A stretch of DNA of 64,000 nucleotides, from NCBI RefSeq assembly GCF_020381325.1, contig NZ_JAGSPI010000010.1:1-64000 (forward strand). Direction: 5' to 3'. The position numbers and the translations under genes are program-made. The DNA is from Providencia vermicola (GTDB lineage: Bacteria > Pseudomonadota > Gammaproteobacteria > Enterobacterales > Enterobacteriaceae). Positions 1 through 64,000 of this stretch are shown here, piece after piece; position 1 is the stretch's first letter; every line of letters starts with the position of its first letter. The notes beneath the pieces are model-generated. The model searched no databases and had not been told where the DNA came from. It saw only the letters and a program-made list of their open reading frames with translations.

Positions 1-340
1 TATTTCATATATATGAATTAACGTGTTAGTCACTCTTCAAGACTTAAAATCAAATATTTTTTTGATAGTGTCCTGTGAGTGCCCACACAGATTGTCTGAT
101 AAATTGTTAAAGAGCGTTGCAGCATTTCATATTGAAATTTGACCTTCTGGGTCGTTGCTGCGAGGTGACGTATATTACGTTTTTCTTTTAGAAAGTCAAG
201 TGTTTATTTTCAACTTTTTCTTTCTTCACCTCCGTTATCACTGGGTTTCCCCTTTTCGCCGAAGCGGTTTATCGTGACAACGGATGCGCATTATAGGGAG
301 ACGAAAAAATCTCGCAACCTCTTTTTTGCATTTTTTTTTC
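1..340 (-). promoter_or_regulatory. rRNA operon promoters P1, P2 and leader
   Basis: Read on the minus strand, this is the control region of an rRNA operon whose 16S gene starts just left of the window. P1 has a TATAAT -10 (290-295) and a TTGCGA -35 (312-317), 16 bp apart, with an AT-rich UP-like stretch upstream and a GC-rich discriminator. P2 has TTGACT (194-199) and TAATAT (172-177), also 16 bp apart. The conserved leader with its antitermination boxA (GCTCTTTAACAA) lies at about 81-116. The order murI then rrn is the same as at the E. coli rrnB locus. The 16S gene itself is inferred, not seen. Confidence 0.88.
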
Positions 341-368
341 GTTCGCTCAGCTTTTCAGCAAATTTAAG

Positions 369-1244
369 TTAAAGCGCTAGTTTTTCCAGCGAAATAAACC
401 CTTCTGTTTCAAGTACAGGCCTTAAACCTTGCACAGCATCATTCATTAAGAGGCAATAAGCGAAGTCTTTTTCGTTAGAATCATGAATTTCTGCCTGATT
501 GTTTATCAGCCAAACGGCTCTTCTAGCGATAGCAGAACCTGAATCTATAAACCTTGTTCCATCTGGTAAGACTTTTTCGAGTTCTTCTATTAATAGAGGG
601 AAATGGGTACAGCCTAAAATAACCGTGTCTGGGGGTTCAGGCATTCTGATCCACGACCTTACCGTTTGAGCCACTTCATCTAACGGTAAAGTTTCCCCAT
701 GTAGCTTTCTTTCTGCCAATTGGACTAATTCGGCAGAGCCCAGCGAAACCACTTTGCAGTCCGTAGCGAAACGGTCAATTAATTCTTTCGTGTACTCGCG
801 ATTCACAGTACCTTTCGTGGCTAATAAACCGACCACGCCATTACGCGTGAGTTTAGTAGCAGGCTTGATTGCAGGAACCACGCCGACTACAGGGAAAGTA
901 AAGTGGGCTCTTAGATTCGGTAAACTGACGGTACTTGCAGTATTACATGCAATGATCGCAATTGTTAAAGGATGCTTTGCTGCTATCGCATTAACAATTT
1001 GATAGACCCTATCAATAATAAACTCTTCACTTTTTTCACCGTAAGGAAAAGCTTCGTTATCGAATGCATATATATAGTGCGCATTCGGGATCAGTTTTTT
1101 AACTTCGCGATAGACAGATAACCCGCCCACTCCTGAGTCAAATACAAGAATGGTCGGGCGAACAGATAGGTTGTTATCAGAAGTTGTAGCTTCCGGTAAG
1201 GAAATATTCTCTTCCAGCGGTGCGATAACCATACGCGGTCTCAT
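369..1244 (-). CDS. murI: glutamate racemase
   Basis: Cytoplasmic enzyme that converts L-glutamate to D-glutamate for peptidoglycan precursors. The 291-residue protein has the [10 protein letters not shown] motif near residues 35-44 and both catalytic cysteines, Cys100 in ACNTAS and Cys212 in GCTHFPLL. Length fits the family (E. coli 285). The first 68 bases overlap the 3' end of btuB in another frame, an arrangement also known in E. coli, so the two are probably translationally linked. The rRNA operon follows directly downstream. Confidence 0.97.
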
Positions 1245-3066
1245 AGTCTTTATCGAACATATTAGCTATTTTACCACGAATTGTGAGATGTGAAGTGATT
1301 GGATATGCAGCGGTGAGATCCCAAAGGCTAACGCCACCGAGTTTTACTCGTTTATAAGGCCATTGGCTATAGTCATTATCGTAACGAGAGCCGATATATT
1401 GATAAGTTAATCCCATATCTATCTTATCTATAGACCAATCGAGTTGATATTTAACTTGCTGTTTAGCTCGCCGTTCCAAAACATTGTCTGTTTTTTTATT
1501 TCGTGGGTCAACATACTGATAGGTAACTTGATGCTGAAAAATACCCGTTTCGAACTCACCAACCCATTCGACACCCTTGATCTCGGCTTCTCCGATATTC
1601 TCATAAGACGTAATTGATTTACCTGGCTTATATGATGCTATCAAATTATCAATATCATTATGGTATGCATTAAGTTGCCAAAATAGTGGCCCTGTCGTCC
1701 CTTCAACACCAACTTCCCACTGTTTACTTTCCTCTGGTTTCAAGTTCGGATTACCTATTGTTGTTCCGTATACCGATGAAGAATATGCATATAGCTGTGT
1801 TAAATTTGGTGCTTTATAGGCTGTTGCATATGAACCAACCAGTTTATACCCTTCATAGAACTCCCAGCTTAGCCCTGACTGCCACGTTGTATGCCAGTTA
1901 AATTCAGAGTGGTGATCAGAACGTATCGCTGCTTCTGCTGTTACAGAATCAATAACGGCATATTGCCCTGTCAGGTATATCCCAGTGTTATTTAACGTCT
2001 GCTTTTCACTAATTATTGTATAACTGCTAGGCTCAATGCTCTGGCGTTGATAGTCAACCCCTGCACTAATGTTACCTTTATCTAATAGGTAACTATTACC
2101 CCATTGAATGTTGTACTGACTTGATTCATCTAAGTTAGCATTTGCACCATACTGCCCTTGTTTAGGGTCATAATTATAATCTTTAACGTGGCTATAACTG
2201 CCCATCAACGATGTCGAATATCTATCATTATGATATTTCAAACCAGTTTCATAAGTGCGACTATATAATTTGCGAGTATCGACACTCACACCATTATATT
2301 CAGACGTATCATAATCAGTTCGATTATCATAACCATAGGCTCTAGCGTACGCTGAAACATCAGAGGTAAATTGATGTTCAATCCCTAACCATAGTGTTTT
2401 ATTCAGGAAGCCATCTTTATCATATTGCCTTGGGCTAACCTCTTTCGGTGCTAAATCAAACCCTTTGGTATAGGTATAAGCGCCCGCCGCGGTTACTGTG
2501 GTATTTTCACCAATTTTTTGCTGGGTCGAGCCGTTATAGTTTTGATAACCATGCGAACCAATACCTGCATTTAATGTTGTCCCATCGTTATCACGACGAG
2601 TAATAATATTCACCACGCCACCAATAGCATCAGAACCATAAACAGCTGAACGCGCACCACGGATATATTCGATACGTTGAACTAATGAGATTGGAATTTG
2701 GCTCATATCTGATGAACCCGAAATACCTGCTTGATTTAAACGGACACCATCAATTAAAACCAAAACATGGCGAGATTCTGTTCCTCTAATAAAGAGAGAA
2801 CTTTGTTGCCCCATTCCGCCATTTTGCGCAATATCCACTCCCGGTAAACGCCTTAATACATCTATCACGGTATTTGACTGCCAATGATCGATATCTTCAC
2901 GGGTCACGACAGTAACTGGGGCTAATATAGACGAAATTGGTTGTTCGAAACGATTGGCTGATACGACAACTTCATCCGTTTTATTATTTGCACTTGCCAG
3001 AGAAGAAACACCGCATAACACTGCCACAGCAGCGGCCGATAATGGCAGCAACTTGTTATTATTCAT
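1177..3066 (-). CDS. btuB: TonB-dependent vitamin B12 outer-membrane receptor
   Basis: 22-stranded outer-membrane receptor that imports cobalamin using TonB energy. The 629 residues begin with a signal peptide (about 1-26), followed by a TonB box ([12 protein letters not shown], about 31-42), a plug domain with VLVLIDGVR and [10 protein letters not shown], and a barrel ending in the typical C-terminal Phe (GSYNF). It is somewhat longer than E. coli BtuB (614). The 3' end overlaps murI. The leader carries a cobalamin riboswitch, so expression should fall when intracellular adenosylcobalamin is high. Confidence 0.97.
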
Positions 3067-3103
3067 TATGATTACACTCGGAAAATCAATTAAATTAAAA
3101 TTC

Positions 3104-3420
3104 CGCGAAGTTGAATAAAAGGTTCGCGCTGATATTCAACAAAGCGATAAGAAGTGTGGCAGGTATCGGACTCATAAGTTCCAAAGCGTTATTTCTATAA
3201 TAAAAAAACAGAACAGATGCTTGTATATATCCTAAACAATCCAAGTGACATGTAGGTGGCAAGCGAAGATATCCCTAGGGGCATACTGAAGTATGTGACT
3301 AGGGTAACTAAACGCTGCCAACCCCCATGTAGCTTGAAGAATGACGGATAAACCCTTAATTACCGTTGCGCGTCAGTCTTGGATTCACACCAAATTCCCT
3401 CAACCACACACTGTTATCGT
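3104..3420 (-). promoter_or_regulatory. cobalamin riboswitch of btuB, split by an ERIC element
   Basis: On the minus strand, 3361-3400 reads the conserved core GGGAATTTGGTG, then TGAATCC, then CTGACGCGCAACGGTAA. The B12 box AGTCCGATACCTGCCA lies at 3157-3172. Together these are the hallmarks of the AdoCbl riboswitch. Between them sits a complete ERIC repeat (about 3226-3350). Downstream of the B12 box two mutually exclusive hairpins can form: GTTGAAT/ATTCAAC (3110-3116 with 3134-3140) and CGCGAA/TTCGCG (3104-3109 with 3123-3128). They look like a switching expression platform in front of the btuB start. Confidence 0.82.
3226..3350 (+). repeat. ERIC (IRU) element inside the btuB riboswitch
   Basis: It has the ERIC layout: a GTAGGTGGCAAGCGAAG left arm, a central hairpin with GGCATACTGAAGTATGTGACTAGGG, and the right end AGCTTGAAGAATGACGG. 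It is flanked by TA at both ends, the known ERIC target. It lies in the variable part of the riboswitch, between the core and the B12 box. Confidence 0.9.
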
Positions 3421-3533
3421 AAGTTGAATAGTTATGAGTGTCTATGGATCGATAATGAAAACTGGACATCTTCGCCGCATTCCCTACAATTTCGCCCCTG
3501 ATATGAATTTTTTACTGTTTTATGGGGCCAAGT

Positions 3534-4631
3534 ATGCCAAACACGTTGCACACCAAAGACTACGAACTGCAACTCGCAGAGAAAACTGACCGTTTAAAGG
3601 CTATGATGGCCCCGTTTAACGCACCTGAACCTGAAATTTTTTCATCTCCAACCTCGCATTACCGGATGCGGGCAGAGTTCAGAATTTGGCATGATAATGA
3701 TGATTTGTTTCATATCATGTTTGATAAAGAGACCAAAGAACGCATTCGTGTGGACCAATTCCCTGTGGCGAGTCAATTAATCAATGACATAATGGCAGCA
3801 TTGCTACCATTAATTAAACAGAATGAATTACTACGCCATAAGTTATTCCAAATCGACTATTTATCGACACTGAGTAATAAACTGATTGTTTCACTGCTTT
3901 ACCATAAAAAATTAGGTGATGAATGGACTGCTGAGGCGAAAAATCTAAAAGCCACATTGGTGGAAAAAGGCTTTGACCTACAGTTAATCGGCCGTGCCTC
4001 AAAAACCAAAATCATGCTTGATAATGATTATGTGGATGAAGTGCTACCTGTAAATGGTAAGGATATGGTTTATCGCCAAGTTGAAAATAGCTTCACGCAA
4101 CCGAATGCACAGGTCAATATTAAAATGTTGGAGTGGGCAATTGCCGCGACACGAAATTCAACGGGTGACTTATTAGAATTGTATTGCGGAAATGGAAACT
4201 TTTCCTTGGCATTAGCACAAAACTTTGAACGTGTATTAGCCACTGAAATTGCAAAACCTTCCGTTGCTGCTGCCCAATATAATATAGAAGCAAACAACAT
4301 TAATAATGTGCAGATTATCCGAATGTCTGCTGAGGATTTTACCCAAGCAGTGCAAGGGGCACGTGAATTTAGACGTTTGGAAGGGATTACACTAACGGAT
4401 TACCAATGCAATACGATTTTTGTTGACCCGCCACGTAGCGGTTTAGATGATAAAACCGTGGAACTTGTCCAGAGATACGACCATATTTTGTATATTTCCT
4501 GTAACCCAGAAACCCTTTGCGATAATTTAGTTGAGCTGACAAAAACGCATAAAATTGAGAAGTTAGCCTTGTTTGACCAATTCCCCTATACCCATCATAT
4601 GGAAAGTGGTGTTTTATTAACGCGCCGCTAA
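3534..4631 (+). CDS. trmA: tRNA (uracil-5-)-methyltransferase
   Basis: SAM-dependent enzyme that makes m5U54 in the T-loop of tRNAs. The protein is about 365 residues (E. coli 366). It has the SAM-binding motif [16 protein letters not shown], the [11 protein letters not shown] motif, the catalytic nucleophile Cys in ISCNPETL and the general-base Glu in YTHHMESG. An in-frame ATG four codons upstream (3522) would add MGPS; the inner ATG at 3534 is preferred because it matches the family length. It is divergent from btuB, as in E. coli. Confidence 0.96.
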
Positions 4632-4702
4632 TCCTTAAATATGTTCATAATCAATACAAGAACGCCGCAATATCCTGCGGCGCTTTGGTCTAAATACATT
4701 TC

Positions 4703-5098
4703 TTAAACTTCGTTTTCAGCTTCTTGTTCAAGTGCTAGTTCAGCTTTTTCTTTCTTACGCGCTTTCCAGCTTGCATACATCCATAATGCTAAAATGACGA
4801 TAAACGTCGCAGGAATAAAGTTAGAACCAATTTCAGGGTTTTGAACGCGTAAAATCGCGGCATAACCAAAGATCCCAATAAAAAAGCTGCCTGCAACAAA
4901 TTTAGGGAGTCCCATTGGCATCGCTTGGTGTAAGTAGCGTTGGTGTAAACAATACGCAGCCAATACTAAGGTCAAAATTGGAAAAAATGAAAAATCGACT
5001 AGCGAGTTGAACAACGTTGAAAAGGTTCCATGGGTTGCAAGGCCAATCACAAAGGCCAGCAATAATGTGCTTCTTTCATAGCTTTTTTGATCCGTCAT
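4703..5098 (-). CDS. yijD: YijD family inner-membrane protein
   Basis: Small integral membrane protein of 131 residues with about four hydrophobic segments and a charged C-terminus rich in Lys and Glu. The sequence matches E. coli YijD (119 residues) along its length, for example around FPILTLVLAAYCLHQRYL and NPEIGSNF. Its function is unknown. It lies 12 bases downstream of fabR on the same strand and is probably co-transcribed with it, the same pairing as in E. coli. Confidence 0.93.
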   Translation of the reverse strand: MTDQKSYERSTLLLAFVIGLATHGTFSTLFNSLVDFSFFPILTLVLAAYCLHQRYLHQAMPMGLPKFVAGSFFIGIFGYAAILRVQNPEIGSNFIPATFIVILALWMYASWKARKKEKAELALEQEAENEV

Positions 5099-5110
5099 TG
5101 ATTCTCCTTA

Positions 5111-5767
5111 TTATTTGGTAAGGTCTGGGTCAGATTGATTTTGTTTTTCTTGTTCACGGCGGTACCAATAGTAGGCGCCTTTAGCAATCATTCTTAACTG
5201 TAATACCAGCCGTTCTTCAAGATGTCTGCGTTTTTCTTCATCAATATCAAGCGCTTCTGCGCCTGCACTAAAGACTATCGTTACCATCGCTTCAGCTTGC
5301 ATCTCAGTAAAATGGCGAGGCATCCGACTTTCAAGTTCAAGGTAATCAGCTAATTCCGCAATAAAATGTTGAATTTCCCTTGCAACAGCAGCACGAAACT
5401 CAGCAGATGTGCCTGAACGCTCACGCAATAATAACCTAAAGGCATTGGGGTTATTACCAATAAACTCCATAAAAGTTGAGACTGATGTGCGGATCACACT
5501 CCCGCCTTTTGCGATACGCTGCCTCGCTTGTCGCATCAGTTGACGTAACATCAAGCCACTTTCATCGACCATGGTTAGACCGAGTTCATCAACATCTTTG
5601 AAATGGCGATAAAATGACGTTGGTGCAATGCCTGCTTCTCGAGCAACTTCACGTAAGCTTAAGCTCGTAAAACTCCGTTCAGCGCTTAATTGGCTAAATG
5701 CGGCTTCGACGAGTGAACGCCGAGTTTTTTCTTTTTGTTTTGCTCTAACGCCAATAGTGTTACTCAC
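5111..5767 (-). CDS. fabR: TetR-family repressor of unsaturated fatty acid synthesis
   Basis: TetR-type regulator that, in E. coli, represses fabA and fabB in response to the unsaturated/saturated acyl pool. The N-terminal helix-turn-helix ([20 protein letters not shown]) is nearly identical to E. coli FabR, and the remainder is a ligand/dimerisation domain. I chose a GTG start at 5767 ([14 protein letters not shown]), 218 residues, because homology begins at GVRA and GGATCA precedes it. An ATG at 5809 would extend it by 14 residues. It is followed directly by yijD. Confidence 0.94.
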
Positions 5768-5809
5768 GGTGATCCTAATTTCTATGTCATTAAATATTAA
5801 TGAACGCAT

Positions 5810-6188
5810 TATTGAAGGTTAATAATAAGCAAGAGCTCACCTTCTAGCATACCTGAAATTTCTTAATCTGGTTTAGAGAAAGATCGACTCTTACTGCAAA
5901 TTAGCAATTTTCAGAATTTCGCATATTACCGACACCGCTTTCTTATATAGAGAAATGTTCTCTGTTCCTTCTACCCTACCTGAACCCTAAAAAATAGATT
6001 CACCAAAAATGCACTTTATTTTTGTTTTTCCCAGACGTGCGTTCTTCTCGAATTTCAGATTGAAGTAAATCAGTGAAAGAGATTCACAACATTTTAATTA
6101 GCAAGACAAAGGGAACGGGAAATTAGGCGAAATAACCAACTAATGATAACATCTTGTTGTCATTTTGTTTTAGAGCAGGTCTTACCTC
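5810..6188. other. fabR-sthA divergent intergenic region
   Basis: AT-rich promoter region between two divergent genes. I see no FabR-type palindrome, RNA gene or repeat in it. Confidence 0.5.
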
Positions 6189-7586
6189 ATGCAACTTACC
6201 CATTTTGATGCAATAGTTATTGGTTCTGGTCCTGGTGGCGAAGGCGCCGCGATGGGGCTAGTAAAACAAGGAAAAAACGTTGCTGTTATAGAACGTTATA
6301 ATAATGTCGGCGGAGGCTGTACCCACTGGGGAACCATTCCCTCTAAAGCCCTCCGTCATGCTGTTAGTCGTATTATCGAATTCAATCAAAACCCCCTTTA
6401 TAGTGATAACTCCCGTAGCTTAAGCTCCTCTTTTTCTGAAATTCTGCAACATGCGGAAACGGTCATTAGCCAACAAACTCGCATGCGCCAAGGTTTTTAT
6501 GAGCGAAATGGTTGCCAGATGTTTTCGGGTGAAGCCACTTTTATTGATGATCAACATGTTAGTGTGCGTTACGCCGATGGCAGCTGTGATGTTTTAAGTG
6601 CCGATAAGATAGTAATAGCAACGGGTTCACGCCCTTATTGCCCTTCGGATGTCGATTTCAACCATTCGCGAATTTATAACAGCGATACAATCCTCAACCT
6701 TACCCATGAACCTCGCCATGTCATTATTTATGGTGCAGGTGTTATTGGTTGTGAATACGCCTCAATCTTTCGCGGATTAGGTGTGAAAGTCGACTTAATC
6801 AATACGCGAGATCATTTATTAGCCTTCCTCGACCAAGAAATGTCTGACGCGTTGTCTTACCATTTCTGGAATAGTGGCGTTGTCATTCGCCATAATGAAG
6901 AATATGAAAAAATCGAAGGCGTCGATGATGGTGTTATTGTTCACTTGAAATCTGGCAAGAAAGTGAAAGCTGACTGCCTATTATATGCCAACGGAAGAAC
7001 AGGTAACACAGATGGCTTAGGCCTTGCAAATGTTGGTATTGAGGCGGATGGCCGTGGCCTTGTGAAGGTAAATAAAGCTTACCGAACAACAAATGAGCAT
7101 ATTTATGCTGTCGGTGATGTGATTGGTTACCCAAGTCTCGCTTCTGCGGCTTATGACCAAGGCCGAATTGCGGCACGTGCAATCGGTGGTAGTCTCGGTG
7201 ATGCGCATTTAGTGGAAGATATTCCAACAGGCATTTATACCATCCCTGAAATAAGCTCTGTGGGTAAAACAGAACAAGAGCTTACCGCAATGAAAGTGCC
7301 TTATGAAGTCGGCCGTGCGCAATTTAAACATTTAGCACGTGCGCAAATTGCAGGGATGAATGTGGGGAGTTTGAAAATCTTATTTCATCGTGAAACGTTG
7401 CAAATATTAGGGATTCACTGTTTCGGTGAAAGAGCGGCTGAAATTATACATATCGGCCAAGCGATTATGGAACAAAAAGGTGAAGGCAATACTATCGAAT
7501 ATTTTGTGAATACGACGTTCAATTACCCAACGATGGCAGAGGCTTTTCGCGTTGCGGCATTAAATGGTTTAAATCGACTATTTTAA
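6189..7586 (+). CDS. sthA: soluble pyridine nucleotide transhydrogenase
   Basis: Cytoplasmic FAD enzyme that transfers hydride between NADPH and NAD+. The 465 residues comprise an N-terminal FAD fold with [10 protein letters not shown] (12-21), a second dinucleotide fold with [12 protein letters not shown] (about 179-190), and a C-terminal dimerisation domain with [15 protein letters not shown]. It belongs to the disulfide-reductase superfamily, but the redox pair is reduced to one residue: Cys44 is followed by Thr49 where disulfide reductases have the second Cys, as expected for SthA. It is divergent from fabR and convergent with oxyR. Confidence 0.97.
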
Positions 7587-7663
7587 TTGCCAGTCTTGAT
7601 GGTTGCCTCTTTTTTGGCAACCATCATATCAATCTAACAAACATTTATTTCAGCGCTTTATTC

Positions 7664-8569
7664 CTACACTCTATTTTTATAATAATTATCCATTGAGTTA
7701 TAAATAGTTTCAGCTAATTGTTCATAGCGACCACGTAAAGGTGAACCAGGGCGATATACCAGAACAATTGTCCGCTTAGGCTCAGGCTCAATACAATTTA
7801 AGTAACACACGCCATCACGACACGCTTCATTTGGCACCGCCAAATCAGGTAAAAGTGTAATGCCACTTCCCGCTGCAACCATATTTCTTAATGTCTCTAA
7901 ACTGGTTGCCCTAAAATGTGTGTCTTCTTTTGCGCCTGCTTGAAAACAGAAACCCATTGCTTGGTCACGTAAGCAATGCCCATCTTCTAACATTAATAAT
8001 TTTTCACCTGACAGCTCCCCCATTTCAATGGTGTCACGGTCATGCCATGGATGGCTTTCATAAATAGCCAGCTTCATTGGTTCTTCAAATAAAGGCACAA
8101 CAATAAATGGCGCTGTTTCTTTCACATCTGCCAAAATTGCACAATCTAATTTACCGCTATCTAATTGAGCTAATAGTTGCTGAGTTTGTGCTTCATGTAA
8201 GTAAATTTCTAACTTAGGGTGAGCTTGGTGTAATTGTGGGATGATGTGAGGTAATAAGTAGGGTGCGACCGTTGGTATTAGGCCTATATGCAGTGGGCCA
8301 GACATACTTTCCCCTTGCAGCGCAGCCATTTCTTGCAACACTTTTATTTCCCGCAAAATAGTTCGAGCCTGTTCAACAAGTAATAAACCTTGCTGGGTAA
8401 AAAGAACTTTACGACTCGTTCTCTCTAATAACATGACGCCGAGCTCTTCTTCTAATTTACGAATTTGACCACTTAATGTTGGTTGGCTGACATGACAAGA
8501 ATCCGCGGCGCGTCTAAAGTGTTTATGTTCGGCGAGTGCAACGAGGTACTCTAAATCTCGAATATTCAT
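7664..8569 (-). CDS. oxyR: LysR-type peroxide sensor OxyR
   Basis: Transcription factor activated by hydrogen peroxide through an intramolecular disulfide. The 301 residues have an N-terminal winged helix-turn-helix (FRRAADSCHVSQPTLSGQIR, 18-37) and a LysR substrate-binding domain. Both redox cysteines are at the canonical positions, Cys199 (EDGHC) and Cys208 (MGFC). The targets (katG, ahpC, dps and others) are outside this window. The upstream region is long and AT-rich and may hold an OxyR site. Confidence 0.97.
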   Translation of the reverse strand: MNIRDLEYLVALAEHKHFRRAADSCHVSQPTLSGQIRKLEEELGVMLLERTSRKVLFTQQGLLLVEQARTILREIKVLQEMAALQGESMSGPLHIGLIPTVAPYLLPHIIPQLHQAHPKLEIYLHEAQTQQLLAQLDSGKLDCAILADVKETAPFIVVPLFEEPMKLAIYESHPWHDRDTIEMGELSGEKLLMLEDGHCLRDQAMGFCFQAGAKEDTHFRATSLETLRNMVAAGSGITLLPDLAVPNEACRDGVCYLNCIEPEPKRTIVLVYRPGSPLRGRYEQLAETIYNSMDNYYKNRV

Positions 8570-9335
8570 ATTTCTTTTCCTTTCGTGAATTCTTTGTCAA
8601 ACCAAAGATAGATAATACCAATCACTATATCGATATTGTTCTGTTTTATCTATTAATAAATTAATAAATATCGCCTTACTTCACTTCACATACAATTTTA
8701 CGCAATAAAATGAAATGAATCGCAACACTTGGAAACAAATGCATTCCATATTTTTGATTGGTGATAAAGAGCCCTTTCTCAGATTGAGGGTCACCATAAA
8801 CCTTATTATTATATTTAGTATCCCTCTAAGCGTTAATAAATTACCTAGATAAAGTTATGTTTATTTTCATGGTTGAAATATTCTGTTATATTTTTTTTCA
8901 TTCACCGTTAAACTTTGTAAGTTTTTATATAAAAATAAATGTAAAATCACAGCTTCTTTCTGTTAAATCCCCACAAAAAGTTATTACACGCTTATAACCT
9001 TACTCCGTTCACTAGAAGATCAAACCAACTAAAAGCACATCAAAAAAGCATAAACCCACAAAATTATGCAAAAACAGTAATTAAATAGAGTTTTATGCCA
9101 TTAAAAACTGAGAAATCAATTTAATGAGCCAATATAGTAGCATTGATTATATTTATATTTTTAAACATTTCATTTTTTTGATTTACACATTTCTGGCATT
9201 TTTTTAATTATAATTCATTTCCTCAAAACATCAGGGAATATTAGTCACGAATTATTATTTTTAATTTATATAAGACATCTTCAATTTAAACATACAGCAA
9301 GTTGATTCACTAAAAATCAATGACGGGATACTATT
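8570..9335. other. AT-rich intergenic region upstream of oxyR
   Basis: 766 bases of very AT-rich DNA. Near oxyR, 8609-8655 holds ATAG and CTAT elements spaced somewhat like an OxyR site (see findings). A hairpin with GGTGA (8760-8764) pairing with TCACC (8791-8795) has no poly-T tail. I cannot recognise an OxyS-type RNA and see no open reading frame with a ribosome-binding site. Confidence 0.5.
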
Positions 9336-9689
9336 ATGAAAAATTCACTATCAATGTTAAAAAAATCATGCGTTTACTCATTAACCAGCTTATTCCTCTT
9401 AACCGCTTTTACATCAATGAATGCAAATGCCAGCAATGATGAACACACCGGTATTATTCAATTTTCTGGTGCCATTGTATTTCCATCATGCTTCAATGAA
9501 ATCAATGAAAAACATATTAAAATGAAATGCTTAAATAGCCAATCGGATATGATTACCAATAAAATAGACTTAAATGATGTGACAAAGATCCAAGGGTGGA
9601 AAGTCATCAATGATGGTAGGGGTGAGTATTCATATAATTGGGTAAATGAGGATAAACAGATGGGAATGCTGACGATTAAATATATTTAA
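9336..9689 (+). CDS. small secreted protein, fimbrial-subunit-like
   Basis: The function is not recognised with confidence. The 117 residues start with a long signal peptide (about 1-33, ending ANAS). The mature part has GIIQFSGAIVFPSC and a second Cys about 17 residues later. A G-x-I-x-F-x-G-x-I-x-x-P-x-C pattern with a second Cys resembles the start of type 1 pilin subunits, but the protein is shorter than a pilin and no chaperone or usher is nearby. It is very AT-rich, flanked by AT-rich DNA, and sits between oxyR and argH, which are adjacent in E. coli. It may be an acquired orphan. Confidence 0.7.
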   Translation: MKNSLSMLKKSCVYSLTSLFLLTAFTSMNANASNDEHTGIIQFSGAIVFPSCFNEINEKHIKMKCLNSQSDMITNKIDLNDVTKIQGWKVINDGRGEYSYNWVNEDKQMGMLTIKYI

Positions 9690-9711
9690 TAAGAACTGCG
9701 TTATGGGAATT

Positions 9712-9737
9712 GGGGTAGTCATGCTACCCCCCATTTT
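9712..9737. terminator. terminator hairpin between the orphan gene and argH
   Basis: GGGGTAG and CTACCCC form a 7-bp stem with a 5-base loop. The plus-strand side ends in CCATTTT. It lies between two convergent genes. Confidence 0.65.
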
Positions 9738-9752
9738 AACCTCAACTCGCCA

Positions 9753-11129
9753 TCACAGCCCCAATCGACTCTTCGCTTCCACTATCGCTTTCGCCACTTG
9801 TTTCTGAGATACCCCACCTTTTGCAAGCCGTTTATCTAAACATGATTGCAACGAAAGTATTTCATACACATCCAACTGAATAGTATCACTGAATTTTTGC
9901 AGATCGCTTAACGCCATTTCCTCTAGTGCTTTACCTTGTGCAATTGCAGCAACAACCGCTTCACCCACAATATGGTGTGCTTCACGGAATGGAACACCTT
10001 TTGCCACTAGATAATCCGCCAGCTCCGTTGCATTTGCATAACCTTGCTTTGCCGCTTCTTCACAACGTGGGCGACGAATTTGAATACCATCAAGGACTAA
10101 CACGGCCATATGCATACAATCTAACCAAGTATCTAATGCATCAAACAGGCCTTCTTTGTCTTCTTGCATATCTTTATTATAAGCAAGCGGTAACCCTTTT
10201 AAGGTCATCATCATGCCAGTAAGAGCGCCTTGGACACGACCACATTTTCCACGGATCAATTCCAGTGCATCAGGGTTTTTCTTTTGTGGCATTAATGAAG
10301 AACCTGACGTGACTTTGTCAGATAACTCAACAAAACCCGCCTCCCCACTATTAAAGAAAATTAAATCCTCAGCGAAACGAGATAAATGCACCATACCAAT
10401 GCTGGCATCAGATAGCAGTTCGAGAACGTGGTCTCTATCAGAAACGGTATCAAGGCTGTTACGCGTTGCCGATGAAAAACCTAACCAAGAAGCCAACTGC
10501 TCACGGTCAATATCGTACGCTGTGCCCGCTAATGCCCCGCAACCTAATGGACTAACATCCAAACGTTTTAAGGTATCTTTTAAGCGGCTTTCATCACGCG
10601 CTAACATTTCACCATAGGCTAAACACCAATGAGCAAAAGTTACTGGTTGCGCTCGTTGTAAATGGGTATAGCCTGGCATCACCGCATCTTGATTATTTTC
10701 TGCAGTGATCACTAACGCTTTTTGTAGCTCAGTGACTGCTTCAAGTAATAATGCGACTTGGTCCTTACACCACAGTTTTAAATCTGTCGCCACTTGGTCA
10801 TTACGGCTACGTCCTGTATGCAGTTTTTTACCCAAATCACCAACTTTATCAATCAGTTTGCCTTCAACCCAGCTGTGAATATCTTCCGCATCGCTTTGCA
10901 AAATAATGTCAGGGTTATCTTGAACTTCTTTTAATAATGCATTTAGCGCTTGTTCTAAAGATTGCTGTTCGCTCTCTGTCAACACCCCAACGGTGACCAA
11001 TGATTTTGACCATGCGACTGAACCGATAATATCTTGTTGCGCCAAGCGATAATCGAAACGCAATGAATCATTAAACTGTTTAAACCGCTGATCTGCCTGC
11101 TGACTAAAACGTCCACCCCAAAGTGCCAT
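9753..11129 (-). CDS. argH: argininosuccinate lyase
   Basis: Last step of arginine synthesis: it cleaves argininosuccinate to arginine and fumarate. The 458 residues have the superfamily signature [12 protein letters not shown] (about 276-287), which contains the catalytic Ser, along with TGRSRNDQ and [11 protein letters not shown]. Length matches the family. It is the last gene of argCBGH on the minus strand, 78 bases after argG, with a hairpin between the two. Confidence 0.97.
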
Positions 11130-11167
11130 AACGGATCCCTACCTGATTGATAAAATAAGTTTTTAAC

Positions 11168-11193
11168 ACCCGACAGCTGTGTAGCTGCCGGGT
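11168..11193 (-). terminator. hairpin between argG and argH
   Basis: On the minus strand ACCCGGCAGCT pairs with AGCTGTCGGGT around a 4-base loop, followed by GTTAAAAACTTATTTT. The T-run is broken, so it may act as a partial terminator or RNA-stability element that sets the argG/argH ratio. Confidence 0.55.
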
Positions 11194-11207
11194 TACTGCG
11201 ATTAGCT

Positions 11208-12428
11208 TTATTTTGCTTTGTTTTGTTCTTTCAGCGCACGAATACGTGAGGACAGAGAATAAAGACGGATAAACCCACCAGCGTGGCTGTGGTCGTAAAC
11301 TTCATCTTCACCAAATGTCGCAAATTCTTCAGAATACAAGCTCTTATCCGCTTTTTTCTGAATCGCTGTTACTTGGCCTTTATACAGTTTCAGAACCACT
11401 TCACCTGTGACGTCTTGTGCTAAGGACTCTGCCGCTGCTTGTAATGAATGACGTAATGGCGCGAACCAACGGCCATCATAGACCACATATGACATTTCTA
11501 AGCCTAGCTGCTCACGCCATTTGTAGCTGTCACGGTCTAACACTAATTGCTCAATTCCACGCAGCGCAGCCATCATAATGGTGCCTCCTGGGGTTTCATA
11601 GCAACCACGAGATTTCATACCGACTAAACGGTTTTCAACGATGTCGATACGACCTACACCGTGTTTCGCACCTAGCGTGTTGAGTGCTTCTAAACAACCC
11701 AATGGAGACAATGCCTTACCGTTAACAGAAACCACTTCGCCTTGTTTCACACCGACAGTCACCAGCTCTGCTTCATCTGGTGCATCTTGTGGATCAACAG
11801 TCCATACCCAGCAATCTTGGTTGGCTGCATTCCATGTGCTTTCTAACACACCACCTTCTGTGGAAATATGCCATGCGTTTTCATCACGGCTATAGATTTT
11901 TTCAAGACTCGCTGTTGTCGGGATATTACGCTCTTTGAGGTAATCGAGCAGCGCTTCACGAGAACGCAAATCCCACTCACGCCATGGGGCAACCACTTGC
12001 AGTTGCGGTGCTAACGCCGTATAGGTGCTTTCGAAACGTACTTGGTCGTTTCCTTTACCCGTTGCACCGTGAGCAACGGCATCCGCACCCACTTTTAATG
12101 CGATTTCAACTTGTGCTTTCGCAATAATTGGGCGAGCCATTGATGTACCTAATAAATAGCTACCTTCATATAACGCACCCGTTTTTAATACTGGATAGAT
12201 ATATTCTTTGATGAACTCTTCACGTAAATCCACGACGTAGCATTCTGATGCGCCTGACTGCAGTGCTTTTTTCTCAACACCAACGAGATCTTCCCTGTCT
12301 TGTCCCACATCGGCAACGAATGCGACCACTTCACAATCATCATAGTTCTCTTTTAACCATGGAATAATTGCCGAGGTATCTAAACCACCAGAGTATGCTA
12401 ATACAATCTTTTTAATGCCCTTTTTCAT
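11208..12428 (-). CDS. argG: argininosuccinate synthase
   Basis: Joins citrulline and aspartate using ATP. The 406 residues carry the PP-loop AYSGGLDTS (11-19), [13 protein letters not shown] and the [13 protein letters not shown] segment. It belongs to the shorter (about 400-residue) ArgG type rather than the about 447-residue type of E. coli, and it lies inside the arg operon. E. coli has argG elsewhere, while other enterobacteria have the argCBGH arrangement seen here. It is 44 bases downstream of argB. Confidence 0.97.
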
Positions 12429-12472
12429 AACGTACCTATCCGCTCAATTAATTTTTTATGTGTATGGCTCGA

Positions 12473-13249
12473 TTACGATGCCAAGATCCGAGTTCCGATT
12501 GCTGTACCATTAAACAGCTCAGGAAGTTGTTCTGCATGACGCCAACTTGCAATATCGACGGAGCGTTGCAGTGCGTTAGCTGCGTCTAATGCAGCATTCA
12601 CCTTCACAATCATTCCATCTGTAATAATTCCTTGGTCGATGAGTTTCTGCGCTTTTTGCGTGGTCATCTCATCAATTTTCTGGCCTTTACCATCTAAAAT
12701 GCCACTGACATCCGACAATAGAACCAGATCGGCATTGAGTGCTTGGGCTACAGCAGTTGCAGCTTGGTCTGCATTCACATTCATCAGCTCACCTTGTGCA
12801 GTGATCCCAATAGAACTGATGATTGGCAAATAACCCGCGCTAAGCAGCAATTTTAATAGTTTGGCGTCACCTGGTTTTGCATTCCCAACATGACCCAGTT
12901 CGTCATTTAACTGTGTGACAACCGCACTTTGTCCGTCACCGAGTGATAACCCCACCGCAGGCAATTGGTGTTTGGTGCTCCATGCCAGTAAGGTTTTATT
13001 TGCCGTACCCGCTAAAGCCCCCGTAATAATATCGATTTGATCCGCTGGTGTGACACGCAGCCCTTGCTTTTTCACCACAGGAAGTTGCAACTTCTGCATT
13101 AATTCATCAACTAGACAGCCTCCACCATGGACAATTACCAGCTCGCGTTTATGCGTTTGGCGATAAATTTGAATGGCAGTAAAAAGTTTTTCTAACGCTT
13201 CGGTACTATCGAGTAACACACCGCCCAATTTAATCACTAAGGGTTGCAT
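12473..13249 (-). CDS. argB: acetylglutamate kinase
   Basis: Phosphorylates N-acetylglutamate, the second step of arginine synthesis. The 258 residues are the same length as E. coli ArgB. It is an amino-acid-kinase fold with Lys8 and GG (9-10) near the N-terminus, VHGGG (40-44) and the NVNADQAA substrate/ATP segment. It starts 12 bases after argC, so it should be co-transcribed with it. Confidence 0.97.
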
Positions 13250-13261
13250 GGGTTGTCCTTA

Positions 13262-14266
13262 TTAAAGTAATGACTGAGTTTCATTGAAACCAAAACGAAT
13301 ATTCATGCACTGTACGGCTTGTGCAGCGGCCCCTTTTAGTAGGTTATCTTCTGTACCGACTAAAATCAGGTGTTCCCCTTTCAATACATAACCGATATCA
13401 CAAAACGGCGTACCAACCACCGATTTCAATGCAGGAACGCCTTTATCATATAAACGCACCAACGGTTTGTTTTGATACGCCTCTTTAAACGTTTCGCCAA
13501 TTTTCTCTGCCGTGACACCCGCTTTCACCTTGCATGTAATAGTGGCAAGGATCCCTCTTGAAAAATTGCCCAGATGGGGCGTGAAGATCACTTCTTGCCC
13601 TAAATGCGTAGAGATTTCAGGCTGATGACGATGGGTGAAAATACCGTATGGCTGCAAGCTCACTTCACAGAAGCTATTTGTCATTGAGGCCTTACGTCCT
13701 GCTCCTGACACACCGCTGGTGGCATTGATAACAGGCCACATGCTGTTATCTAATAATTTTGCGTCAATTAACGGTTTTAACGCGAGCTGTGAAACGGTTG
13801 GGTAACAGCCTGGCACTGCAACTAATTGAGCTTGGCGAATTTTATCCGCTTGCCATTCTGCTAAACCGTAAACCGCTTGCATTAACCATTCGGTATTTGT
13901 ATGTTCAAAGCCATAGTATTGCGTGTAGAACGCAGGATCTTGAACGCGGTAAGCACCCGACAAATCGAACACCACACAGCCTGCCTCAAGGAATTGCGGG
14001 GCGATGTCGTGGCTCACTTCGTGCGCCGTGGCGAGGAAAACAACATCAATACCTTTTGCCACCTCAGCCACATCGGTTAATGGCTGTACAGGAAGGTCAA
14101 TAATGCCTTTATACTGAGGATATAAATCAGAAAAACATTTATTTGCATCGGCACTTTGCTTCGATACCATCAACCCTTGAAGGTTAATTTCAGGATGACG
14201 TTGCAAATAAGCGGCTAATTCTGCTCCAGTATAGCCACTGGCCCCGATAATGAGTGTGTTCAACAT
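13262..14266 (-). CDS. argC: N-acetyl-gamma-glutamyl-phosphate reductase
   Basis: NADPH-dependent third step of arginine synthesis. The 334 residues have the nucleotide-binding motif [10 protein letters not shown] (8-17), the catalytic Cys154 in VPGCYPT, and HRHQPEI. It is the first gene of argCBGH, divergent from argE. The shared 102-bp intergenic region holds ARG boxes, so both directions should be repressed by ArgR with arginine. Confidence 0.97.
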
Positions 14267-14304
14267 GTGCTTTCTACCTTGTACTCGTGACCCAAACAGT
14301 TTAA

Positions 14305-14343
14305 TGTGTATTTTTATTCAAATAAAGTGCATGAATATTGATA
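14305..14343. promoter_or_regulatory. two ARG boxes between argC and argE
   Basis: TGTATTTTTATTCA at 14307-14320 matches the ArgR consensus (TGAAT, four W, ATTCA) with one mismatch. A weaker copy, TGCATGAATATTGA, is at 14328-14341. The 7-bp gap between the 14-mers equals the 3-bp gap between 18-bp boxes expected for a hexameric ArgR site. Confidence 0.85.
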
Positions 14344-14368
14344 CTATTATGGATTAAGGCTGTCAACA

Positions 14369-15523
14369 GTGAATATTAAATTACCTGCATTTATTGAGAT
14401 TTATCGTCAATTAATTGCCACTCCATCGATTAGTGCGACTGATTCTCATTTGGATCAGAGCAATAAAGCCCTTGTGGAACTCCTTGGTGGGTGGTTAGAG
14501 ACGCTGGGGTTTTCGGTCAATATTCAGCCCGTACCGGAAACACGTGATAAATATAACCTGCTGGCTTCCATTGGTGAGGGGAATGGCGGCCTGATGCTAT
14601 GTGGGCATACCGATACTGTGCCTTTTGATGATGGACGTTGGAGTAAAAACCCTTTCGAGCTTACCGAACACGATGGTAAGCTTTACGGTCTTGGTACTGC
14701 TGACATGAAAGGCTTTTTTGCTTTTATTGTCGATGCATTGCGCGATATGGATCTTGCCAAACTCAAGCACCCTCTGCATATCCTTGCGACTGCCGATGAA
14801 GAAACCTCGATGGCAGGAGCCCGTTACTTTGCAGCGAATACAGCACTACGCCCTGATTTTGCCATTATCGGTGAGCCAACCTCATTACAACCGATACGCG
14901 CACATAAAGGCCATCTATCTAACGCTATCCGTATTACGGGGCAATCTGGGCACTCAAGTGACCCTGAACGCGGTGTGAATGCAATTGAGCTGATGCATGA
15001 GTCAATTTCTCATTTGATGACATTGCGTAACACATTGAAGGAACGTTTTAATAACCCGGCTTTCGTGATCCCTTATCCCACCATGAACTTTGGTCATATT
15101 CATGGCGGTGATGCGGCAAACCGTATTTGTGGTTGCTGTGAATTACATATGGATATTCGCCCATTACCAGGGCTAACATTGCAAGATTTGGATGAGCTAT
15201 TGAATGATGCCCTCGAACCTGTGCGGGCAAGATGGCCAGGTCGTTTGGCGATTGAGTCAATGCACCCACCGATCCCAGGTTATGAGTGTCCGACAGACCA
15301 CAAAATGGTCGCCGTGATTGAGCAGTTATTGGGCCAAAAAGCCGACACCGTGAACTATTGTACCGAAGCGCCATTTATTCAAGAACTCTGCCCTACGTTA
15401 GTCCTCGGCCCAGGTTCAATTGAACAAGCCCATCAACCCGATGAATTTATCGATATGCGCTTTATCGAGCCTACCCGCCAATTAATTAGCCAAATGATTG
15501 AGCATTTCTGTTTCACCGAATAA
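14369..15523 (+). CDS. argE: acetylornithine deacetylase
   Basis: Metal-dependent hydrolase that removes the acetyl group from N-acetylornithine. The 384 residues have the M20 family layout: [13 protein letters not shown] (first metal His and the Asp), [10 protein letters not shown], the catalytic pair in [13 protein letters not shown], and a C-terminal metal His in EQAHQPDEF. Divergent from argCBGH and under the same ARG boxes. A terminator follows. Confidence 0.96.
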
Positions 15524-15549
15524 ATCTAACTAGACACTCATATAAACTA

Positions 15550-15580
15550 AACGCGGCGCTGAAAAGAGTCGCGTTTTTTT
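15550..15580 (+). terminator. argE terminator
   Basis: AACGCGGCGCT pairs with AGTCGCGTT around GAAAAG (one mismatch), followed by seven T. Confidence 0.85.
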
Positions 15581-15675
15581 ATCATGAATTTTTTTCCTGT
15601 TCTGACTGAAAAAACATCAGCGACATAATTTAATTTAAGTATTGACTATTGATGCCGATCTGGTAATTTCTATTT

Positions 15676-15707
15676 AGACGTCTAAACGTATAGATGCATA
15701 CATGGAT
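15676..15707. promoter_or_regulatory. MetJ operator upstream of metF
   Basis: Four tandem 8-mers: AGACGTCT, AAACGTAT, AGATGCAT, ACATGGAT. The first is the exact met-box consensus. Arrays of two to five tandem 8-bp boxes are how MetJ dimers bind cooperatively. Confidence 0.9.
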
Positions 15708-15714
15708 ATAATAA

Positions 15715-16644
<930 letters not shown>

Positions 16645-16743
16645 TCCCTCATTGTCGTGGTGAGTTTAAAAAACAATGATAAATTCCGTGAATCCATTAC
16701 ACCAAGAGATAAAAGGAAAAGTGGCGAGCGGATCAATCAAAAA

Positions 16744-16776
16744 TAAAAAGGTTACCCATTTGAGTAACCTTTTATC
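16744..16776. terminator. bidirectional terminator between metF and ppc
   Basis: AAAAGGTTAC and GTAACCTTTT form a stem around CCCATTTGA. A-rich and T-rich flanks on the two sides suit termination in both directions between convergent genes. Confidence 0.85.
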
Positions 16777-16800
16777 ATTGACGAACACAATACTCTATGA

Positions 16801-19440
16801 CTAACCCGTATTACGCATCCCTGCCGCCACACCCGCAATAGTCACCATCAGTGCTTGTTCAACACGTGGATCTGGGTGTTCTTGTTGGCGAGAACGGTGC
16901 AGCAATTCTGCCTGCAACACGTTAAGTGGGTCAGTATATACGTTACGCAGGGCGATAGACTCAGCAATCCACGGTAAATCCGCCATAAGTGCTTCGTCTT
17001 TCGATACCGCCAGCACACTCTTAATATCATCCGATAACTGGTCACGCAATTTTTGCCCCAATGGCCACAAACGCTCTTCCACTAAACGGTGATCATAGTA
17101 TTCCGCCAGCCACAGGTCAGCTTTGGCATACACCATCTCTAACATCGCAATTCGCGTATTAAAGAACGGCCATTGCTGCCACATTTCATCGAGTACAGAT
17201 TGCTTGCCCTCTTGCTCAATAACATGTTTCAGTGCTGCCCCAGCGCCTAACCATGCAGGGAGCATTAAGCGGTTTTGCGTCCAGGCAAAAATCCATGGAA
17301 TTGCACGCAAGGTTTCCACACCACCCGTCGGGCGACGTTTTGCTGGGCGCGAGCCTAATGGTAATTTACCGAGTTCTTGCTCGGGGGTTGCAGCACGGAA
17401 GTAAGGGACAAAGTCTGGCTGCTCACGCACATAGTCGCGGTACATAGTACAAGAAACGTCAGACAGCGAATCCATGACGGATTTCCACTCGTTTTTTGGC
17501 TCTGGTGGTGGCAATAAATTCGCTTCTAAAATCGCACTTGCATACAAGGCAAGGCTGCTAATGGTGACTTGTGGTAGACCGAATTTAAAGCGGATCATTT
17601 CCCCTTGTTCAGTCACGCGTAAGCCCCCCTTTAGACTTCCTGGTGGTTGAGACAGTAATGCAGAATGAGCTGGTGCACCGCCGCGACCGATGGTACCACC
17701 ACGGCCATGGAATAACGTCAGCGTAACACCTTCTTTTTCACACAGTTTAATTAACGCATCTTGCGCACGATATTGCGCCCATGATGCGGCCATCACACCT
17801 GCATCTTTCGCGGAGTCTGAGTAACCAATCATCACCATTTGGCGGTCGTCGATAAGCTCACGATACCAGTCAATGCTTAACAGTTTTGTCATGACGCTTT
17901 GTGCGTTATTTAAGTCCTCAAGGGTTTCAAATAACGGAGCGACAGGCAGTCGAATCGAAGCGCCCGCCTCTTTAAGCAATAATTTGACCGCTAAAACATC
18001 TGAAGGGACTTTTGCCATTGAAATCACGTAGGCTGCGATGGAATCATTCTTCGCTTTCGCAATCACGCGGCACGTTTCAAACACTTCTTGGGTTTCAGCA
18101 CTTGGTTGCCAATCTTGTGGGATCAATGGACGGCGGGACTGCAATTCTGTTAATAAAAATTGCTGTTTTTCTTCCTCAGACCACTGTGCATAATCGCCTA
18201 ATCCCAAATACTGGGTAAGTTCTGCAATTGCATCGGTATGACGTGTGCTTTCTTGGCGCACATCGATACGTACCAATTGTAAACCAAAGCTGCGAATACG
18301 GCGTAAGGTATCTAACAACTGACCATTGGCAATAATTTTCATATTGCAGGCAATCAATGATTGATAACAGGCGTATAGCGGGTCCCATAATTGGGCGTTA
18401 TCCGTTAACAGGTCTGCAGGTGGCAGAACTTGTTCGCCTTTCACACGACGTTCTAAATATTCTAAAGTAGAGAATAATTGGCTACGCAGGTTTTTTGCGA
18501 TCTGACGATAAGGTTCGTCAACATCGTCTCCCCCTGCTAACGCACGCAGCTCAGGTGTGGCTTCCGTCATTGATAACTCAGAGACGAGAACCTGAATGTC
18601 TTTGAGGAATAAATCTGCCGCTTTCCAACGGCTTAATAGCAAAACGTGGCGAGTGACATCTGCTGTTACGTTTGGATTACCATCGCGGTCGCCCCCCATC
18701 CATGATGTAAAACGGATTGGGTTAGCTTCAACAGGAAGAACAGCCCCAATAGACTCTTCCAGTTGCTCGTTAAACTCGCGTAAAAATGCAGGAACGCCTT
18801 CCCACAACGAATTTTCTACAACCGCAAATCCCCATTTTGCTTCATCAATTGGCGTTGGACGAATTTTACGGATTTCGTCCGTATGCCAGGATTGAGCCAC
18901 TAATTGGCGCAGACGGCGCATGATGTTATTGCGTTCATAATCGGCAATATCATCATGATCGAGTTGCGATAAGCAATTATTTACCTCGACCAATTTGTGG
19001 ATCAGAGTACGACGCGCAATCTCAGTTGGGTGCGCGGTTAACACCAGCTCAATGGATAGCTGCTCCACTGCTTTTTGGATATCGTTATCAGTAAAACTTT
19101 TGTCTTTTAAGCGGCTGAATAATTTTTTCAGTGCCACTGGATTGCTTGCTGCTTCACCGTGTGGAGAAATACTGTGGTACTGCTCAGCCACGTTAGTCAG
19201 GTTTAAAAATTGGTTAAATGCCCTTGCAACGGGAAGCAATTCATCATTCGAAAGGTTTTGTAATGTCATCAACAGTTTTTGGCGTTGAACTTCATTACCT
19301 GCACGGGAGGATTTGGAAAGCTTACGAATGGATTCAACTTTATCAAGTATGTCCTCGCCTAGTGCTTCCTTGATGGTATCGCCGAGTAGCTTACCCAGCA
19401 TACTGACATTACTGCGCATTGCGGAATATTGCTGATTCAT
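16801..19440 (-). CDS. ppc: phosphoenolpyruvate carboxylase
   Basis: Anaplerotic enzyme that carboxylates PEP to oxaloacetate. The 879 residues (E. coli 883) have the catalytic-His motif TAHPTE with His137, the MGGDRDGNP motif, the glycine-rich loop [12 protein letters not shown] (about 576-587) and the conserved C-terminus MRNTG that binds allosteric aspartate. AGGAGT precedes the ATG. It lies between metF and metL, near the position it has in E. coli. Confidence 0.98.
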
Positions 19441-19843
19441 GAGACTCCTGACCTTGTGCTTCTGGCAGAATGCATCCCCGCACTAAGCACGGTTAACAGA
19501 CTGCGACCTGTTTCCTGTAACAAAATTTCAGTCGGCTGCGTTAGAGTTGTCGTTTTGTGATGCAGCCCGCTAAATTTACCCTTGAGTGTATATTCATATC
19601 AGAAAAAAATGGCTTTGGGGGATTTTTCTGAAATTTAATTACAGCCTTATTTTTATTAATTTTTCTTATTTAAGTATTGTTTCAGCGCAATATATCGTCG
19701 ATTCAGCACTTTTAAGACATGAATAATGTTGAAGAATTAAATCATCAGAATAAAAAAAGGGAAAAAATGGCGAGAATTAAAAAATTTCATGATGTATTGG
19801 CGCTCTTTATAAAAATAAGAACACCAATACAAACAAAAAATAA
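19441..19843. other. ppc upstream region
   Basis: 403 bases between the start of ppc and the end of metL, both on the minus strand. Presumably it holds the ppc promoter and the metL 3' end. I see no strong terminator, repeat or RNA gene. Confidence 0.4.
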
Positions 19844-22288
19844 CTACAGCAATTGAGATAATCGGTTTAAATCCGATTGAATTGCCCCAGCCGTGACATC
19901 GCGCCCAGCACCAGGGCCGCGGATGACTAATGGGTTATCACGGTACCAACGACTTTCGATAGCAAATACATTATCGCCTGGCAGTAATGAGGCCAATGGG
20001 TGGTCTGGTTTTACCGCTTCCACACCCACTTTCGCTTTCCCTTTCACTGCATCAAACCGTGCCACATAACGCAGCACTAACCCAAGTTCTTGTGCCGCTT
20101 CTAAACGCTGTTGCATTTGCTCGTTGATCACCGCGCTGTTTTCAAAAAACTCATCCAAAGAACCTGTCTGTGCTTGTTTTGGCACTAATGATTCAACACG
20201 TACCTCATCGGGTTCAATATCATAACCTGCCTCACGTGCTAAAATAATCAACTTACGCATCACATCTTGCCCGGAAAGGTCAATTCGCGGGTCTGGTTCA
20301 GTTAAACCCTGCTGCCACGCTTGCTCGACAAGTTCGCTAAACGGCACTGAGCCATCAAATTGCAAAAATAACCAAGACAACGTCCCCGAGAAAATACCGC
20401 TAATCGCCAGTATTCCATCTCCACTTTCTTTCAAATCACGCACTGTGTAGTTGATGGGTAATCCTGCACCTACAGTCGCGTTATACAACCAGTGGCGACC
20501 TGTTTTTGAAAATGCGTCACGAATTTGGCGATATTGATCTGTTTGTGCCGCCCCAGCGATTTTATTGGCGCTGATCACATGGAAACCATAACTAGCAAAA
20601 TCCACATAGCTCTCAGCTAATGCCTCACTGGCTGTTACATCTAAAACCACTAAGTCATCATAAGGATGGGAACGCATCCAAAGAAATAAGTTGTCGTCTG
20701 CATGTTCGATGGCTTCATCATCAAAAAAGGCTAATGCACGACTTGGGTCGATACCTTGATAATTCAATAAGCTGCGACGGCTATCCACCACACCCGCCAA
20801 CACAAAATCGAAATCACTGCGAGCAGAGATATTCGGTTGTTCTGCCGCAAAAAGCTCTAACCAACGAGCCCCAATATTCCCTTTACCAAATAGAACTAAA
20901 CCAATACGTTTTTCGGCGCGGAACAAGCTTTGGTGCATACCTTGGATCAGGTGCTCAGTTTGATTAGTTCGCAGCACTGCAACTAGGCTAATAGCATCTT
21001 CTGAATGCCAAATAAATTCGACGGGTTGGCCTTTAAGCTCTTCATAGAAACGGTGGCTATGCAGTGGTTTTTTACAAACACCTGCGCCGACTAAAGCAAC
21101 TAAAGAAAAGCCTTCCCGTAAAGATAACGACCCTGGTAAAGCCGCTTCTTCGAGAATATTTAGCGCACTTTCGACAATTTCAGAGGTATAACACAGTTGA
21201 ATTAACGCCCGGTCATCATGAACTCCCCGCGCAAGTGGACGTAACTGAACGCGTTTGAGCAGTAAATCCACATCTTTGCAAATTTGTTTGAAATCACGAC
21301 CTGCTGCAATTCGCAGCTCAATCAAACAAACATCATCATGACTTGTGACAATTTTTGCCCCTGCACCAGAGGCTAAGACACGTTCAATTTTTGTAGAGCC
21401 CTGCTCTGGCTGGTAACTGCACCTAAGTTGCAAATCAATATTGCTTACAGAAACAGGCTGTAAAGTGCGTGTATGTAAAACAGGAGCTGCTAAACGCGCT
21501 AATTCACTTGCTTCATCAAGGCGCAATAAGGGCAGTAAACAGGCATCTTTTACTTTACGGGGATCCGCACTGTACACCCCTGCAACATCACTCCAAATCG
21601 TGACTTTTGCCACATCGGCCAATGCTCCCACTTGGGTCGCCGAATAGTCACTGCCATTGCGCCCCAATAAAACTGTTTCACCCTGCTGGTTACGCGAGAT
21701 AAACCCAGTCACAACAATACGGCGATTAGGTAATTGCGTTAACTGCTGCTGTAATAAATAGCGAGATTTTATTTCATCAACTTGTGGCTGTGCAGCACGT
21801 TCAGCGCGTAAAAATAGACGTGCATCTAACCAAGCACTTGGCATGCCAGTTTGTGTGAGTACTTCCGCCATTAAGCGTGCCGACCAAATTTCACCATGGC
21901 CAACCACTTCCGCATAAACCGCATCATTAACGGGATGATCAAGCAAAGCGCTTAAACGCTCTAAGTCTTGAATAAATAACCGCCCTAAAGCCTCTGCCTG
22001 TTTTTCTGGCAAAAGATTTTCAATTAGCTCAAGCTGATAACGACGTAAAGACTGCTGTACCTGATGAGCCGAAATACGGTCACTTTGGCTCAATTTCAAC
22101 CAATTAATCAATTGATTAGTTGTACTGCCAGCTGCAGAAACCACCATTAAATCATCGGGTTGGCTATAGTTTGCCATAATAGCTGCGACCCGCTGATAAC
22201 ACTTTGCATCCGCTAAACTACTTCCACCAAACTTATGTAACTGACGGTGACAAGGAGTCACCTCAACCGCTGTTAGTACACTCATCAA
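19844..22288 (-). CDS. metL: bifunctional aspartokinase II / homoserine dehydrogenase II
   Basis: Catalyses the first and third steps from aspartate toward methionine. The 814 residues have an N-terminal aspartokinase domain (KFGGSSLADAK, about 18-28; LLGRNGSDYSA) and, from about 465, a homoserine dehydrogenase domain starting at VLFGKGNIGARW, with NKIAG and YNATVGAGLP. Two adjacent ATG codons open the frame. It follows metB by 9 bases, so they form the metBL operon under MetJ control. Confidence 0.97.
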   Translation of the reverse strand: MMSVLTAVEVTPCHRQLHKFGGSSLADAKCYQRVAAIMANYSQPDDLMVVSAAGSTTNQLINWLKLSQSDRISAHQVQQSLRRYQLELIENLLPEKQAEALGRLFIQDLERLSALLDHPVNDAVYAEVVGHGEIWSARLMAEVLTQTGMPSAWLDARLFLRAERAAQPQVDEIKSRYLLQQQLTQLPNRRIVVTGFISRNQQGETVLLGRNGSDYSATQVGALADVAKVTIWSDVAGVYSADPRKVKDACLLPLLRLDEASELARLAAPVLHTRTLQPVSVSNIDLQLRCSYQPEQGSTKIERVLASGAGAKIVTSHDDVCLIELRIAAGRDFKQICKDVDLLLKRVQLRPLARGVHDDRALIQLCYTSEIVESALNILEEAALPGSLSLREGFSLVALVGAGVCKKPLHSHRFYEELKGQPVEFIWHSEDAISLVAVLRTNQTEHLIQGMHQSLFRAEKRIGLVLFGKGNIGARWLELFAAEQPNISARSDFDFVLAGVVDSRRSLLNYQGIDPSRALAFFDDEAIEHADDNLFLWMRSHPYDDLVVLDVTASEALAESYVDFASYGFHVISANKIAGAAQTDQYRQIRDAFSKTGRHWLYNATVGAGLPINYTVRDLKESGDGILAISGIFSGTLSWLFLQFDGSVPFSELVEQAWQQGLTEPDPRIDLSGQDVMRKLIILAREAGYDIEPDEVRVESLVPKQAQTGSLDEFFENSAVINEQMQQRLEAAQELGLVLRYVARFDAVKGKAKVGVEAVKPDHPLASLLPGDNVFAIESRWYRDNPLVIRGPGAGRDVTAGAIQSDLNRLSQLL

Positions 22289-22297
22289 AAAACTCCG

Positions 22298-23458
22298 CTA
22301 ACGTTGTGCCGCAACCTTAAATGCTTGATCTAAATCTGCAATTAAATCCTGCACATCTTCAATCCCGACTGAAATACGCAATAAACTGTCTGTAATACCT
22401 GCCTCAAAGCGCGCCTGTGCTGACATCCCTGCATGGGTCATTGTGGCTGTGTGTGAAATCAATGTTTCGACCCCGCCTAATGATTCCGCTAATGTAAACA
22501 GCTTTAGTGCACGCAAGAAATGGCGTAATTGTGGCTCATCACCTGCAAATTCAAAACTTAACATCGCCCCAAACCCTTTTTGTTGTTTGAGTGCAATTTC
22601 ATGGCCTGGATGATCTTCCAATGCAGGATAATACAATTTTTTGACCAAAGGCTGAGCTTTAAGATATTTTACGATTTCATGCGCATTTTGTTGTTGCTGT
22701 AAAATACGCGGGGACAAGGTTCGAATGCCCCTTAACAATAAGTAACTATCAAACGCCCCGCCTGTTACGCCAATATTATTGGCCCACCATGCTAATTCTA
22801 TTGCCCATTTCTCTTCTTTTGCAATCACAACCCCTGCCACAATATCTGAGTGACCATTAAGATATTTTGTACAAGAGTGCACCACAAAATCGGCACCTAA
22901 CGAAATTGGTTGCTGAAGTATCGGGCTCAAAAACGTGTTATCCACCACGACCAATGCGCCAACTTCATGGGCTAACTGAGCAATCTGCTGGATATCAAAA
23001 ATTCTTAATAACGGGTTACTTGGCGTTTCAATAAGGACTAATTTTGGTTTTTTTGCCAACGCCGCTTTTAACGCCGTTTCATCACTTTGGTCAACAAACT
23101 GAACTTGATATGCCCCGCGTTCATGCTGACTGTTAAATAAACGGTAACTGCCGCCGTAACAATCATGGGGAGCGACTAATAAATCCCCTGGACGCAAGAG
23201 TACAGTACATATTAGGTGCAGCGCCGACATACCACTGTTTGTCATCACTGCTCCGCTACCACCTTCCAGTTGCGCTAATGTTTTTTGCACAATATCACGA
23301 CCTGGATTACCACGGCGTGAATAATCATGAACCCGAGGCTCATTAAAGTCAGTAAAATTATAGGTACTGGATAAATAAATGGGAGGCACTACGCAACCAA
23401 ATTGTTGGTCTTCATTTAATCCATTATGAATTGCGATGGTTGACGGCTTGTAAGTCAT
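22298..23458 (-). CDS. metB: cystathionine gamma-synthase
   Basis: PLP enzyme that makes cystathionine from O-succinylhomoserine and cysteine. The ATG at 23458 (MTYKPSTIAIHNG) gives 386 residues, the same as E. coli, and follows a good AGGAGAA site; an upstream in-frame ATG at 23488 lacks one. PLP binds Lys198 in HSCTKYLNGHSD. Other motifs are YSRRGNPGRD and SLGGVETLISH. Five met boxes lie directly upstream. Confidence 0.96.
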   Translation of the reverse strand: MTYKPSTIAIHNGLNEDQQFGCVVPPIYLSSTYNFTDFNEPRVHDYSRRGNPGRDIVQKTLAQLEGGSGAVMTNSGMSALHLICTVLLRPGDLLVAPHDCYGGSYRLFNSQHERGAYQVQFVDQSDETALKAALAKKPKLVLIETPSNPLLRIFDIQQIAQLAHEVGALVVVDNTFLSPILQQPISLGADFVVHSCTKYLNGHSDIVAGVVIAKEEKWAIELAWWANNIGVTGGAFDSYLLLRGIRTLSPRILQQQQNAHEIVKYLKAQPLVKKLYYPALEDHPGHEIALKQQKGFGAMLSFEFAGDEPQLRHFLRALKLFTLAESLGGVETLISHTATMTHAGMSAQARFEAGITDSLLRISVGIEDVQDLIADLDQAFKVAAQR

Positions 23459-23500
23459 AAACGCTTCTCCTGAACAGTGATAGACCAAATCATACTCACT

Positions 23501-23540
23501 GGATGTTTAGACGTCAACATATCTAGACGTCTAAACCTCT
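23501..23540. promoter_or_regulatory. MetJ operator between metB and metJ
   Basis: Five consecutive 8-mers: GGATGTTT, AGACGTCA, ACATATCT, AGACGTCT, AAACCTCT. Two match or nearly match the AGACGTCT consensus. The site serves metBL and probably metJ autoregulation. Confidence 0.9.
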
Positions 23541-23773
23541 TTACGTTTATATCAAGTAATGGAATAATCAGCCTTAATAATTATGTGTTAATTGATAGTC
23601 AATCGCATAAGTAGGCTTAGATCGTTAATTTTACGCAATATTTTGTGTTAAACTACATTAAGTCGCGCCTAACATATATGCAGGAATTCTCGATTTAGAG
23701 CTTAGAATAAGTTTCTATTAAAAAGAATATGCATATTATTTTTTATTATTACTGAAAATATCCAAGGTATCTC

Positions 23774-24091
23774 ATGGCTGAATGGAATGGTGAATATGTC
23801 AGTCCGTATGCTGAACATGGCAAAAAGAGTGAGCAAGTAAAAAAAATTACAGTATCTATTCCGTTAAAGGTACTCAAAATTTTAACTGACGAACGTACTC
23901 GCCGTCAGATTAACAACTTACGTCATGCCACTAACAGTGAATTACTGTGTGAAGCATTTTTACATGCGTTCACTGGACAACCACTGCCAAATGATGAAGA
24001 TCTGCGTAAAGAACGCAATGACGAGATCCCAGAAGCCGCAAAAGAAATTATGCGCGAATTGGGTATTGACCCAGAAACGTGGGAATATTAA
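23774..24091 (+). CDS. metJ: methionine repressor
   Basis: Ribbon-helix-helix repressor that uses S-adenosylmethionine as corepressor. The 105 residues are nearly identical to E. coli MetJ: the DNA-contacting beta strand is [11 protein letters not shown] (about 23-33) and the following helices contain [20 protein letters not shown]. Divergent from metBL, with the operator between. A strong terminator follows. Confidence 0.98.
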
Positions 24092-24126
24092 TTCTTACGA
24101 ATTGCACTTACGCATTCCAAATACCC

Positions 24127-24160
24127 GCACTACGCCACTATTTCTGTGGCGTAGTGCCGT
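24127..24160 (+). terminator. metJ terminator
   Basis: A perfect 12-bp stem, GCACTACGCCAC with GTGGCGTAGTGC, around a 7-base loop, then CGTTT. Confidence 0.8.
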
Positions 24161-24302
24161 TTCCTAGATAAAAAATGGCTAGATTCTTCTGAATTATTTT
24201 TAATTCAGAATCCCCCTCAGGCTTTATTCACTCCCACGTTCTACACTTTCGAGTATTAATCCATAGCCATAGCTAATAGCTAAAATCACGAAGGATAGTG
24301 CG

Positions 24303-25046
24303 ATGAATAAATATAATCTGGCTTTAATTGGGCTACTAAGCGGTATATTACTGGTCACCGCGGGGTGTGGAAATCGCCCATATGCGGAATTCCAAGACAA
24401 TAAAGATGTCTCAGCCCCCCAAGCTTCAGCAAAAAAACTTGGGACAAAATGGGGGGAAGATGTCAATTCTGCGGTCACCACCGTTAATGCCACACGCTTA
24501 ACAGACACGCCTTTTGATACCGCTGCTATCTATTATCGTGGCGAACGAGTTCCGAACCATATTCAAACCATGAGCTATATCGCGTTATCCCCTGTCGAAA
24601 TTCAGGTGACGGATGAACGTGGCCGTAAAATGCCAATGTACCGTAATAACCAAGGGCAATATATTTTGCCTGCTCAAGAAGGCCAACGTTACCAATTAAC
24701 CATCAAAAATACCGATAGAAATCGGATTTATGAAGTGGTGACAAGCGTCGATGGCATTGACGTGTTAAATGGCCGTGCAGGTTCTTATCAAAATAGTGGA
24801 TATTTAATTCGCCCTAGAAGTGAAGTAACGATTGAAGGCTTCCGTAAAAGCCAAGACCACGTCGCCGCATTCCGTTTTGCCGCCCCGCAAGAGTCCTATG
24901 TGAATCAAAATGCCCAAGGCGATGAACGAAATATTGGTGTTATTGGTTTTGCTCTTTTTGAAGTCCGTGAAGAATTACCTGATTGTGAAGCCAATCCGTT
25001 CCCAGCAGATACGCAATACGCACCCGCTCCGTGCCGTAAGCGGTAA
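24303..25046 (+). CDS. uncharacterised lipoprotein
   Basis: I do not recognise a named family. The 247 residues begin with a lipoprotein signal; the predicted lipidated Cys is Cys22 (VTAGC). The mature part looks beta-rich. It has GERVPNHIQTMSYIALSPVEIQVTDERGRK and GVIGFALFEVREE, and two cysteines near the C-terminus (CEANPF, APCRKR) that could form a disulfide. No lysine or arginine tract suggests a transporter. It is monocistronic, with its own terminator, between metJ and an outer-membrane protein gene. Confidence 0.85.
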   Translation: MNKYNLALIGLLSGILLVTAGCGNRPYAEFQDNKDVSAPQASAKKLGTKWGEDVNSAVTTVNATRLTDTPFDTAAIYYRGERVPNHIQTMSYIALSPVEIQVTDERGRKMPMYRNNQGQYILPAQEGQRYQLTIKNTDRNRIYEVVTSVDGIDVLNGRAGSYQNSGYLIRPRSEVTIEGFRKSQDHVAAFRFAAPQESYVNQNAQGDERNIGVIGFALFEVREELPDCEANPFPADTQYAPAPCRKR

Positions 25047-25057
25047 ATAACCAAAGA

Positions 25058-25093
25058 GGAAAAAGCGCATACCACAGTTGCGCTTTTTCCTTT
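25058..25093 (+). terminator. terminator of the lipoprotein gene
   Basis: GGAAAAAGCGCA pairs with TGCGCTTTTTCC around a 9-base loop, then TTT. Confidence 0.85.
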
Positions 25094-25293
25094 CATGACA
25101 CATAAACTTGCCAGACAAAATTTACAATTGTTAGTTTTTCTTATGTTTTAATTCTAAACGCATGACATTTTTTCATGCGAATTGGCAACTTCTGTCGTTT
25201 ATATAGATATCGATAATTTACCTTAATCTATAGTTTTATTTTAACATATAATAAATACCAATTATTAATAAAACAACAGGATGGTATTTCACC

Positions 25294-26019
25294 ATGAAAA
25301 AAATAATTGTCGTGTCTCTTCTGGGTTTAATTCCAAGTATGGCGATGGCGTCTGGCAGTGGTTTTTATGTTTCTGGTAAGATGGGAACCTCCATCATCAA
25401 ACTGTCTGACCAAAAATGGTCCGATGAAGATGGCAGCATTGGCGGAGGCAGTAAAACCAAAGGCGTATTTGGCGGCGGTATCGCATTAGGTTATGACCTG
25501 TACGATACAACGTCTTTGCCTATCCGTACTGAATTAGATATTACCCTGCGTGGTAAAGCCTCATCTAAGTATAATTTGAGCACTGTACAGGGTGACAATG
25601 GTAATGGCAGTACTTTTACTTCTCGCGAAGACGGTAAAAATGACATTACATTAAATACCTTTATGATTAATGCTTACTACGACTTCAACAACCAAACCAA
25701 TTTCACCCCATATGTATCTGTAGGTTTAGGTTTAGCAAGCATTAAGCATAAGGCTCAATTTATTTCCTCTGAAGTCAATTCAGGGGGAGGCAGCGAATAT
25801 GATGCCTACTCGAAATCAAAAACCAACAGTAATTTTGCTTGGAGTTTAGGTGTAGGTTCCCAATATGCGATTAACGACAACCTTTCATTGGACTTAAGCT
25901 ATCGCTTCTTAGATGCAGGAAAATCTGACGTTAGTTATAACGATGATGGCGATACGCTCAAATCTAAAGTAAAAGTCCGTAGTAATGATGTCATGTTCGG
26001 CGTGCTTTACCGTTTCTAA
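25294..26019 (+). CDS. small outer-membrane beta-barrel protein
   Basis: The 241 residues have a signal peptide (about 1-19, ending AMA) and alternating amphipathic strands. It has a glycine-rich first hairpin (SGSGFYVSGKMGTS), a PYVSVGLGLA strand, a LSLDLSYRFLD strand, and a C-terminal Phe (GVLYRF), the outer-membrane insertion signal. Size and pattern fit an 8-stranded porin-like or Opa/Ail-like barrel with long, Gly/Ser/Asp-rich loops. The precise family is not determined. It is convergent with rpmE over a shared terminator. Confidence 0.85.
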   Translation: MKKIIVVSLLGLIPSMAMASGSGFYVSGKMGTSIIKLSDQKWSDEDGSIGGGSKTKGVFGGGIALGYDLYDTTSLPIRTELDITLRGKASSKYNLSTVQGDNGNGSTFTSREDGKNDITLNTFMINAYYDFNNQTNFTPYVSVGLGLASIKHKAQFISSEVNSGGGSEYDAYSKSKTNSNFAWSLGVGSQYAINDNLSLDLSYRFLDAGKSDVSYNDDGDTLKSKVKVRSNDVMFGVLYRF

Positions 26020-26060
26020 TTTATTCGGTTAAAAACAAGAAACACCTATTTTAGGCATTA

Positions 26061-26089
26061 AAAAAGGGAAACTGAGTTTCCCTTTTTTT
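26061..26089. terminator. bidirectional terminator between the barrel gene and rpmE
   Basis: AAAAAGGGAAAC pairs with GTTTCCCTTTTTTT around TGA; there are A- and T-tracts on both sides. Confidence 0.9.
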
Positions 26090-26107
26090 CGCATTTCACA
26101 AGTTCGA

Positions 26108-26323
26108 TTATTTTTTAGAACCTGGGATGCTGAAACGTTGGTTGAAGCGATCAACACGACCACCAGTCGCAACATCACGCTGTTTACCAGTATAGAACGG
26201 GTGGCAGTTACCACAAACGTCCAGGTTCAGCGAATGACCAGCAGTTGAATTAATTTTCATTACATTACCGCAAGAACAAGTTGCAGTAACTTCTTCGTAT
26301 TTAGGGTGAATACCTTTTTTCAT
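26108..26323 (-). CDS. rpmE: 50S ribosomal protein L31 (zinc type)
   Basis: Ribosomal large-subunit protein. The 71 residues starting [12 protein letters not shown] have the four-cysteine zinc set (CSCGN and CGNCHP), so this is the zinc-binding form rather than the zinc-free paralogue. The ATG at 26323 follows GGTTCTCCC-type spacing and matches family length; upstream in-frame codons are spurious. It is divergent from priA, as in E. coli. Confidence 0.97.
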
Positions 26324-26519
26324 GGGAGAACCTCTATTAAGGCCGTGTCGCCATTCCAGCCCTAACGCCGGACACCACACGTCGTGTTGATTGAATTTAC
26401 GTATTGGTAAAATTAAGTACCAAAGGCGGCGGATCATACAGAAATTCTGTTTATCACGCAATGAAAACCGAGTAAATTTTGTGATACTCTAGTGAAATCT
26501 TATTGTTATCATCGTATAA

Positions 26520-28739
<2,220 letters not shown>

Positions 28740-28946
28740 AGTATGACCGAAATTTAAAGGGGGCTTTATTTTACGCTGATTATTCTATCAGTCGTTTTTC
28801 GTCTTTTGGCTTCAGTTTATTGATATTATGAGCTATCTGCATTTTTTGCATAAATATCATTTTTTGTGTGAATTTCGAACAAATTGAATTTCACCTATCT
28901 TTTCGCATCCTAAATTATTTTTGAAATTTGCGAAGCAGCTCTAAAA

Positions 28947-28962
28947 AATGACGCATGTCACA
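28947..28962. promoter_or_regulatory. possible CRP site upstream of cytR
   Basis: AATGACGCATGTCACA has a perfect right half (TCACA) and a poor left half. E. coli cytR is CRP-dependent, so the position is sensible, but the match is partial. Confidence 0.35.
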
Positions 28963-29089
28963 CTTTTTATGCAAACTAGGTAACAGATATTATTGAGAAT
29001 CCAATTAGAATAACTTCTAATCATAAATAATGACGTGCTTGCGCCATTCAAAAAAAAGCAAACGATTAAATCAATCTAAGGAAGGCGTT

Positions 29090-30118
29090 GTGGAAAGTAA
29101 AAAACACAATAACACAGCAACAATGAAAGATGTTGCTAGTGCCGCGGGCGTTTCGACAGCGACTGTCTCCAGAACATTAATGAACCCTGAAAAGGTCTCC
29201 TTACAGACCCGCCAAAAAGTCGAACAAGCGGTTATGGATGTTGGCTACTATCCTCATAACTTAGCAAGAAGCTATAAACGCAATGAATCAAAAACCATTT
29301 TGGTGTTAGTTCCCAATATTCGTGACCCGTTTTTTAGTGACGTGGTCTGCGGCATTGAAGAAATTGCCGCACAAGAAGGCTATTTTGTGCTAATTGGTGA
29401 CTGCAAACACCAAGAAAAACAGGAAAATGCCTTTATTAATCTAATAATCACCAAACAAATCGATGGCATGGTGTTATTAGGCTCAAATATCCCGTTCGAT
29501 ATTTCGACTGAAGAACAAAAAAACTTACCCCCCATTGTGATGGCGAATGAATTCGCCCCTGAATTAAAACTACCCACTGTACACATTGACAACTTAACAG
29601 CAGCATTTAATGCCACCCATTACCTTCAAAAACAAGGCCACAAGCTGATTGCGTGTATTGCAGGGCCATCGCATATGCCACTTAGCCAGTATCGTTTAGA
29701 AGGCTACAAAAAAGCGATGTTGAGAACAGGGGAAAAATTGCGTGATGACTATATTATTCGTGGCGATTTTACACATGAGGGTGGCGCTGAAGCTGTGAAA
29801 ACACTGTTATCTCTCCCTGAACCACCAACTGCGATTTTTTGCCACAGTGACATCATGGCTATTGGCGCAATGTGGCAAGCCAAAAAAATGGGGTTAACTC
29901 TGCCAGATGATTTATCTTTTGTTGGATTTGATAATTTAGAGCAAGCAAAATATACCTTACCTGCGTTAACAACAATTAACCAACCTCGCGCGGAAATTGG
30001 TCATCATGCAATGCAATTGCTACTTGAACAAATCCATGGCAACAACGTTACACCAGGTTCACGTCTCCTAGATTCTGATTTAATCATCAGAGAGAGCACA
30101 AAAGCGCCTAAAAGCTAG
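29090..30118 (+). CDS. cytR: LacI-family repressor of nucleoside catabolism
   Basis: Cytidine-responsive repressor that acts with CRP on nucleoside uptake and catabolism genes. The GTG start at 29090 is preferred over the ATG at 29030: AAGGAAGG lies 3-10 bases upstream and the resulting 342 residues match E. coli (341). The LacI helix-turn-helix is TMKDVASAAGVSTATVSRTL, followed by a periplasmic-binding-like effector domain (FFSDVVCGIEE, CHSDIMAIGA, FVGFDN). Confidence 0.95.
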   Translation: MESKKHNNTATMKDVASAAGVSTATVSRTLMNPEKVSLQTRQKVEQAVMDVGYYPHNLARSYKRNESKTILVLVPNIRDPFFSDVVCGIEEIAAQEGYFVLIGDCKHQEKQENAFINLIITKQIDGMVLLGSNIPFDISTEEQKNLPPIVMANEFAPELKLPTVHIDNLTAAFNATHYLQKQGHKLIACIAGPSHMPLSQYRLEGYKKAMLRTGEKLRDDYIIRGDFTHEGGAEAVKTLLSLPEPPTAIFCHSDIMAIGAMWQAKKMGLTLPDDLSFVGFDNLEQAKYTLPALTTINQPRAEIGHHAMQLLLEQIHGNNVTPGSRLLDSDLIIRESTKAPKS

Positions 30119-30191
30119 TCAAAATTGTTCAGGTTAAGTAACATGTTAATCCAGATGATGACTAACGATTGATAACTAGTGAATTAATAGC

Positions 30192-31007
30192 GTGGCACAA
30201 AAAGATTATGTAGCTCGTGGGCGGTCATCCGCCCGTAAAAAAGGTAAAGGGAAATCAAAAAAAGCACAAGGTCTACCAATGACCACCTTGGTTGTTGCGG
30301 TGGCAATTGTTGTGCTATTTGTTGGTGGCCTGTTTTATATCACCCACAACAAAAAGGATGCACCGCAGCCGCAAGTTGCTACACCTTCAGCGCCTGCAGG
30401 CAGTACGCTTCCTCCCAAACCTGAAGAGCGCTGGCGCTATATTAAAGAATTAGAACGCCGTGGCGTTGATTTGCCAAATACCCAGCAACCTAGCTCGGGT
30501 AATAATATTCTGCGCCCTTCAGACTTAACTCCTGAACAACGCCAATTATTAGAGCAAATGGATTCAGATAGACGCCAACCTGTCACGAATTTGCAAGAAG
30601 TGCCGTCCAACGGCAAACCTGTTCCTCGTTCTCAAGTGATTATCAATGAGCCCGCTCAACCTATTGAGCCTGTTCAACGTAAACCCGTGGTGAATACTGA
30701 GCCAAAACCAGAAACTCGCCCTACTGCGCCAATTGCCCCTGTACAACCTGCAACACCTGCGGAGCCAAAGCCCGCAAATAGTATGCAAAACATGTTGGTA
30801 CAATGTGGCTCATTCCGCACCGCTGACCAAGCGGAGTCTGTTCGCGCCACTTTAGCTTTTGCTGGGATTGAAAGCCGCGTGACTGCAGGTGGTGGCTGGC
30901 ATCGAATTGTTTTGGGCCCTTATTCCAAGTCAACCGCAGAGAAAATGCGTGACCGCGCAGCAGGTGTTGGCGTTTCAGGTTGTATTCTTCGTGCATCAGG
31001 GGGTTGA
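30192..31007 (+). CDS. ftsN: cell division protein FtsN
   Basis: Late divisome protein that activates septal peptidoglycan synthesis. The 271 residues have a basic cytoplasmic tail (1-29), one membrane helix (about 31-51), the conserved PPKPEERWRYIKELE segment in the periplasm, a Pro-rich linker, and a C-terminal SPOR domain (about 195-271) starting MLVQCGSFRTADQA with a second Cys near the end (GCILRA). GTG start. It is shorter than E. coli FtsN (319) because the Gln-rich linker is much reduced. Confidence 0.95.
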   Translation: MAQKDYVARGRSSARKKGKGKSKKAQGLPMTTLVVAVAIVVLFVGGLFYITHNKKDAPQPQVATPSAPAGSTLPPKPEERWRYIKELERRGVDLPNTQQPSSGNNILRPSDLTPEQRQLLEQMDSDRRQPVTNLQEVPSNGKPVPRSQVIINEPAQPIEPVQRKPVVNTEPKPETRPTAPIAPVQPATPAEPKPANSMQNMLVQCGSFRTADQAESVRATLAFAGIESRVTAGGGWHRIVLGPYSKSTAEKMRDRAAGVGVSGCILRASGG

Positions 31008-31120
31008 AAAACCCCATCCCCCACCCCATCTACTGTTTTAACGCACTCATGAGCGGTTGTTTTTATCTTTAACCTAATCCAAGTGATAGCTAATCAACAA
31101 CTATCACTTGGGTTTGAACT

Positions 31121-31147
31121 CTTGAAAATAAAACTCAACTGCATTTT
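31121..31147 (+). promoter_or_regulatory. possible sigma-32 promoter of hslVU
   Basis: CTTGAAA at 31121-31127 matches the heat-shock -35. CTGCATTT at 31139-31146 is a partial -10 (consensus CCCATNT), with an 11-bp gap. hslVU is a classic sigma-32 operon in E. coli. Confidence 0.4.
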
Positions 31148-31173
31148 TTTGTAATAAAACCAGGGGCTAACTC

Positions 31174-31704
31174 ATGACAACAATCGTAAGTGTTCGCCGT
31201 AATGGCCAGGTCGTAATTGGTGGTGATGGACAGGCGACGATGGGTAATACCGTCATGAAAGGCAATGTCCGCAAAGTTCGCCGTCTCTATAATGACAAAG
31301 TCATTGCCGGATTTGCCGGTGGCACCGCAGACGCATTCACGCTTTTTGAATTGTTCGAACGCAAACTCGAACTGCACCAAGGCCATTTAACCAAAGCGGC
31401 CGTAGAACTCGCTAAAGATTGGCGTACAGACCGTATGCTGCGCAAACTAGAAGCACTGCTTGCCGTAGCGGATGAACATACCTCCCTCATCATCACGGGT
31501 AATGGTGATGTCGTTCAGCCAGAAAATGATTTAATCGCTATCGGCTCTGGTGGCCCATATGCGCAATCTGCTGCACGCGCACTATTAGAAAATACAGATT
31601 TAAGTGCAAAAGAAATTGCTGAAAAAGCACTCGCCATTGCAGGCGATATCTGTATTTACACCAACCATAATGTCAACTTTGAAGAAATTTCTTCAAAATC
31701 ATAA
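31174..31704 (+). CDS. hslV: HslV peptidase subunit of the HslUV protease
   Basis: Proteasome-like peptidase that works with HslU. The 176 residues start [11 protein letters not shown]; after Met removal Thr2 is the catalytic nucleophile. Motifs [11 protein letters not shown] and [15 protein letters not shown] are typical. hslU follows 11 bases downstream, so the two are co-transcribed. Confidence 0.98.
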
Positions 31705-31715
31705 GGATTGTTAGC

Positions 31716-33050
31716 ATGTCCGAAATGACTCCACGCGAAATTGTCAGCGAACTCGACAATCATATTATTGGCCAAAATAAAGCCAAACGTTCTGTTGCCA
31801 TTGCCTTGCGTAATCGCTGGCGCCGTATGCAGTTAAACGAAGTGTTACGCCATGAAGTCACGCCTAAAAATATTTTGATGATTGGCCCAACAGGGGTAGG
31901 TAAAACTGAAATTGCCCGCCGCCTAGCTAAATTAGCCAACGCGCCATTTATTAAAGTTGAAGCCACCAAATTTACTGAAGTGGGTTATGTGGGTAAAGAA
32001 GTCGACTCAATCATTCGTGATTTAACTGACTCCGCAGTAAAAATGGTGCGTTTGCAATCTATTGAGAAAAACCGCTACCGTGCGGAAGAAATGGCAGAAG
32101 AACGTATTCTGGATGTGTTGATCCCACCAGCGAAAAATAACTGGGGACAAGCGGAGCCTGCAGATGAGCATTCGCCAGCACGCCAAACTTTCCGTAAAAA
32201 ATTACGTGAAGGCCAGTTAGACGATAAAGAAATTGAGATTGAAGTCGCTGCGTCACCGATGGGTGTTGAGATTATGGCACCTCCAGGTATGGAAGAGATG
32301 ACCAACCAGCTGCAATCGATGTTCCAAAATCTCGCAGGGCAGAAACAAAAACCGCGCAAGATGAAAATCAAAGAAGCGTTCAAGTTGTTGGTGGAAGAAG
32401 AAGCCGCTAAGTTAGTTAACCCTGAAGAGTTAAAAGAACAAGCCATCGAAGCTGTTGAGCAAAACGGTATTGTGTTTATCGATGAGTTTGACAAAATCTG
32501 TAAACGCGGTGGGCAAAGTTCAGGTCCAGATGTCTCTCGTGAAGGGGTACAACGTGACTTACTACCACTCATCGAGGGTTGTACCATTTCGACTAAACAC
32601 GGTATGGTAAAAACCGACCATATCCTGTTTATCGCCTCAGGTGCCTTCCAAGTCTCTAGCCCATCAGATTTAATTCCTGAATTACAAGGCCGTTTGCCAA
32701 TTCGCGTTGAATTACAAGCACTGACCACAGAAGATTTCGTGCGGATATTAACGGAGCCAAACGCCTCTTTAACGGAACAATATAAAGCACTGATGGCCAC
32801 TGAAGGGGTAAATATTGAGTTCACTGCTGACGGTATTCGTAAGATTGCTGAGTCTGCATGGCAGGTCAATGAGTCTACCGAAAACATTGGTGCACGCCGC
32901 CTGCACACGGTGCTTGAACGTTTAATGGAAGACATCTCTTTTGATGCGAGCGACCGTAATGGCCAAACTATCCAAATTGATGCGCAATACGTGAAACAGC
33001 ACTTAGATGAGCTGGTTGCGGACGAAGACTTGAGTAGATTTATTTTATAA
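31716..33050 (+). CDS. hslU: HslU ATPase subunit of the HslUV protease
   Basis: AAA+ unfoldase that feeds HslV. The 444 residues have Walker [10 protein letters not shown] (57-65), the pore motif GYVGKEVDS, Walker [11 protein letters not shown], an inserted I domain between them, and the C-terminal EDLSRFIL tail that docks into HslV. AAGGATT precedes the ATG. A terminator follows. Confidence 0.98.
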
Positions 33051-33096
33051 TCTTATTAATTATCAGGTTTTCATGTATCCTTAATATACATCGACT

Positions 33097-33125
33097 AAAG
33101 TGCAGCTTTTATCGCTGCACTTTTT
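33097..33125 (+). terminator. hslVU terminator
   Basis: AAAGTGCAGC pairs with GCTGCACTTTTT around a 7-base loop, ending in five T. Confidence 0.9.
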
Positions 33126-33235
33126 CTATGAAATATTCAGCCCATTGCATTGAATATACTCAGGTATTTCTTCATGCGGTGGGTTATTACATTTTTAAGA
33201 ACGTATCTCAAAGAGTTTGAATTATAGGTAACTGC

Positions 33236-34159
33236 ATGCAGCCGACATCCACAACAATAAGTCGTAAACAAGCTTGGATTGAAAGTCTTCGCCCTAAAAC
33301 CCTGCCTCTTGGGGTTATCGCCATTGTCACTGGCTCTGCACTCACCTATCTGACAGGTAATTTCAAATGGCCAGTCGCCTTGCTTGCGCTGATCACAGCT
33401 GGCTTACTCCAGATTTTATCAAACCTTGCGAATGATTACGGCGATGCCGTAAAAGGGTCAGATACTGCTGAACGCATTGGGCCACTGCGCGGAATGCAAA
33501 AAGGGGTGATTACCCAAGCGGATATGAAAAAAGCGCTGAAACTCAATATTACCGCAGCCTGTCTATCAGGGTTATTACTGATTATCGTCGCCTGCGAAAA
33601 GCCTGAAGATGCCTTTGGCTTTCTTGCGCTAGGCCTCGTGGCGATTGTGGCCGCGATTACCTATACCGTGGGCAAAAAACCCTATGGTTATCTGGGGTTA
33701 GGTGATATCTCTGTCTTAATTTTCTTTGGTTGGCTAAGTGTGATTGGCACCTACTATTTGCAAGCGAATACATTCAACATCATCACCGTCTTACCTGCTA
33801 CCGCATGTGGGCTACTTTCTGTCGCCGTATTAAATATCAATAATATGCGTGATATTGAAAACGACATCAAAGCAGGGAAAAATACCTTAGCGGTTCGTTT
33901 AGGGCCACAAGGTGCACGTATTTACCATGCCATTATCATTATTGTGGCTATTTTGTGTTTAGTGCTGTTCAAGTTGATTTACTTATCAGGCTGGAGTGGT
34001 TGGTTATTCTTATTCGCAGTTCCCATACTGCTCAATCACCTTCGCCGTGTCCTGACCGACCCCACCCCCGAAGGGATGCGCCCGCTTCTTGAGAACATGG
34101 TTAAAGCCGCCCTTGTGACGAACGTATTATTCGCGGTTGGCGTGGTAATGAGTAAATAA
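33236..34159 (+). CDS. menA: 1,4-dihydroxy-2-naphthoate octaprenyltransferase
   Basis: Membrane prenyltransferase of menaquinone synthesis. The 307 residues include about eight to nine membrane helices and two Asp-rich sites, NLANDYGDAVKGSD and NNMRDIENDIKAGKNTLAVR, which bind the prenyl diphosphate via Mg2+. LRPKTLPLG near the N-terminus is characteristic. It lies between hslVU and rraA, as in E. coli. Confidence 0.96.
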   Translation: MQPTSTTISRKQAWIESLRPKTLPLGVIAIVTGSALTYLTGNFKWPVALLALITAGLLQILSNLANDYGDAVKGSDTAERIGPLRGMQKGVITQADMKKALKLNITAACLSGLLLIIVACEKPEDAFGFLALGLVAIVAAITYTVGKKPYGYLGLGDISVLIFFGWLSVIGTYYLQANTFNIITVLPATACGLLSVAVLNINNMRDIENDIKAGKNTLAVRLGPQGARIYHAIIIIVAILCLVLFKLIYLSGWSGWLFLFAVPILLNHLRRVLTDPTPEGMRPLLENMVKAALVTNVLFAVGVVMSK

Positions 34160-34279
34160 CCTGCGTTATTTGACCGTTTTTTGACTTTTTCCGCCTATTT
34201 TTAGGCGGGGAATTTTGCCAAGTACAGATCAAAAGGGATATACTGGCATTCTCTTGCAGCAAAAAAAGACCTAAATCCT

Positions 34280-34798
34280 ATGAAATATGATACTTCCGAA
34301 CTCTGCGATATATACCAAGAAAGCGTTAACGTGGTAGAACCTCTTTTCTCCAACTTTGGTGGACGTACTTCATTTGGCGGTCAAATCATTACAGTGAAGT
34401 GCTTTGAAGATAACGGCCTCCTGTATGATTTGCTGGAAGAAGAAGGCGCTGGCCGTATTCTGCTCGTTGATGGTGGCGGTTCTGTCCGTAAAGCGCTAAT
34501 CGATGCCGAAGTGGCAAGGCTAGCCGTTGATAACCACTGGGAAGGCATTGTGGTTTACGGTGCCGTGCGACAAGTTGATGCCTTGATGGAACTTGACCTT
34601 GGGATTCAAGCTATCGCTGCGATGCCTGCGGGCTGCCCTGATGAAGGTATCGGCGAAAGCGATATCCGCGTTAATTTTGGCGGTGTTACGTTCTTCTCGG
34701 GTGATTATCTGTATGCGGATAATACTGGCATGATTTTGTCTGAAGAACCGCTCAGCACCAGTAATGATGATGAATTTAACGACGTTATCGACGAATAA
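34280..34798 (+). CDS. rraA: regulator of ribonuclease E activity A
   Basis: Small trimeric protein that binds RNase E and reduces its activity. The 172 residues (E. coli 161) have [18 protein letters not shown] and [19 protein letters not shown], both signature segments. The extra residues are an acidic tail ([11 protein letters not shown]). A terminator lies just downstream. Confidence 0.96.
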
Positions 34799-34821
34799 TC
34801 TTCACAAATACAAAATTCGAT

Positions 34822-34850
34822 AAATAAGGGCAATCGCCCTTATTTTTTTG
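34822..34850 (+). terminator. rraA terminator
   Basis: AAATAAGGGC pairs with GCCCTTATTT around AATC, then T-run. Confidence 0.9.
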
Positions 34851-34922
34851 CCTGTAAAAAGACGCTCGTTTATTTTTACAGAGAATGCAACGATGACTGA
34901 ATTCGAAAGTTGCTATAAATCT

Positions 34923-34948
34923 AAAAAAAAGCCACCTCTGAAGTGACC
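34923..34948 (-). terminator. probable zapB terminator
   Basis: On the minus strand CACTT pairs with AGGTG around CAG, followed by GC and eight T. It is separated from the zapB stop codon by about 400 bases holding three ERIC elements. Confidence 0.55.
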
Positions 34949-35002
34949 TCATTTGCATACTGGATTTTCTTTTGGTGTTTATCGTTCGAGAAAAACCCAT
35001 AT

Positions 35003-35127
35003 TTCCTCTAAATCGTTCGCTTCGTAGGTAGGCGGTAAACGACGCTAACCCAAGGAGCATACATAAGTATGTGACTTGGGTAGCACAGTGCAACCAACAC
35101 CCCTACGAACCGAAATATGACGAGGAA
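35003..35127 (+). repeat. ERIC element, zapB 3' side, copy 1
   Basis: Complete element from CTCTAAATCG to ATATGACGAGG, with the central GGAGCATACATAAGTATGTG hairpin loop. Confidence 0.92.
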
Positions 35128-35128
35128 A

Positions 35129-35235
35129 CAGGTAGGCGGCAAGTGAAGGATATCCCGATGAGCATACACAAGTATGTGATTCGGGTATCCAAACGAAGCC
35201 AGCGCTCTACAACGTGAGGTATAACAAACATTTCT
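35129..35235 (+). repeat. ERIC element, zapB 3' side, copy 2 (5'-truncated)
   Basis: It starts at AGGTAGGCGGCAAG and lacks the usual CTCTAAATA left end. It has the central GAGCATACACAAGTATGTG and a diverged right end GAGGTATAACAAA. Confidence 0.88.
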
Positions 35236-35357
35236 CTAAATAATTCGTGTTGTAGGTAGGCGGCAAGTCGATAAGACCCTAGGAGCATACATAAGTATGT
35301 GACTAGGGCGAAGAGACGAAGCCAACACCCCTACAACGCGAAGTATGACGAGAAATT
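35232..35357 (+). repeat. ERIC element, zapB 3' side, copy 3
   Basis: Complete element from TTCTCTAAATAATTCG to GTATGACGAGAAAT. Its right end touches the zapB stop codon (35356-35358). Confidence 0.92.
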
Positions 35358-35595
35358 ACACTTCTTCCATCTTACCTAACAGAGTCCGTAAACGCTCCTG
35401 CCAAGCTTGCTGTTCTTGCTTCAATTGTTCATTTTCACGCACGAGTGAATCGGTCCCTGATTTTGCAGTTTCTAATTCTTGGCTTAATGCACCGTTTTTA
35501 TCTTTTAATTCGTCGATTTCCATTTGTAACAGGGTAATTGTATCAATCGCTTGTTGAACTTTGGATTCGAGCTTCTCAAATACTTCAAATGACAT
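35356..35595 (-). CDS. zapB: cell division protein ZapB
   Basis: Small coiled-coil protein that stabilises the Z-ring layer through ZapA. The 79 residues ([20 protein letters not shown] start) are almost entirely heptad-patterned helix with no prolines, rich in Glu, Gln and Leu. It lies between rraA and glpF, as in E. coli. An ERIC element abuts its stop codon. Confidence 0.95.
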
Positions 35596-35758
35596 GTTTC
35601 TGGTCTCCCTTATCAGCTTTTACACGATTGTAAGTAGCATGATCCTCTGTGTCCAGCTCCTTCCATCTGAATCAGTACATTGTGATGATAAAAACACTGG
35701 TCTGATCACATAGCAAAGGTCGATTACGTCACTATTTTTGTTTGTTTTTGTTCGCTTT

Positions 35759-35774
35759 AGTGATGTAACACACA
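35759..35774. promoter_or_regulatory. probable CRP site upstream of glpF
   Basis: AGTGATGTAACACACA matches TGTGA-N6-TCACA at 8 of 10 positions. glpFK is CRP-activated in E. coli. Confidence 0.5.
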
Positions 35775-35799
35775 TTTTTCAATTTCGATATTTCTCGTT

Positions 35800-35819
35800 T
35801 ATGTTCTTTAACGATAAAT
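35800..35819. promoter_or_regulatory. probable GlpR operator upstream of glpF
   Basis: TATGTTCTTTAACGATAAAT resembles the GlpR palindrome (TATGTTCGAT with ATCGAACATA). CTCGTTTATGTTC directly upstream may be part of a second copy. Confidence 0.5.
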
Positions 35820-35900
35820 TTACAGATAAGGGTTTTCCATTAGAAAATCTTAACTTAAAAAAACATTACAATAATTTTCATTTTCGTAGGATAGAAACAT

Positions 35901-36761
35901 ATGAGCCAAATGACCTCAACATCACTCACTGGTCAGTGCATCTCGGAGTTTTTAGGGACTGCGCTACTTGTATTCTTTGGTTTAGGTAGTGTTGCCGCCG
36001 TCAGAATCGCAGGGGCGCAACTTGGCCTCTGGGAAATTAGTGTTATCTGGGGATTCGGCGTCGCTTTAGCCGTTTATCTCACAGCAGGTATCTCAGGCGC
36101 TCACCTTAACCCCGCAGTTACCCTCGCTCTGTGGCTGTTTGCATGCTTTGATAAGCGCAAAGTTGTACCGTATATCATTGCGCAAATGTTAGGTGGCTTT
36201 TGTGCCGCTGCACTCGTTTACGCCATGTATTCCCCTGTTTTTTTCGATTACGAACAAGTTCACCATATTATCCGCGGCACACAAGAAAGCTTATTTACTG
36301 CCGGGGTGTTCTCAACCTATCCCGCTCCGCAAATTAGTGTCTTCCATGCATTCTTTATTGAAGTCGTCATCGCTGCCATCCTCGTTTGCTTAATCTTAGG
36401 CTTAACTGATGATGGCAACGGTGTTCCGCGCGGCCCTCTCGCCCCCCTATTAATTGGTATCTTAATTGCGGTTATCGGCGGTTCATTTGGTCCACTGACA
36501 GGCTTTGCCCTCAACCCAGCACGTGATTTTGGCCCTAAAGTTGTCGCTTATCTCGCTGGATGGGGTGACATTGCCTTCACGGGTGGTCGAGACATTCCCT
36601 ATTTCCTTGTCCCATTGACAGCACCGATTGTCGGTGGTCTGCTAGGGGCATTCGGTTATCGCAAATTAATCGGTCGCCACTTGCCTTGCATGGTATGTGA
36701 AGAAGAGACCAAAGCAGAAAAATTATCCGTCAAAAACCCAAAATCCTCGGAACAGGCTTAA
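35901..36761 (+). CDS. glpF: glycerol facilitator (aquaglyceroporin)
   Basis: Inner-membrane channel that lets glycerol enter by facilitated diffusion. The 286 residues have six membrane helices and both half-helix NPA motifs, NPAVTLAL (Asn70) and NPARDFGPK (Asn205); the Asp after the second NPA marks the glycerol-type channel. The C-terminal tail is Lys/Glu-rich. glpK starts 3 bases after the stop. Confidence 0.97.
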   Translation: MSQMTSTSLTGQCISEFLGTALLVFFGLGSVAAVRIAGAQLGLWEISVIWGFGVALAVYLTAGISGAHLNPAVTLALWLFACFDKRKVVPYIIAQMLGGFCAAALVYAMYSPVFFDYEQVHHIIRGTQESLFTAGVFSTYPAPQISVFHAFFIEVVIAAILVCLILGLTDDGNGVPRGPLAPLLIGILIAVIGGSFGPLTGFALNPARDFGPKVVAYLAGWGDIAFTGGRDIPYFLVPLTAPIVGGLLGAFGYRKLIGRHLPCMVCEEETKAEKLSVKNPKSSEQA

Positions 36762-38291
<1,530 letters not shown>

Positions 38292-38321
38292 GCATTAACT
38301 TCAAACTGATCTCGTTGTCAC

Positions 38322-38356
38322 AAAGGTGGTACTTCGGTGCCGCCTTTTTTATTTTT
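38322..38356 (+). terminator. glpFK terminator
   Basis: AAAGGTGGTAC pairs with GTGCCGCCTTT around a short TTCG-type loop, then T-run. Confidence 0.92.
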
Positions 38357-38489
38357 ATAAAATCAATTCGCTAATAAATAGAATGGCAATAATCAGACTA
38401 ATAATAAATTAGAAAGACACTATTTTCTTGTTTAAAATCGCTGCTTCATATGTACATAAAATGACGTATTTTATGAAAGGTACAAGGTT

Positions 38490-41400
38490 ATGGATGACCA
38501 ACAAAAACAACAGAAAGTATTAAAGCTAGGGTTATATCGAAATAGAGGTAGAGTCGCAGTACTGGATTCGAATTCACCATGGTTGGCCGCATTACAAAAA
38601 AATCCCGTGTCCACTCAGGAAGCAACAGCATCACATGGCCTATTCAGCTGGCTAATTGATAAGCCTAGAATGATTGGAGAAACTAAGTATCACTTTGTAC
38701 TTAGCACCCTACCCGAGGAGGCATTTTCAGGTTTTCACTTTCATTCACAACAAGGCCTATTTATTGATAGTTTTAATTCACCCCACGAATGGCGAGAAGG
38801 CGAGCCCCGCGCTCAAGAACAAATTGCTGATTTACTGCTACCCAGCGGTCAGTGGCACCGCCATTATGATATCGTGGTGCTTTCTGAAAGCGCCAACGAT
38901 AAACAAGTTGAATTAATTCGTCACTGGCTAGAATTAACTGGGGGGGGCCTGTTAATCATTCGAGATAGCCAAAAAGCAGTATCTCAACCAGTCCAGCAAT
39001 TGATAGCTGAATTATCCCCTGTAGAGCAAAATAAAATTTGGCCATCGCGAGTGAAACACCATGGTTACCAACACACCATTACGCTTCCCCCTGCCTCAAT
39101 CAATTCGCTCAAATTAACCGATGAATTATTGGAAAATGCGCAGTATTTTTCGATTGCCATTCACAATATTGATGGAAAACCACTTATTACGCTGCATGAT
39201 ATCCCCCTTGGACGCCACACATCATGGAATTCTATAGCTCAAGCGATTGAATTCAATGTAAATCAAGAGATAGTAGCATTACAGCAAAATCCCATCACAG
39301 TGAGATATCAAAATAACACGCTGAATATGACGGGAAAGCACATTGTTTTTTCACAATTTCAGCTAAAGCAACAGCGAGGGGAACAAATACTACCGATTTT
39401 GGTGGCTGAAAACACCCATAAACTTCCCAATCAACTGATTATTGGCACGGTAACAGGGCAATTAGCTCAGCATGATAATATTCAGCGATATCAGGTTCTT
39501 GAGCAGGCTAAGTTTGGCGATGTGACTATCGATCCGCAAACTGGAAAATGGATCTATACCCCCCATGAAACTGCATTGAGATCAAACCCAGATCAATTTG
39601 ATTTAGTGACAATCCGCCACGATGGTCGCCAATCTGAACCAATTTCCATTCATTTACAAACGGATGAAGCTCCCCAAATCGTTATACCTGGAAAACGAAC
39701 CTTTGCCCTTTCAGACCCGATTTATCAGGCTCCCAAGCGACGATATCACCCCACACCAGAAGGTATGCAGGTTCATGGTATTCAACTGGCGCAAACTCAC
39801 TTACAGTCACCGAATGACCCTTATTTTAGCCTAACCGCTAACCGTTGGGCACTGCTCAAAGTGGATATCACGCACCCCTATTCCGCTAATTCCCCTGATT
39901 TAGTGGCTATTGTCAGCAATAAAGAAAAAAAAATATTGGCACGAGTCGCTATGACGGGGCCTGACAACCTACCAACTCAATTAACCCCCCTCCCTAATAC
40001 CATGAATCCCTTAGCCTACCACCAGCACGCCCAAAGTTTTACCGCACCCATAAAAGGTGAGTGGGTACAACCTGGTTTTCAAATTGTTATCGTTGCCAAC
40101 CGAAAAGCCTTGATTACCCCAGAAACAAACCAATACGGGCTCATTTCACCCAACGTGACATTGGATAGTCATATCACTGCCTATGTTGATAACCATACTC
40201 TATACCAGCACGGCCACGGTATTTATGCCTACTCTCCACTGAGCTGGGGACAAGAAGCGGTGGCGATATTACCAGTTAAGCAACTCACCCTGTATAGCTC
40301 CCCTGTAACCACTCGAAACCCAAGCGTGCATCCTTATAAAGAGCTCATTTATGACGCAGAAAATTTAATTCACCCTAAATATGATGACCCCAAAAAAGTT
40401 CCCAACCATCTCGACTCACAAATCAACTGGGCATATTTAAATAGTTCACAATTTCACGATTCAAATCATTCAGATGCAATTTACCATTATTCGGCGATCC
40501 ACCCCTTTACCGCATCACTCCGTTATCATGTTCTCGGCTTGGCAAGGCGACATGTAGGCGGCGGCATACATAAGCCAACAACCTTATGGCATGAAATCTT
40601 TGGCCATGGGTTAGGCTTACCTCATACTAATGTTAAAAATACGAAATACCCTTATGACCCAACAGCTCACGGCCCAACGCCTGCCTATAACCAGCACCGT
40701 CAGCACTATTCCACTTATCAATACCAAGATAAACATGGAAACACTATTCCCCTTTACCCAGCGATGTACGCCAGCCATTCCTATTTTACTAGCGAACAAT
40801 ATGATGCATTTTTGCCCCACTCTGATTATTTTAACCAACGCATTTTGCAATTTTTAAGCCAAAAAACACGCTGGCAACCGAACCACACTAAAGGGGAAGA
40901 TATTGAGGATAACAACTTTGCAGGGGATGGTTTTTACCAACATTGGGATGATTCAAAAAAGCAGTGGGAAACCTTAACGCAGGAAAACTTCACCCAATAT
41001 TATCCATACAAAAATATCGATGAATGGCCCCATCAGCGCGATGTACCTGTGTATTGGCTTCGCGGTCAGTTCGCCTCCAAAGATGGCATTCCTCATCCTT
41101 ATAATACGTTACTGGTAGACCGTACAATCGGTAACCTACCCGCTGATTATCATAACCTGGAAACGGGTAAAGGCCGCCCTTATTACCCCTATCATAGTCA
41201 TGCCATTGTGGTGACTTATGCAACATCGAATGGCTTAATCACAGAAAAATTACAAGTCAAAATATATGAAAATGATATTAGCTTAAATATTGCAGACAAA
41301 GGTGAGCTGGTTAAATTCGCGTTATACCAGCTCAATCCCCAAAAAGAGCTGGGGCAAGAGATCGCCCAATATACCAACCCTTCGTCATTGGCAAATCGTC

Positions 41401-42203
41401 TATTTGCAAATAGCCACACTGATGAATTGCCAGAGAGACTCATTTTAGATAATTATTGGCAAGGAAATACACTTTTTTGGGCAAGTACAGATGTAGATTC
41501 TATTGATTTTTCAACGGGTAAAGTAAATAAAGAAAAAATTACACCACTAAGTGCACTAAAAGCAAACTGGGTTGTAGGCGGCAAACTACATCAACAATAT
41601 TTTTCTTTGTCTGACCCATTTGGCCAAAAAGATAACCTGTATACCTCTCAATCTTTCACGCCAATAAACCACCTCAATAAACAGATAGAAACATCACAGG
41701 AAGTTATATGTATCGCCGTCCGCGCTGAACAATCATTGATTGCTGATATGAATATCCACCAAGAAATTGACATAACGAACTTATCATTACCTGAAGGTGA
41801 GTATCGTTATTGGGTAACTCTAAAGATGGTCGATAAAAAAGGTGAACAACAAGAAAAGACGCCACTAGAGGATTGGTACTTTTCACATGAAAAGATGACA
41901 TTAACAGTAAGAGGAACCATTGACAGCACACCAGGCTTAGAGTGCACTGATATCATTATTCATATTGACTCACATTTACAAGATAGTATCAACGCGAGGA
42001 AAATCTGGCTTGTACAAGACAAAAACTTACCGCTAACAGAGGATAAAACATTTTTAGATTATCACCGCCCAGTTGTGTTTAATGCACTCGCCAACCAAGC
42101 GGAACTTATATCGGCGCTTCCAACACAGGAGGCATACACGGCGACTTCATCATCCGATATCGCCACACCGAAACTCTATTTAGCGGGTATACCGACTCAA
42201 TAA
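38490..42203 (+). CDS. giant M66-like zinc metalloprotease
   Basis: A 1237-residue protein that I relate to the StcE/TagA (peptidase M66) family, with moderate confidence. No signal peptide is visible (MDDQQKQQKVLKLGLYRNRG). Residues about 128-163 (IVVLSESAND, GGGLLIIRD) look like a small alpha/beta domain. Residues about 318-390 (GTVTGQLAQ, VTIDPQTGKWIYTP) look like a VCBS/Ig-like repeat. WVQPGFQIVIVAN (about 525) recalls the M66 region before the catalytic domain. The active site reads HEIFGHGLGLPH, with His701, Glu702, His706 and His712, which is one residue longer than canonical HExxHxxGxxH. The C-terminal 330 residues are beta-rich. It stands alone between two hairpins, after glpFK, where glpX is expected. 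Confidence 0.78.
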   Translation: MDDQQKQQKVLKLGLYRNRGRVAVLDSNSPWLAALQKNPVSTQEATASHGLFSWLIDKPRMIGETKYHFVLSTLPEEAFSGFHFHSQQGLFIDSFNSPHEWREGEPRAQEQIADLLLPSGQWHRHYDIVVLSESANDKQVELIRHWLELTGGGLLIIRDSQKAVSQPVQQLIAELSPVEQNKIWPSRVKHHGYQHTITLPPASINSLKLTDELLENAQYFSIAIHNIDGKPLITLHDIPLGRHTSWNSIAQAIEFNVNQEIVALQQNPITVRYQNNTLNMTGKHIVFSQFQLKQQRGEQILPILVAENTHKLPNQLIIGTVTGQLAQHDNIQRYQVLEQAKFGDVTIDPQTGKWIYTPHETALRSNPDQFDLVTIRHDGRQSEPISIHLQTDEAPQIVIPGKRTFALSDPIYQAPKRRYHPTPEGMQVHGIQLAQTHLQSPNDPYFSLTANRWALLKVDITHPYSANSPDLVAIVSNKEKKILARVAMTGPDNLPTQLTPLPNTMNPLAYHQHAQSFTAPIKGEWVQPGFQIVIVANRKALITPETNQYGLISPNVTLDSHITAYVDNHTLYQHGHGIYAYSPLSWGQEAVAILPVKQLTLYSSPVTTRNPSVHPYKELIYDAENLIHPKYDDPKKVPNHLDSQINWAYLNSSQFHDSNHSDAIYHYSAIHPFTASLRYHVLGLARRHVGGGIHKPTTLWHEIFGHGLGLPHTNVKNTKYPYDPTAHGPTPAYNQHRQHYSTYQYQDKHGNTIPLYPAMYASHSYFTSEQYDAFLPHSDYFNQRILQFLSQKTRWQPNHTKGEDIEDNNFAGDGFYQHWDDSKKQWETLTQENFTQYYPYKNIDEWPHQRDVPVYWLRGQFASKDGIPHPYNTLLVDRTIGNLPADYHNLETGKGRPYYPYHSHAIVVTYATSNGLITEKLQVKIYENDISLNIADKGELVKFALYQLNPQKELGQEIAQYTNPSSLANRLFANSHTDELPERLILDNYWQGNTLFWASTDVDSIDFSTGKVNKEKITPLSALKANWVVGGKLHQQYFSLSDPFGQKDNLYTSQSFTPINHLNKQIETSQEVICIAVRAEQSLIADMNIHQEIDITNLSLPEGEYRYWVTLKMVDKKGEQQEKTPLEDWYFSHEKMTLTVRGTIDSTPGLECTDIIIHIDSHLQDSINARKIWLVQDKNLPLTEDKTFLDYHRPVVFNALANQAELISALPTQEAYTATSSSDIATPKLYLAGIPTQ

Positions 42204-42208
42204 ATAAT

Positions 42209-42232
42209 TAGGCGGGGCCCCCGCCTAACCAT
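42209..42232. terminator. hairpin between the protease gene and emrD
   Basis: TTAGGCGGGG and CCCCGCCTAA form a very stable stem between convergent genes. The T-run is poor. Confidence 0.65.
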
Positions 42233-42238
42233 TTAATA

Positions 42239-43423
42239 TTAAACTGTTCTTTCCGAATGCCCCATACGGCGAGCCAGCGGCAACCAACACAAGAGTACAA
42301 GAGCCGACATCAAAAACATCAGCAAACCAAGACTAAATTGCCCATTCTGAGGCATTAATGAAGAAACCCATGTTGCAACCCCAGAACCGACATTTTGTAA
42401 GCCCCCCACAAGTGCGCCCGCAGCGCCCGCTAAATAGGGGAATGGCTCCATCGCCCCTGTGGTCGCAAGCGGGAATAACATGCCTGCACCAAAGAAAAAT
42501 ACAGCGGCGGGAACTAACAACGTCCACGTATTCATGACGCCAAACCAACTCGGTATCCACATCAGTAAACCTGCCAGCAAACAAATTAATACCGATTGCC
42601 ACATCAAGTTGTAGAACGTTTTTCCTTCACGTCCTGCATACCACGCACCAAAAAAGGCGGCGGGGATAGGTAATATAAATAAAATACTGACGGTAATGCT
42701 ACTGAGGCCCAACACACCACCCATTAAAACACCGCTACTCGCTTCAAAAACGGCAATTCCCGCCAGCGCACCAATTAACATCGATAAATAAGACAAAAAT
42801 GCCCCATTAGAGAGTAACTCACAATATGACGCCAACATTTTACGTTTTTCTGGGGATACAGGCCGCGTTTCAGGTAACCACCGATACATGCTAAATAATA
42901 CACCCGCACCTAGGATAAATAGGAAAATATAACAGGCATGCCAACCAAAAAAGTGAGCCAATATTCCACCAAACATCGGCGCTAATAATGGACTTACCAA
43001 GACACCCATATTTAATAAACTATTTGCATAGCGCAATGCCGTGCCTTTATATAAATCTCGGGGCATGGTTCTCGCCATAACACCCGCCACCCCTGTACCA
43101 AGGCCTTGCATGCCGCTTGCGATAGTGAGCGTATTTAGAGTCGGCGCAAAAATCGCCACAATGGTCGAAAATAAGAAAATAGTCAGCCCCGCTAAAATAA
43201 CAGGACGACGACCAATTTGGTCGGATAATGGCCCATATAATAGTTGCGAAAAACCATATGAAAATAAATATGCCGCCATCACCTTCTGGACGGCACCAGA
43301 AGGTTCGTCAAAGTACACTGCAATTTCAGCAATCACAGGGACATAAATAGTTTGCGTCATTTGGCCAACAGCCGCCAATGCAATAAGCATTAATAACAGA
43401 TTGAAATGTTCCAGCTTTCTCAT
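42239..43423 (-). CDS. emrD: multidrug efflux MFS transporter EmrD
   Basis: Drug/H+ antiporter of the inner membrane with twelve membrane helices. The ATG at 43423 (MRKLEHFNLLLML) gives 394 residues, the same as E. coli EmrD, and follows GAGAGAAAA. An upstream start at 43459 would add 12 residues. Motifs: GPLSDQIGRRPVILAG (MFS motif A) and MQGLGTGVAGVMARTMPRDLY. The gene is elsewhere in the E. coli chromosome, so its position here is a rearrangement. Confidence 0.95.
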   Translation of the reverse strand: MRKLEHFNLLLMLIALAAVGQMTQTIYVPVIAEIAVYFDEPSGAVQKVMAAYLFSYGFSQLLYGPLSDQIGRRPVILAGLTIFLFSTIVAIFAPTLNTLTIASGMQGLGTGVAGVMARTMPRDLYKGTALRYANSLLNMGVLVSPLLAPMFGGILAHFFGWHACYIFLFILGAGVLFSMYRWLPETRPVSPEKRKMLASYCELLSNGAFLSYLSMLIGALAGIAVFEASSGVLMGGVLGLSSITVSILFILPIPAAFFGAWYAGREGKTFYNLMWQSVLICLLAGLLMWIPSWFGVMNTWTLLVPAAVFFFGAGMLFPLATTGAMEPFPYLAGAAGALVGGLQNVGSGVATWVSSLMPQNGQFSLGLLMFLMSALVLLCWLPLARRMGHSERTV

Positions 43424-43864
43424 TTTTCTCTCAGACACAGGCAAAAATTCCAGACACACAGCAACCCAGTATTATTAAAAGTTAATAATACAAACCAAAT
43501 ATTGGAATTTAATGACGAATATTTAAATATTGTTTTTACACATTAGAACTACCCCAGATAAACAAGAGATAGCACGTTTTGCTCTAATGTGATTAAGATA
43601 ACAAAATTTACGATTTTTTCTAAGTAGCTCGACATTTTAGTTTATACACCAATGGCAGCTATATTCGCCATGTCTGTCAACATAACTGTACATTAAAATT
43701 AATAAATAACTATTATTAAGAATAAATCACTAGAACACGTTATCGATAAGCATAAATAGTGAACTGTTTTAGTATTAAATCCTAATGAGCAATACCCCGA
43801 CTAACTTAAAGTAAAACATCACTCACTTAGCGGGATTGATTTTGAAATAATAAGAGGTGGATTT
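43424..43864. other. emrD-fpr divergent intergenic region
   Basis: About 440 AT-rich bases. ATAGCACGTTTTGCTC at 43569-43584 is similar to the left two thirds of a SoxS/MarA box. There is no RNA gene or repeat that I can see. Confidence 0.4.
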
Positions 43865-44611
43865 ATGGCAAATTGGGTAACTGGGAAAGTGATTGAAGCC
43901 AAGTTTTGGACGGATACATTGTTTAGCCTTGTCATCGACGCCCCCATTAAACCTTTTACTGCAGGACAATACGCTAAACTTGGCCTTGAAATCGAGGGAG
44001 AACGAATTCAACGTGCCTATTCTTATGTGAATGCCCCCAGCGATAACCGACTTGAGTTTTATTTTGTGATTGTTCCCGAGGGCAAACTGAGCCCCAAATT
44101 AGCACAGCTAAAACCTAACGATACACTACAAATAACAGATGAAGCGGCGGGTTTTTTTGTCTTAGATGAAATTCCAGCGTGTAAAAATTTATGGATGCTT
44201 TCAACTGGGACAGCTATTGGCCCATTTTTATCAATCTTACAAGAAGGAAAGGATCTTGAACGATTTGAAAAAATCGTTTTATTGCACGCTGTTCGATATG
44301 AAAAAGACTTGAGCTATCTGCCATTAATGCAGGAACTTGAGCAACAGTACCAAGGAAAATTAAAAATTGTTACTGTTGTCAGTCGAGAGCAAACCCAAAC
44401 ATCTTTGCATGGTCGAGTCCCAGCCTTAATTGAAAGTCATGCTCTCGAAAATGCGGTTGGTTTATCCCTTTCGCCTGAAACTTGCCATGTAATGTTATGT
44501 GGTAACCCTGAAATGGTACGTGACACACGAGATACGCTAAAAAATAGCCATGGAATGATTAAGCACTTACGCCGTAAGCCGGGTCATATTTCCAGCGAGC
44601 AATACTGGTAA
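43865..44611 (+). CDS. fpr: ferredoxin/flavodoxin-NADP+ reductase
   Basis: FAD enzyme that supplies electrons from NADPH to flavodoxin and ferredoxin. The 248 residues match E. coli Fpr: FAD-binding RAYSYVNAP, an NADP domain with STGTAIGPFLSIL and MLCGNPEMV, and the C-terminal Tyr-Trp (SEQYW). A member of the SoxRS regulon in E. coli. Convergent with a DUF805 gene. Confidence 0.96.
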   Translation: MANWVTGKVIEAKFWTDTLFSLVIDAPIKPFTAGQYAKLGLEIEGERIQRAYSYVNAPSDNRLEFYFVIVPEGKLSPKLAQLKPNDTLQITDEAAGFFVLDEIPACKNLWMLSTGTAIGPFLSILQEGKDLERFEKIVLLHAVRYEKDLSYLPLMQELEQQYQGKLKIVTVVSREQTQTSLHGRVPALIESHALENAVGLSLSPETCHVMLCGNPEMVRDTRDTLKNSHGMIKHLRRKPGHISSEQYW

Positions 44612-44656
44612 AAAGAGATAAACACTACCCTGAATAATTTCAGGGTAGTCAATGCG

Positions 44657-45076
44657 TTATAAATAATTCACAGCCTCAGTTTTTTCACCATATTTATTTG
44701 CACTATCCATTCCGACAAACACACCACAATCCAATAGCATAATCATCGCAATAAATAGGGGTAAGAATCGCCCAATTCCCCACTGCCAAATAGGCTCAAA
44801 CAGGCTGACATCCATTGAATAAAGCGCAAAAGCCAATACAATTAATGCGAACCACCCACCTGATTTTCCTCTATCGTGTAGGCGCTTTGAAAAAATTGCG
44901 GCTAAAGGATAAAGCAAGAGGACAAAAAGAAAAAGAGTAACCATTTCAGGTAATAAAAACGTATTCTGTAACAGGACAATCACGGCCACCAAAATAAAGC
45001 TGGCAGCGATACCGACCCAAAATGGTCGCCGCCCTATTCGACCTTTGAAGGAAAAAGCCCATTGTTGTAATGTCAT
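44657..45076 (-). CDS. yiiR: DUF805 inner-membrane protein (YiiR-like)
   Basis: 139-residue membrane protein of the DUF805 family. An N-terminal FSFKGRIGRRPFW motif is followed by four hydrophobic helices with KRLHDRGKSGGW between helices two and three, both characteristic. The function is unknown. Its position between fpr and yiiQ corresponds to E. coli yiiR. Confidence 0.88.
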   Translation of the reverse strand: MTLQQWAFSFKGRIGRRPFWVGIAASFILVAVIVLLQNTFLLPEMVTLFLFVLLLYPLAAIFSKRLHDRGKSGGWFALIVLAFALYSMDVSLFEPIWQWGIGRFLPLFIAMIMLLDCGVFVGMDSANKYGEKTEAVNYL

Positions 45077-45127
45077 TACTTATAATCCTGATACAATGTG
45101 AAAACCCAAAGAATGAGTGGCAAAAAA

Positions 45128-45742
45128 ATGACTCAAACCTTAATTCGTTCGATATCCGCCATCATAACCATTTTTACACTCAGTGCGCCACCGTTGGCAT
45201 TCGCCCAAAAAGTGCCAACCTTACCTGATACTGATTTTGAGGTCGCTTACTTAGCCCCTGATGCGGCTTCTTTTGACCTCACCATTCCTGAATTACGCAA
45301 TCAATTTAATCGCACCTATAAAGATTTATATCTTCATGAATATAAAGTTATTGCAAGCCAAGACATCGCTGCTCCTTATATTCGTGCCGCTTCCCGTATC
45401 AATCAACAAATTTATTCTTCTGCGGTGTTAGAACGCGGTAGTGAAAAAATTAAAAGCTTACAAATCACCTTACTCCCAACAGATAACGTACAAGAAGCCC
45501 AAGAAAATCGCCAATTAATGGAACGCTATACGCTTGCAATCATCCATCAATTTGCCCCAGATGTTTCTTTAGATAAAGCCCCAGAGCTAACCACTGCCTT
45601 AAATAAATTTATGGCTGATCAAAACCCAATCCGTGCAGAAGAAGCTCGGTTAGGCGAACTGCGATATATTTTAGTAAAAAGTGACAATAATGTGCTTACT
45701 TTTGCTGTTGAACCGATTAAGCTAGAGCAACAAACACCCTAA
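45128..45742 (+). CDS. yiiQ: periplasmic DUF1454 protein YiiQ
   Basis: Secreted protein of unknown function. From the ATG at 45128 there are 204 residues with a signal peptide (about 1-26, ending AFA). ERGSEKIKSLQITLLP and LTFAVEPIKL match E. coli YiiQ. Upstream in-frame ATGs at 45098 and 45113 are possible; 45128 is preferred because GAGTGG lies 7 bases before it and it gives a compact signal peptide. It lies just upstream of tpiA, as in E. coli. Confidence 0.9.
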   Translation: MTQTLIRSISAIITIFTLSAPPLAFAQKVPTLPDTDFEVAYLAPDAASFDLTIPELRNQFNRTYKDLYLHEYKVIASQDIAAPYIRAASRINQQIYSSAVLERGSEKIKSLQITLLPTDNVQEAQENRQLMERYTLAIIHQFAPDVSLDKAPELTTALNKFMADQNPIRAEEARLGELRYILVKSDNNVLTFAVEPIKLEQQTP

Positions 45743-45920
45743 ACAGACTGTGATCACGCTCTAAGAACAAGCATGATGAAAAGCAAAGCTATTATGCCCT
45801 AATGTTCTTATAATACTTAAGGTGAATGGCGACAAAACTGTCCCGTTGCGTTGGCAACATTAATGCGCAATGAATAACTTATTGATTAATCATTCAAACT
45901 CTCTGGTTGGAGGAAATAAC

Positions 45921-46691
45921 ATGCGACATCCATTGGTAATGGGTAACTGGAAATTAAACGGCAGCACCCATATGGTCAATGACCTGATCGCTGGTCTGCG
46001 TAACGAACTGAGCAGCGTCGATGGCTGTGATGTAGCTATCGCGCCACCCGCAATCTACCTGACTCAAGCAAAACATGCTCTAGCGGGCAGCCGTATTGCA
46101 TTAGGTGCACAAAACGTTGACGTCAACTTGTCTGGCGCATTCACTGGCGAAACATCGGCTGAAATGCTTAAAGATGTAGGTGCAAAATATATTATTATTG
46201 GCCACTCTGAGCGCCGTACTTACCACAAAGAGAGTGATGAGTTTGTTGCACAAAAATTCGCAGTACTTAAAGAACAAGGCTTAATTCCTGTTCTGTGTAT
46301 TGGTGAAACCGAAGCGGAAAATGAAGCAGGTAAAACTGAAGAAGTTTGTGCTCGTCAAATTGACGCAGTGCTGAACACTTTAGGCGCACAAGCATTCCAA
46401 GGTGCTGTCATCGCATATGAACCAATTTGGGCTATCGGTACAGGCAAATCCGCAACGCCAGCACAAGCACAAGCTATTCATAAATTCATTCGTACCCATA
46501 TTGCGAAAAAAGATGCGGCGATTGCTGAACAAGTCATCATCCAATACGGCGGCTCAGTCAATGCAAGCAATGCGGCTGAATTATTTACTCAGCCAGATAT
46601 CGATGGCGCATTAGTGGGTGGCGCATCCCTGAAAGCAGATGCATTTGCTGTCATTGTCAAAGCAGCCGCTGAAGCGAAAAAAACAAAATAG
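45921..46691 (+). CDS. tpiA: triosephosphate isomerase
   Basis: Glycolytic enzyme interconverting DHAP and glyceraldehyde-3-phosphate. The ATG at 45921, after TGGAGGAAATAAC, gives 256 residues starting [14 protein letters not shown]. The catalytic Lys is in NWKLNG, the His in IIGHSERR and the Glu in [19 protein letters not shown] binds phosphate. An in-frame ATG at 45870 is too far upstream. A terminator follows. Confidence 0.98.
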
Positions 46692-46715
46692 ATTTATTTT
46701 ATTTTCTAATGATTA

Positions 46716-46739
46716 GCCGCCATTATTGGCGGTTTTTTT
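46716..46739 (+). terminator. tpiA terminator
   Basis: GCCGCC pairs with GGCGG around ATTATT, then seven T. Confidence 0.9.
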
Positions 46740-47011
46740 ATTTAACGAGTAGCAATTTTTAATTATTAAAGTTAAGAATAATTTAAATCACAATTAAATC
46801 CAAAATCAAACGCTTGAGAAAATTCATTACCCAACAAAAAAATAAAAAAGAATAAACTCATTAAATTCAAAGACATAAACATAATATTTATCTCTTTAGT
46901 TTATCCACTATCAAATAATAACAATAGACACTACTGAAAGTTTAATTCAAATTTATCCTGCTTAACAAATTAGTAAATAAAAATTTATAAAGTTTACTTT
47001 AAAGGATAAAA
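46740..47011. other. AT-rich region upstream of the OmpG-like gene
   Basis: About 270 bases, extremely AT-rich, probably holding the promoter of the porin gene. No clear operator seen. Confidence 0.45.
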
Positions 47012-47953
47012 ATGAAATATATAATTAGCTTAGCATTTAATATTATAATTATATTTCCAGCCATTTGCTTTTCAGAAACAAATAATGATTTTTGGCGAAT
47101 TAAAACCAATGTTTATATGGAAATAGAAGAATATCAAGGGCAAGTCGATGCATTCAAAAATAAAGTGTACGATAAAATCAGTACTGTAGGCCAATTATCC
47201 CTGACAAACCCAGCATCTCAATGGCGCTTTGACTTAGAACACCGCGAATCACTGAGAAACCATGGGCGTAATTTCAGTACTTCCCGTGATTCTTATCTTC
47301 GTAGCCGCACTCAACTTGACATTACAAAACAATTTGTTAAAACACCACAATCGGACATTGAAATTGGCGCCCGATATCGAAAAGAATCTAATGACTCCCC
47401 ACCAGGAACCAAAGTACGCTCTTCAAATAGCTTATACGCACTAACACCAGCAGGTAACTATCATTTTAATGATAAATGGTCTTTTAATTTCTGGCTTTCT
47501 TATTATTACAGTAATTATTTCAGTTCTAATAGCCATGAAGCAGAAACAGAATTTGGAGCAACTTACCAACACTCAGATAATTTAAAAGCAAAGCTTACGT
47601 TTTATTACGACAAAACATGGGATAAAAATTTCAGCACTCGGTTCCTGCAATCACAAATTCGTGCTTATTTGCCTTTTACCTTAAAATCCAATTGGCATAT
47701 CACACCTTATATTCGCTACGCGATACAAGAAGATACTTATGATAAACATTTCTATCTTGTTCAAAAAATTAACAACGGTTTTCGTCTAGGAACAAATATC
47801 GAATATCAAGCCACTCCATCCTTAACATTATGGGGTGGTGTCGCCTATGAGCCCTCAACATGGAAACATCCAAAAGATGATGGCACAACATCAGGTAATA
47901 ATAATAAACAGACGCTTTATCTTGGGAAAATTGGCGTAAAATACCTTTGGTAA
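47012..47953 (+). CDS. OmpG-like monomeric porin
   Basis: 313 residues with a signal peptide (about 1-20) and a long series of amphipathic strands. The middle matches E. coli OmpG in pattern and words: FNFWLSYYYSNYF, ETEFGATYQHSDNLKAKLTFYYDK and, most clearly, QIRAYLPFTL followed by ITPYIRY. It ends in an aromatic residue (KYLW), as expected for a barrel. OmpG-type porins admit mono- to trisaccharides. AAAGGATAAAA precedes the ATG. It has no sugar-uptake neighbours; the genes around it are tpiA and sbp. Confidence 0.8.
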   Translation: MKYIISLAFNIIIIFPAICFSETNNDFWRIKTNVYMEIEEYQGQVDAFKNKVYDKISTVGQLSLTNPASQWRFDLEHRESLRNHGRNFSTSRDSYLRSRTQLDITKQFVKTPQSDIEIGARYRKESNDSPPGTKVRSSNSLYALTPAGNYHFNDKWSFNFWLSYYYSNYFSSNSHEAETEFGATYQHSDNLKAKLTFYYDKTWDKNFSTRFLQSQIRAYLPFTLKSNWHITPYIRYAIQEDTYDKHFYLVQKINNGFRLGTNIEYQATPSLTLWGGVAYEPSTWKHPKDDGTTSGNNNKQTLYLGKIGVKYLW

Positions 47954-47992
47954 CCGTACTAGTTAGTACACATAAGTATGTGACTCTCGGTT
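47954..47992 (+). repeat. degenerate ERIC remnant
   Basis: ACATAAGTATGTGACTCTCGG keeps only the ERIC centre; it begins right after the stop codon of the porin gene. Confidence 0.45.
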
Positions 47993-48011
47993 TAAAATAT
48001 TAAAATACCAA

Positions 48012-48136
48012 TTTTCAAAATAGTTTGAGTTGCAGCTAGGCGGCAAGTAAGCGAATCCCTAGAAGCATACACCAGTATGTGACTAGGGTGAGCGCACGCA
48101 GCTAACAACGCTGCGGCTCAAAATATGACGAATATT
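48012..48136 (+). repeat. ERIC element, sbp 3' side, copy 1
   Basis: It contains GCTAGGCGGCAAGTAAGCG, the central AGAAGCATACACCAGTATGTG, and right end AAATATGACGAATATT. Confidence 0.9.
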
Positions 48137-48264
48137 AATACTCTAAATAGTTCAAATTGTAGGTAGGCGGCGAGCTAAGCGAATCCCTAGGAGCATACAC
48201 CAGTATGTGACTAGGGTGAGTGAGTGAAGCCAACACCCCTACAAATTGAAATATGACGAGTATT
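48137..48264 (+). repeat. ERIC element, sbp 3' side, copy 2
   Basis: Complete element from AATACTCTAAATAGTTC to ATGACGAGTATT. The last bases overlap the sbp stop codon (48263-48265). Confidence 0.92.
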
Positions 48265-49276
48265 AGCGTTGGATTATCTCGTCAAACACCCCCCCATTCG
48301 CAAAATGCGTTTTTTGCGCTGCCTGCCAGCCGCCGAAATCCTTATCTACCGTTAGCAACTTCAATTCTGGAAACTGCTGTTGATATTTTTTTGCAACTTC
48401 ACTATCTCGTGGTCGGTAATAATTCTTAGCTGCAATTTCTTGCCCTTCTGGTGAATAAAGATGTGTAAGATAGGCCTCTGCGACCTCTCTGCGATCACGC
48501 TTATCAACTGTTTTATCAACAACTGTGACCGTTGGCTCTGCTAAGATGGAAATACTGGGTGTAACCACTTCAAACTGGCCATTTTCACCTAATTCATTAA
48601 TAGCAAGTAACGCTTCATTTTCCCAGGCAATTAATACATCACCAATGCCGCGTTCAACAAAGCTATTTGTCGCCCCTCTAGCCCCGGAATCTAATACTTC
48701 CACGTTTTGGTAAAGCTGCTTCACAAATTGCTTCGCTTTTTCAGGATCTTGTTGATTTTTATTTAGTGCATAACCCCAAGCCGCTAAATAATTCCATCGT
48801 GCACCGCCTGAAGTTTTCGGATTTGGCGTCACCACAGAGACATCTTTGCGGACTAAATCATCCCAATCACGAATGTTTTTCGGATTATCTTTACGGACCA
48901 AAAAGACAATCGTTGAGGTATAAGGAGCTGAGTTATCGGGGAGTTTTTCTATCCAGTTTTTATCTATTCGCCCACTTTGCGCAATAGCATCCACGTCATA
49001 GGCTAAGGCTAACGTAACAACATCCGCCTCTAACCCATTAATAACTGAGATAGCTTGTTTACCAGATCCACCATGAGACTGACGCACAGTAACAGTATCC
49101 CCCGTTTTCTTTTGCCAATAATCACTAAACTCCTGATTATATTGCTGATAGAACTCACGCGTAGGATCATAAGACACATTCAACAGTTGAATATTTTTCG
49201 CCCAAGCCCCCGTCGTCAATATTAATAACAATGCGGTCGTTAATTGTGATTTTGTTACCTGCCATGAACGTGCCAT
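48263..49276 (-). CDS. sbp: periplasmic sulfate-binding protein
   Basis: Substrate-binding component of the CysTWA sulfate/thiosulfate importer. The 337 residues have a signal peptide (about 1-26, ending AWA) followed by the mature start [45 protein letters not shown] and [15 protein letters not shown] are near-identical to E. coli Sbp. The transport components are not in this window. It lies between tpiA and pfkA, as in E. coli. Two ERIC elements follow it directly. Confidence 0.97.
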
Positions 49277-49390
49277 TTTGAGCCCTCATCAGATTGTTGA
49301 TAAGGCGAGGCTGACAGATAGAATCAATAACTGGAAATAATTAAAAAGAAAAACTTATGCTTGTGGGGAATATGTGAACAGGCAAGGGGG

Positions 49391-49504
49391 AGATTTAAGT
49401 TGTGACTAGGCGGCAAACGAGGATAGCTCAGGGAGCATACATAAATATGTGACTAGGGTTAGTGAGCGTAGCCAACCTCCTACAGCTTAAAATATAGAGA
49501 AGAT
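49391..49504 (+). repeat. ERIC element, pfkA 3' side, copy 1
   Basis: It carries AGTTGTGACTAGGCGGCAAACG, the central GGAGCATACATAAATATGTG and the right end AAAATATAGAGAAGAT. The left end is abbreviated. Confidence 0.88.
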
Positions 49505-50013
49505 CCATCTTCTAAATAATTTGAGTTGTGACTAGGCGGTAAACGAGGATAGCTCGGGGAGCATACATAAGTATGTGACCCGAGTAGCCGAGAACAGCCA
49601 ACAACGTCACAGCTCAAAGTATGACGAAGATCCTCTTCTAAATAGTTCAAGTTGTAAGTAGGCGGCAAGCAAAGTTAATCCCTAGGAGCATACATAAGTA
49701 TGTGACTAGGGTTAGTGTGCGTAGCCAACACCCCTACAGCTTGAAATATAAAGAAGATCCATCTTCTAAATAATTTGAGTTGTGACTAGGCGGCAAACGA
49801 GGATAGCTCGGGGAGCATACATAAGTATGTGACCCGAGTAGCCGAGAACAGCCAACAACGTCACAGCTCAAAGTATGACGAAGATCCTCTTCTAAATAGT
49901 TCAAGTTGTAGGTAGGCGGCAAGCAAAGCTAATCCCTAGGAGCATACATAAGTATGTGACTAGGGTTAGTGTGCGTAGCCAACACCCCTACAGCTTGAAA
50001 TATGACGAAGATT
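49505..50013 (+). repeat. tandem duplication of a 254-bp ERIC dimer
   Basis: Positions 49505-49759 and 49759-50013 are near-identical over 254 bp; I find only a handful of differences (for example GGCGGT/GGCGGC, GTTGTAAGT/GTTGTAGGT, AATATAAAG/AATATGACG). Each unit holds two diverged ERIC elements: 49509-49631, 49635-49758, 49763-49885 and 49889-50013. The last one ends at the pfkA stop codon. Confidence 0.93.
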
Positions 50014-50991
50014 TTAGTAGAGCTTCTTAGCTGTATCAAACCAATCCTTCTTAAAGACGCGTTTCATATTCATTACCGCATCAATGATATCATGGTGAAC
50101 CAATTTCTCATTTTGGATACCCACGCAGCGGCCGCCGTAGCCTTCAAGTAATAATTGAATGGAGTATGCGCCCATGCGTGATGCTAAAATACGGTCATAA
50201 GCCACTGGCGAACCACCGCGTTGAATATGGCCAAGAACCGTTGCGCGAGTTTCGTGGTGTGTTTCTTGCTCAATATATTTGGCTAACTCGCCTACGTCAC
50301 AAACGTGTTCAGTGATAGCAACAATTGCATGGCGTTTGCCTTTTTCAATACCGCGTTTGATTTCAGATAACAATTCTTCGCGATCGAACGCCATTTCTTG
50401 CTCAGGCAATACGAGGAATTCGCACCCGCCCGCGATCGCCGCAGATAATGTTAAATCACCACAGTAACGCCCCATCACTTCAACAATAGAGATACGTTTA
50501 TGAGATGTAGAGGTATCACGCAGGCGGTCAATGGCTTCAACAACGGTTTCAAGCGCAGTAAAATAACCAATGGTGTAATCGGTTCCTGCAACGTCATTAT
50601 CGATTGTGCCTGGTAGACCAATGCACGGGAAACCAGCTTCGGTCAGTGCTTTCGCCCCCAAATAGGAACCGTCACCACCAATAACGACTAGCGCATCAAT
50701 ATGGTTTTTCTTCAGATTTTCAAAGGCTATTGCACGTACTTTTTCATCACGGAATTGTGGGAAACGAGCTGAGCCTAAAAAGGTGCCACCGCGGTTGATC
50801 ATATCCGATACGCTGTATCTATCTAATTGTTTCATGCGGTTTTCATACAGGCCAAGGTACCCATCAAAAATACCCATCACTTCTAGGCCTTCACCTAAAG
50901 CAGCACGTACCACACCACGGATCGCGGCATTCATACCTGGTGCATCGCCACCACTCGTTAAAACCCCAATTCTTTTAATCTGCTTGACCAT
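50014..50991 (-). CDS. pfkA: 6-phosphofructokinase I
   Basis: Committing enzyme of glycolysis: ATP plus fructose-6-phosphate to the 1,6-bisphosphate. The 325 residues (E. coli 320) have [10 protein letters not shown] (12-21), IGGDGS (104-109), the catalytic Asp in PGTIDND (Asp131) and [10 protein letters not shown]. It is the ATP-dependent allosteric type. An ERIC array lies directly downstream of the stop. Confidence 0.98.
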
Positions 50992-51387
50992 GATGACCTC
51001 TGATTAATGAATATAAAATTGCAAATCTATGAAAAACCGTTAAATCGCCCAATAACCCGCTTAAAACCGACAGCTGAATTGATTCAACAGCTGGCATAAT
51101 ACGGCAAAGTTAAGATTATGCATCTGCTTTCCATCAAGCTTTTGTGTTTTATTGTGATCCAGTTTACATAATTCTAGTCAATGACCTCAATAGGTAAACT
51201 TTTCCCTCTTAAAAGAGGTTCTAAATAAATTAAAGCAACAATACACTACGGGCGCCTTAGTTTGAAACACAAATTAAGTGCAGATAATACCACTTTAATT
51301 TATCGCGTGCTGTAGCCGTAAAGCAAAAGAAAAGCACCATTTGGTGCTTTATCTCAGTGAACGAACAAAAACGAAAATTAAACACCG
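50992..51387. other. pfkA upstream region
   Basis: About 400 bases with the pfkA promoter and, at the far end, the cdsA-like terminator. No gene or repeat seen. In E. coli fieF lies between pfkA and cpxP; it is absent here. Confidence 0.45.
51320..51351 (-). terminator. terminator of the plsC-cdsA pair
   Basis: On the minus strand AAAGCACC pairs with GGTGCTTT around AAAT, then TCTTTTGCTTT. Confidence 0.8.
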
Positions 51388-52332
51388 TTATGTGTAATAA
51401 TAACGCGTTAAATGGAAAAATATTGGAGCAGCGAAACACAGTGAATCTATTCGGTCTAGCATCCCACCATGGCCTTCAATAATTGCCCCGAAGTCTTTAA
51501 TTCCGCTGTCTCGTTTAATGGCTGACATACATAAACCCCCCACAAACCCCATAATCGTGATCGCCAATGACATTAAACCAGCAACCCACCAACTAAATGG
51601 CGTAACCCAATATAAGCAAATTCCAATCAGTACAGAGGATAAGATCCCACCAACAAAGCCTTCGATCGTCTTATTTGGGCTCAATTTAGGTACAATCGGA
51701 CGTTTACCCATCAGTTTACCGAATACATACTGCAAGACATCGGAAATTTGCGTCACAATAATTAAGAAGAGCAATAATTTCACACCCTCCCCTTCATAAC
51801 CCTCAATATTGAGCATCAACAACGCGGGAACGTGGCTTAAACAGAAAACCGTCACCAACATCCCCCATTGAATTTTTGCCGTGCGCTCAAGAAAATGAAA
51901 GGTATCCCCTGCGAGTGCAATACGTGTAGGTAAAAAGAGGAAAACAAACACAGGCACAAAAATTGAAAACATCCCATACCACTCAATACCGACCAGAAGG
52001 TATTGCAACGGAATGAAAATAAAGAAACACCAGAATAACGCTTCATGATCACTTCGCCGTGTTGGCGTTAAAGTAATAAACTCGCGCAACGCAAAGAATG
52101 ATATCAATGCAAATAAAATAACGACCGCAATATTACCAAGTACTACCGCCAATACGCAGATAATACACATCACCCACCATGCCCGGATACGAGCATTCAG
52201 GTTATCAATGGTTGGATTACTTTTATCACCAGAATAACGGTAAGCCAAGATCCCACCAACGACACTCGCAAAGACTAATATTCCAAACACACCCGATAAC
52301 AGTAAGGCTAATTCGCTGTCCCAATCGCTCAT
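51388..52332 (-). CDS. phosphatidate cytidylyltransferase (CDP-diglyceride synthase)
   Basis: Integral membrane enzyme that makes CDP-diacylglycerol from CTP and phosphatidic acid. The 314 residues have about eight membrane helices and the family signature near the C-terminus (SAIKRDSGIKDFG, then HGGMLDRIDSL). It is a YnbB-type second copy rather than the essential cdsA of the bamA region. It overlaps the upstream acyltransferase gene by 4 bases, so they are translationally coupled. Confidence 0.92.
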   Translation of the reverse strand: MSDWDSELALLLSGVFGILVFASVVGGILAYRYSGDKSNPTIDNLNARIRAWWVMCIICVLAVVLGNIAVVILFALISFFALREFITLTPTRRSDHEALFWCFFIFIPLQYLLVGIEWYGMFSIFVPVFVFLFLPTRIALAGDTFHFLERTAKIQWGMLVTVFCLSHVPALLMLNIEGYEGEGVKLLLFLIIVTQISDVLQYVFGKLMGKRPIVPKLSPNKTIEGFVGGILSSVLIGICLYWVTPFSWWVAGLMSLAITIMGFVGGLCMSAIKRDSGIKDFGAIIEGHGGMLDRIDSLCFAAPIFFHLTRYYYT

Positions 52333-52970
52333 GGCATCAACTCCTCAAGCGCTTCTTTGGCGCGTTGCAAAAATTCAGTTTTATTTTCAGTTTCGGTTAA
52401 AGGAGAGATAGGCTTACCGACTACCGCAGAGCAAATAACAGGCACAACTAATTTAGACCCTTTCGGTAATACGCGGTTAAGGTTTTCAAGGTAGATGGGG
52501 ACGACCTGAACATCGGGATATTTTTTCGCTAAATGGTACAAACCACTTTTGAATTGGCCTAGCGCTTCACCATTACCACGAGTTCCCTCGGGGAAAAATA
52601 TCAATGAGTGTTTTGCTGCCAAAACGGACTCTAGAGGCTCCAAGATATTATCTTGTGCAGGTTTGTCCCCTTTTCTATCGACAAGGACAGCGCGAAAAAC
52701 GTTATTCACTAGATAACGGCGAAATGGTGTTTTATCCCAATAATCTTTCGCGGCGACAGGGTGAACAAAATGGCGCATCAGCGGCGGTAAACCAGACCAA
52801 ATAACTAACCCATCCAGGTGGCTTGAATGATTTGCATAATAAATACGCGGAGTTATGGCAGGCTGGCAGCCAACCCAGCGAGTACGAACCCCTGTCAATA
52901 AACGGCAAGTTCCCGATAACAGCATTCCCATTCCTTTTGCAAGAAGGGAAATTTTCTGCACTTTTTCCAT
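52329..52970 (-). CDS. 1-acyl-glycerol-3-phosphate acyltransferase-like protein
   Basis: PlsC-superfamily acyltransferase of 213 residues. The catalytic HX4D motif is NHSSHLDG (about residues 47-54), and FPEGTRG follows at about 123-129. The product, phosphatidic acid, is the substrate of the coupled CdsA-like enzyme downstream, so the pair could supply CDP-diacylglycerol from lysophosphatidate. Which cellular need it serves is unknown. Confidence 0.9.
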   Translation of the reverse strand: MEKVQKISLLAKGMGMLLSGTCRLLTGVRTRWVGCQPAITPRIYYANHSSHLDGLVIWSGLPPLMRHFVHPVAAKDYWDKTPFRRYLVNNVFRAVLVDRKGDKPAQDNILEPLESVLAAKHSLIFFPEGTRGNGEALGQFKSGLYHLAKKYPDVQVVPIYLENLNRVLPKGSKLVVPVICSAVVGKPISPLTETENKTEFLQRAKEALEELMP

Positions 52971-53186
52971 CTTTTTTCCTTGTTAGCGTTTTAGCAAACG
53001 TAAAACTGCAACACCATGAAAAAACCTGAATATTATTTAATGGATAAGATAGTAAGTGATTTAAGGAAGTACAACGGGGGAAGTTCTGATTTCTAACTCT
53101 GAAATAAGAATATCTGCAAGAAAAAATGATAGATGCAACAATGCTTGTTTACATTGTTGCACCTTATTATCAAAAATAATTAAAAA

Positions 53187-53939
53187 TTATTTTTTGTCAG
53201 CAGCGATACGGTCACGGATATTTTGTGCGCGCTCACTTGAAGGTGGGTGAGAGTCAAACATACTGGTCTCTTGGCTACCCATTTTTGCTAATTTCTCAAA
53301 GCCAGTTACTAAACCGTCAGTTTTCACACCACGTTTTTTCAGTAAGTCATAAGAGAAGTTATCCGCTTCGCTTTCTTGGTGTTGAGAGAACTGAGAGTTG
53401 ATCAGTTTTTCACCCAATGCAGCAACTTGTGATGCGCTCAGTTGTTCAACTACGCCGCCAGCTGATGCTGCCGCTGTACGCGCTGCAACTGCTGCATAAG
53501 CAACTTGCATTGCTTTACGAGTATGGCCTAATGCTACGTGACCCATTTCATGACCCAGAACGCCTTCAACTTCGTTGTCGTTCATGACATCCATCAGGCC
53601 GCTGTATACACGCACACAACCATTCGCCATCGCCCATGCGTTTACATCGTTAGTCATGTAAACTTTATAGTTAACTGGTGTACCATCAACTTCGTTACCC
53701 AGAGCTTTAGCGATTTTGTCTAAACGTTTGGAATATTTGCTTGATGACGGAGCAATTTTGTTCTGTGCGTCCATCTCTTTACAAGATTGATCGCTTAATT
53801 GCTTAACATCTGAATCACTCAGTGTTGCTGCTTGGAATAATTGCATTCCAGAGTTAGTCAACATCCCTTGGTCCATATTTTTACAGCCAGTTAAAATCAC
53901 TGCAGAGACAGCAACGGCGACAAGCGCTTTCATTTTCAT
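53187..53939 (-). CDS. loiP: M48 family metalloprotease lipoprotein LoiP
   Basis: Zinc endopeptidase of the outer membrane. The 250 residues have a lipoprotein signal with lipobox LTGC (Cys19), the zinc motif HEMGH (His130, Glu131, His134) and a downstream Glu ligand in HQESEADNFS. SMFDSHPPSSERAQNIRDR near the end is typical. It matches E. coli LoiP (YggG) throughout. In E. coli the gene is elsewhere. Confidence 0.94.
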   Translation of the reverse strand: MKMKALVAVAVSAVILTGCKNMDQGMLTNSGMQLFQAATLSDSDVKQLSDQSCKEMDAQNKIAPSSSKYSKRLDKIAKALGNEVDGTPVNYKVYMTNDVNAWAMANGCVRVYSGLMDVMNDNEVEGVLGHEMGHVALGHTRKAMQVAYAAVAARTAAASAGGVVEQLSASQVAALGEKLINSQFSQHQESEADNFSYDLLKKRGVKTDGLVTGFEKLAKMGSQETSMFDSHPPSSERAQNIRDRIAADKK

Positions 53940-54166
53940 AGATCATTTTTCCTTTAAGAAATACCATTCTTATTTTTTTAGTGACGCTAAAGACTATAAA
54001 TTTTGCGGAAAATAACAATAGGAATAAAGCCATAATTACAGGTTCTATGAATTTGATAACATTTTTACTAAAATAATTTAATCGACAGAGTAATATCCCA
54101 CCCTAAAAAATAATTATTGCTAAAAATATTAGAAAAACATCCAAATAAATAGCATTAAGTCCCTAA

Positions 54167-54748
54167 CTATTTAATAAACAACTCTATTATGCAGAAATCC
54201 TGTCCCGCAGATTGCTGGGTTGAAAATTGCAGTGGCTGGATATTGTTTCTCACTAACAACGTTTCAAAATGTTTTAACACAAACGATTGCGAGTTCACGT
54301 CCAAGCTCATACTTGGCGCAGTACTGAAAATAAGAATTTGGGCTGCATCGCTAATCCAAGAACTACCCGATGCTGAATTTACCCACTGTAGGCGTGCTGA
54401 ATATTTTGCAGGATTATAAATGAGATTAAAATCACGAATAGCGCCTTTAACTAATTCAGCATGCACATTGCTCTCCCCCTTGAAAGCAAAGAATTCTTTT
54501 TGCTGTAACGTTACTGGGCTCTGGTCATCCACAAGCAAAGTCACCCCATTCCCTTCCAGCACACCAATAATACGTTGGCGATTTAAAAAATGAGAAAAAG
54601 GCCCCGCAGCTTTCACATCCGCAATTGATACCCGCCAGTCAAAATCATCAAGCCCTTCACCATGGCTTCTCGCCACTTCCAACGTGACGCCTTGCCCATT
54701 TTTCCAAGGCATACTGCGATAATCCTGAGCTGTTAACACCTGAACCAT
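54167..54748 (-). CDS. HutD/Ves family cupin protein
   Basis: 193-residue cytoplasmic protein of the HutD/Ves family. The N-terminal PWKNGQGVTLEVA and DFDWRVSIADVKAAGPFS motifs and a cupin-like core (RIIGVLEGNGVTLL) are characteristic. E. coli Ves is cold-induced; HutD accompanies histidine degradation in others. There are no hut genes here, so the role is open. Confidence 0.85.
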   Translation of the reverse strand: MVQVLTAQDYRSMPWKNGQGVTLEVARSHGEGLDDFDWRVSIADVKAAGPFSHFLNRQRIIGVLEGNGVTLLVDDQSPVTLQQKEFFAFKGESNVHAELVKGAIRDFNLIYNPAKYSARLQWVNSASGSSWISDAAQILIFSTAPSMSLDVNSQSFVLKHFETLLVRNNIQPLQFSTQQSAGQDFCIIELFIK

Positions 54749-54827
54749 AACGTTATCCTATTTTTTCGTAGAGAGGTAATAGCAAGATAATGAGATAAGA
54801 AGTTTTTATTTTAATAAAAACAGAGTA

Positions 54828-55112
54828 TTAAATACTTTTAAATTGTAGCTTCAAACCAAGAGAGTTAACTATTTTTATGATTGTGGTGAATGTAGGATTA
54901 CCTTGACCTGACAATGCTTTATATAAACCTTCACGGCTCATCCCTACCTCTTTAGCTAATTGACTCATATTTCGAGCTTTTGCTATATCCCCAAGTGCTG
55001 ATAATACTAAAGCAGGATCACCCAGCTCTAAGATCTCATTAAGGTACAATTGGATTTCTTCTTCGCTATTTAAATGCTCAGCAATATCATATTCTTTTAA
55101 TTTAATGGTCAT
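54828..55112 (-). CDS. antitoxin of a HigBA-like module
   Basis: 94-residue helix-turn-helix protein of the probable addiction-module antidote family. The DNA-binding part is MSQLAKEVGMSREGLYKALSGQGNPTF (about 54-80) and the N-terminal part (about 1-45) probably wraps the toxin. It starts inside the 3' end of the toxin gene (ATGA overlap). In this class the toxin gene comes first. Likely autorepressor at the operator before the toxin gene. Confidence 0.9.
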   Translation of the reverse strand: MTIKLKEYDIAEHLNSEEEIQLYLNEILELGDPALVLSALGDIAKARNMSQLAKEVGMSREGLYKALSGQGNPTFTTIIKIVNSLGLKLQFKSI

Positions 55113-55411
55113 AACTCACCTTCAATTTGACTAAAGACCTGCTTGGCTTTGATGATATCTTTTTGCTGGGTTCCTTTACTCCCACCTGAGAGCAAAATGA
55201 CCATAACGTTATTTTTCTGTTTTAAATAAACACGATACCCTTGCCCCTCATGTATCCTCAGCTCTGAAAAGCCATCGCCAATCGGCTCAATATCGCCAAA
55301 ATTTCCATTTTTTAGGCGCCGAATTCTCACTTGAATCTTGGTTTTCGCCCTTAAATCCTTGAGGTCACGTATCCAGTTGTCGAATAGATCTGTCGTTAAT
55401 ACTGTTATCAT
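55109..55411 (-). CDS. RelE/ParE-superfamily toxin (HigB-like)
   Basis: 100-residue basic protein of the phage Gp49-like/HigB family. ELRIHEGQGYRVYLKQ and ILLSGGSKGTQQKDI are family features; members act as ribosome-dependent mRNA endonucleases. The ATG follows AGGAGACGTCTT. First gene of a two-gene toxin-antitoxin operon between ves and cpxP. Activity is inferred from family, not shown. Confidence 0.9.
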   Translation of the reverse strand: MITVLTTDLFDNWIRDLKDLRAKTKIQVRIRRLKNGNFGDIEPIGDGFSELRIHEGQGYRVYLKQKNNVMVILLSGGSKGTQQKDIIKAKQVFSQIEGEL

Positions 55412-55429
55412 AAGACGTCTCCTTGTCTT

Positions 55430-55466
55430 GATACCTGTATCTTAATCGCCCTCAACAAATTGTCAA
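55430..55466 (-). promoter_or_regulatory. toxin-antitoxin promoter with overlapping operator
   Basis: On the minus strand TTGACA (-35, 55461-55466), a 16-bp spacer and TAAGAT (-10, 55439-55444). The palindrome GATACAGGTATC (55430-55441) overlaps the -10, a position suited to repression by the antitoxin. Confidence 0.65.
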
Positions 55467-55494
55467 CTATAGTCAACACCCAACCCATTTAAAC

Positions 55495-55556
55495 AAAAAA
55501 AAAGCCCCTAATAGGGGCTATAAAAGACAGGGATGGTGTCTATGGCAAGGAAAAAC
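55495..55556 (-). ncRNA. cpxQ: CpxQ small RNA from the cpxP 3' end
   Basis: The minus strand reads TTTTTCCTTGCCATAGACA, then CCATCCCTGTCTT, then a terminator hairpin (AGCCCCTAATAGGGGCT) with a long T-run. From memory the first part is the same as enterobacterial CpxQ, the Hfq-dependent sRNA cleaved by RNase E from cpxP mRNA that represses inner-membrane protein mRNAs. The hairpin sequence differs from E. coli but its place is the same. Confidence 0.82.
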
Positions 55557-55649
55557 TTCATTTATTGCTACTTCACTACTTACTTCAAAATTAAGGATCT
55601 GAACTTAACTTGCTTACTCAACTACAACTACGGGTACTCTAAATCTGAT

Positions 55650-56225
55650 TTATTGGAACTGCATCGCTTGGTATTCAGCCATTTTGTGTTGGTGAATCTG
55701 TTCAAGCTCACTTTTCTGCTCTGGCGTCAATAATTGGTATAATTCATGATGAATTCTTGCCATTTCAACGCGTTGTTCCAATTCTTTTTGCATTCTTTTT
55801 TCAAGTTGCTGGCGAACCGCTTTATCATCAAAGCTATCCGCTATAATTAATTTATGTAACGCTTCACGTTCTTGCACTAGTGCTGTGCTATCAATGTGAT
55901 AATGGCGCTGTGTTGCCATCAAATCACGTAGCTGCTGGCGTTGCTTTTCATTTAATGTGATGCCATTAAACATAAATGTGCTGGCGCGTTCTTCACTGCT
56001 AAACATGTCATGTGACTGAAATGGCACAACAACTTGGTGAGCTGTCGAAGGTACTTCCTCAGGCTGCATCTGCAACATTAATGGCACTGAGCTTTCATCA
56101 TTCGCAACGTTCTGTGAAACTTCTGCGAAAGCAATTGTTGGCCCGAACACAAATGCAGAAGCTAAAACTAACATTGCGGTTTTATGTACTGTATTATGTA
56201 CTTTGCTATGTGTTGTTCTTCGCAT
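55650..56225 (-). CDS. cpxP: periplasmic Cpx inhibitor CpxP
   Basis: Periplasmic adaptor that dampens the CpxA sensor and delivers misfolded proteins to DegP. The ATG at 56225 after AAGGTG gives 191 residues with a signal peptide ending AFA; a TTG at 56261 is a poorer choice. The helical hairpin contains both LTxxQ-like motifs (ITLNEKQRQQLRDLM and LLTPEQKSELEQIH). It is divergent from cpxRA over a CpxR box. The mRNA 3' end carries CpxQ. Confidence 0.93.
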   Translation of the reverse strand: MRRTTHSKVHNTVHKTAMLVLASAFVFGPTIAFAEVSQNVANDESSVPLMLQMQPEEVPSTAHQVVVPFQSHDMFSSEERASTFMFNGITLNEKQRQQLRDLMATQRHYHIDSTALVQEREALHKLIIADSFDDKAVRQQLEKRMQKELEQRVEMARIHHELYQLLTPEQKSELEQIHQHKMAEYQAMQFQ

Positions 56226-56306
56226 TTGACACCTTGTCTCCGAACTGTGCTCGTGATTCAATGTGAATAAATATACACCTGTGGCTGCAAACTAGCGTCA
56301 GAGCAT

Positions 56307-56321
56307 GTAAAAGAACGTAAA
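56307..56321. promoter_or_regulatory. CpxR box between cpxP and cpxR
   Basis: GTAAA, AGAAC, GTAAA: a perfect GTAAA-N5-GTAAA tandem site, serving cpxP and cpxRA autoactivation. Confidence 0.92.
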
Positions 56322-56375
56322 GTCATGGAATCGTACAGATTGTTATCGTATTTTGGCAGTTGGAGGACTTAAAAA

Positions 56376-57074
56376 ATGCATAAAATCCTATTAGTTGATG
56401 ACGACCGTGAACTCACGTCGCTCTTAAAAGAACTGCTGGAAATGGAAGGTTTCAATGTCGTCATCGCTTATGATGGTGAACAGGCATTGCAACAGATTGA
56501 CTCATCCATTGATCTGCTTTTATTGGATGTCATGATGCCGAAAAAAAATGGTATTGAGACACTCAAAGAATTGCGCCAAATTCATCAGACCCCTGTCATT
56601 ATGTTAACCGCTCGTGGTAGTGAGTTAGATAAAGTACTGGGCTTAGAATTAGGTGCGGATGACTATCTACCAAAACCGTTTAATGACCGTGAGCTCGTGG
56701 CACGTATTCGTGCGTTATTGCGCCGCTCAAACTGGAGTGAACAAACACAGGACAGCAACAGCAATACCCCCGTATTGCAAGTTGATAAACTGCAACTCAA
56801 CCCAGGTCGCCAAGAAGCCAGTTTCGATAATGAAATTCTGGATTTAACGGGCACCGAATTCACCTTGCTATATCTGTTAGCGCAACATTTAGGTCAAGTA
56901 GTTTCACGGGAACACCTTAGCCAAGAAGTTTTGGGTAAACGCCTAACCCCGTTTGACCGCGCTATTGATATGCATATTTCGAATTTGCGCCGTAAATTAC
57001 CCGAACGTACTGATGGCCAACCTTGGTTTAAAACCTTACGTGGCCGTGGTTACTTGATGGTTTCTGCCACATGA
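56376..57074 (+). CDS. cpxR: response regulator CpxR
   Basis: OmpR-family regulator of the envelope stress response. The 232 residues have a receiver domain with the acidic pocket VDDD (7-10) and phospho-acceptor Asp51 (LLDVMMP), and a C-terminal winged helix (REHLSQEVLG, DMHISNLRRKLP). GGAGGAC precedes the ATG. It overlaps cpxA by 4 bases. Confidence 0.98.
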   Translation: MHKILLVDDDRELTSLLKELLEMEGFNVVIAYDGEQALQQIDSSIDLLLLDVMMPKKNGIETLKELRQIHQTPVIMLTARGSELDKVLGLELGADDYLPKPFNDRELVARIRALLRRSNWSEQTQDSNSNTPVLQVDKLQLNPGRQEASFDNEILDLTGTEFTLLYLLAQHLGQVVSREHLSQEVLGKRLTPFDRAIDMHISNLRRKLPERTDGQPWFKTLRGRGYLMVSAT

Positions 57075-58441
57075 TCAACAGCTTAACCGCAAGGATTTTT
57101 GCGATTTTCTGGTTTACCCTCGCACTAGTGTTAATGCTAGTGCTGATGGTGCCCAAACTCGACTCTCGGCAAATCACCGTCCTGATGGAAAGTGAACAGC
57201 GCCAAGGGGAGATGCTTGAGCAACATATTGAAGCCGAACTCGCACAAGCTCCTATGAATGACCTACTTTGGTGGCGTCGGATTTCCAACGCCATCAAAAA
57301 ATGGGCGCCGCCAGGTCAGCGGCTAATTATTGTCACCAGTGAAGGCCGCGTTATTGGTGCGATGCCCAGTGAAATGCAGGTGATCCGTAACTTTATTGGT
57401 CAATCCGATAACGCCGATCACCCCAAAAAGAAAAAATATGGCCGAGCTGAAATTCTCGGGCCGTTCTCTATTCGTGATGGCGAAGACCACTATCAACTCT
57501 ATTTAGTGCGCCCAGCCAGCAGCCCACAATCTGACTTTATTAACTTATTGTTCGATAGGCCATTCTTGCTCTTAATTGCCACCATGTTAATCAGTGCCCC
57601 ACTGTTATTATGGCTATCTTGGAGCTTAGCTCGACCCGCTCGAAAACTCAAAATGGCAGCTGATGATGTGGCCAAAGGGAATTTGCGGCCACATCCTGAA
57701 CTGGAAGCTGGTCCTCAAGAGTTCCTCTCCGCAGGGAACAGTTTCAACCAGATGATCAGCGCGCTTGATGGCATGGTGAGTGCGCAACAGCGCTTAATTT
57801 CTGATATTTCACATGAACTGCGCACCCCTCTCACTCGCTTACAACTGGCAACCGCCCTATTACGCCGTCGCCATGGTGAAAGTAAAGAGCTGGAGCGCAT
57901 CGAAACCGAAACGCATCGTTTAGATAGCATGATCAATGACTTGTTGGTGCTCTCACGTAGCCAACATAAAAATGAAATCCTGCGCGAAAATATCAAAGCC
58001 GATGAACTTTGGGGGGATATTTTAGATGATGCCAGCTTCGAAGCGGAACAGATGAACAAAACGCTCGATATCACCTCAAACCCAGGCCCTTGGCCGTTGT
58101 ATTGCAACCCTTCAGCGGTGGGTAGTGCGTTTGAAAATATTGTCCGTAATGCGCTGCGTTATTCACATACCCATATTGCTGTTGATTTTAAAGAAGAAAA
58201 CAACGGTATTTTGATTACTGTGGATGATGATGGCCCAGGTGTTAGCCCTGCAGACCGTGAGCATATCTTCCGCCCATTCTACCGTACTGATGAAGCGCGA
58301 GACCGCGAAACGGGTGGTACAGGGTTAGGCTTAGCCATTGTTGAAACTGCGATTACACAGCATAAAGGCTGGGTGAAAGCCGATGACAGCCCTCTGGGCG
58401 GGCTAAGGTTACAAATCTGGCTACCTGAGCACGGCCGTTAA
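57071..58441 (+). CDS. cpxA: envelope stress sensor kinase CpxA
   Basis: Inner-membrane histidine kinase/phosphatase. The 456 residues have a first membrane helix (about 7-28), a periplasmic sensor domain (about 30-160), a second helix (about 163-185), HAMP, the phospho-acceptor His248 in ISHELRTPL, and an ATPase domain with NALRYS and GTGLGLAIVE. Start overlaps the cpxR stop (ATGA), so the two are coupled. A terminator follows. Confidence 0.98.
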   Translation: MINSLTARIFAIFWFTLALVLMLVLMVPKLDSRQITVLMESEQRQGEMLEQHIEAELAQAPMNDLLWWRRISNAIKKWAPPGQRLIIVTSEGRVIGAMPSEMQVIRNFIGQSDNADHPKKKKYGRAEILGPFSIRDGEDHYQLYLVRPASSPQSDFINLLFDRPFLLLIATMLISAPLLLWLSWSLARPARKLKMAADDVAKGNLRPHPELEAGPQEFLSAGNSFNQMISALDGMVSAQQRLISDISHELRTPLTRLQLATALLRRRHGESKELERIETETHRLDSMINDLLVLSRSQHKNEILRENIKADELWGDILDDASFEAEQMNKTLDITSNPGPWPLYCNPSAVGSAFENIVRNALRYSHTHIAVDFKEENNGILITVDDDGPGVSPADREHIFRPFYRTDEARDRETGGTGLGLAIVETAITQHKGWVKADDSPLGGLRLQIWLPEHGR

Positions 58442-58462
58442 GCCATTTCAAATATGACACCC

Positions 58463-58496
58463 AAAAGCCTTCTATTTAAAATAGAGGGCTTTTTTA
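58463..58496 (+). terminator. cpxRA terminator
   Basis: AAAAGCCTTCTATTT pairs with ATAGAGGGCTTTTTT around AAA. Confidence 0.9.
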
Positions 58497-58924
58497 TTTC
58501 TATTCCCCAAATGGATTTATAAGTAACTAATATAGAATATTCTTATATTGAGTTCCCACGGCAATAAACCCCAAACCATTCCTGCAAATATTAATCTGTT
58601 TATTTTAAATTTAAATAATAAAACAGAATTAAACATCAACAAAATTAAAATAATAAATATATAAATCTAATGCATATCACATTGCTATATATTTTAATAA
58701 GTTACTATTTCCTATCCTGAATAGTTTAATCTGATATTCTATTTCACTTATTTTAATTGTGATGATCGCTTCCCGAGATAGCACGGGTGGCTTACCCATT
58801 AAAATTAGCATACTTATAATAAAGCAAATATCACCACACTTTATATTGGTTTAATTTTTAGAAACTTATTGATTCTTATTGACCTGTCAATATTAGGCGA
58901 ACTCAACTTCAAACGGATTTATCA
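58497..58924. other. wzi upstream region
   Basis: AT-rich leader of wzi. At 58770-58798 CCCG can pair with CGGG, and GGGTGGCTTACCC follows, which faintly recalls the ops part of JUMPStart. No open reading frame. Confidence 0.4.
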
Positions 58925-60364
58925 ATGAAAAAATTCAAGCTTACCAAGCTGGCAATGCTTGCGGTATTAGGCGCAATAAGCGCACACAGTGTGGCAGGGG
59001 GATTAGTTCTACCCAATGATAACTTACGCAGTGATTTAGCATGGCTTTCAGAGCGTAACGTCATTCAAATTAGCTTATCCACTTGGCCACTCTCCCAAGA
59101 AGAAATTACCCGCTCGTTGAATAATGCAAATATTACCAATAGCGAACAAGAAGCGATTATTCAGCGCATTAAGAAAAACCTAGACCGTAAAAAGAATAGT
59201 GTTCAACTGGAAACACACTTTGCCTCTAGTCACAATTCGATGCCACAAGGCTTTGCCCAAAGCGAAAAAAGTGACATTCGTTACACTGTTTCAGGTAACT
59301 ACAGCACAGACAATGTGGATTTAAACCTCACCGCTAATGGTGAGCGCGCTCTGCGTGTTGAAAACGGTTCAGACTACAACCTGAACGGTTCATACGGTGG
59401 CGTTAAAATTTGGAACCAATGGGTCACTTTCGGTGAGATCCCACAATGGTGGGGCCCTGGCCACGACGGCAGCTTAATTCGTACCGATGCCGCCCGCCCT
59501 GTCACTGGCTTTTTGCTGCAACGTGCTGACCAAAGCCCATTTGAAACCCCATGGCTGTCTTGGATTGGCTCTTGGCAATACCAGCTAACCGCGGGACAGA
59601 TTAAGCAATATTCCTCACAGCCAAATACTAAGCTTATCGGCTTACGTATGACCATGAACCCAACCGACTTCTTCGAACTGGGCGGTTCTCGCGTCGTCAT
59701 GTGGGGAGGCGATGGTCGCCCTAATAACTGGAATTCTTTCTGGAATGCCATGGGCGGAAGGGATAATACTGGTGATGTAAATGACGATCCGGGTAACCAA
59801 CTGGCGGGTTTAGACTTTAAACTAAAACTTTACCCATTAATTGACTTACCTGTCAGCGTATACGGGCAAATGGTCGGTGAAGATGAAGCCAACCTTTTCC
59901 CATCGAAAAATGCCTTTATGGGTGGTATCGAGGGCTATCACACCCTATGGGGCCAGCCACTAAATTGGTATATTGAAGGCGCTAATACTCATACTGAGTG
60001 GGATAAAGACGGCGTGATGTATCGCCACTTTATTTACAAAAATGGTTATTACCAACAAGGTGCATCATTAGGTCACGGTATGGGCGGTGATGGTCGTATG
60101 TTGACCACCAAGGTGGAATATACCCTTGATGACGATAACCGTGTTAGCACACGCTTAATGTATGCAAAAGTGAACAAGTCCAACTTTGACGGCAACAAGT
60201 TATTCCCTAAATCTGAAACCATTAAAGGTGTCGATATGGGTTGGTGGCATAACTTTGATAACGACGTCAGCACCGATGCAAAAGTGTGGGTTTCAAAAAC
60301 CGATTATGAAACACGCAATGACTTAGGTGCCGCCGTGACGGTAAACGTGCCATTTAAGTGGTAA
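58925..60364 (+). CDS. wzi: outer-membrane polysaccharide attachment protein Wzi
   Basis: Outer-membrane barrel of the capsule-assembly Wzi family, which anchors capsular polysaccharide to the cell surface. The 479 residues have a signal peptide (about 1-25, ending VAG), a helical N-terminal part (about 30-85), and a barrel with EIPQWWGPGHDGSLIRTDAA and FELGGSRVVMWGGDGRP, family signatures. It ends in an aromatic residue (VPFKW). It opens the surface-polysaccharide region after cpxA. Confidence 0.93.
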   Translation: MKKFKLTKLAMLAVLGAISAHSVAGGLVLPNDNLRSDLAWLSERNVIQISLSTWPLSQEEITRSLNNANITNSEQEAIIQRIKKNLDRKKNSVQLETHFASSHNSMPQGFAQSEKSDIRYTVSGNYSTDNVDLNLTANGERALRVENGSDYNLNGSYGGVKIWNQWVTFGEIPQWWGPGHDGSLIRTDAARPVTGFLLQRADQSPFETPWLSWIGSWQYQLTAGQIKQYSSQPNTKLIGLRMTMNPTDFFELGGSRVVMWGGDGRPNNWNSFWNAMGGRDNTGDVNDDPGNQLAGLDFKLKLYPLIDLPVSVYGQMVGEDEANLFPSKNAFMGGIEGYHTLWGQPLNWYIEGANTHTEWDKDGVMYRHFIYKNGYYQQGASLGHGMGGDGRMLTTKVEYTLDDDNRVSTRLMYAKVNKSNFDGNKLFPKSETIKGVDMGWWHNFDNDVSTDAKVWVSKTDYETRNDLGAAVTVNVPFKW

Positions 60365-60399
60365 AAGCAGTAAATCAGAGTATCTATATACCTCTATAA

Positions 60400-60430
60400 G
60401 AAGTTAGAGATAGTGACTATCTCTAACTTC
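60400..60430 (+). terminator. perfect inverted repeat after wzi
   Basis: A 14-bp perfect stem, GAAGTTAGAGATAG with CTATCTCTAACTTC, around TGA. There is no T-run, so it may be a weak terminator or mRNA 3' end stabiliser. Confidence 0.6.
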
Positions 60431-60627
60431 CGTCCATATAAAAGTACAAAAAACAACCTTTTACAACTCTATTTCATTAGATCAAATCTAATATTTCGAT
60501 ATAAATCAAACAATTGAATATACACCCCATCATAACTCCTCATAGTCAACAATACCTATTAGTGCTAATATTATTTATTAAGAACTAATAATGTAGAGTC
60601 TGACTCATTCTCGCTCTAAAACGTTAC

Positions 60628-60667
60628 ATGCGGTGCTTAAATAAGCGTCATGCGGTAGCTTTATTCA
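60628..60667 (+). promoter_or_regulatory. JUMPStart/ops-like element
   Basis: CATGCGGTGCTTAA, then AAGCG, then CATGCGGTAGCTTTATT. The last part is close to the ops sequence (GGCGGTAGCGTNN) that recruits RfaH, and the upstream GGTGCT/TTAA/AAGC pattern follows JUMPStart. It lies 120-160 bases before the first sugar gene. Confidence 0.6.
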
Positions 60668-60789
60668 ACGCCTAATATTAGAATAACATTGTGATTATTT
60701 GGCTTTGCGCACTGCTTAACACCCATAGCATTGCTTAAAAAGAATGAAAATAGCCGTAATTATTTTAACAAATAGATGAGAGTCAATTT

Positions 60790-61980
60790 ATGAATCAAAT
60801 ACTTCCATTAATTGGAAGAAATAAAGCGTTATTAATCGAAGATATAAATAATAATCACGCCGAACTTTCTCACATTGTGTCTCAATCTCGGTTTCTTGTC
60901 TTAGGTGGGGCTGGTTCAATTGGTCAGGCAGTAACGAAAGAGATATTTAAACGTAACCCTAAAAAACTTCATGTTGTTGATATTAGCGAAAACAACATGG
61001 TTGAATTAGTGAGAGATATTCGCAGCTCATTTGGTTATATCAATGGCGATTTCCAAACATTTGCTTTAGATATTGGTTCCATCGAATATGATGCTTTTAT
61101 TAAGGCTGATGGTCAGTATGACTATGTGCTTAATTTATCCGCACTAAAGCATGTCCGCAGTGAAAAAGACCCATTTACCCTAATGCGCATGATTGACGTC
61201 AATATTTTTAATACCGATAAAACAATCCAACAATCAATTAATTCAGGTGTTAAAAAATACTTTTGTGTATCCACAGATAAAGCTGCTAACCCCGTAAATA
61301 TGATGGGTGCATCAAAACGCATTATGGAAATGTTCTTAATGCGTCGGAGCGAAGAAATAGATATTTCAACAGCCCGCTTTGCCAATGTCGCATTTTCTGA
61401 TGGCTCTCTTCTCCACGGGTTTGATCAACGATTAAGTAAGCAACAACCCATTGTCGCACCAAATGATATCAAACGTTATTTTGTGACGCCTCAAGAGTCG
61501 GGTGAGTTATGCTTAATGTCCTGTATTTTCGGAGAAAATAGAGACATCTTTTTCCCCAAACTGAGCGAAGCCCTTCACCTTATTACCTTTGCCGATATTG
61601 CAGTTAAATACCTAAAACAACGTGGCTATGAACCGCATTTATGTAAAGATGAGGACGAAGCTAGAGAACTCGCTAAAACACTACCAGCCCAAGGCAAATG
61701 GCCATGCCTCTTCACATCAAGTGACACCACTGGCGAAAAAGATTTTGAAGAGTTCTTCACGGATAAAGAAACACTCGACATGGCTCGCTTTGAGAACCTC
61801 GGTATTATTAAAAACGAAGCGGACTACCAGACAGAATTACTTAATCTGTTTGAAACAACAATTGGGCAAATGAAAGTAAATAAAGCATGGAAAAAAGAAC
61901 AGATTGTTGAGCTATTTTACAAAATGCTCCCTGACTTTGCCCACCAAGAAACGGGTAAGTACCTCGATAGTAAAATGTAA
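60790..61980 (+). CDS. UDP-HexNAc 4,6-dehydratase-like SDR enzyme
   Basis: Extended SDR of the CapD/FlaA1 type, 396 residues. The NAD(P) motif is LGGAGSIGQ (about 38-46). The catalytic region has STDKAANPVN (Ser161) and a Met172-x-x-x-Lys176 pair in place of the usual Tyr-x-x-x-Lys, as in UDP-GlcNAc 4,6-dehydratases of this group. These make 4-keto-6-deoxy sugars. The aminotransferase downstream fits as the next step. No membrane segments are seen, so this is the short soluble type. Confidence 0.87.
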   Translation: MNQILPLIGRNKALLIEDINNNHAELSHIVSQSRFLVLGGAGSIGQAVTKEIFKRNPKKLHVVDISENNMVELVRDIRSSFGYINGDFQTFALDIGSIEYDAFIKADGQYDYVLNLSALKHVRSEKDPFTLMRMIDVNIFNTDKTIQQSINSGVKKYFCVSTDKAANPVNMMGASKRIMEMFLMRRSEEIDISTARFANVAFSDGSLLHGFDQRLSKQQPIVAPNDIKRYFVTPQESGELCLMSCIFGENRDIFFPKLSEALHLITFADIAVKYLKQRGYEPHLCKDEDEARELAKTLPAQGKWPCLFTSSDTTGEKDFEEFFTDKETLDMARFENLGIIKNEADYQTELLNLFETTIGQMKVNKAWKKEQIVELFYKMLPDFAHQETGKYLDSKM

Positions 61981-61992
61981 GGTCACAACATA

Positions 61993-63132
61993 ATGAAGCC
62001 ACAATCACTGATAGAATTTATTCGAGACACATACAAAACTAATGATTTTATCCCCCTTCATGCCCCGACATTTACGGGTAATGAAAAAAATTATGTTGTA
62101 GAGACCATCGACAGTACATTTGTCTCTAGCGTTGGGAAATTCGTCGACGAATTCGAAAGAAAAATGGAAGCCTTTACTGGCACCCCTCGTGCAGTTGCTA
62201 CCGTTAATGGAACCGCAGCATTACATACCGCACTTTATATGGCCGGTGTTCGTGCGAACGATTTAGTGATTACTCAAGCATTAACCTTTGTTGCCACTTG
62301 TAATGCACTCTATCATATGGGTGCCCAACCTATTTTTGTCGACGTATCCCCTATCAGTTTAAGCCTATGTCCTAAAGCGGTAGAACAATACCTAGAGAAA
62401 CATGCTGAACTCACTGAAGATGGCTGCTTTCATAAACAAACAAAGCAAGCAATTAAAGCCGTCGTCCCAATGCATACTTTTGGTCATCCCGCTGAACTCG
62501 ATGAACTACTTATCGTGTGTAAAAAATGGGGCTTACCTCTAGTAGAAGATGCAGCTGAGAGCTTAGGTTCTTTCTATAAAGGCAAACATACTGGCACACT
62601 TGGTGAATTTGCCGCACTGAGCTTTAATGGTAATAAAATTATTACCACAGGCGGCGGCGGAATGGTTCTCTGTTCCACAGAGGACGCGGGAAAACATACA
62701 AAACACGTCACCACGACAGCCAAAATTCCTCACCCATATGAATTTTTCCACGATGAACCAGGCTTTAATTATCGCCTGCCAAATTTAAACGCAGCTTTAG
62801 GTTGTGCTCAAATGGAGCATTTACCTTTATTTTTAGAACAAAAGCGCAAGTTAGCGAACCAATACCAAAACTTCTTTGCAGGTAGTGATTATCAATTTGT
62901 TGTTGAACCGTCTTATGCGCAATCCAACTATTGGTTAAATGCGGTAATTTGTGCAGATGCCAAATTACGCGATGAACTACTAGAAAAAACCAATGCAGCA
63001 GGAGTGATGACTCGCCCTATTTGGAAACTGATGCACCGTTTACCTATGTTTAAAGATGCTTTACGCGGTGACCTGCAACAATCCGAGTTTATCGAAGCGC
63101 ACTTGATTAACTTGCCTAGTACTCCATTATGA
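61993..63132 (+). CDS. LegC-family sugar aminotransferase
   Basis: PLP-dependent aminotransferase of the DegT/DnrJ/EryC1 family, LegC-like branch. The 379 residues have PTFTGNEKNYVVETIDSTFV near the start, the VEDAAES motif, and the PLP lysine Lys215 in FNGNKIITTGGGG. It should convert a 4-keto-6-deoxy-HexNAc into the 4-amino sugar, a step on the way to legionaminic-acid-like sugars or N-acylated 4-amino-4,6-dideoxy sugars. It follows the dehydratase by 12 bases. Confidence 0.88.
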   Translation: MKPQSLIEFIRDTYKTNDFIPLHAPTFTGNEKNYVVETIDSTFVSSVGKFVDEFERKMEAFTGTPRAVATVNGTAALHTALYMAGVRANDLVITQALTFVATCNALYHMGAQPIFVDVSPISLSLCPKAVEQYLEKHAELTEDGCFHKQTKQAIKAVVPMHTFGHPAELDELLIVCKKWGLPLVEDAAESLGSFYKGKHTGTLGEFAALSFNGNKIITTGGGGMVLCSTEDAGKHTKHVTTTAKIPHPYEFFHDEPGFNYRLPNLNAALGCAQMEHLPLFLEQKRKLANQYQNFFAGSDYQFVVEPSYAQSNYWLNAVICADAKLRDELLEKTNAAGVMTRPIWKLMHRLPMFKDALRGDLQQSEFIEAHLINLPSTPL

Positions 63133-64000
63133 TGAGTTTTAGTATAGAAGACTTGCTTTCAGATAGTTACTATCAACGAGAATACAGTGCATTGTATGAA
63201 ACTGGTGGTGAGTATTTTGAATTTCGATATACTGAACAACAATATTTTGTGCTGTTTAGTGCCTTGAAGAAAAAGATTGAAACTGTCGGCCAAATTGAAA
63301 TTACTGAAGAACTGTATGATTTAGAAACAGCTTATGGTTATGGTGGGCCAATCACCAATTCAAATGATACTGAATTTCTAAAACGCGCCGTTTCTGCCTA
63401 TCGAGAATATTGCGTTAAACACAAAATTGTTTGTGAATTCATCCGTTTTCACCCATTCAATTCACTAAGCTCATGTAAGACCTTATTTGATATGCATTTC
63501 CAAGAAAGGCAGGTGGTGATTGTCGATCTTGAAAAAACCAGTGATGAACGAAGAAGTCTGTATTCAAAAACGACTCGAAATATTATAAAAAAAGCCTCAA
63601 ACAAACTGACAATTGAATACGAAAATATTCAATTACACGCTTTCATATCGCTATATTATGAAACAATGAAAAAAAATGAGGCCAGTGATTTTTTTTATTT
63701 TACTGAAAAATATTTCAATGAGTTAAACAAAATCACCAATATCAGTTTGATCGGCGTTAAATTAGAAGATCAATATGCATCAATTGGCTTTTTTATGTTC
63801 GGAAACAAACTCGCGCACTACCATTTATCTGCAAATAATCAGGATTTACACAAAGAAAATGGTAATTACCTGTTATTAGATGCTGCTTTTGAACTAGCTA
63901 AATCAAAAGGCTGCCGCTATATGATGTTAGGTGGAGGAAGAAGTGCCTCTCCCGATGATAGCTTATTTAAATTTAAGCAAAAATTTTCGCCATTAACACA
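63129..64000 (+). CDS. FemAB/GNAT-like acyltransferase, partial
   Basis: Reading frame open to the right edge (290 codons seen), starting MMSFSIEDLL with an ATGA overlap with the aminotransferase stop. YGYGGPITNS near residue 75 and the C-terminal half (SIGFFMFGNKLAHYHLSANN, then LLLDAAFELAKSKGCRYMMLGGG) are typical of the FemAB-like GNAT fold. Members transfer aminoacyl or acyl groups. In this context it is a candidate for N-acylating the 4-amino sugar made by the two genes before it. The substrate is not determined. Confidence 0.8.
   Translation, partial: MMSFSIEDLLSDSYYQREYSALYETGGEYFEFRYTEQQYFVLFSALKKKIETVGQIEITEELYDLETAYGYGGPITNSNDTEFLKRAVSAYREYCVKHKIVCEFIRFHPFNSLSSCKTLFDMHFQERQVVIVDLEKTSDERRSLYSKTTRNIIKKASNKLTIEYENIQLHAFISLYYETMKKNEASDFFYFTEKYFNELNKITNISLIGVKLEDQYASIGFFMFGNKLAHYHLSANNQDLHKENGNYLLLDAAFELAKSKGCRYMMLGGGRSASPDDSLFKFKQKFSPLT

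Follow-up and report, generated by a model that had tools for sequence, protein, structure and literature searches.

An ERIC repeat within the accessory arm of a probable cobalamin riboswitch upstream of btuB in Providencia

The btuB leader and its interrupted aptamer core

The window, that is, the whole 64,000-nucleotide stretch of Providencia vermicola DNA analysed here, carries genes matching the NCBIfam names BtuB, glutamate racemase, TrmA, FabR, transhydrogenase, and OxyR. The btuB gene is a 629-aa open reading frame on the minus strand (1177-3066, with the start codon at 3064..3066 and the frame running on to 1177), with a match of 985 bits to the NCBIfam BtuB equivalog. It is preceded by a leader of approximately 350 nt on the same strand, which faces trmA. 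All the leader features described below are on the minus strand, apart from the ERIC (enterobacterial repetitive intergenic consensus) repeat, to which no strand is assigned.

The portion of the leader closest to the gene contains a GAG triplet (3077-3079), the presumed ribosome-binding site, and an adjoining CGGAA/UUCCG hairpin (3101-3105 with 3079-3083) with a presumptive role of its own, in which four of the five placed pairs are kept in nearly all the aligned leaders. Further upstream is the P13 hairpin (3133-3140 with 3110-3117), paired in 94.6% of the cells of an alignment of 21 leaders, and its loop includes the sequence GCGCG (3125-3129), which is complementary to loop L5 of the aptamer. 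At the far end of the leader, immediately upstream of helix P1, a promoter-like sequence, TAGACA-17 nt-TACGAT (3416..3444), has nine of 12 matches and is mostly kept in the leader alignment, with two such sites in the region, compared with a mean of 1.2 in shuffled sequences.

The aptamer core lies between these features, in two parts. The 5' side (3360..3409) contains the 5' strands of P1 (3404-3409), P3 (GGG, 3397-3399), and P6 (3363-3365), as well as P4 (3390-3394 with 3378-3382), P5 and L5, with ACGCG (3366-3376), and the UAA that forms the 5' half of loop L6 (3360-3362). The 3' side (3154..3173) supplies the 3' strands of P1 (3154-3159), P3 (3161-3163), and P6 (3167-3169), the joining segment J6/3, AUA (3164-3166), and the 3' half of L6, GAGU (3170-3173). 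An earlier note, based on the letters of the window, had proposed that the conserved core motifs and the B12 box of a cobalamin riboswitch are both intact at this locus, and this is confirmed, to within one base, for the motifs GCGCAACGGTAA (3360-3371) and GGGAATTTGGTG (3388-3399), and for the box AGTCCGATACCTGCCA, which is found at 3157-3172, upstream of btuB.

The same note placed a full ERIC repeat between the core and the box. The repeat is complete, but the separator is a 186-nt arm (3174-3359), of which the ERIC (3226..3351) makes up approximately 126 nt, leaving 8 and 52 nt that do not belong to it. The arm is located inside the terminal loop of P6, in the arrangement CGG-UAA / arm / (A/G)AGU-CCG. 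Its short 5' part, UUAAGGGU (3352..3359), is the 5' strand of a base stem, P7, by its pairing in the alignment, and the 3' strand of this stem lies within the non-ERIC 3' part (3174..3225), which also contains a hairpin indicated by the pairing counts (CAAGC at 3219-3223 with GCUUUG at 3182-3187). No second copy of this 52-nt part was found in the genome, where the next best match reaches 31 bits (E 0.12).

Scored with a profile derived from 22 further copies in the same genome, the ERIC of the btuB leader reaches 89.5 bits at 3227-3347 (profile positions 2-122), and it is an imperfect palindrome that folds into one long hairpin. The genome contains 72 ERIC-like matches, the btuB copy included (40 of 86 first-look candidates scored). 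This copy resembles ERICs in general in being an inverted repeat of approximately 126 nt with many copies, but differs in its location inside a structured regulatory RNA. In a scan of 139 leader stretches, Providencia was the only genus with an ERIC inside the aptamer; the element lies beside the aptamer in Providencia genome G011, in Buttiauxella (L108), and in Rahnella (L043 and L126). Head-to-tail ERIC arrays are found elsewhere in the window, at 35003-35352 (three copies), 48012-48260 (two), and 49394-50008 (five), and their copy number varies among the sister genomes, with seven in a row in G014. The Rfam family RF02818 (Vibrio RNA AS5), which may itself be an ERIC, matches the btuB copy on the plus strand at 3225-3344, with 30.2 bits (E 0.00057), below the cut-off.

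The Rfam cobalamin model, RF00174, into which the ERIC is forced, scores 21.7 bits on the whole element, below the gathering score of 31.5, and this leader is the sole match to the model in the genome at E values of up to 10. The 5' half of the core alone scores 29.0 bits, and the 3' half alone has no match; with the halves scored separately, the model test suggested in the earlier note turns out in favour of its proposal. A natural pair points in the same direction, with 24.7 bits for the ERIC-bearing leader of G023 versus 41.2 for the leader of G003, which has no arm. More widely, scores lie between 17.9 and 27.1 bits in 12 of the 13 ERIC leaders, while that of G017 reaches 36.3, above the cut-off despite its ERIC in place, and the six armless sister leaders score 29.7-41.2 bits. 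A compact-aptamer model built from these six armless Providencia leaders finds two half-matches in the window, at 3300-3415 (41.2 bits) and 3107-3245 (47.1 bits), which flank the middle of the arm, and the same is true of each of the 12 other ERIC leaders. Given that the model is derived from close relatives, these half-matches show homology rather than function. Together with the preserved pairing of the core, they support the proposal of the note, in which the ERIC extends a variable arm while the ligand core stays whole.

Leader forms and core changes in the genus

The search covered 24 genomes of the genus, in 23 of which btuB is present; G016 lacks an ortholog of the gene (34% for the best match) and has only very weak RF00174 matches, of 11.7 bits at best. 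The flanking core and the box were found in all 23 btuB-bearing genomes, so that their absence from relatives, which the earlier note would have taken as a refutation, is not observed, and three forms of the leader can be recognised: an ERIC arm in 13 genomes, including that of the window, an ordinary arm in four (G004, G019, G020, and G021), and no arm in six (G003, G005, G006, G008, G011, and G013). The presence of the ERIC in 13 of the 23 genomes is in keeping with the tolerated insertion envisaged in the earlier note. The L6 loop of the armless leaders is UAAAAGU, of seven bases, in five of the six, and has six bases in G003; the short closed L6 of compact aptamers is absent from the window leader, with its 186-nt arm. 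The ordinary-type arm of L004 and L005 (G019 and G004) is approximately 100 nt longer than that of G020 and G021, perhaps through another, decayed insertion, and a very weak resemblance to ERIC (11.3 bits, E 0.016) was seen in the L005 arm.

Of these leaders, 21 were aligned (12 ERIC, six armless, and three ordinary), with L003 and L007 left out. Helices P3, P4, and P6 are 100% paired in all 21 sequences, with double changes in P4, and the base stem P7 is 100% paired in all 15 arm-bearing leaders (12 ERIC and three ordinary), with double changes between the ordinary and ERIC forms. The percentage of paired cells falls from 90.0% to 52.5% or less when the structure is slid along the alignment, and one of five measures, the number of further standard pair types, was not above that of the shuffles (468 of 500, control (a)). 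Pairing in P1 is limited to 78.4% of cells, and the C-G pair that closes P5 is lost in all 18 of the aligned reduced leaders, that is, the ERIC and armless forms. The L5 sequence ACGCG and the P13 loop (L13) sequence GCGCG are invariant, with their kissing complementarity present, and this absence of covariation makes the alignment a weak test of the L5-L13 pairing. The core sequence and the P3, P4, and P6 helices are, then, conserved on both sides of the arm, as expected of the RF00174 family. In L008 and L012 (G011 and G008), the P1/P2 region appears by eye to be remodelled, with CAGG/CCUG lengthening P3 and, next to this extension, a pair that is A-U in G011 and G-C in G008.

The core of the ERIC and armless leaders has changed relative to the ordinary form. 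In all 19 of them, an A, not a G, precedes P6 (GCGCAACGG; GCGCAAUGG in G006), J6/3 has three nucleotides (AUA), and neither ACACTG nor GGGAAGT is present, whereas the four ordinary Providencia leaders all have G before P6, AAGA in J6/3, and both ACACTG and GGGAAGT. The comparison was extended to 80 named btuB leaders, 57 of them from outside Providencia with a readable core and box, and the others made up of 12 with no readable core, one with no readable box, and 10 from Providencia (six reduced and four ordinary). All 57 have a J6/3 of four nucleotides, and 56 have ACACTG and GGGAAGT. Twelve btuB leaders, of Photorhabdus (L055, L056, L057, L062, L063, L065, L069, L072, and L073), Xenorhabdus (L047 and L052), and Proteus myxofaciens (L079), have neither a readable cobalamin core nor an RF00174 match at the gathering score, while neighbouring genera have one.

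The window element resembles the RF00174 riboswitch of the Escherichia coli btuB type, which we take to be class I, in its core motifs, its P3-P6 junction, its L5-L13 complementarity, and its place before btuB. It differs in the lack of ACACTG and GGGAAGT in its arm, the three-nucleotide J6/3, and the missing P5 closing pair. With its AUA in J6/3 and its A before P6, it recalls the compact-looking riboswitches L231 and L237, found in other families, but retains a 186-nt arm, in contrast with the compact cobalamin riboswitches, which have no long P6 arm and are presumably class II; the L6 of the armless Providencia leaders has 6-7 nt. A three-nucleotide J6/3 unique to Providencia was considered and rejected, given that AUA is also found in L231 and L237, so that the reduced core also exists outside the genus. 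The compact model, searched against 295 genomes of the order, matched 26 of them, including that of the window, at an E value of 0.001 or below. Nine of the outside loci were fetched, and eight of them were scanned with Rfam (L234 being the exception). Five of these (L230, L232, L233, L236, and L238) have matches of 73-98 bits, and L235 has one of 65.5 bits, each spanning at least 200 nt, as is usual for ordinary riboswitches, while L231 (111 nt) and, less clearly, L237 (136 nt) look compact.

The distribution of the three forms was plotted on a tree of 25 tips, including two outgroups, based on trmA, fabR, sthA, and oxyR. These genes are neighbours of btuB, so the tree describes this region and may be affected by the same transfers, and support is low at several nodes (0.26-0.64). 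A further candidate marker, the 1237-aa protein encoded at 38490-42203, was dropped for being too variable; its best matches in the other genomes of the genus have 43-76% identity, often over partial length, and it has no NCBIfam match at 1e-10. On the tree, the ordinary arms form one clade together with the armless G011, and the other clade is filled by ERIC forms, with the armless forms scattered among them. A minimum of six changes of leader form is required, a value equalled in three of 2000 label shuffles. The leaders of G003 (armless) and G023 (ERIC) differ at only one of 252 flank positions, which indicates that the loss or exchange of the arm was both recent and clean. The identity of BtuB to the protein of the window genome is 66-90% over the full length, and 95% over 231 residues in G012, while G005 and G006, with nearly identical tree genes, have BtuB identities of 90 and 80%, respectively. 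This mosaic makes it likely that leader alleles have been exchanged by recombination.

Origin and possible roles of the inserted repeat

The flanks of the ERIC in four leaders were joined and compared, in register, with the four ordinary arms. The best match, of 13 of 18 bases, was that of G007 with G019 and G004, a level reached by 18 of 5000 shuffles, family-wise over the 16 comparisons, in a test that was picked after the outcome of a local alignment was known. The local-alignment test itself was weak (29 of 2000 shuffles as high as the best of 16 comparisons). As the joined flanks match the ordinary arm better than shuffled sequences do, the ERIC was probably inserted into an arm of the ordinary type, near its base, and the single-copy nature of the 3' stretch of the arm suggests that the ERIC alone, rather than a larger unit, landed there. 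Duplication of a TA target site is a feature of ERICs, and TA is visible by eye on both sides of the element in the sister leaders of the G012 type, but is not clear in the window.

A composite mobile element was also considered, and rejected, given the single copy of the 3' stretch in the window genome and the restriction of the strong matches of its G012 version to btuB. Among the 24 genomes, this G012 stretch has strong matches (E 6e-28 or better), one each, in nine, all at btuB. Other matches at btuB are shorter, covering 51 bases in G007 and 22 each in G018, in the window genome, and in the G005 leader, and there are short, weak matches away from btuB in G008 and G020 (E ~0.005-0.008). 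These data also bear on the suggestion that the armless form is ancestral in the clade, and that the arm and the ERIC arrived as one insertion. The scattering of the armless alleles on the tree and the shared UAAAAGU loop in five of the six armless leaders are what such a history might leave behind, but the base stem P7 covaries with that of the ordinary arm, the flanks of the ERIC resemble this arm, and no target duplication is visible, by eye, at the ends of the arm. Taken with the single-copy 3' part and the confinement of the strong matches of its G012 version to btuB, this makes arrival as one unit highly improbable.

A second question is whether the repeat has been domesticated, that is, whether its hairpin has been selected as a working arm that replaces a lost P8-P10, or that tunes the folding of the leader or the decay of the mRNA. 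The alignment of 12 arms offers some encouragement, with 97.7% of cells paired in the ERIC hairpin and the second hairpin, and six pairs with double changes (three of them in the ERIC), a number not reached in any of 500 shuffles, but 44 of the 500 shuffles did reach the observed number of further pair types, and the structure was drawn from the same alignment. There is also a precedent in Yersinia: according to a review of bacterial miniature elements, an ERIC located at the 3' end of a gene can expose a site for RNase E, so that the mRNA decays faster (PMC10969869). The median divergence of the btuB ERIC is 0.059, in comparison with 0.56 at four-fold sites, and the repeat is found in four of four control genomes, a record that no other window copy matches at a divergence of 7% or less. 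The btuB ERIC itself, however, diverges by 8, 13, 11, and 9% from its counterparts in G018, G014, G012, and G009, and other window ERICs do have counterparts within 7% in these genomes (five of 10 in G018 and two of 10 in each of the others). This control is imperfect: the counterpart of each window copy was chosen from the array copies for its similarity, and the arrays turn over. In two cases, a pair of window copies has a single counterpart in common, and divergence is 10-32% for the rest of the copies.

The argument for domestication from conservation was thus rejected, given that some of the other window ERICs are equally or more similar between species, which makes the conservation of the btuB copy a poor argument for a role in the riboswitch. 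The arm cassettes also look exchanged, as in G012 versus G015, where the ERIC differs at one of 127 positions, the core at five of 42, and the four-fold sites by 0.58, and the arm is absent from six of the 23 genomes. Selection of the hairpin for a function in the leader is, on balance, quite unlikely. The window ERICs at 35003, 35231, 48139, and 49507 are some 93-100% identical to their closest copies in G018, G012, and G009, and the four-fold sites of the species sharing such copies differ by 30-52%. Near-identical ERICs in different species may reflect either strong constraint or frequent exchange.

The repeat might, on the other hand, poison the switch, by pairing with L5 and the junction so that the aptamer misfolds and btuB is left unregulated. 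The sequence CGUCA of the ERIC (3342-3346) is complementary to UGACG at L5 (3371-3375) on the minus strand, and the predicted probability of L5-ERIC pairing is 0.49 in the window leader, 0.35 in G017, and a weak 0.18 in G018, but 0.0 in the 10 other ERIC leaders. The predicted number of pairs between the ERIC and bases outside it follows a similar pattern, with 14.8 expected in the window leader and 12.9 in G017; 11 of the 12 ERIC leaders other than that of the window have 4.0 or fewer, and the ERIC is predicted to fold largely by itself in 11 of the 13. Ligand-free folding of the window leader gives probabilities of only 0.02 for P4 and 0.00 for P6, but these values are erratic in the ERIC, armless, and ordinary leaders alike, so energy folding does not discriminate among them, and it speaks neither for nor against the change in folding speed or in the B12 set-point of btuB that the earlier note also envisaged. 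Against a misfolded aptamer, P3, P4, P6, L5, and L13 are kept in every aligned ERIC leader, and the core has a median divergence of 0.095, in comparison with 0.56 at four-fold sites (66 pairs of the 12 ERIC leaders). A switch disabled by its insertion is, accordingly, very unlikely, although with the predicted pairing to L5 the window leader itself may be slowed or disabled.

Proposed mechanism and significance

The reading favoured here, with a probability of about 0.77, is that the btuB leader is a functional B12 riboswitch, probably acting on translation, and that the ERIC is a tolerated extension of an arm that was already dispensable. The arm exits the core at L6 (CGG-UAA / arm / GAGU-CCG), and an extension here that folds on itself should not disturb the connections among P6, the four-way junction, the B12 box, and the L5-L13 kissing loop. 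The junction would thus remain closed, which would explain the tolerance of the insertion. When B12 is bound, the pairing of L5 with L13 would stabilise P13 and the adjoining hairpin at the ribosome-binding site, turning translation off. This scheme follows the kissing-loop and RBS-hairpin mechanism set out for cobalamin riboswitches in part of one account (PMC10653944), and the general architecture given in a section of another (PMC10907184). In this reading, the RNA would still bind a cobalamin, its control would be translational, and the ERIC would be a passive passenger in an arm no longer needed by the lineage.

The core change common to the ERIC and armless leaders suggests a lineage that had reached, or was on its way to, a compact aptamer independent of the arm. 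In cobalamin riboswitches, a T-loop interaction between L4 and L6 gives the P3-P6 junction its organisation, as described in a section of PMC10907184, and the L6 loops of the armless leaders are interpreted here as T-loops, to which the shorter loop of G003 is a poorer fit. A section of the same source attributes the selectivity for adenosyl- versus methylcobalamin to two peripheral domains (PMC10907184). A bolder reading, which is unlikely as it stands, is that the insertion of the ERIC in a peripheral domain accompanied a shift from an ordinary large aptamer to a compact form whose junction is altered (the three-nucleotide J6/3 and the open P5), and with it a change in the form of cobalamin sensed. 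The ERIC arm would then be an intermediate or a replacement, and repeated, clean losses of the arm would have completed the conversion.

Among the papers listed from the open full-text literature, which takes in few of the subscription journals, no report of an ERIC inside a riboswitch was found. The formation of riboswitches by bacterial miniature elements is treated as only conceivable in a passage of a 2024 review (PMC10969869), and ERICs and riboswitches are mentioned separately in part of a 2008 RNA survey (PMC2527527).

Given the tolerated insertion proposed here, the Providencia leader is an example of a mobile element that has become lodged in a structured regulatory RNA and is kept across species. 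The btuB leaders of the genus form a natural series, in which the same aptamer is found with an ordinary arm, with an ERIC arm, and with no arm, and which is suited to measuring what the arm does. It is this series, together with the accompanying change in the core, that lifts the finding above a curiosity.
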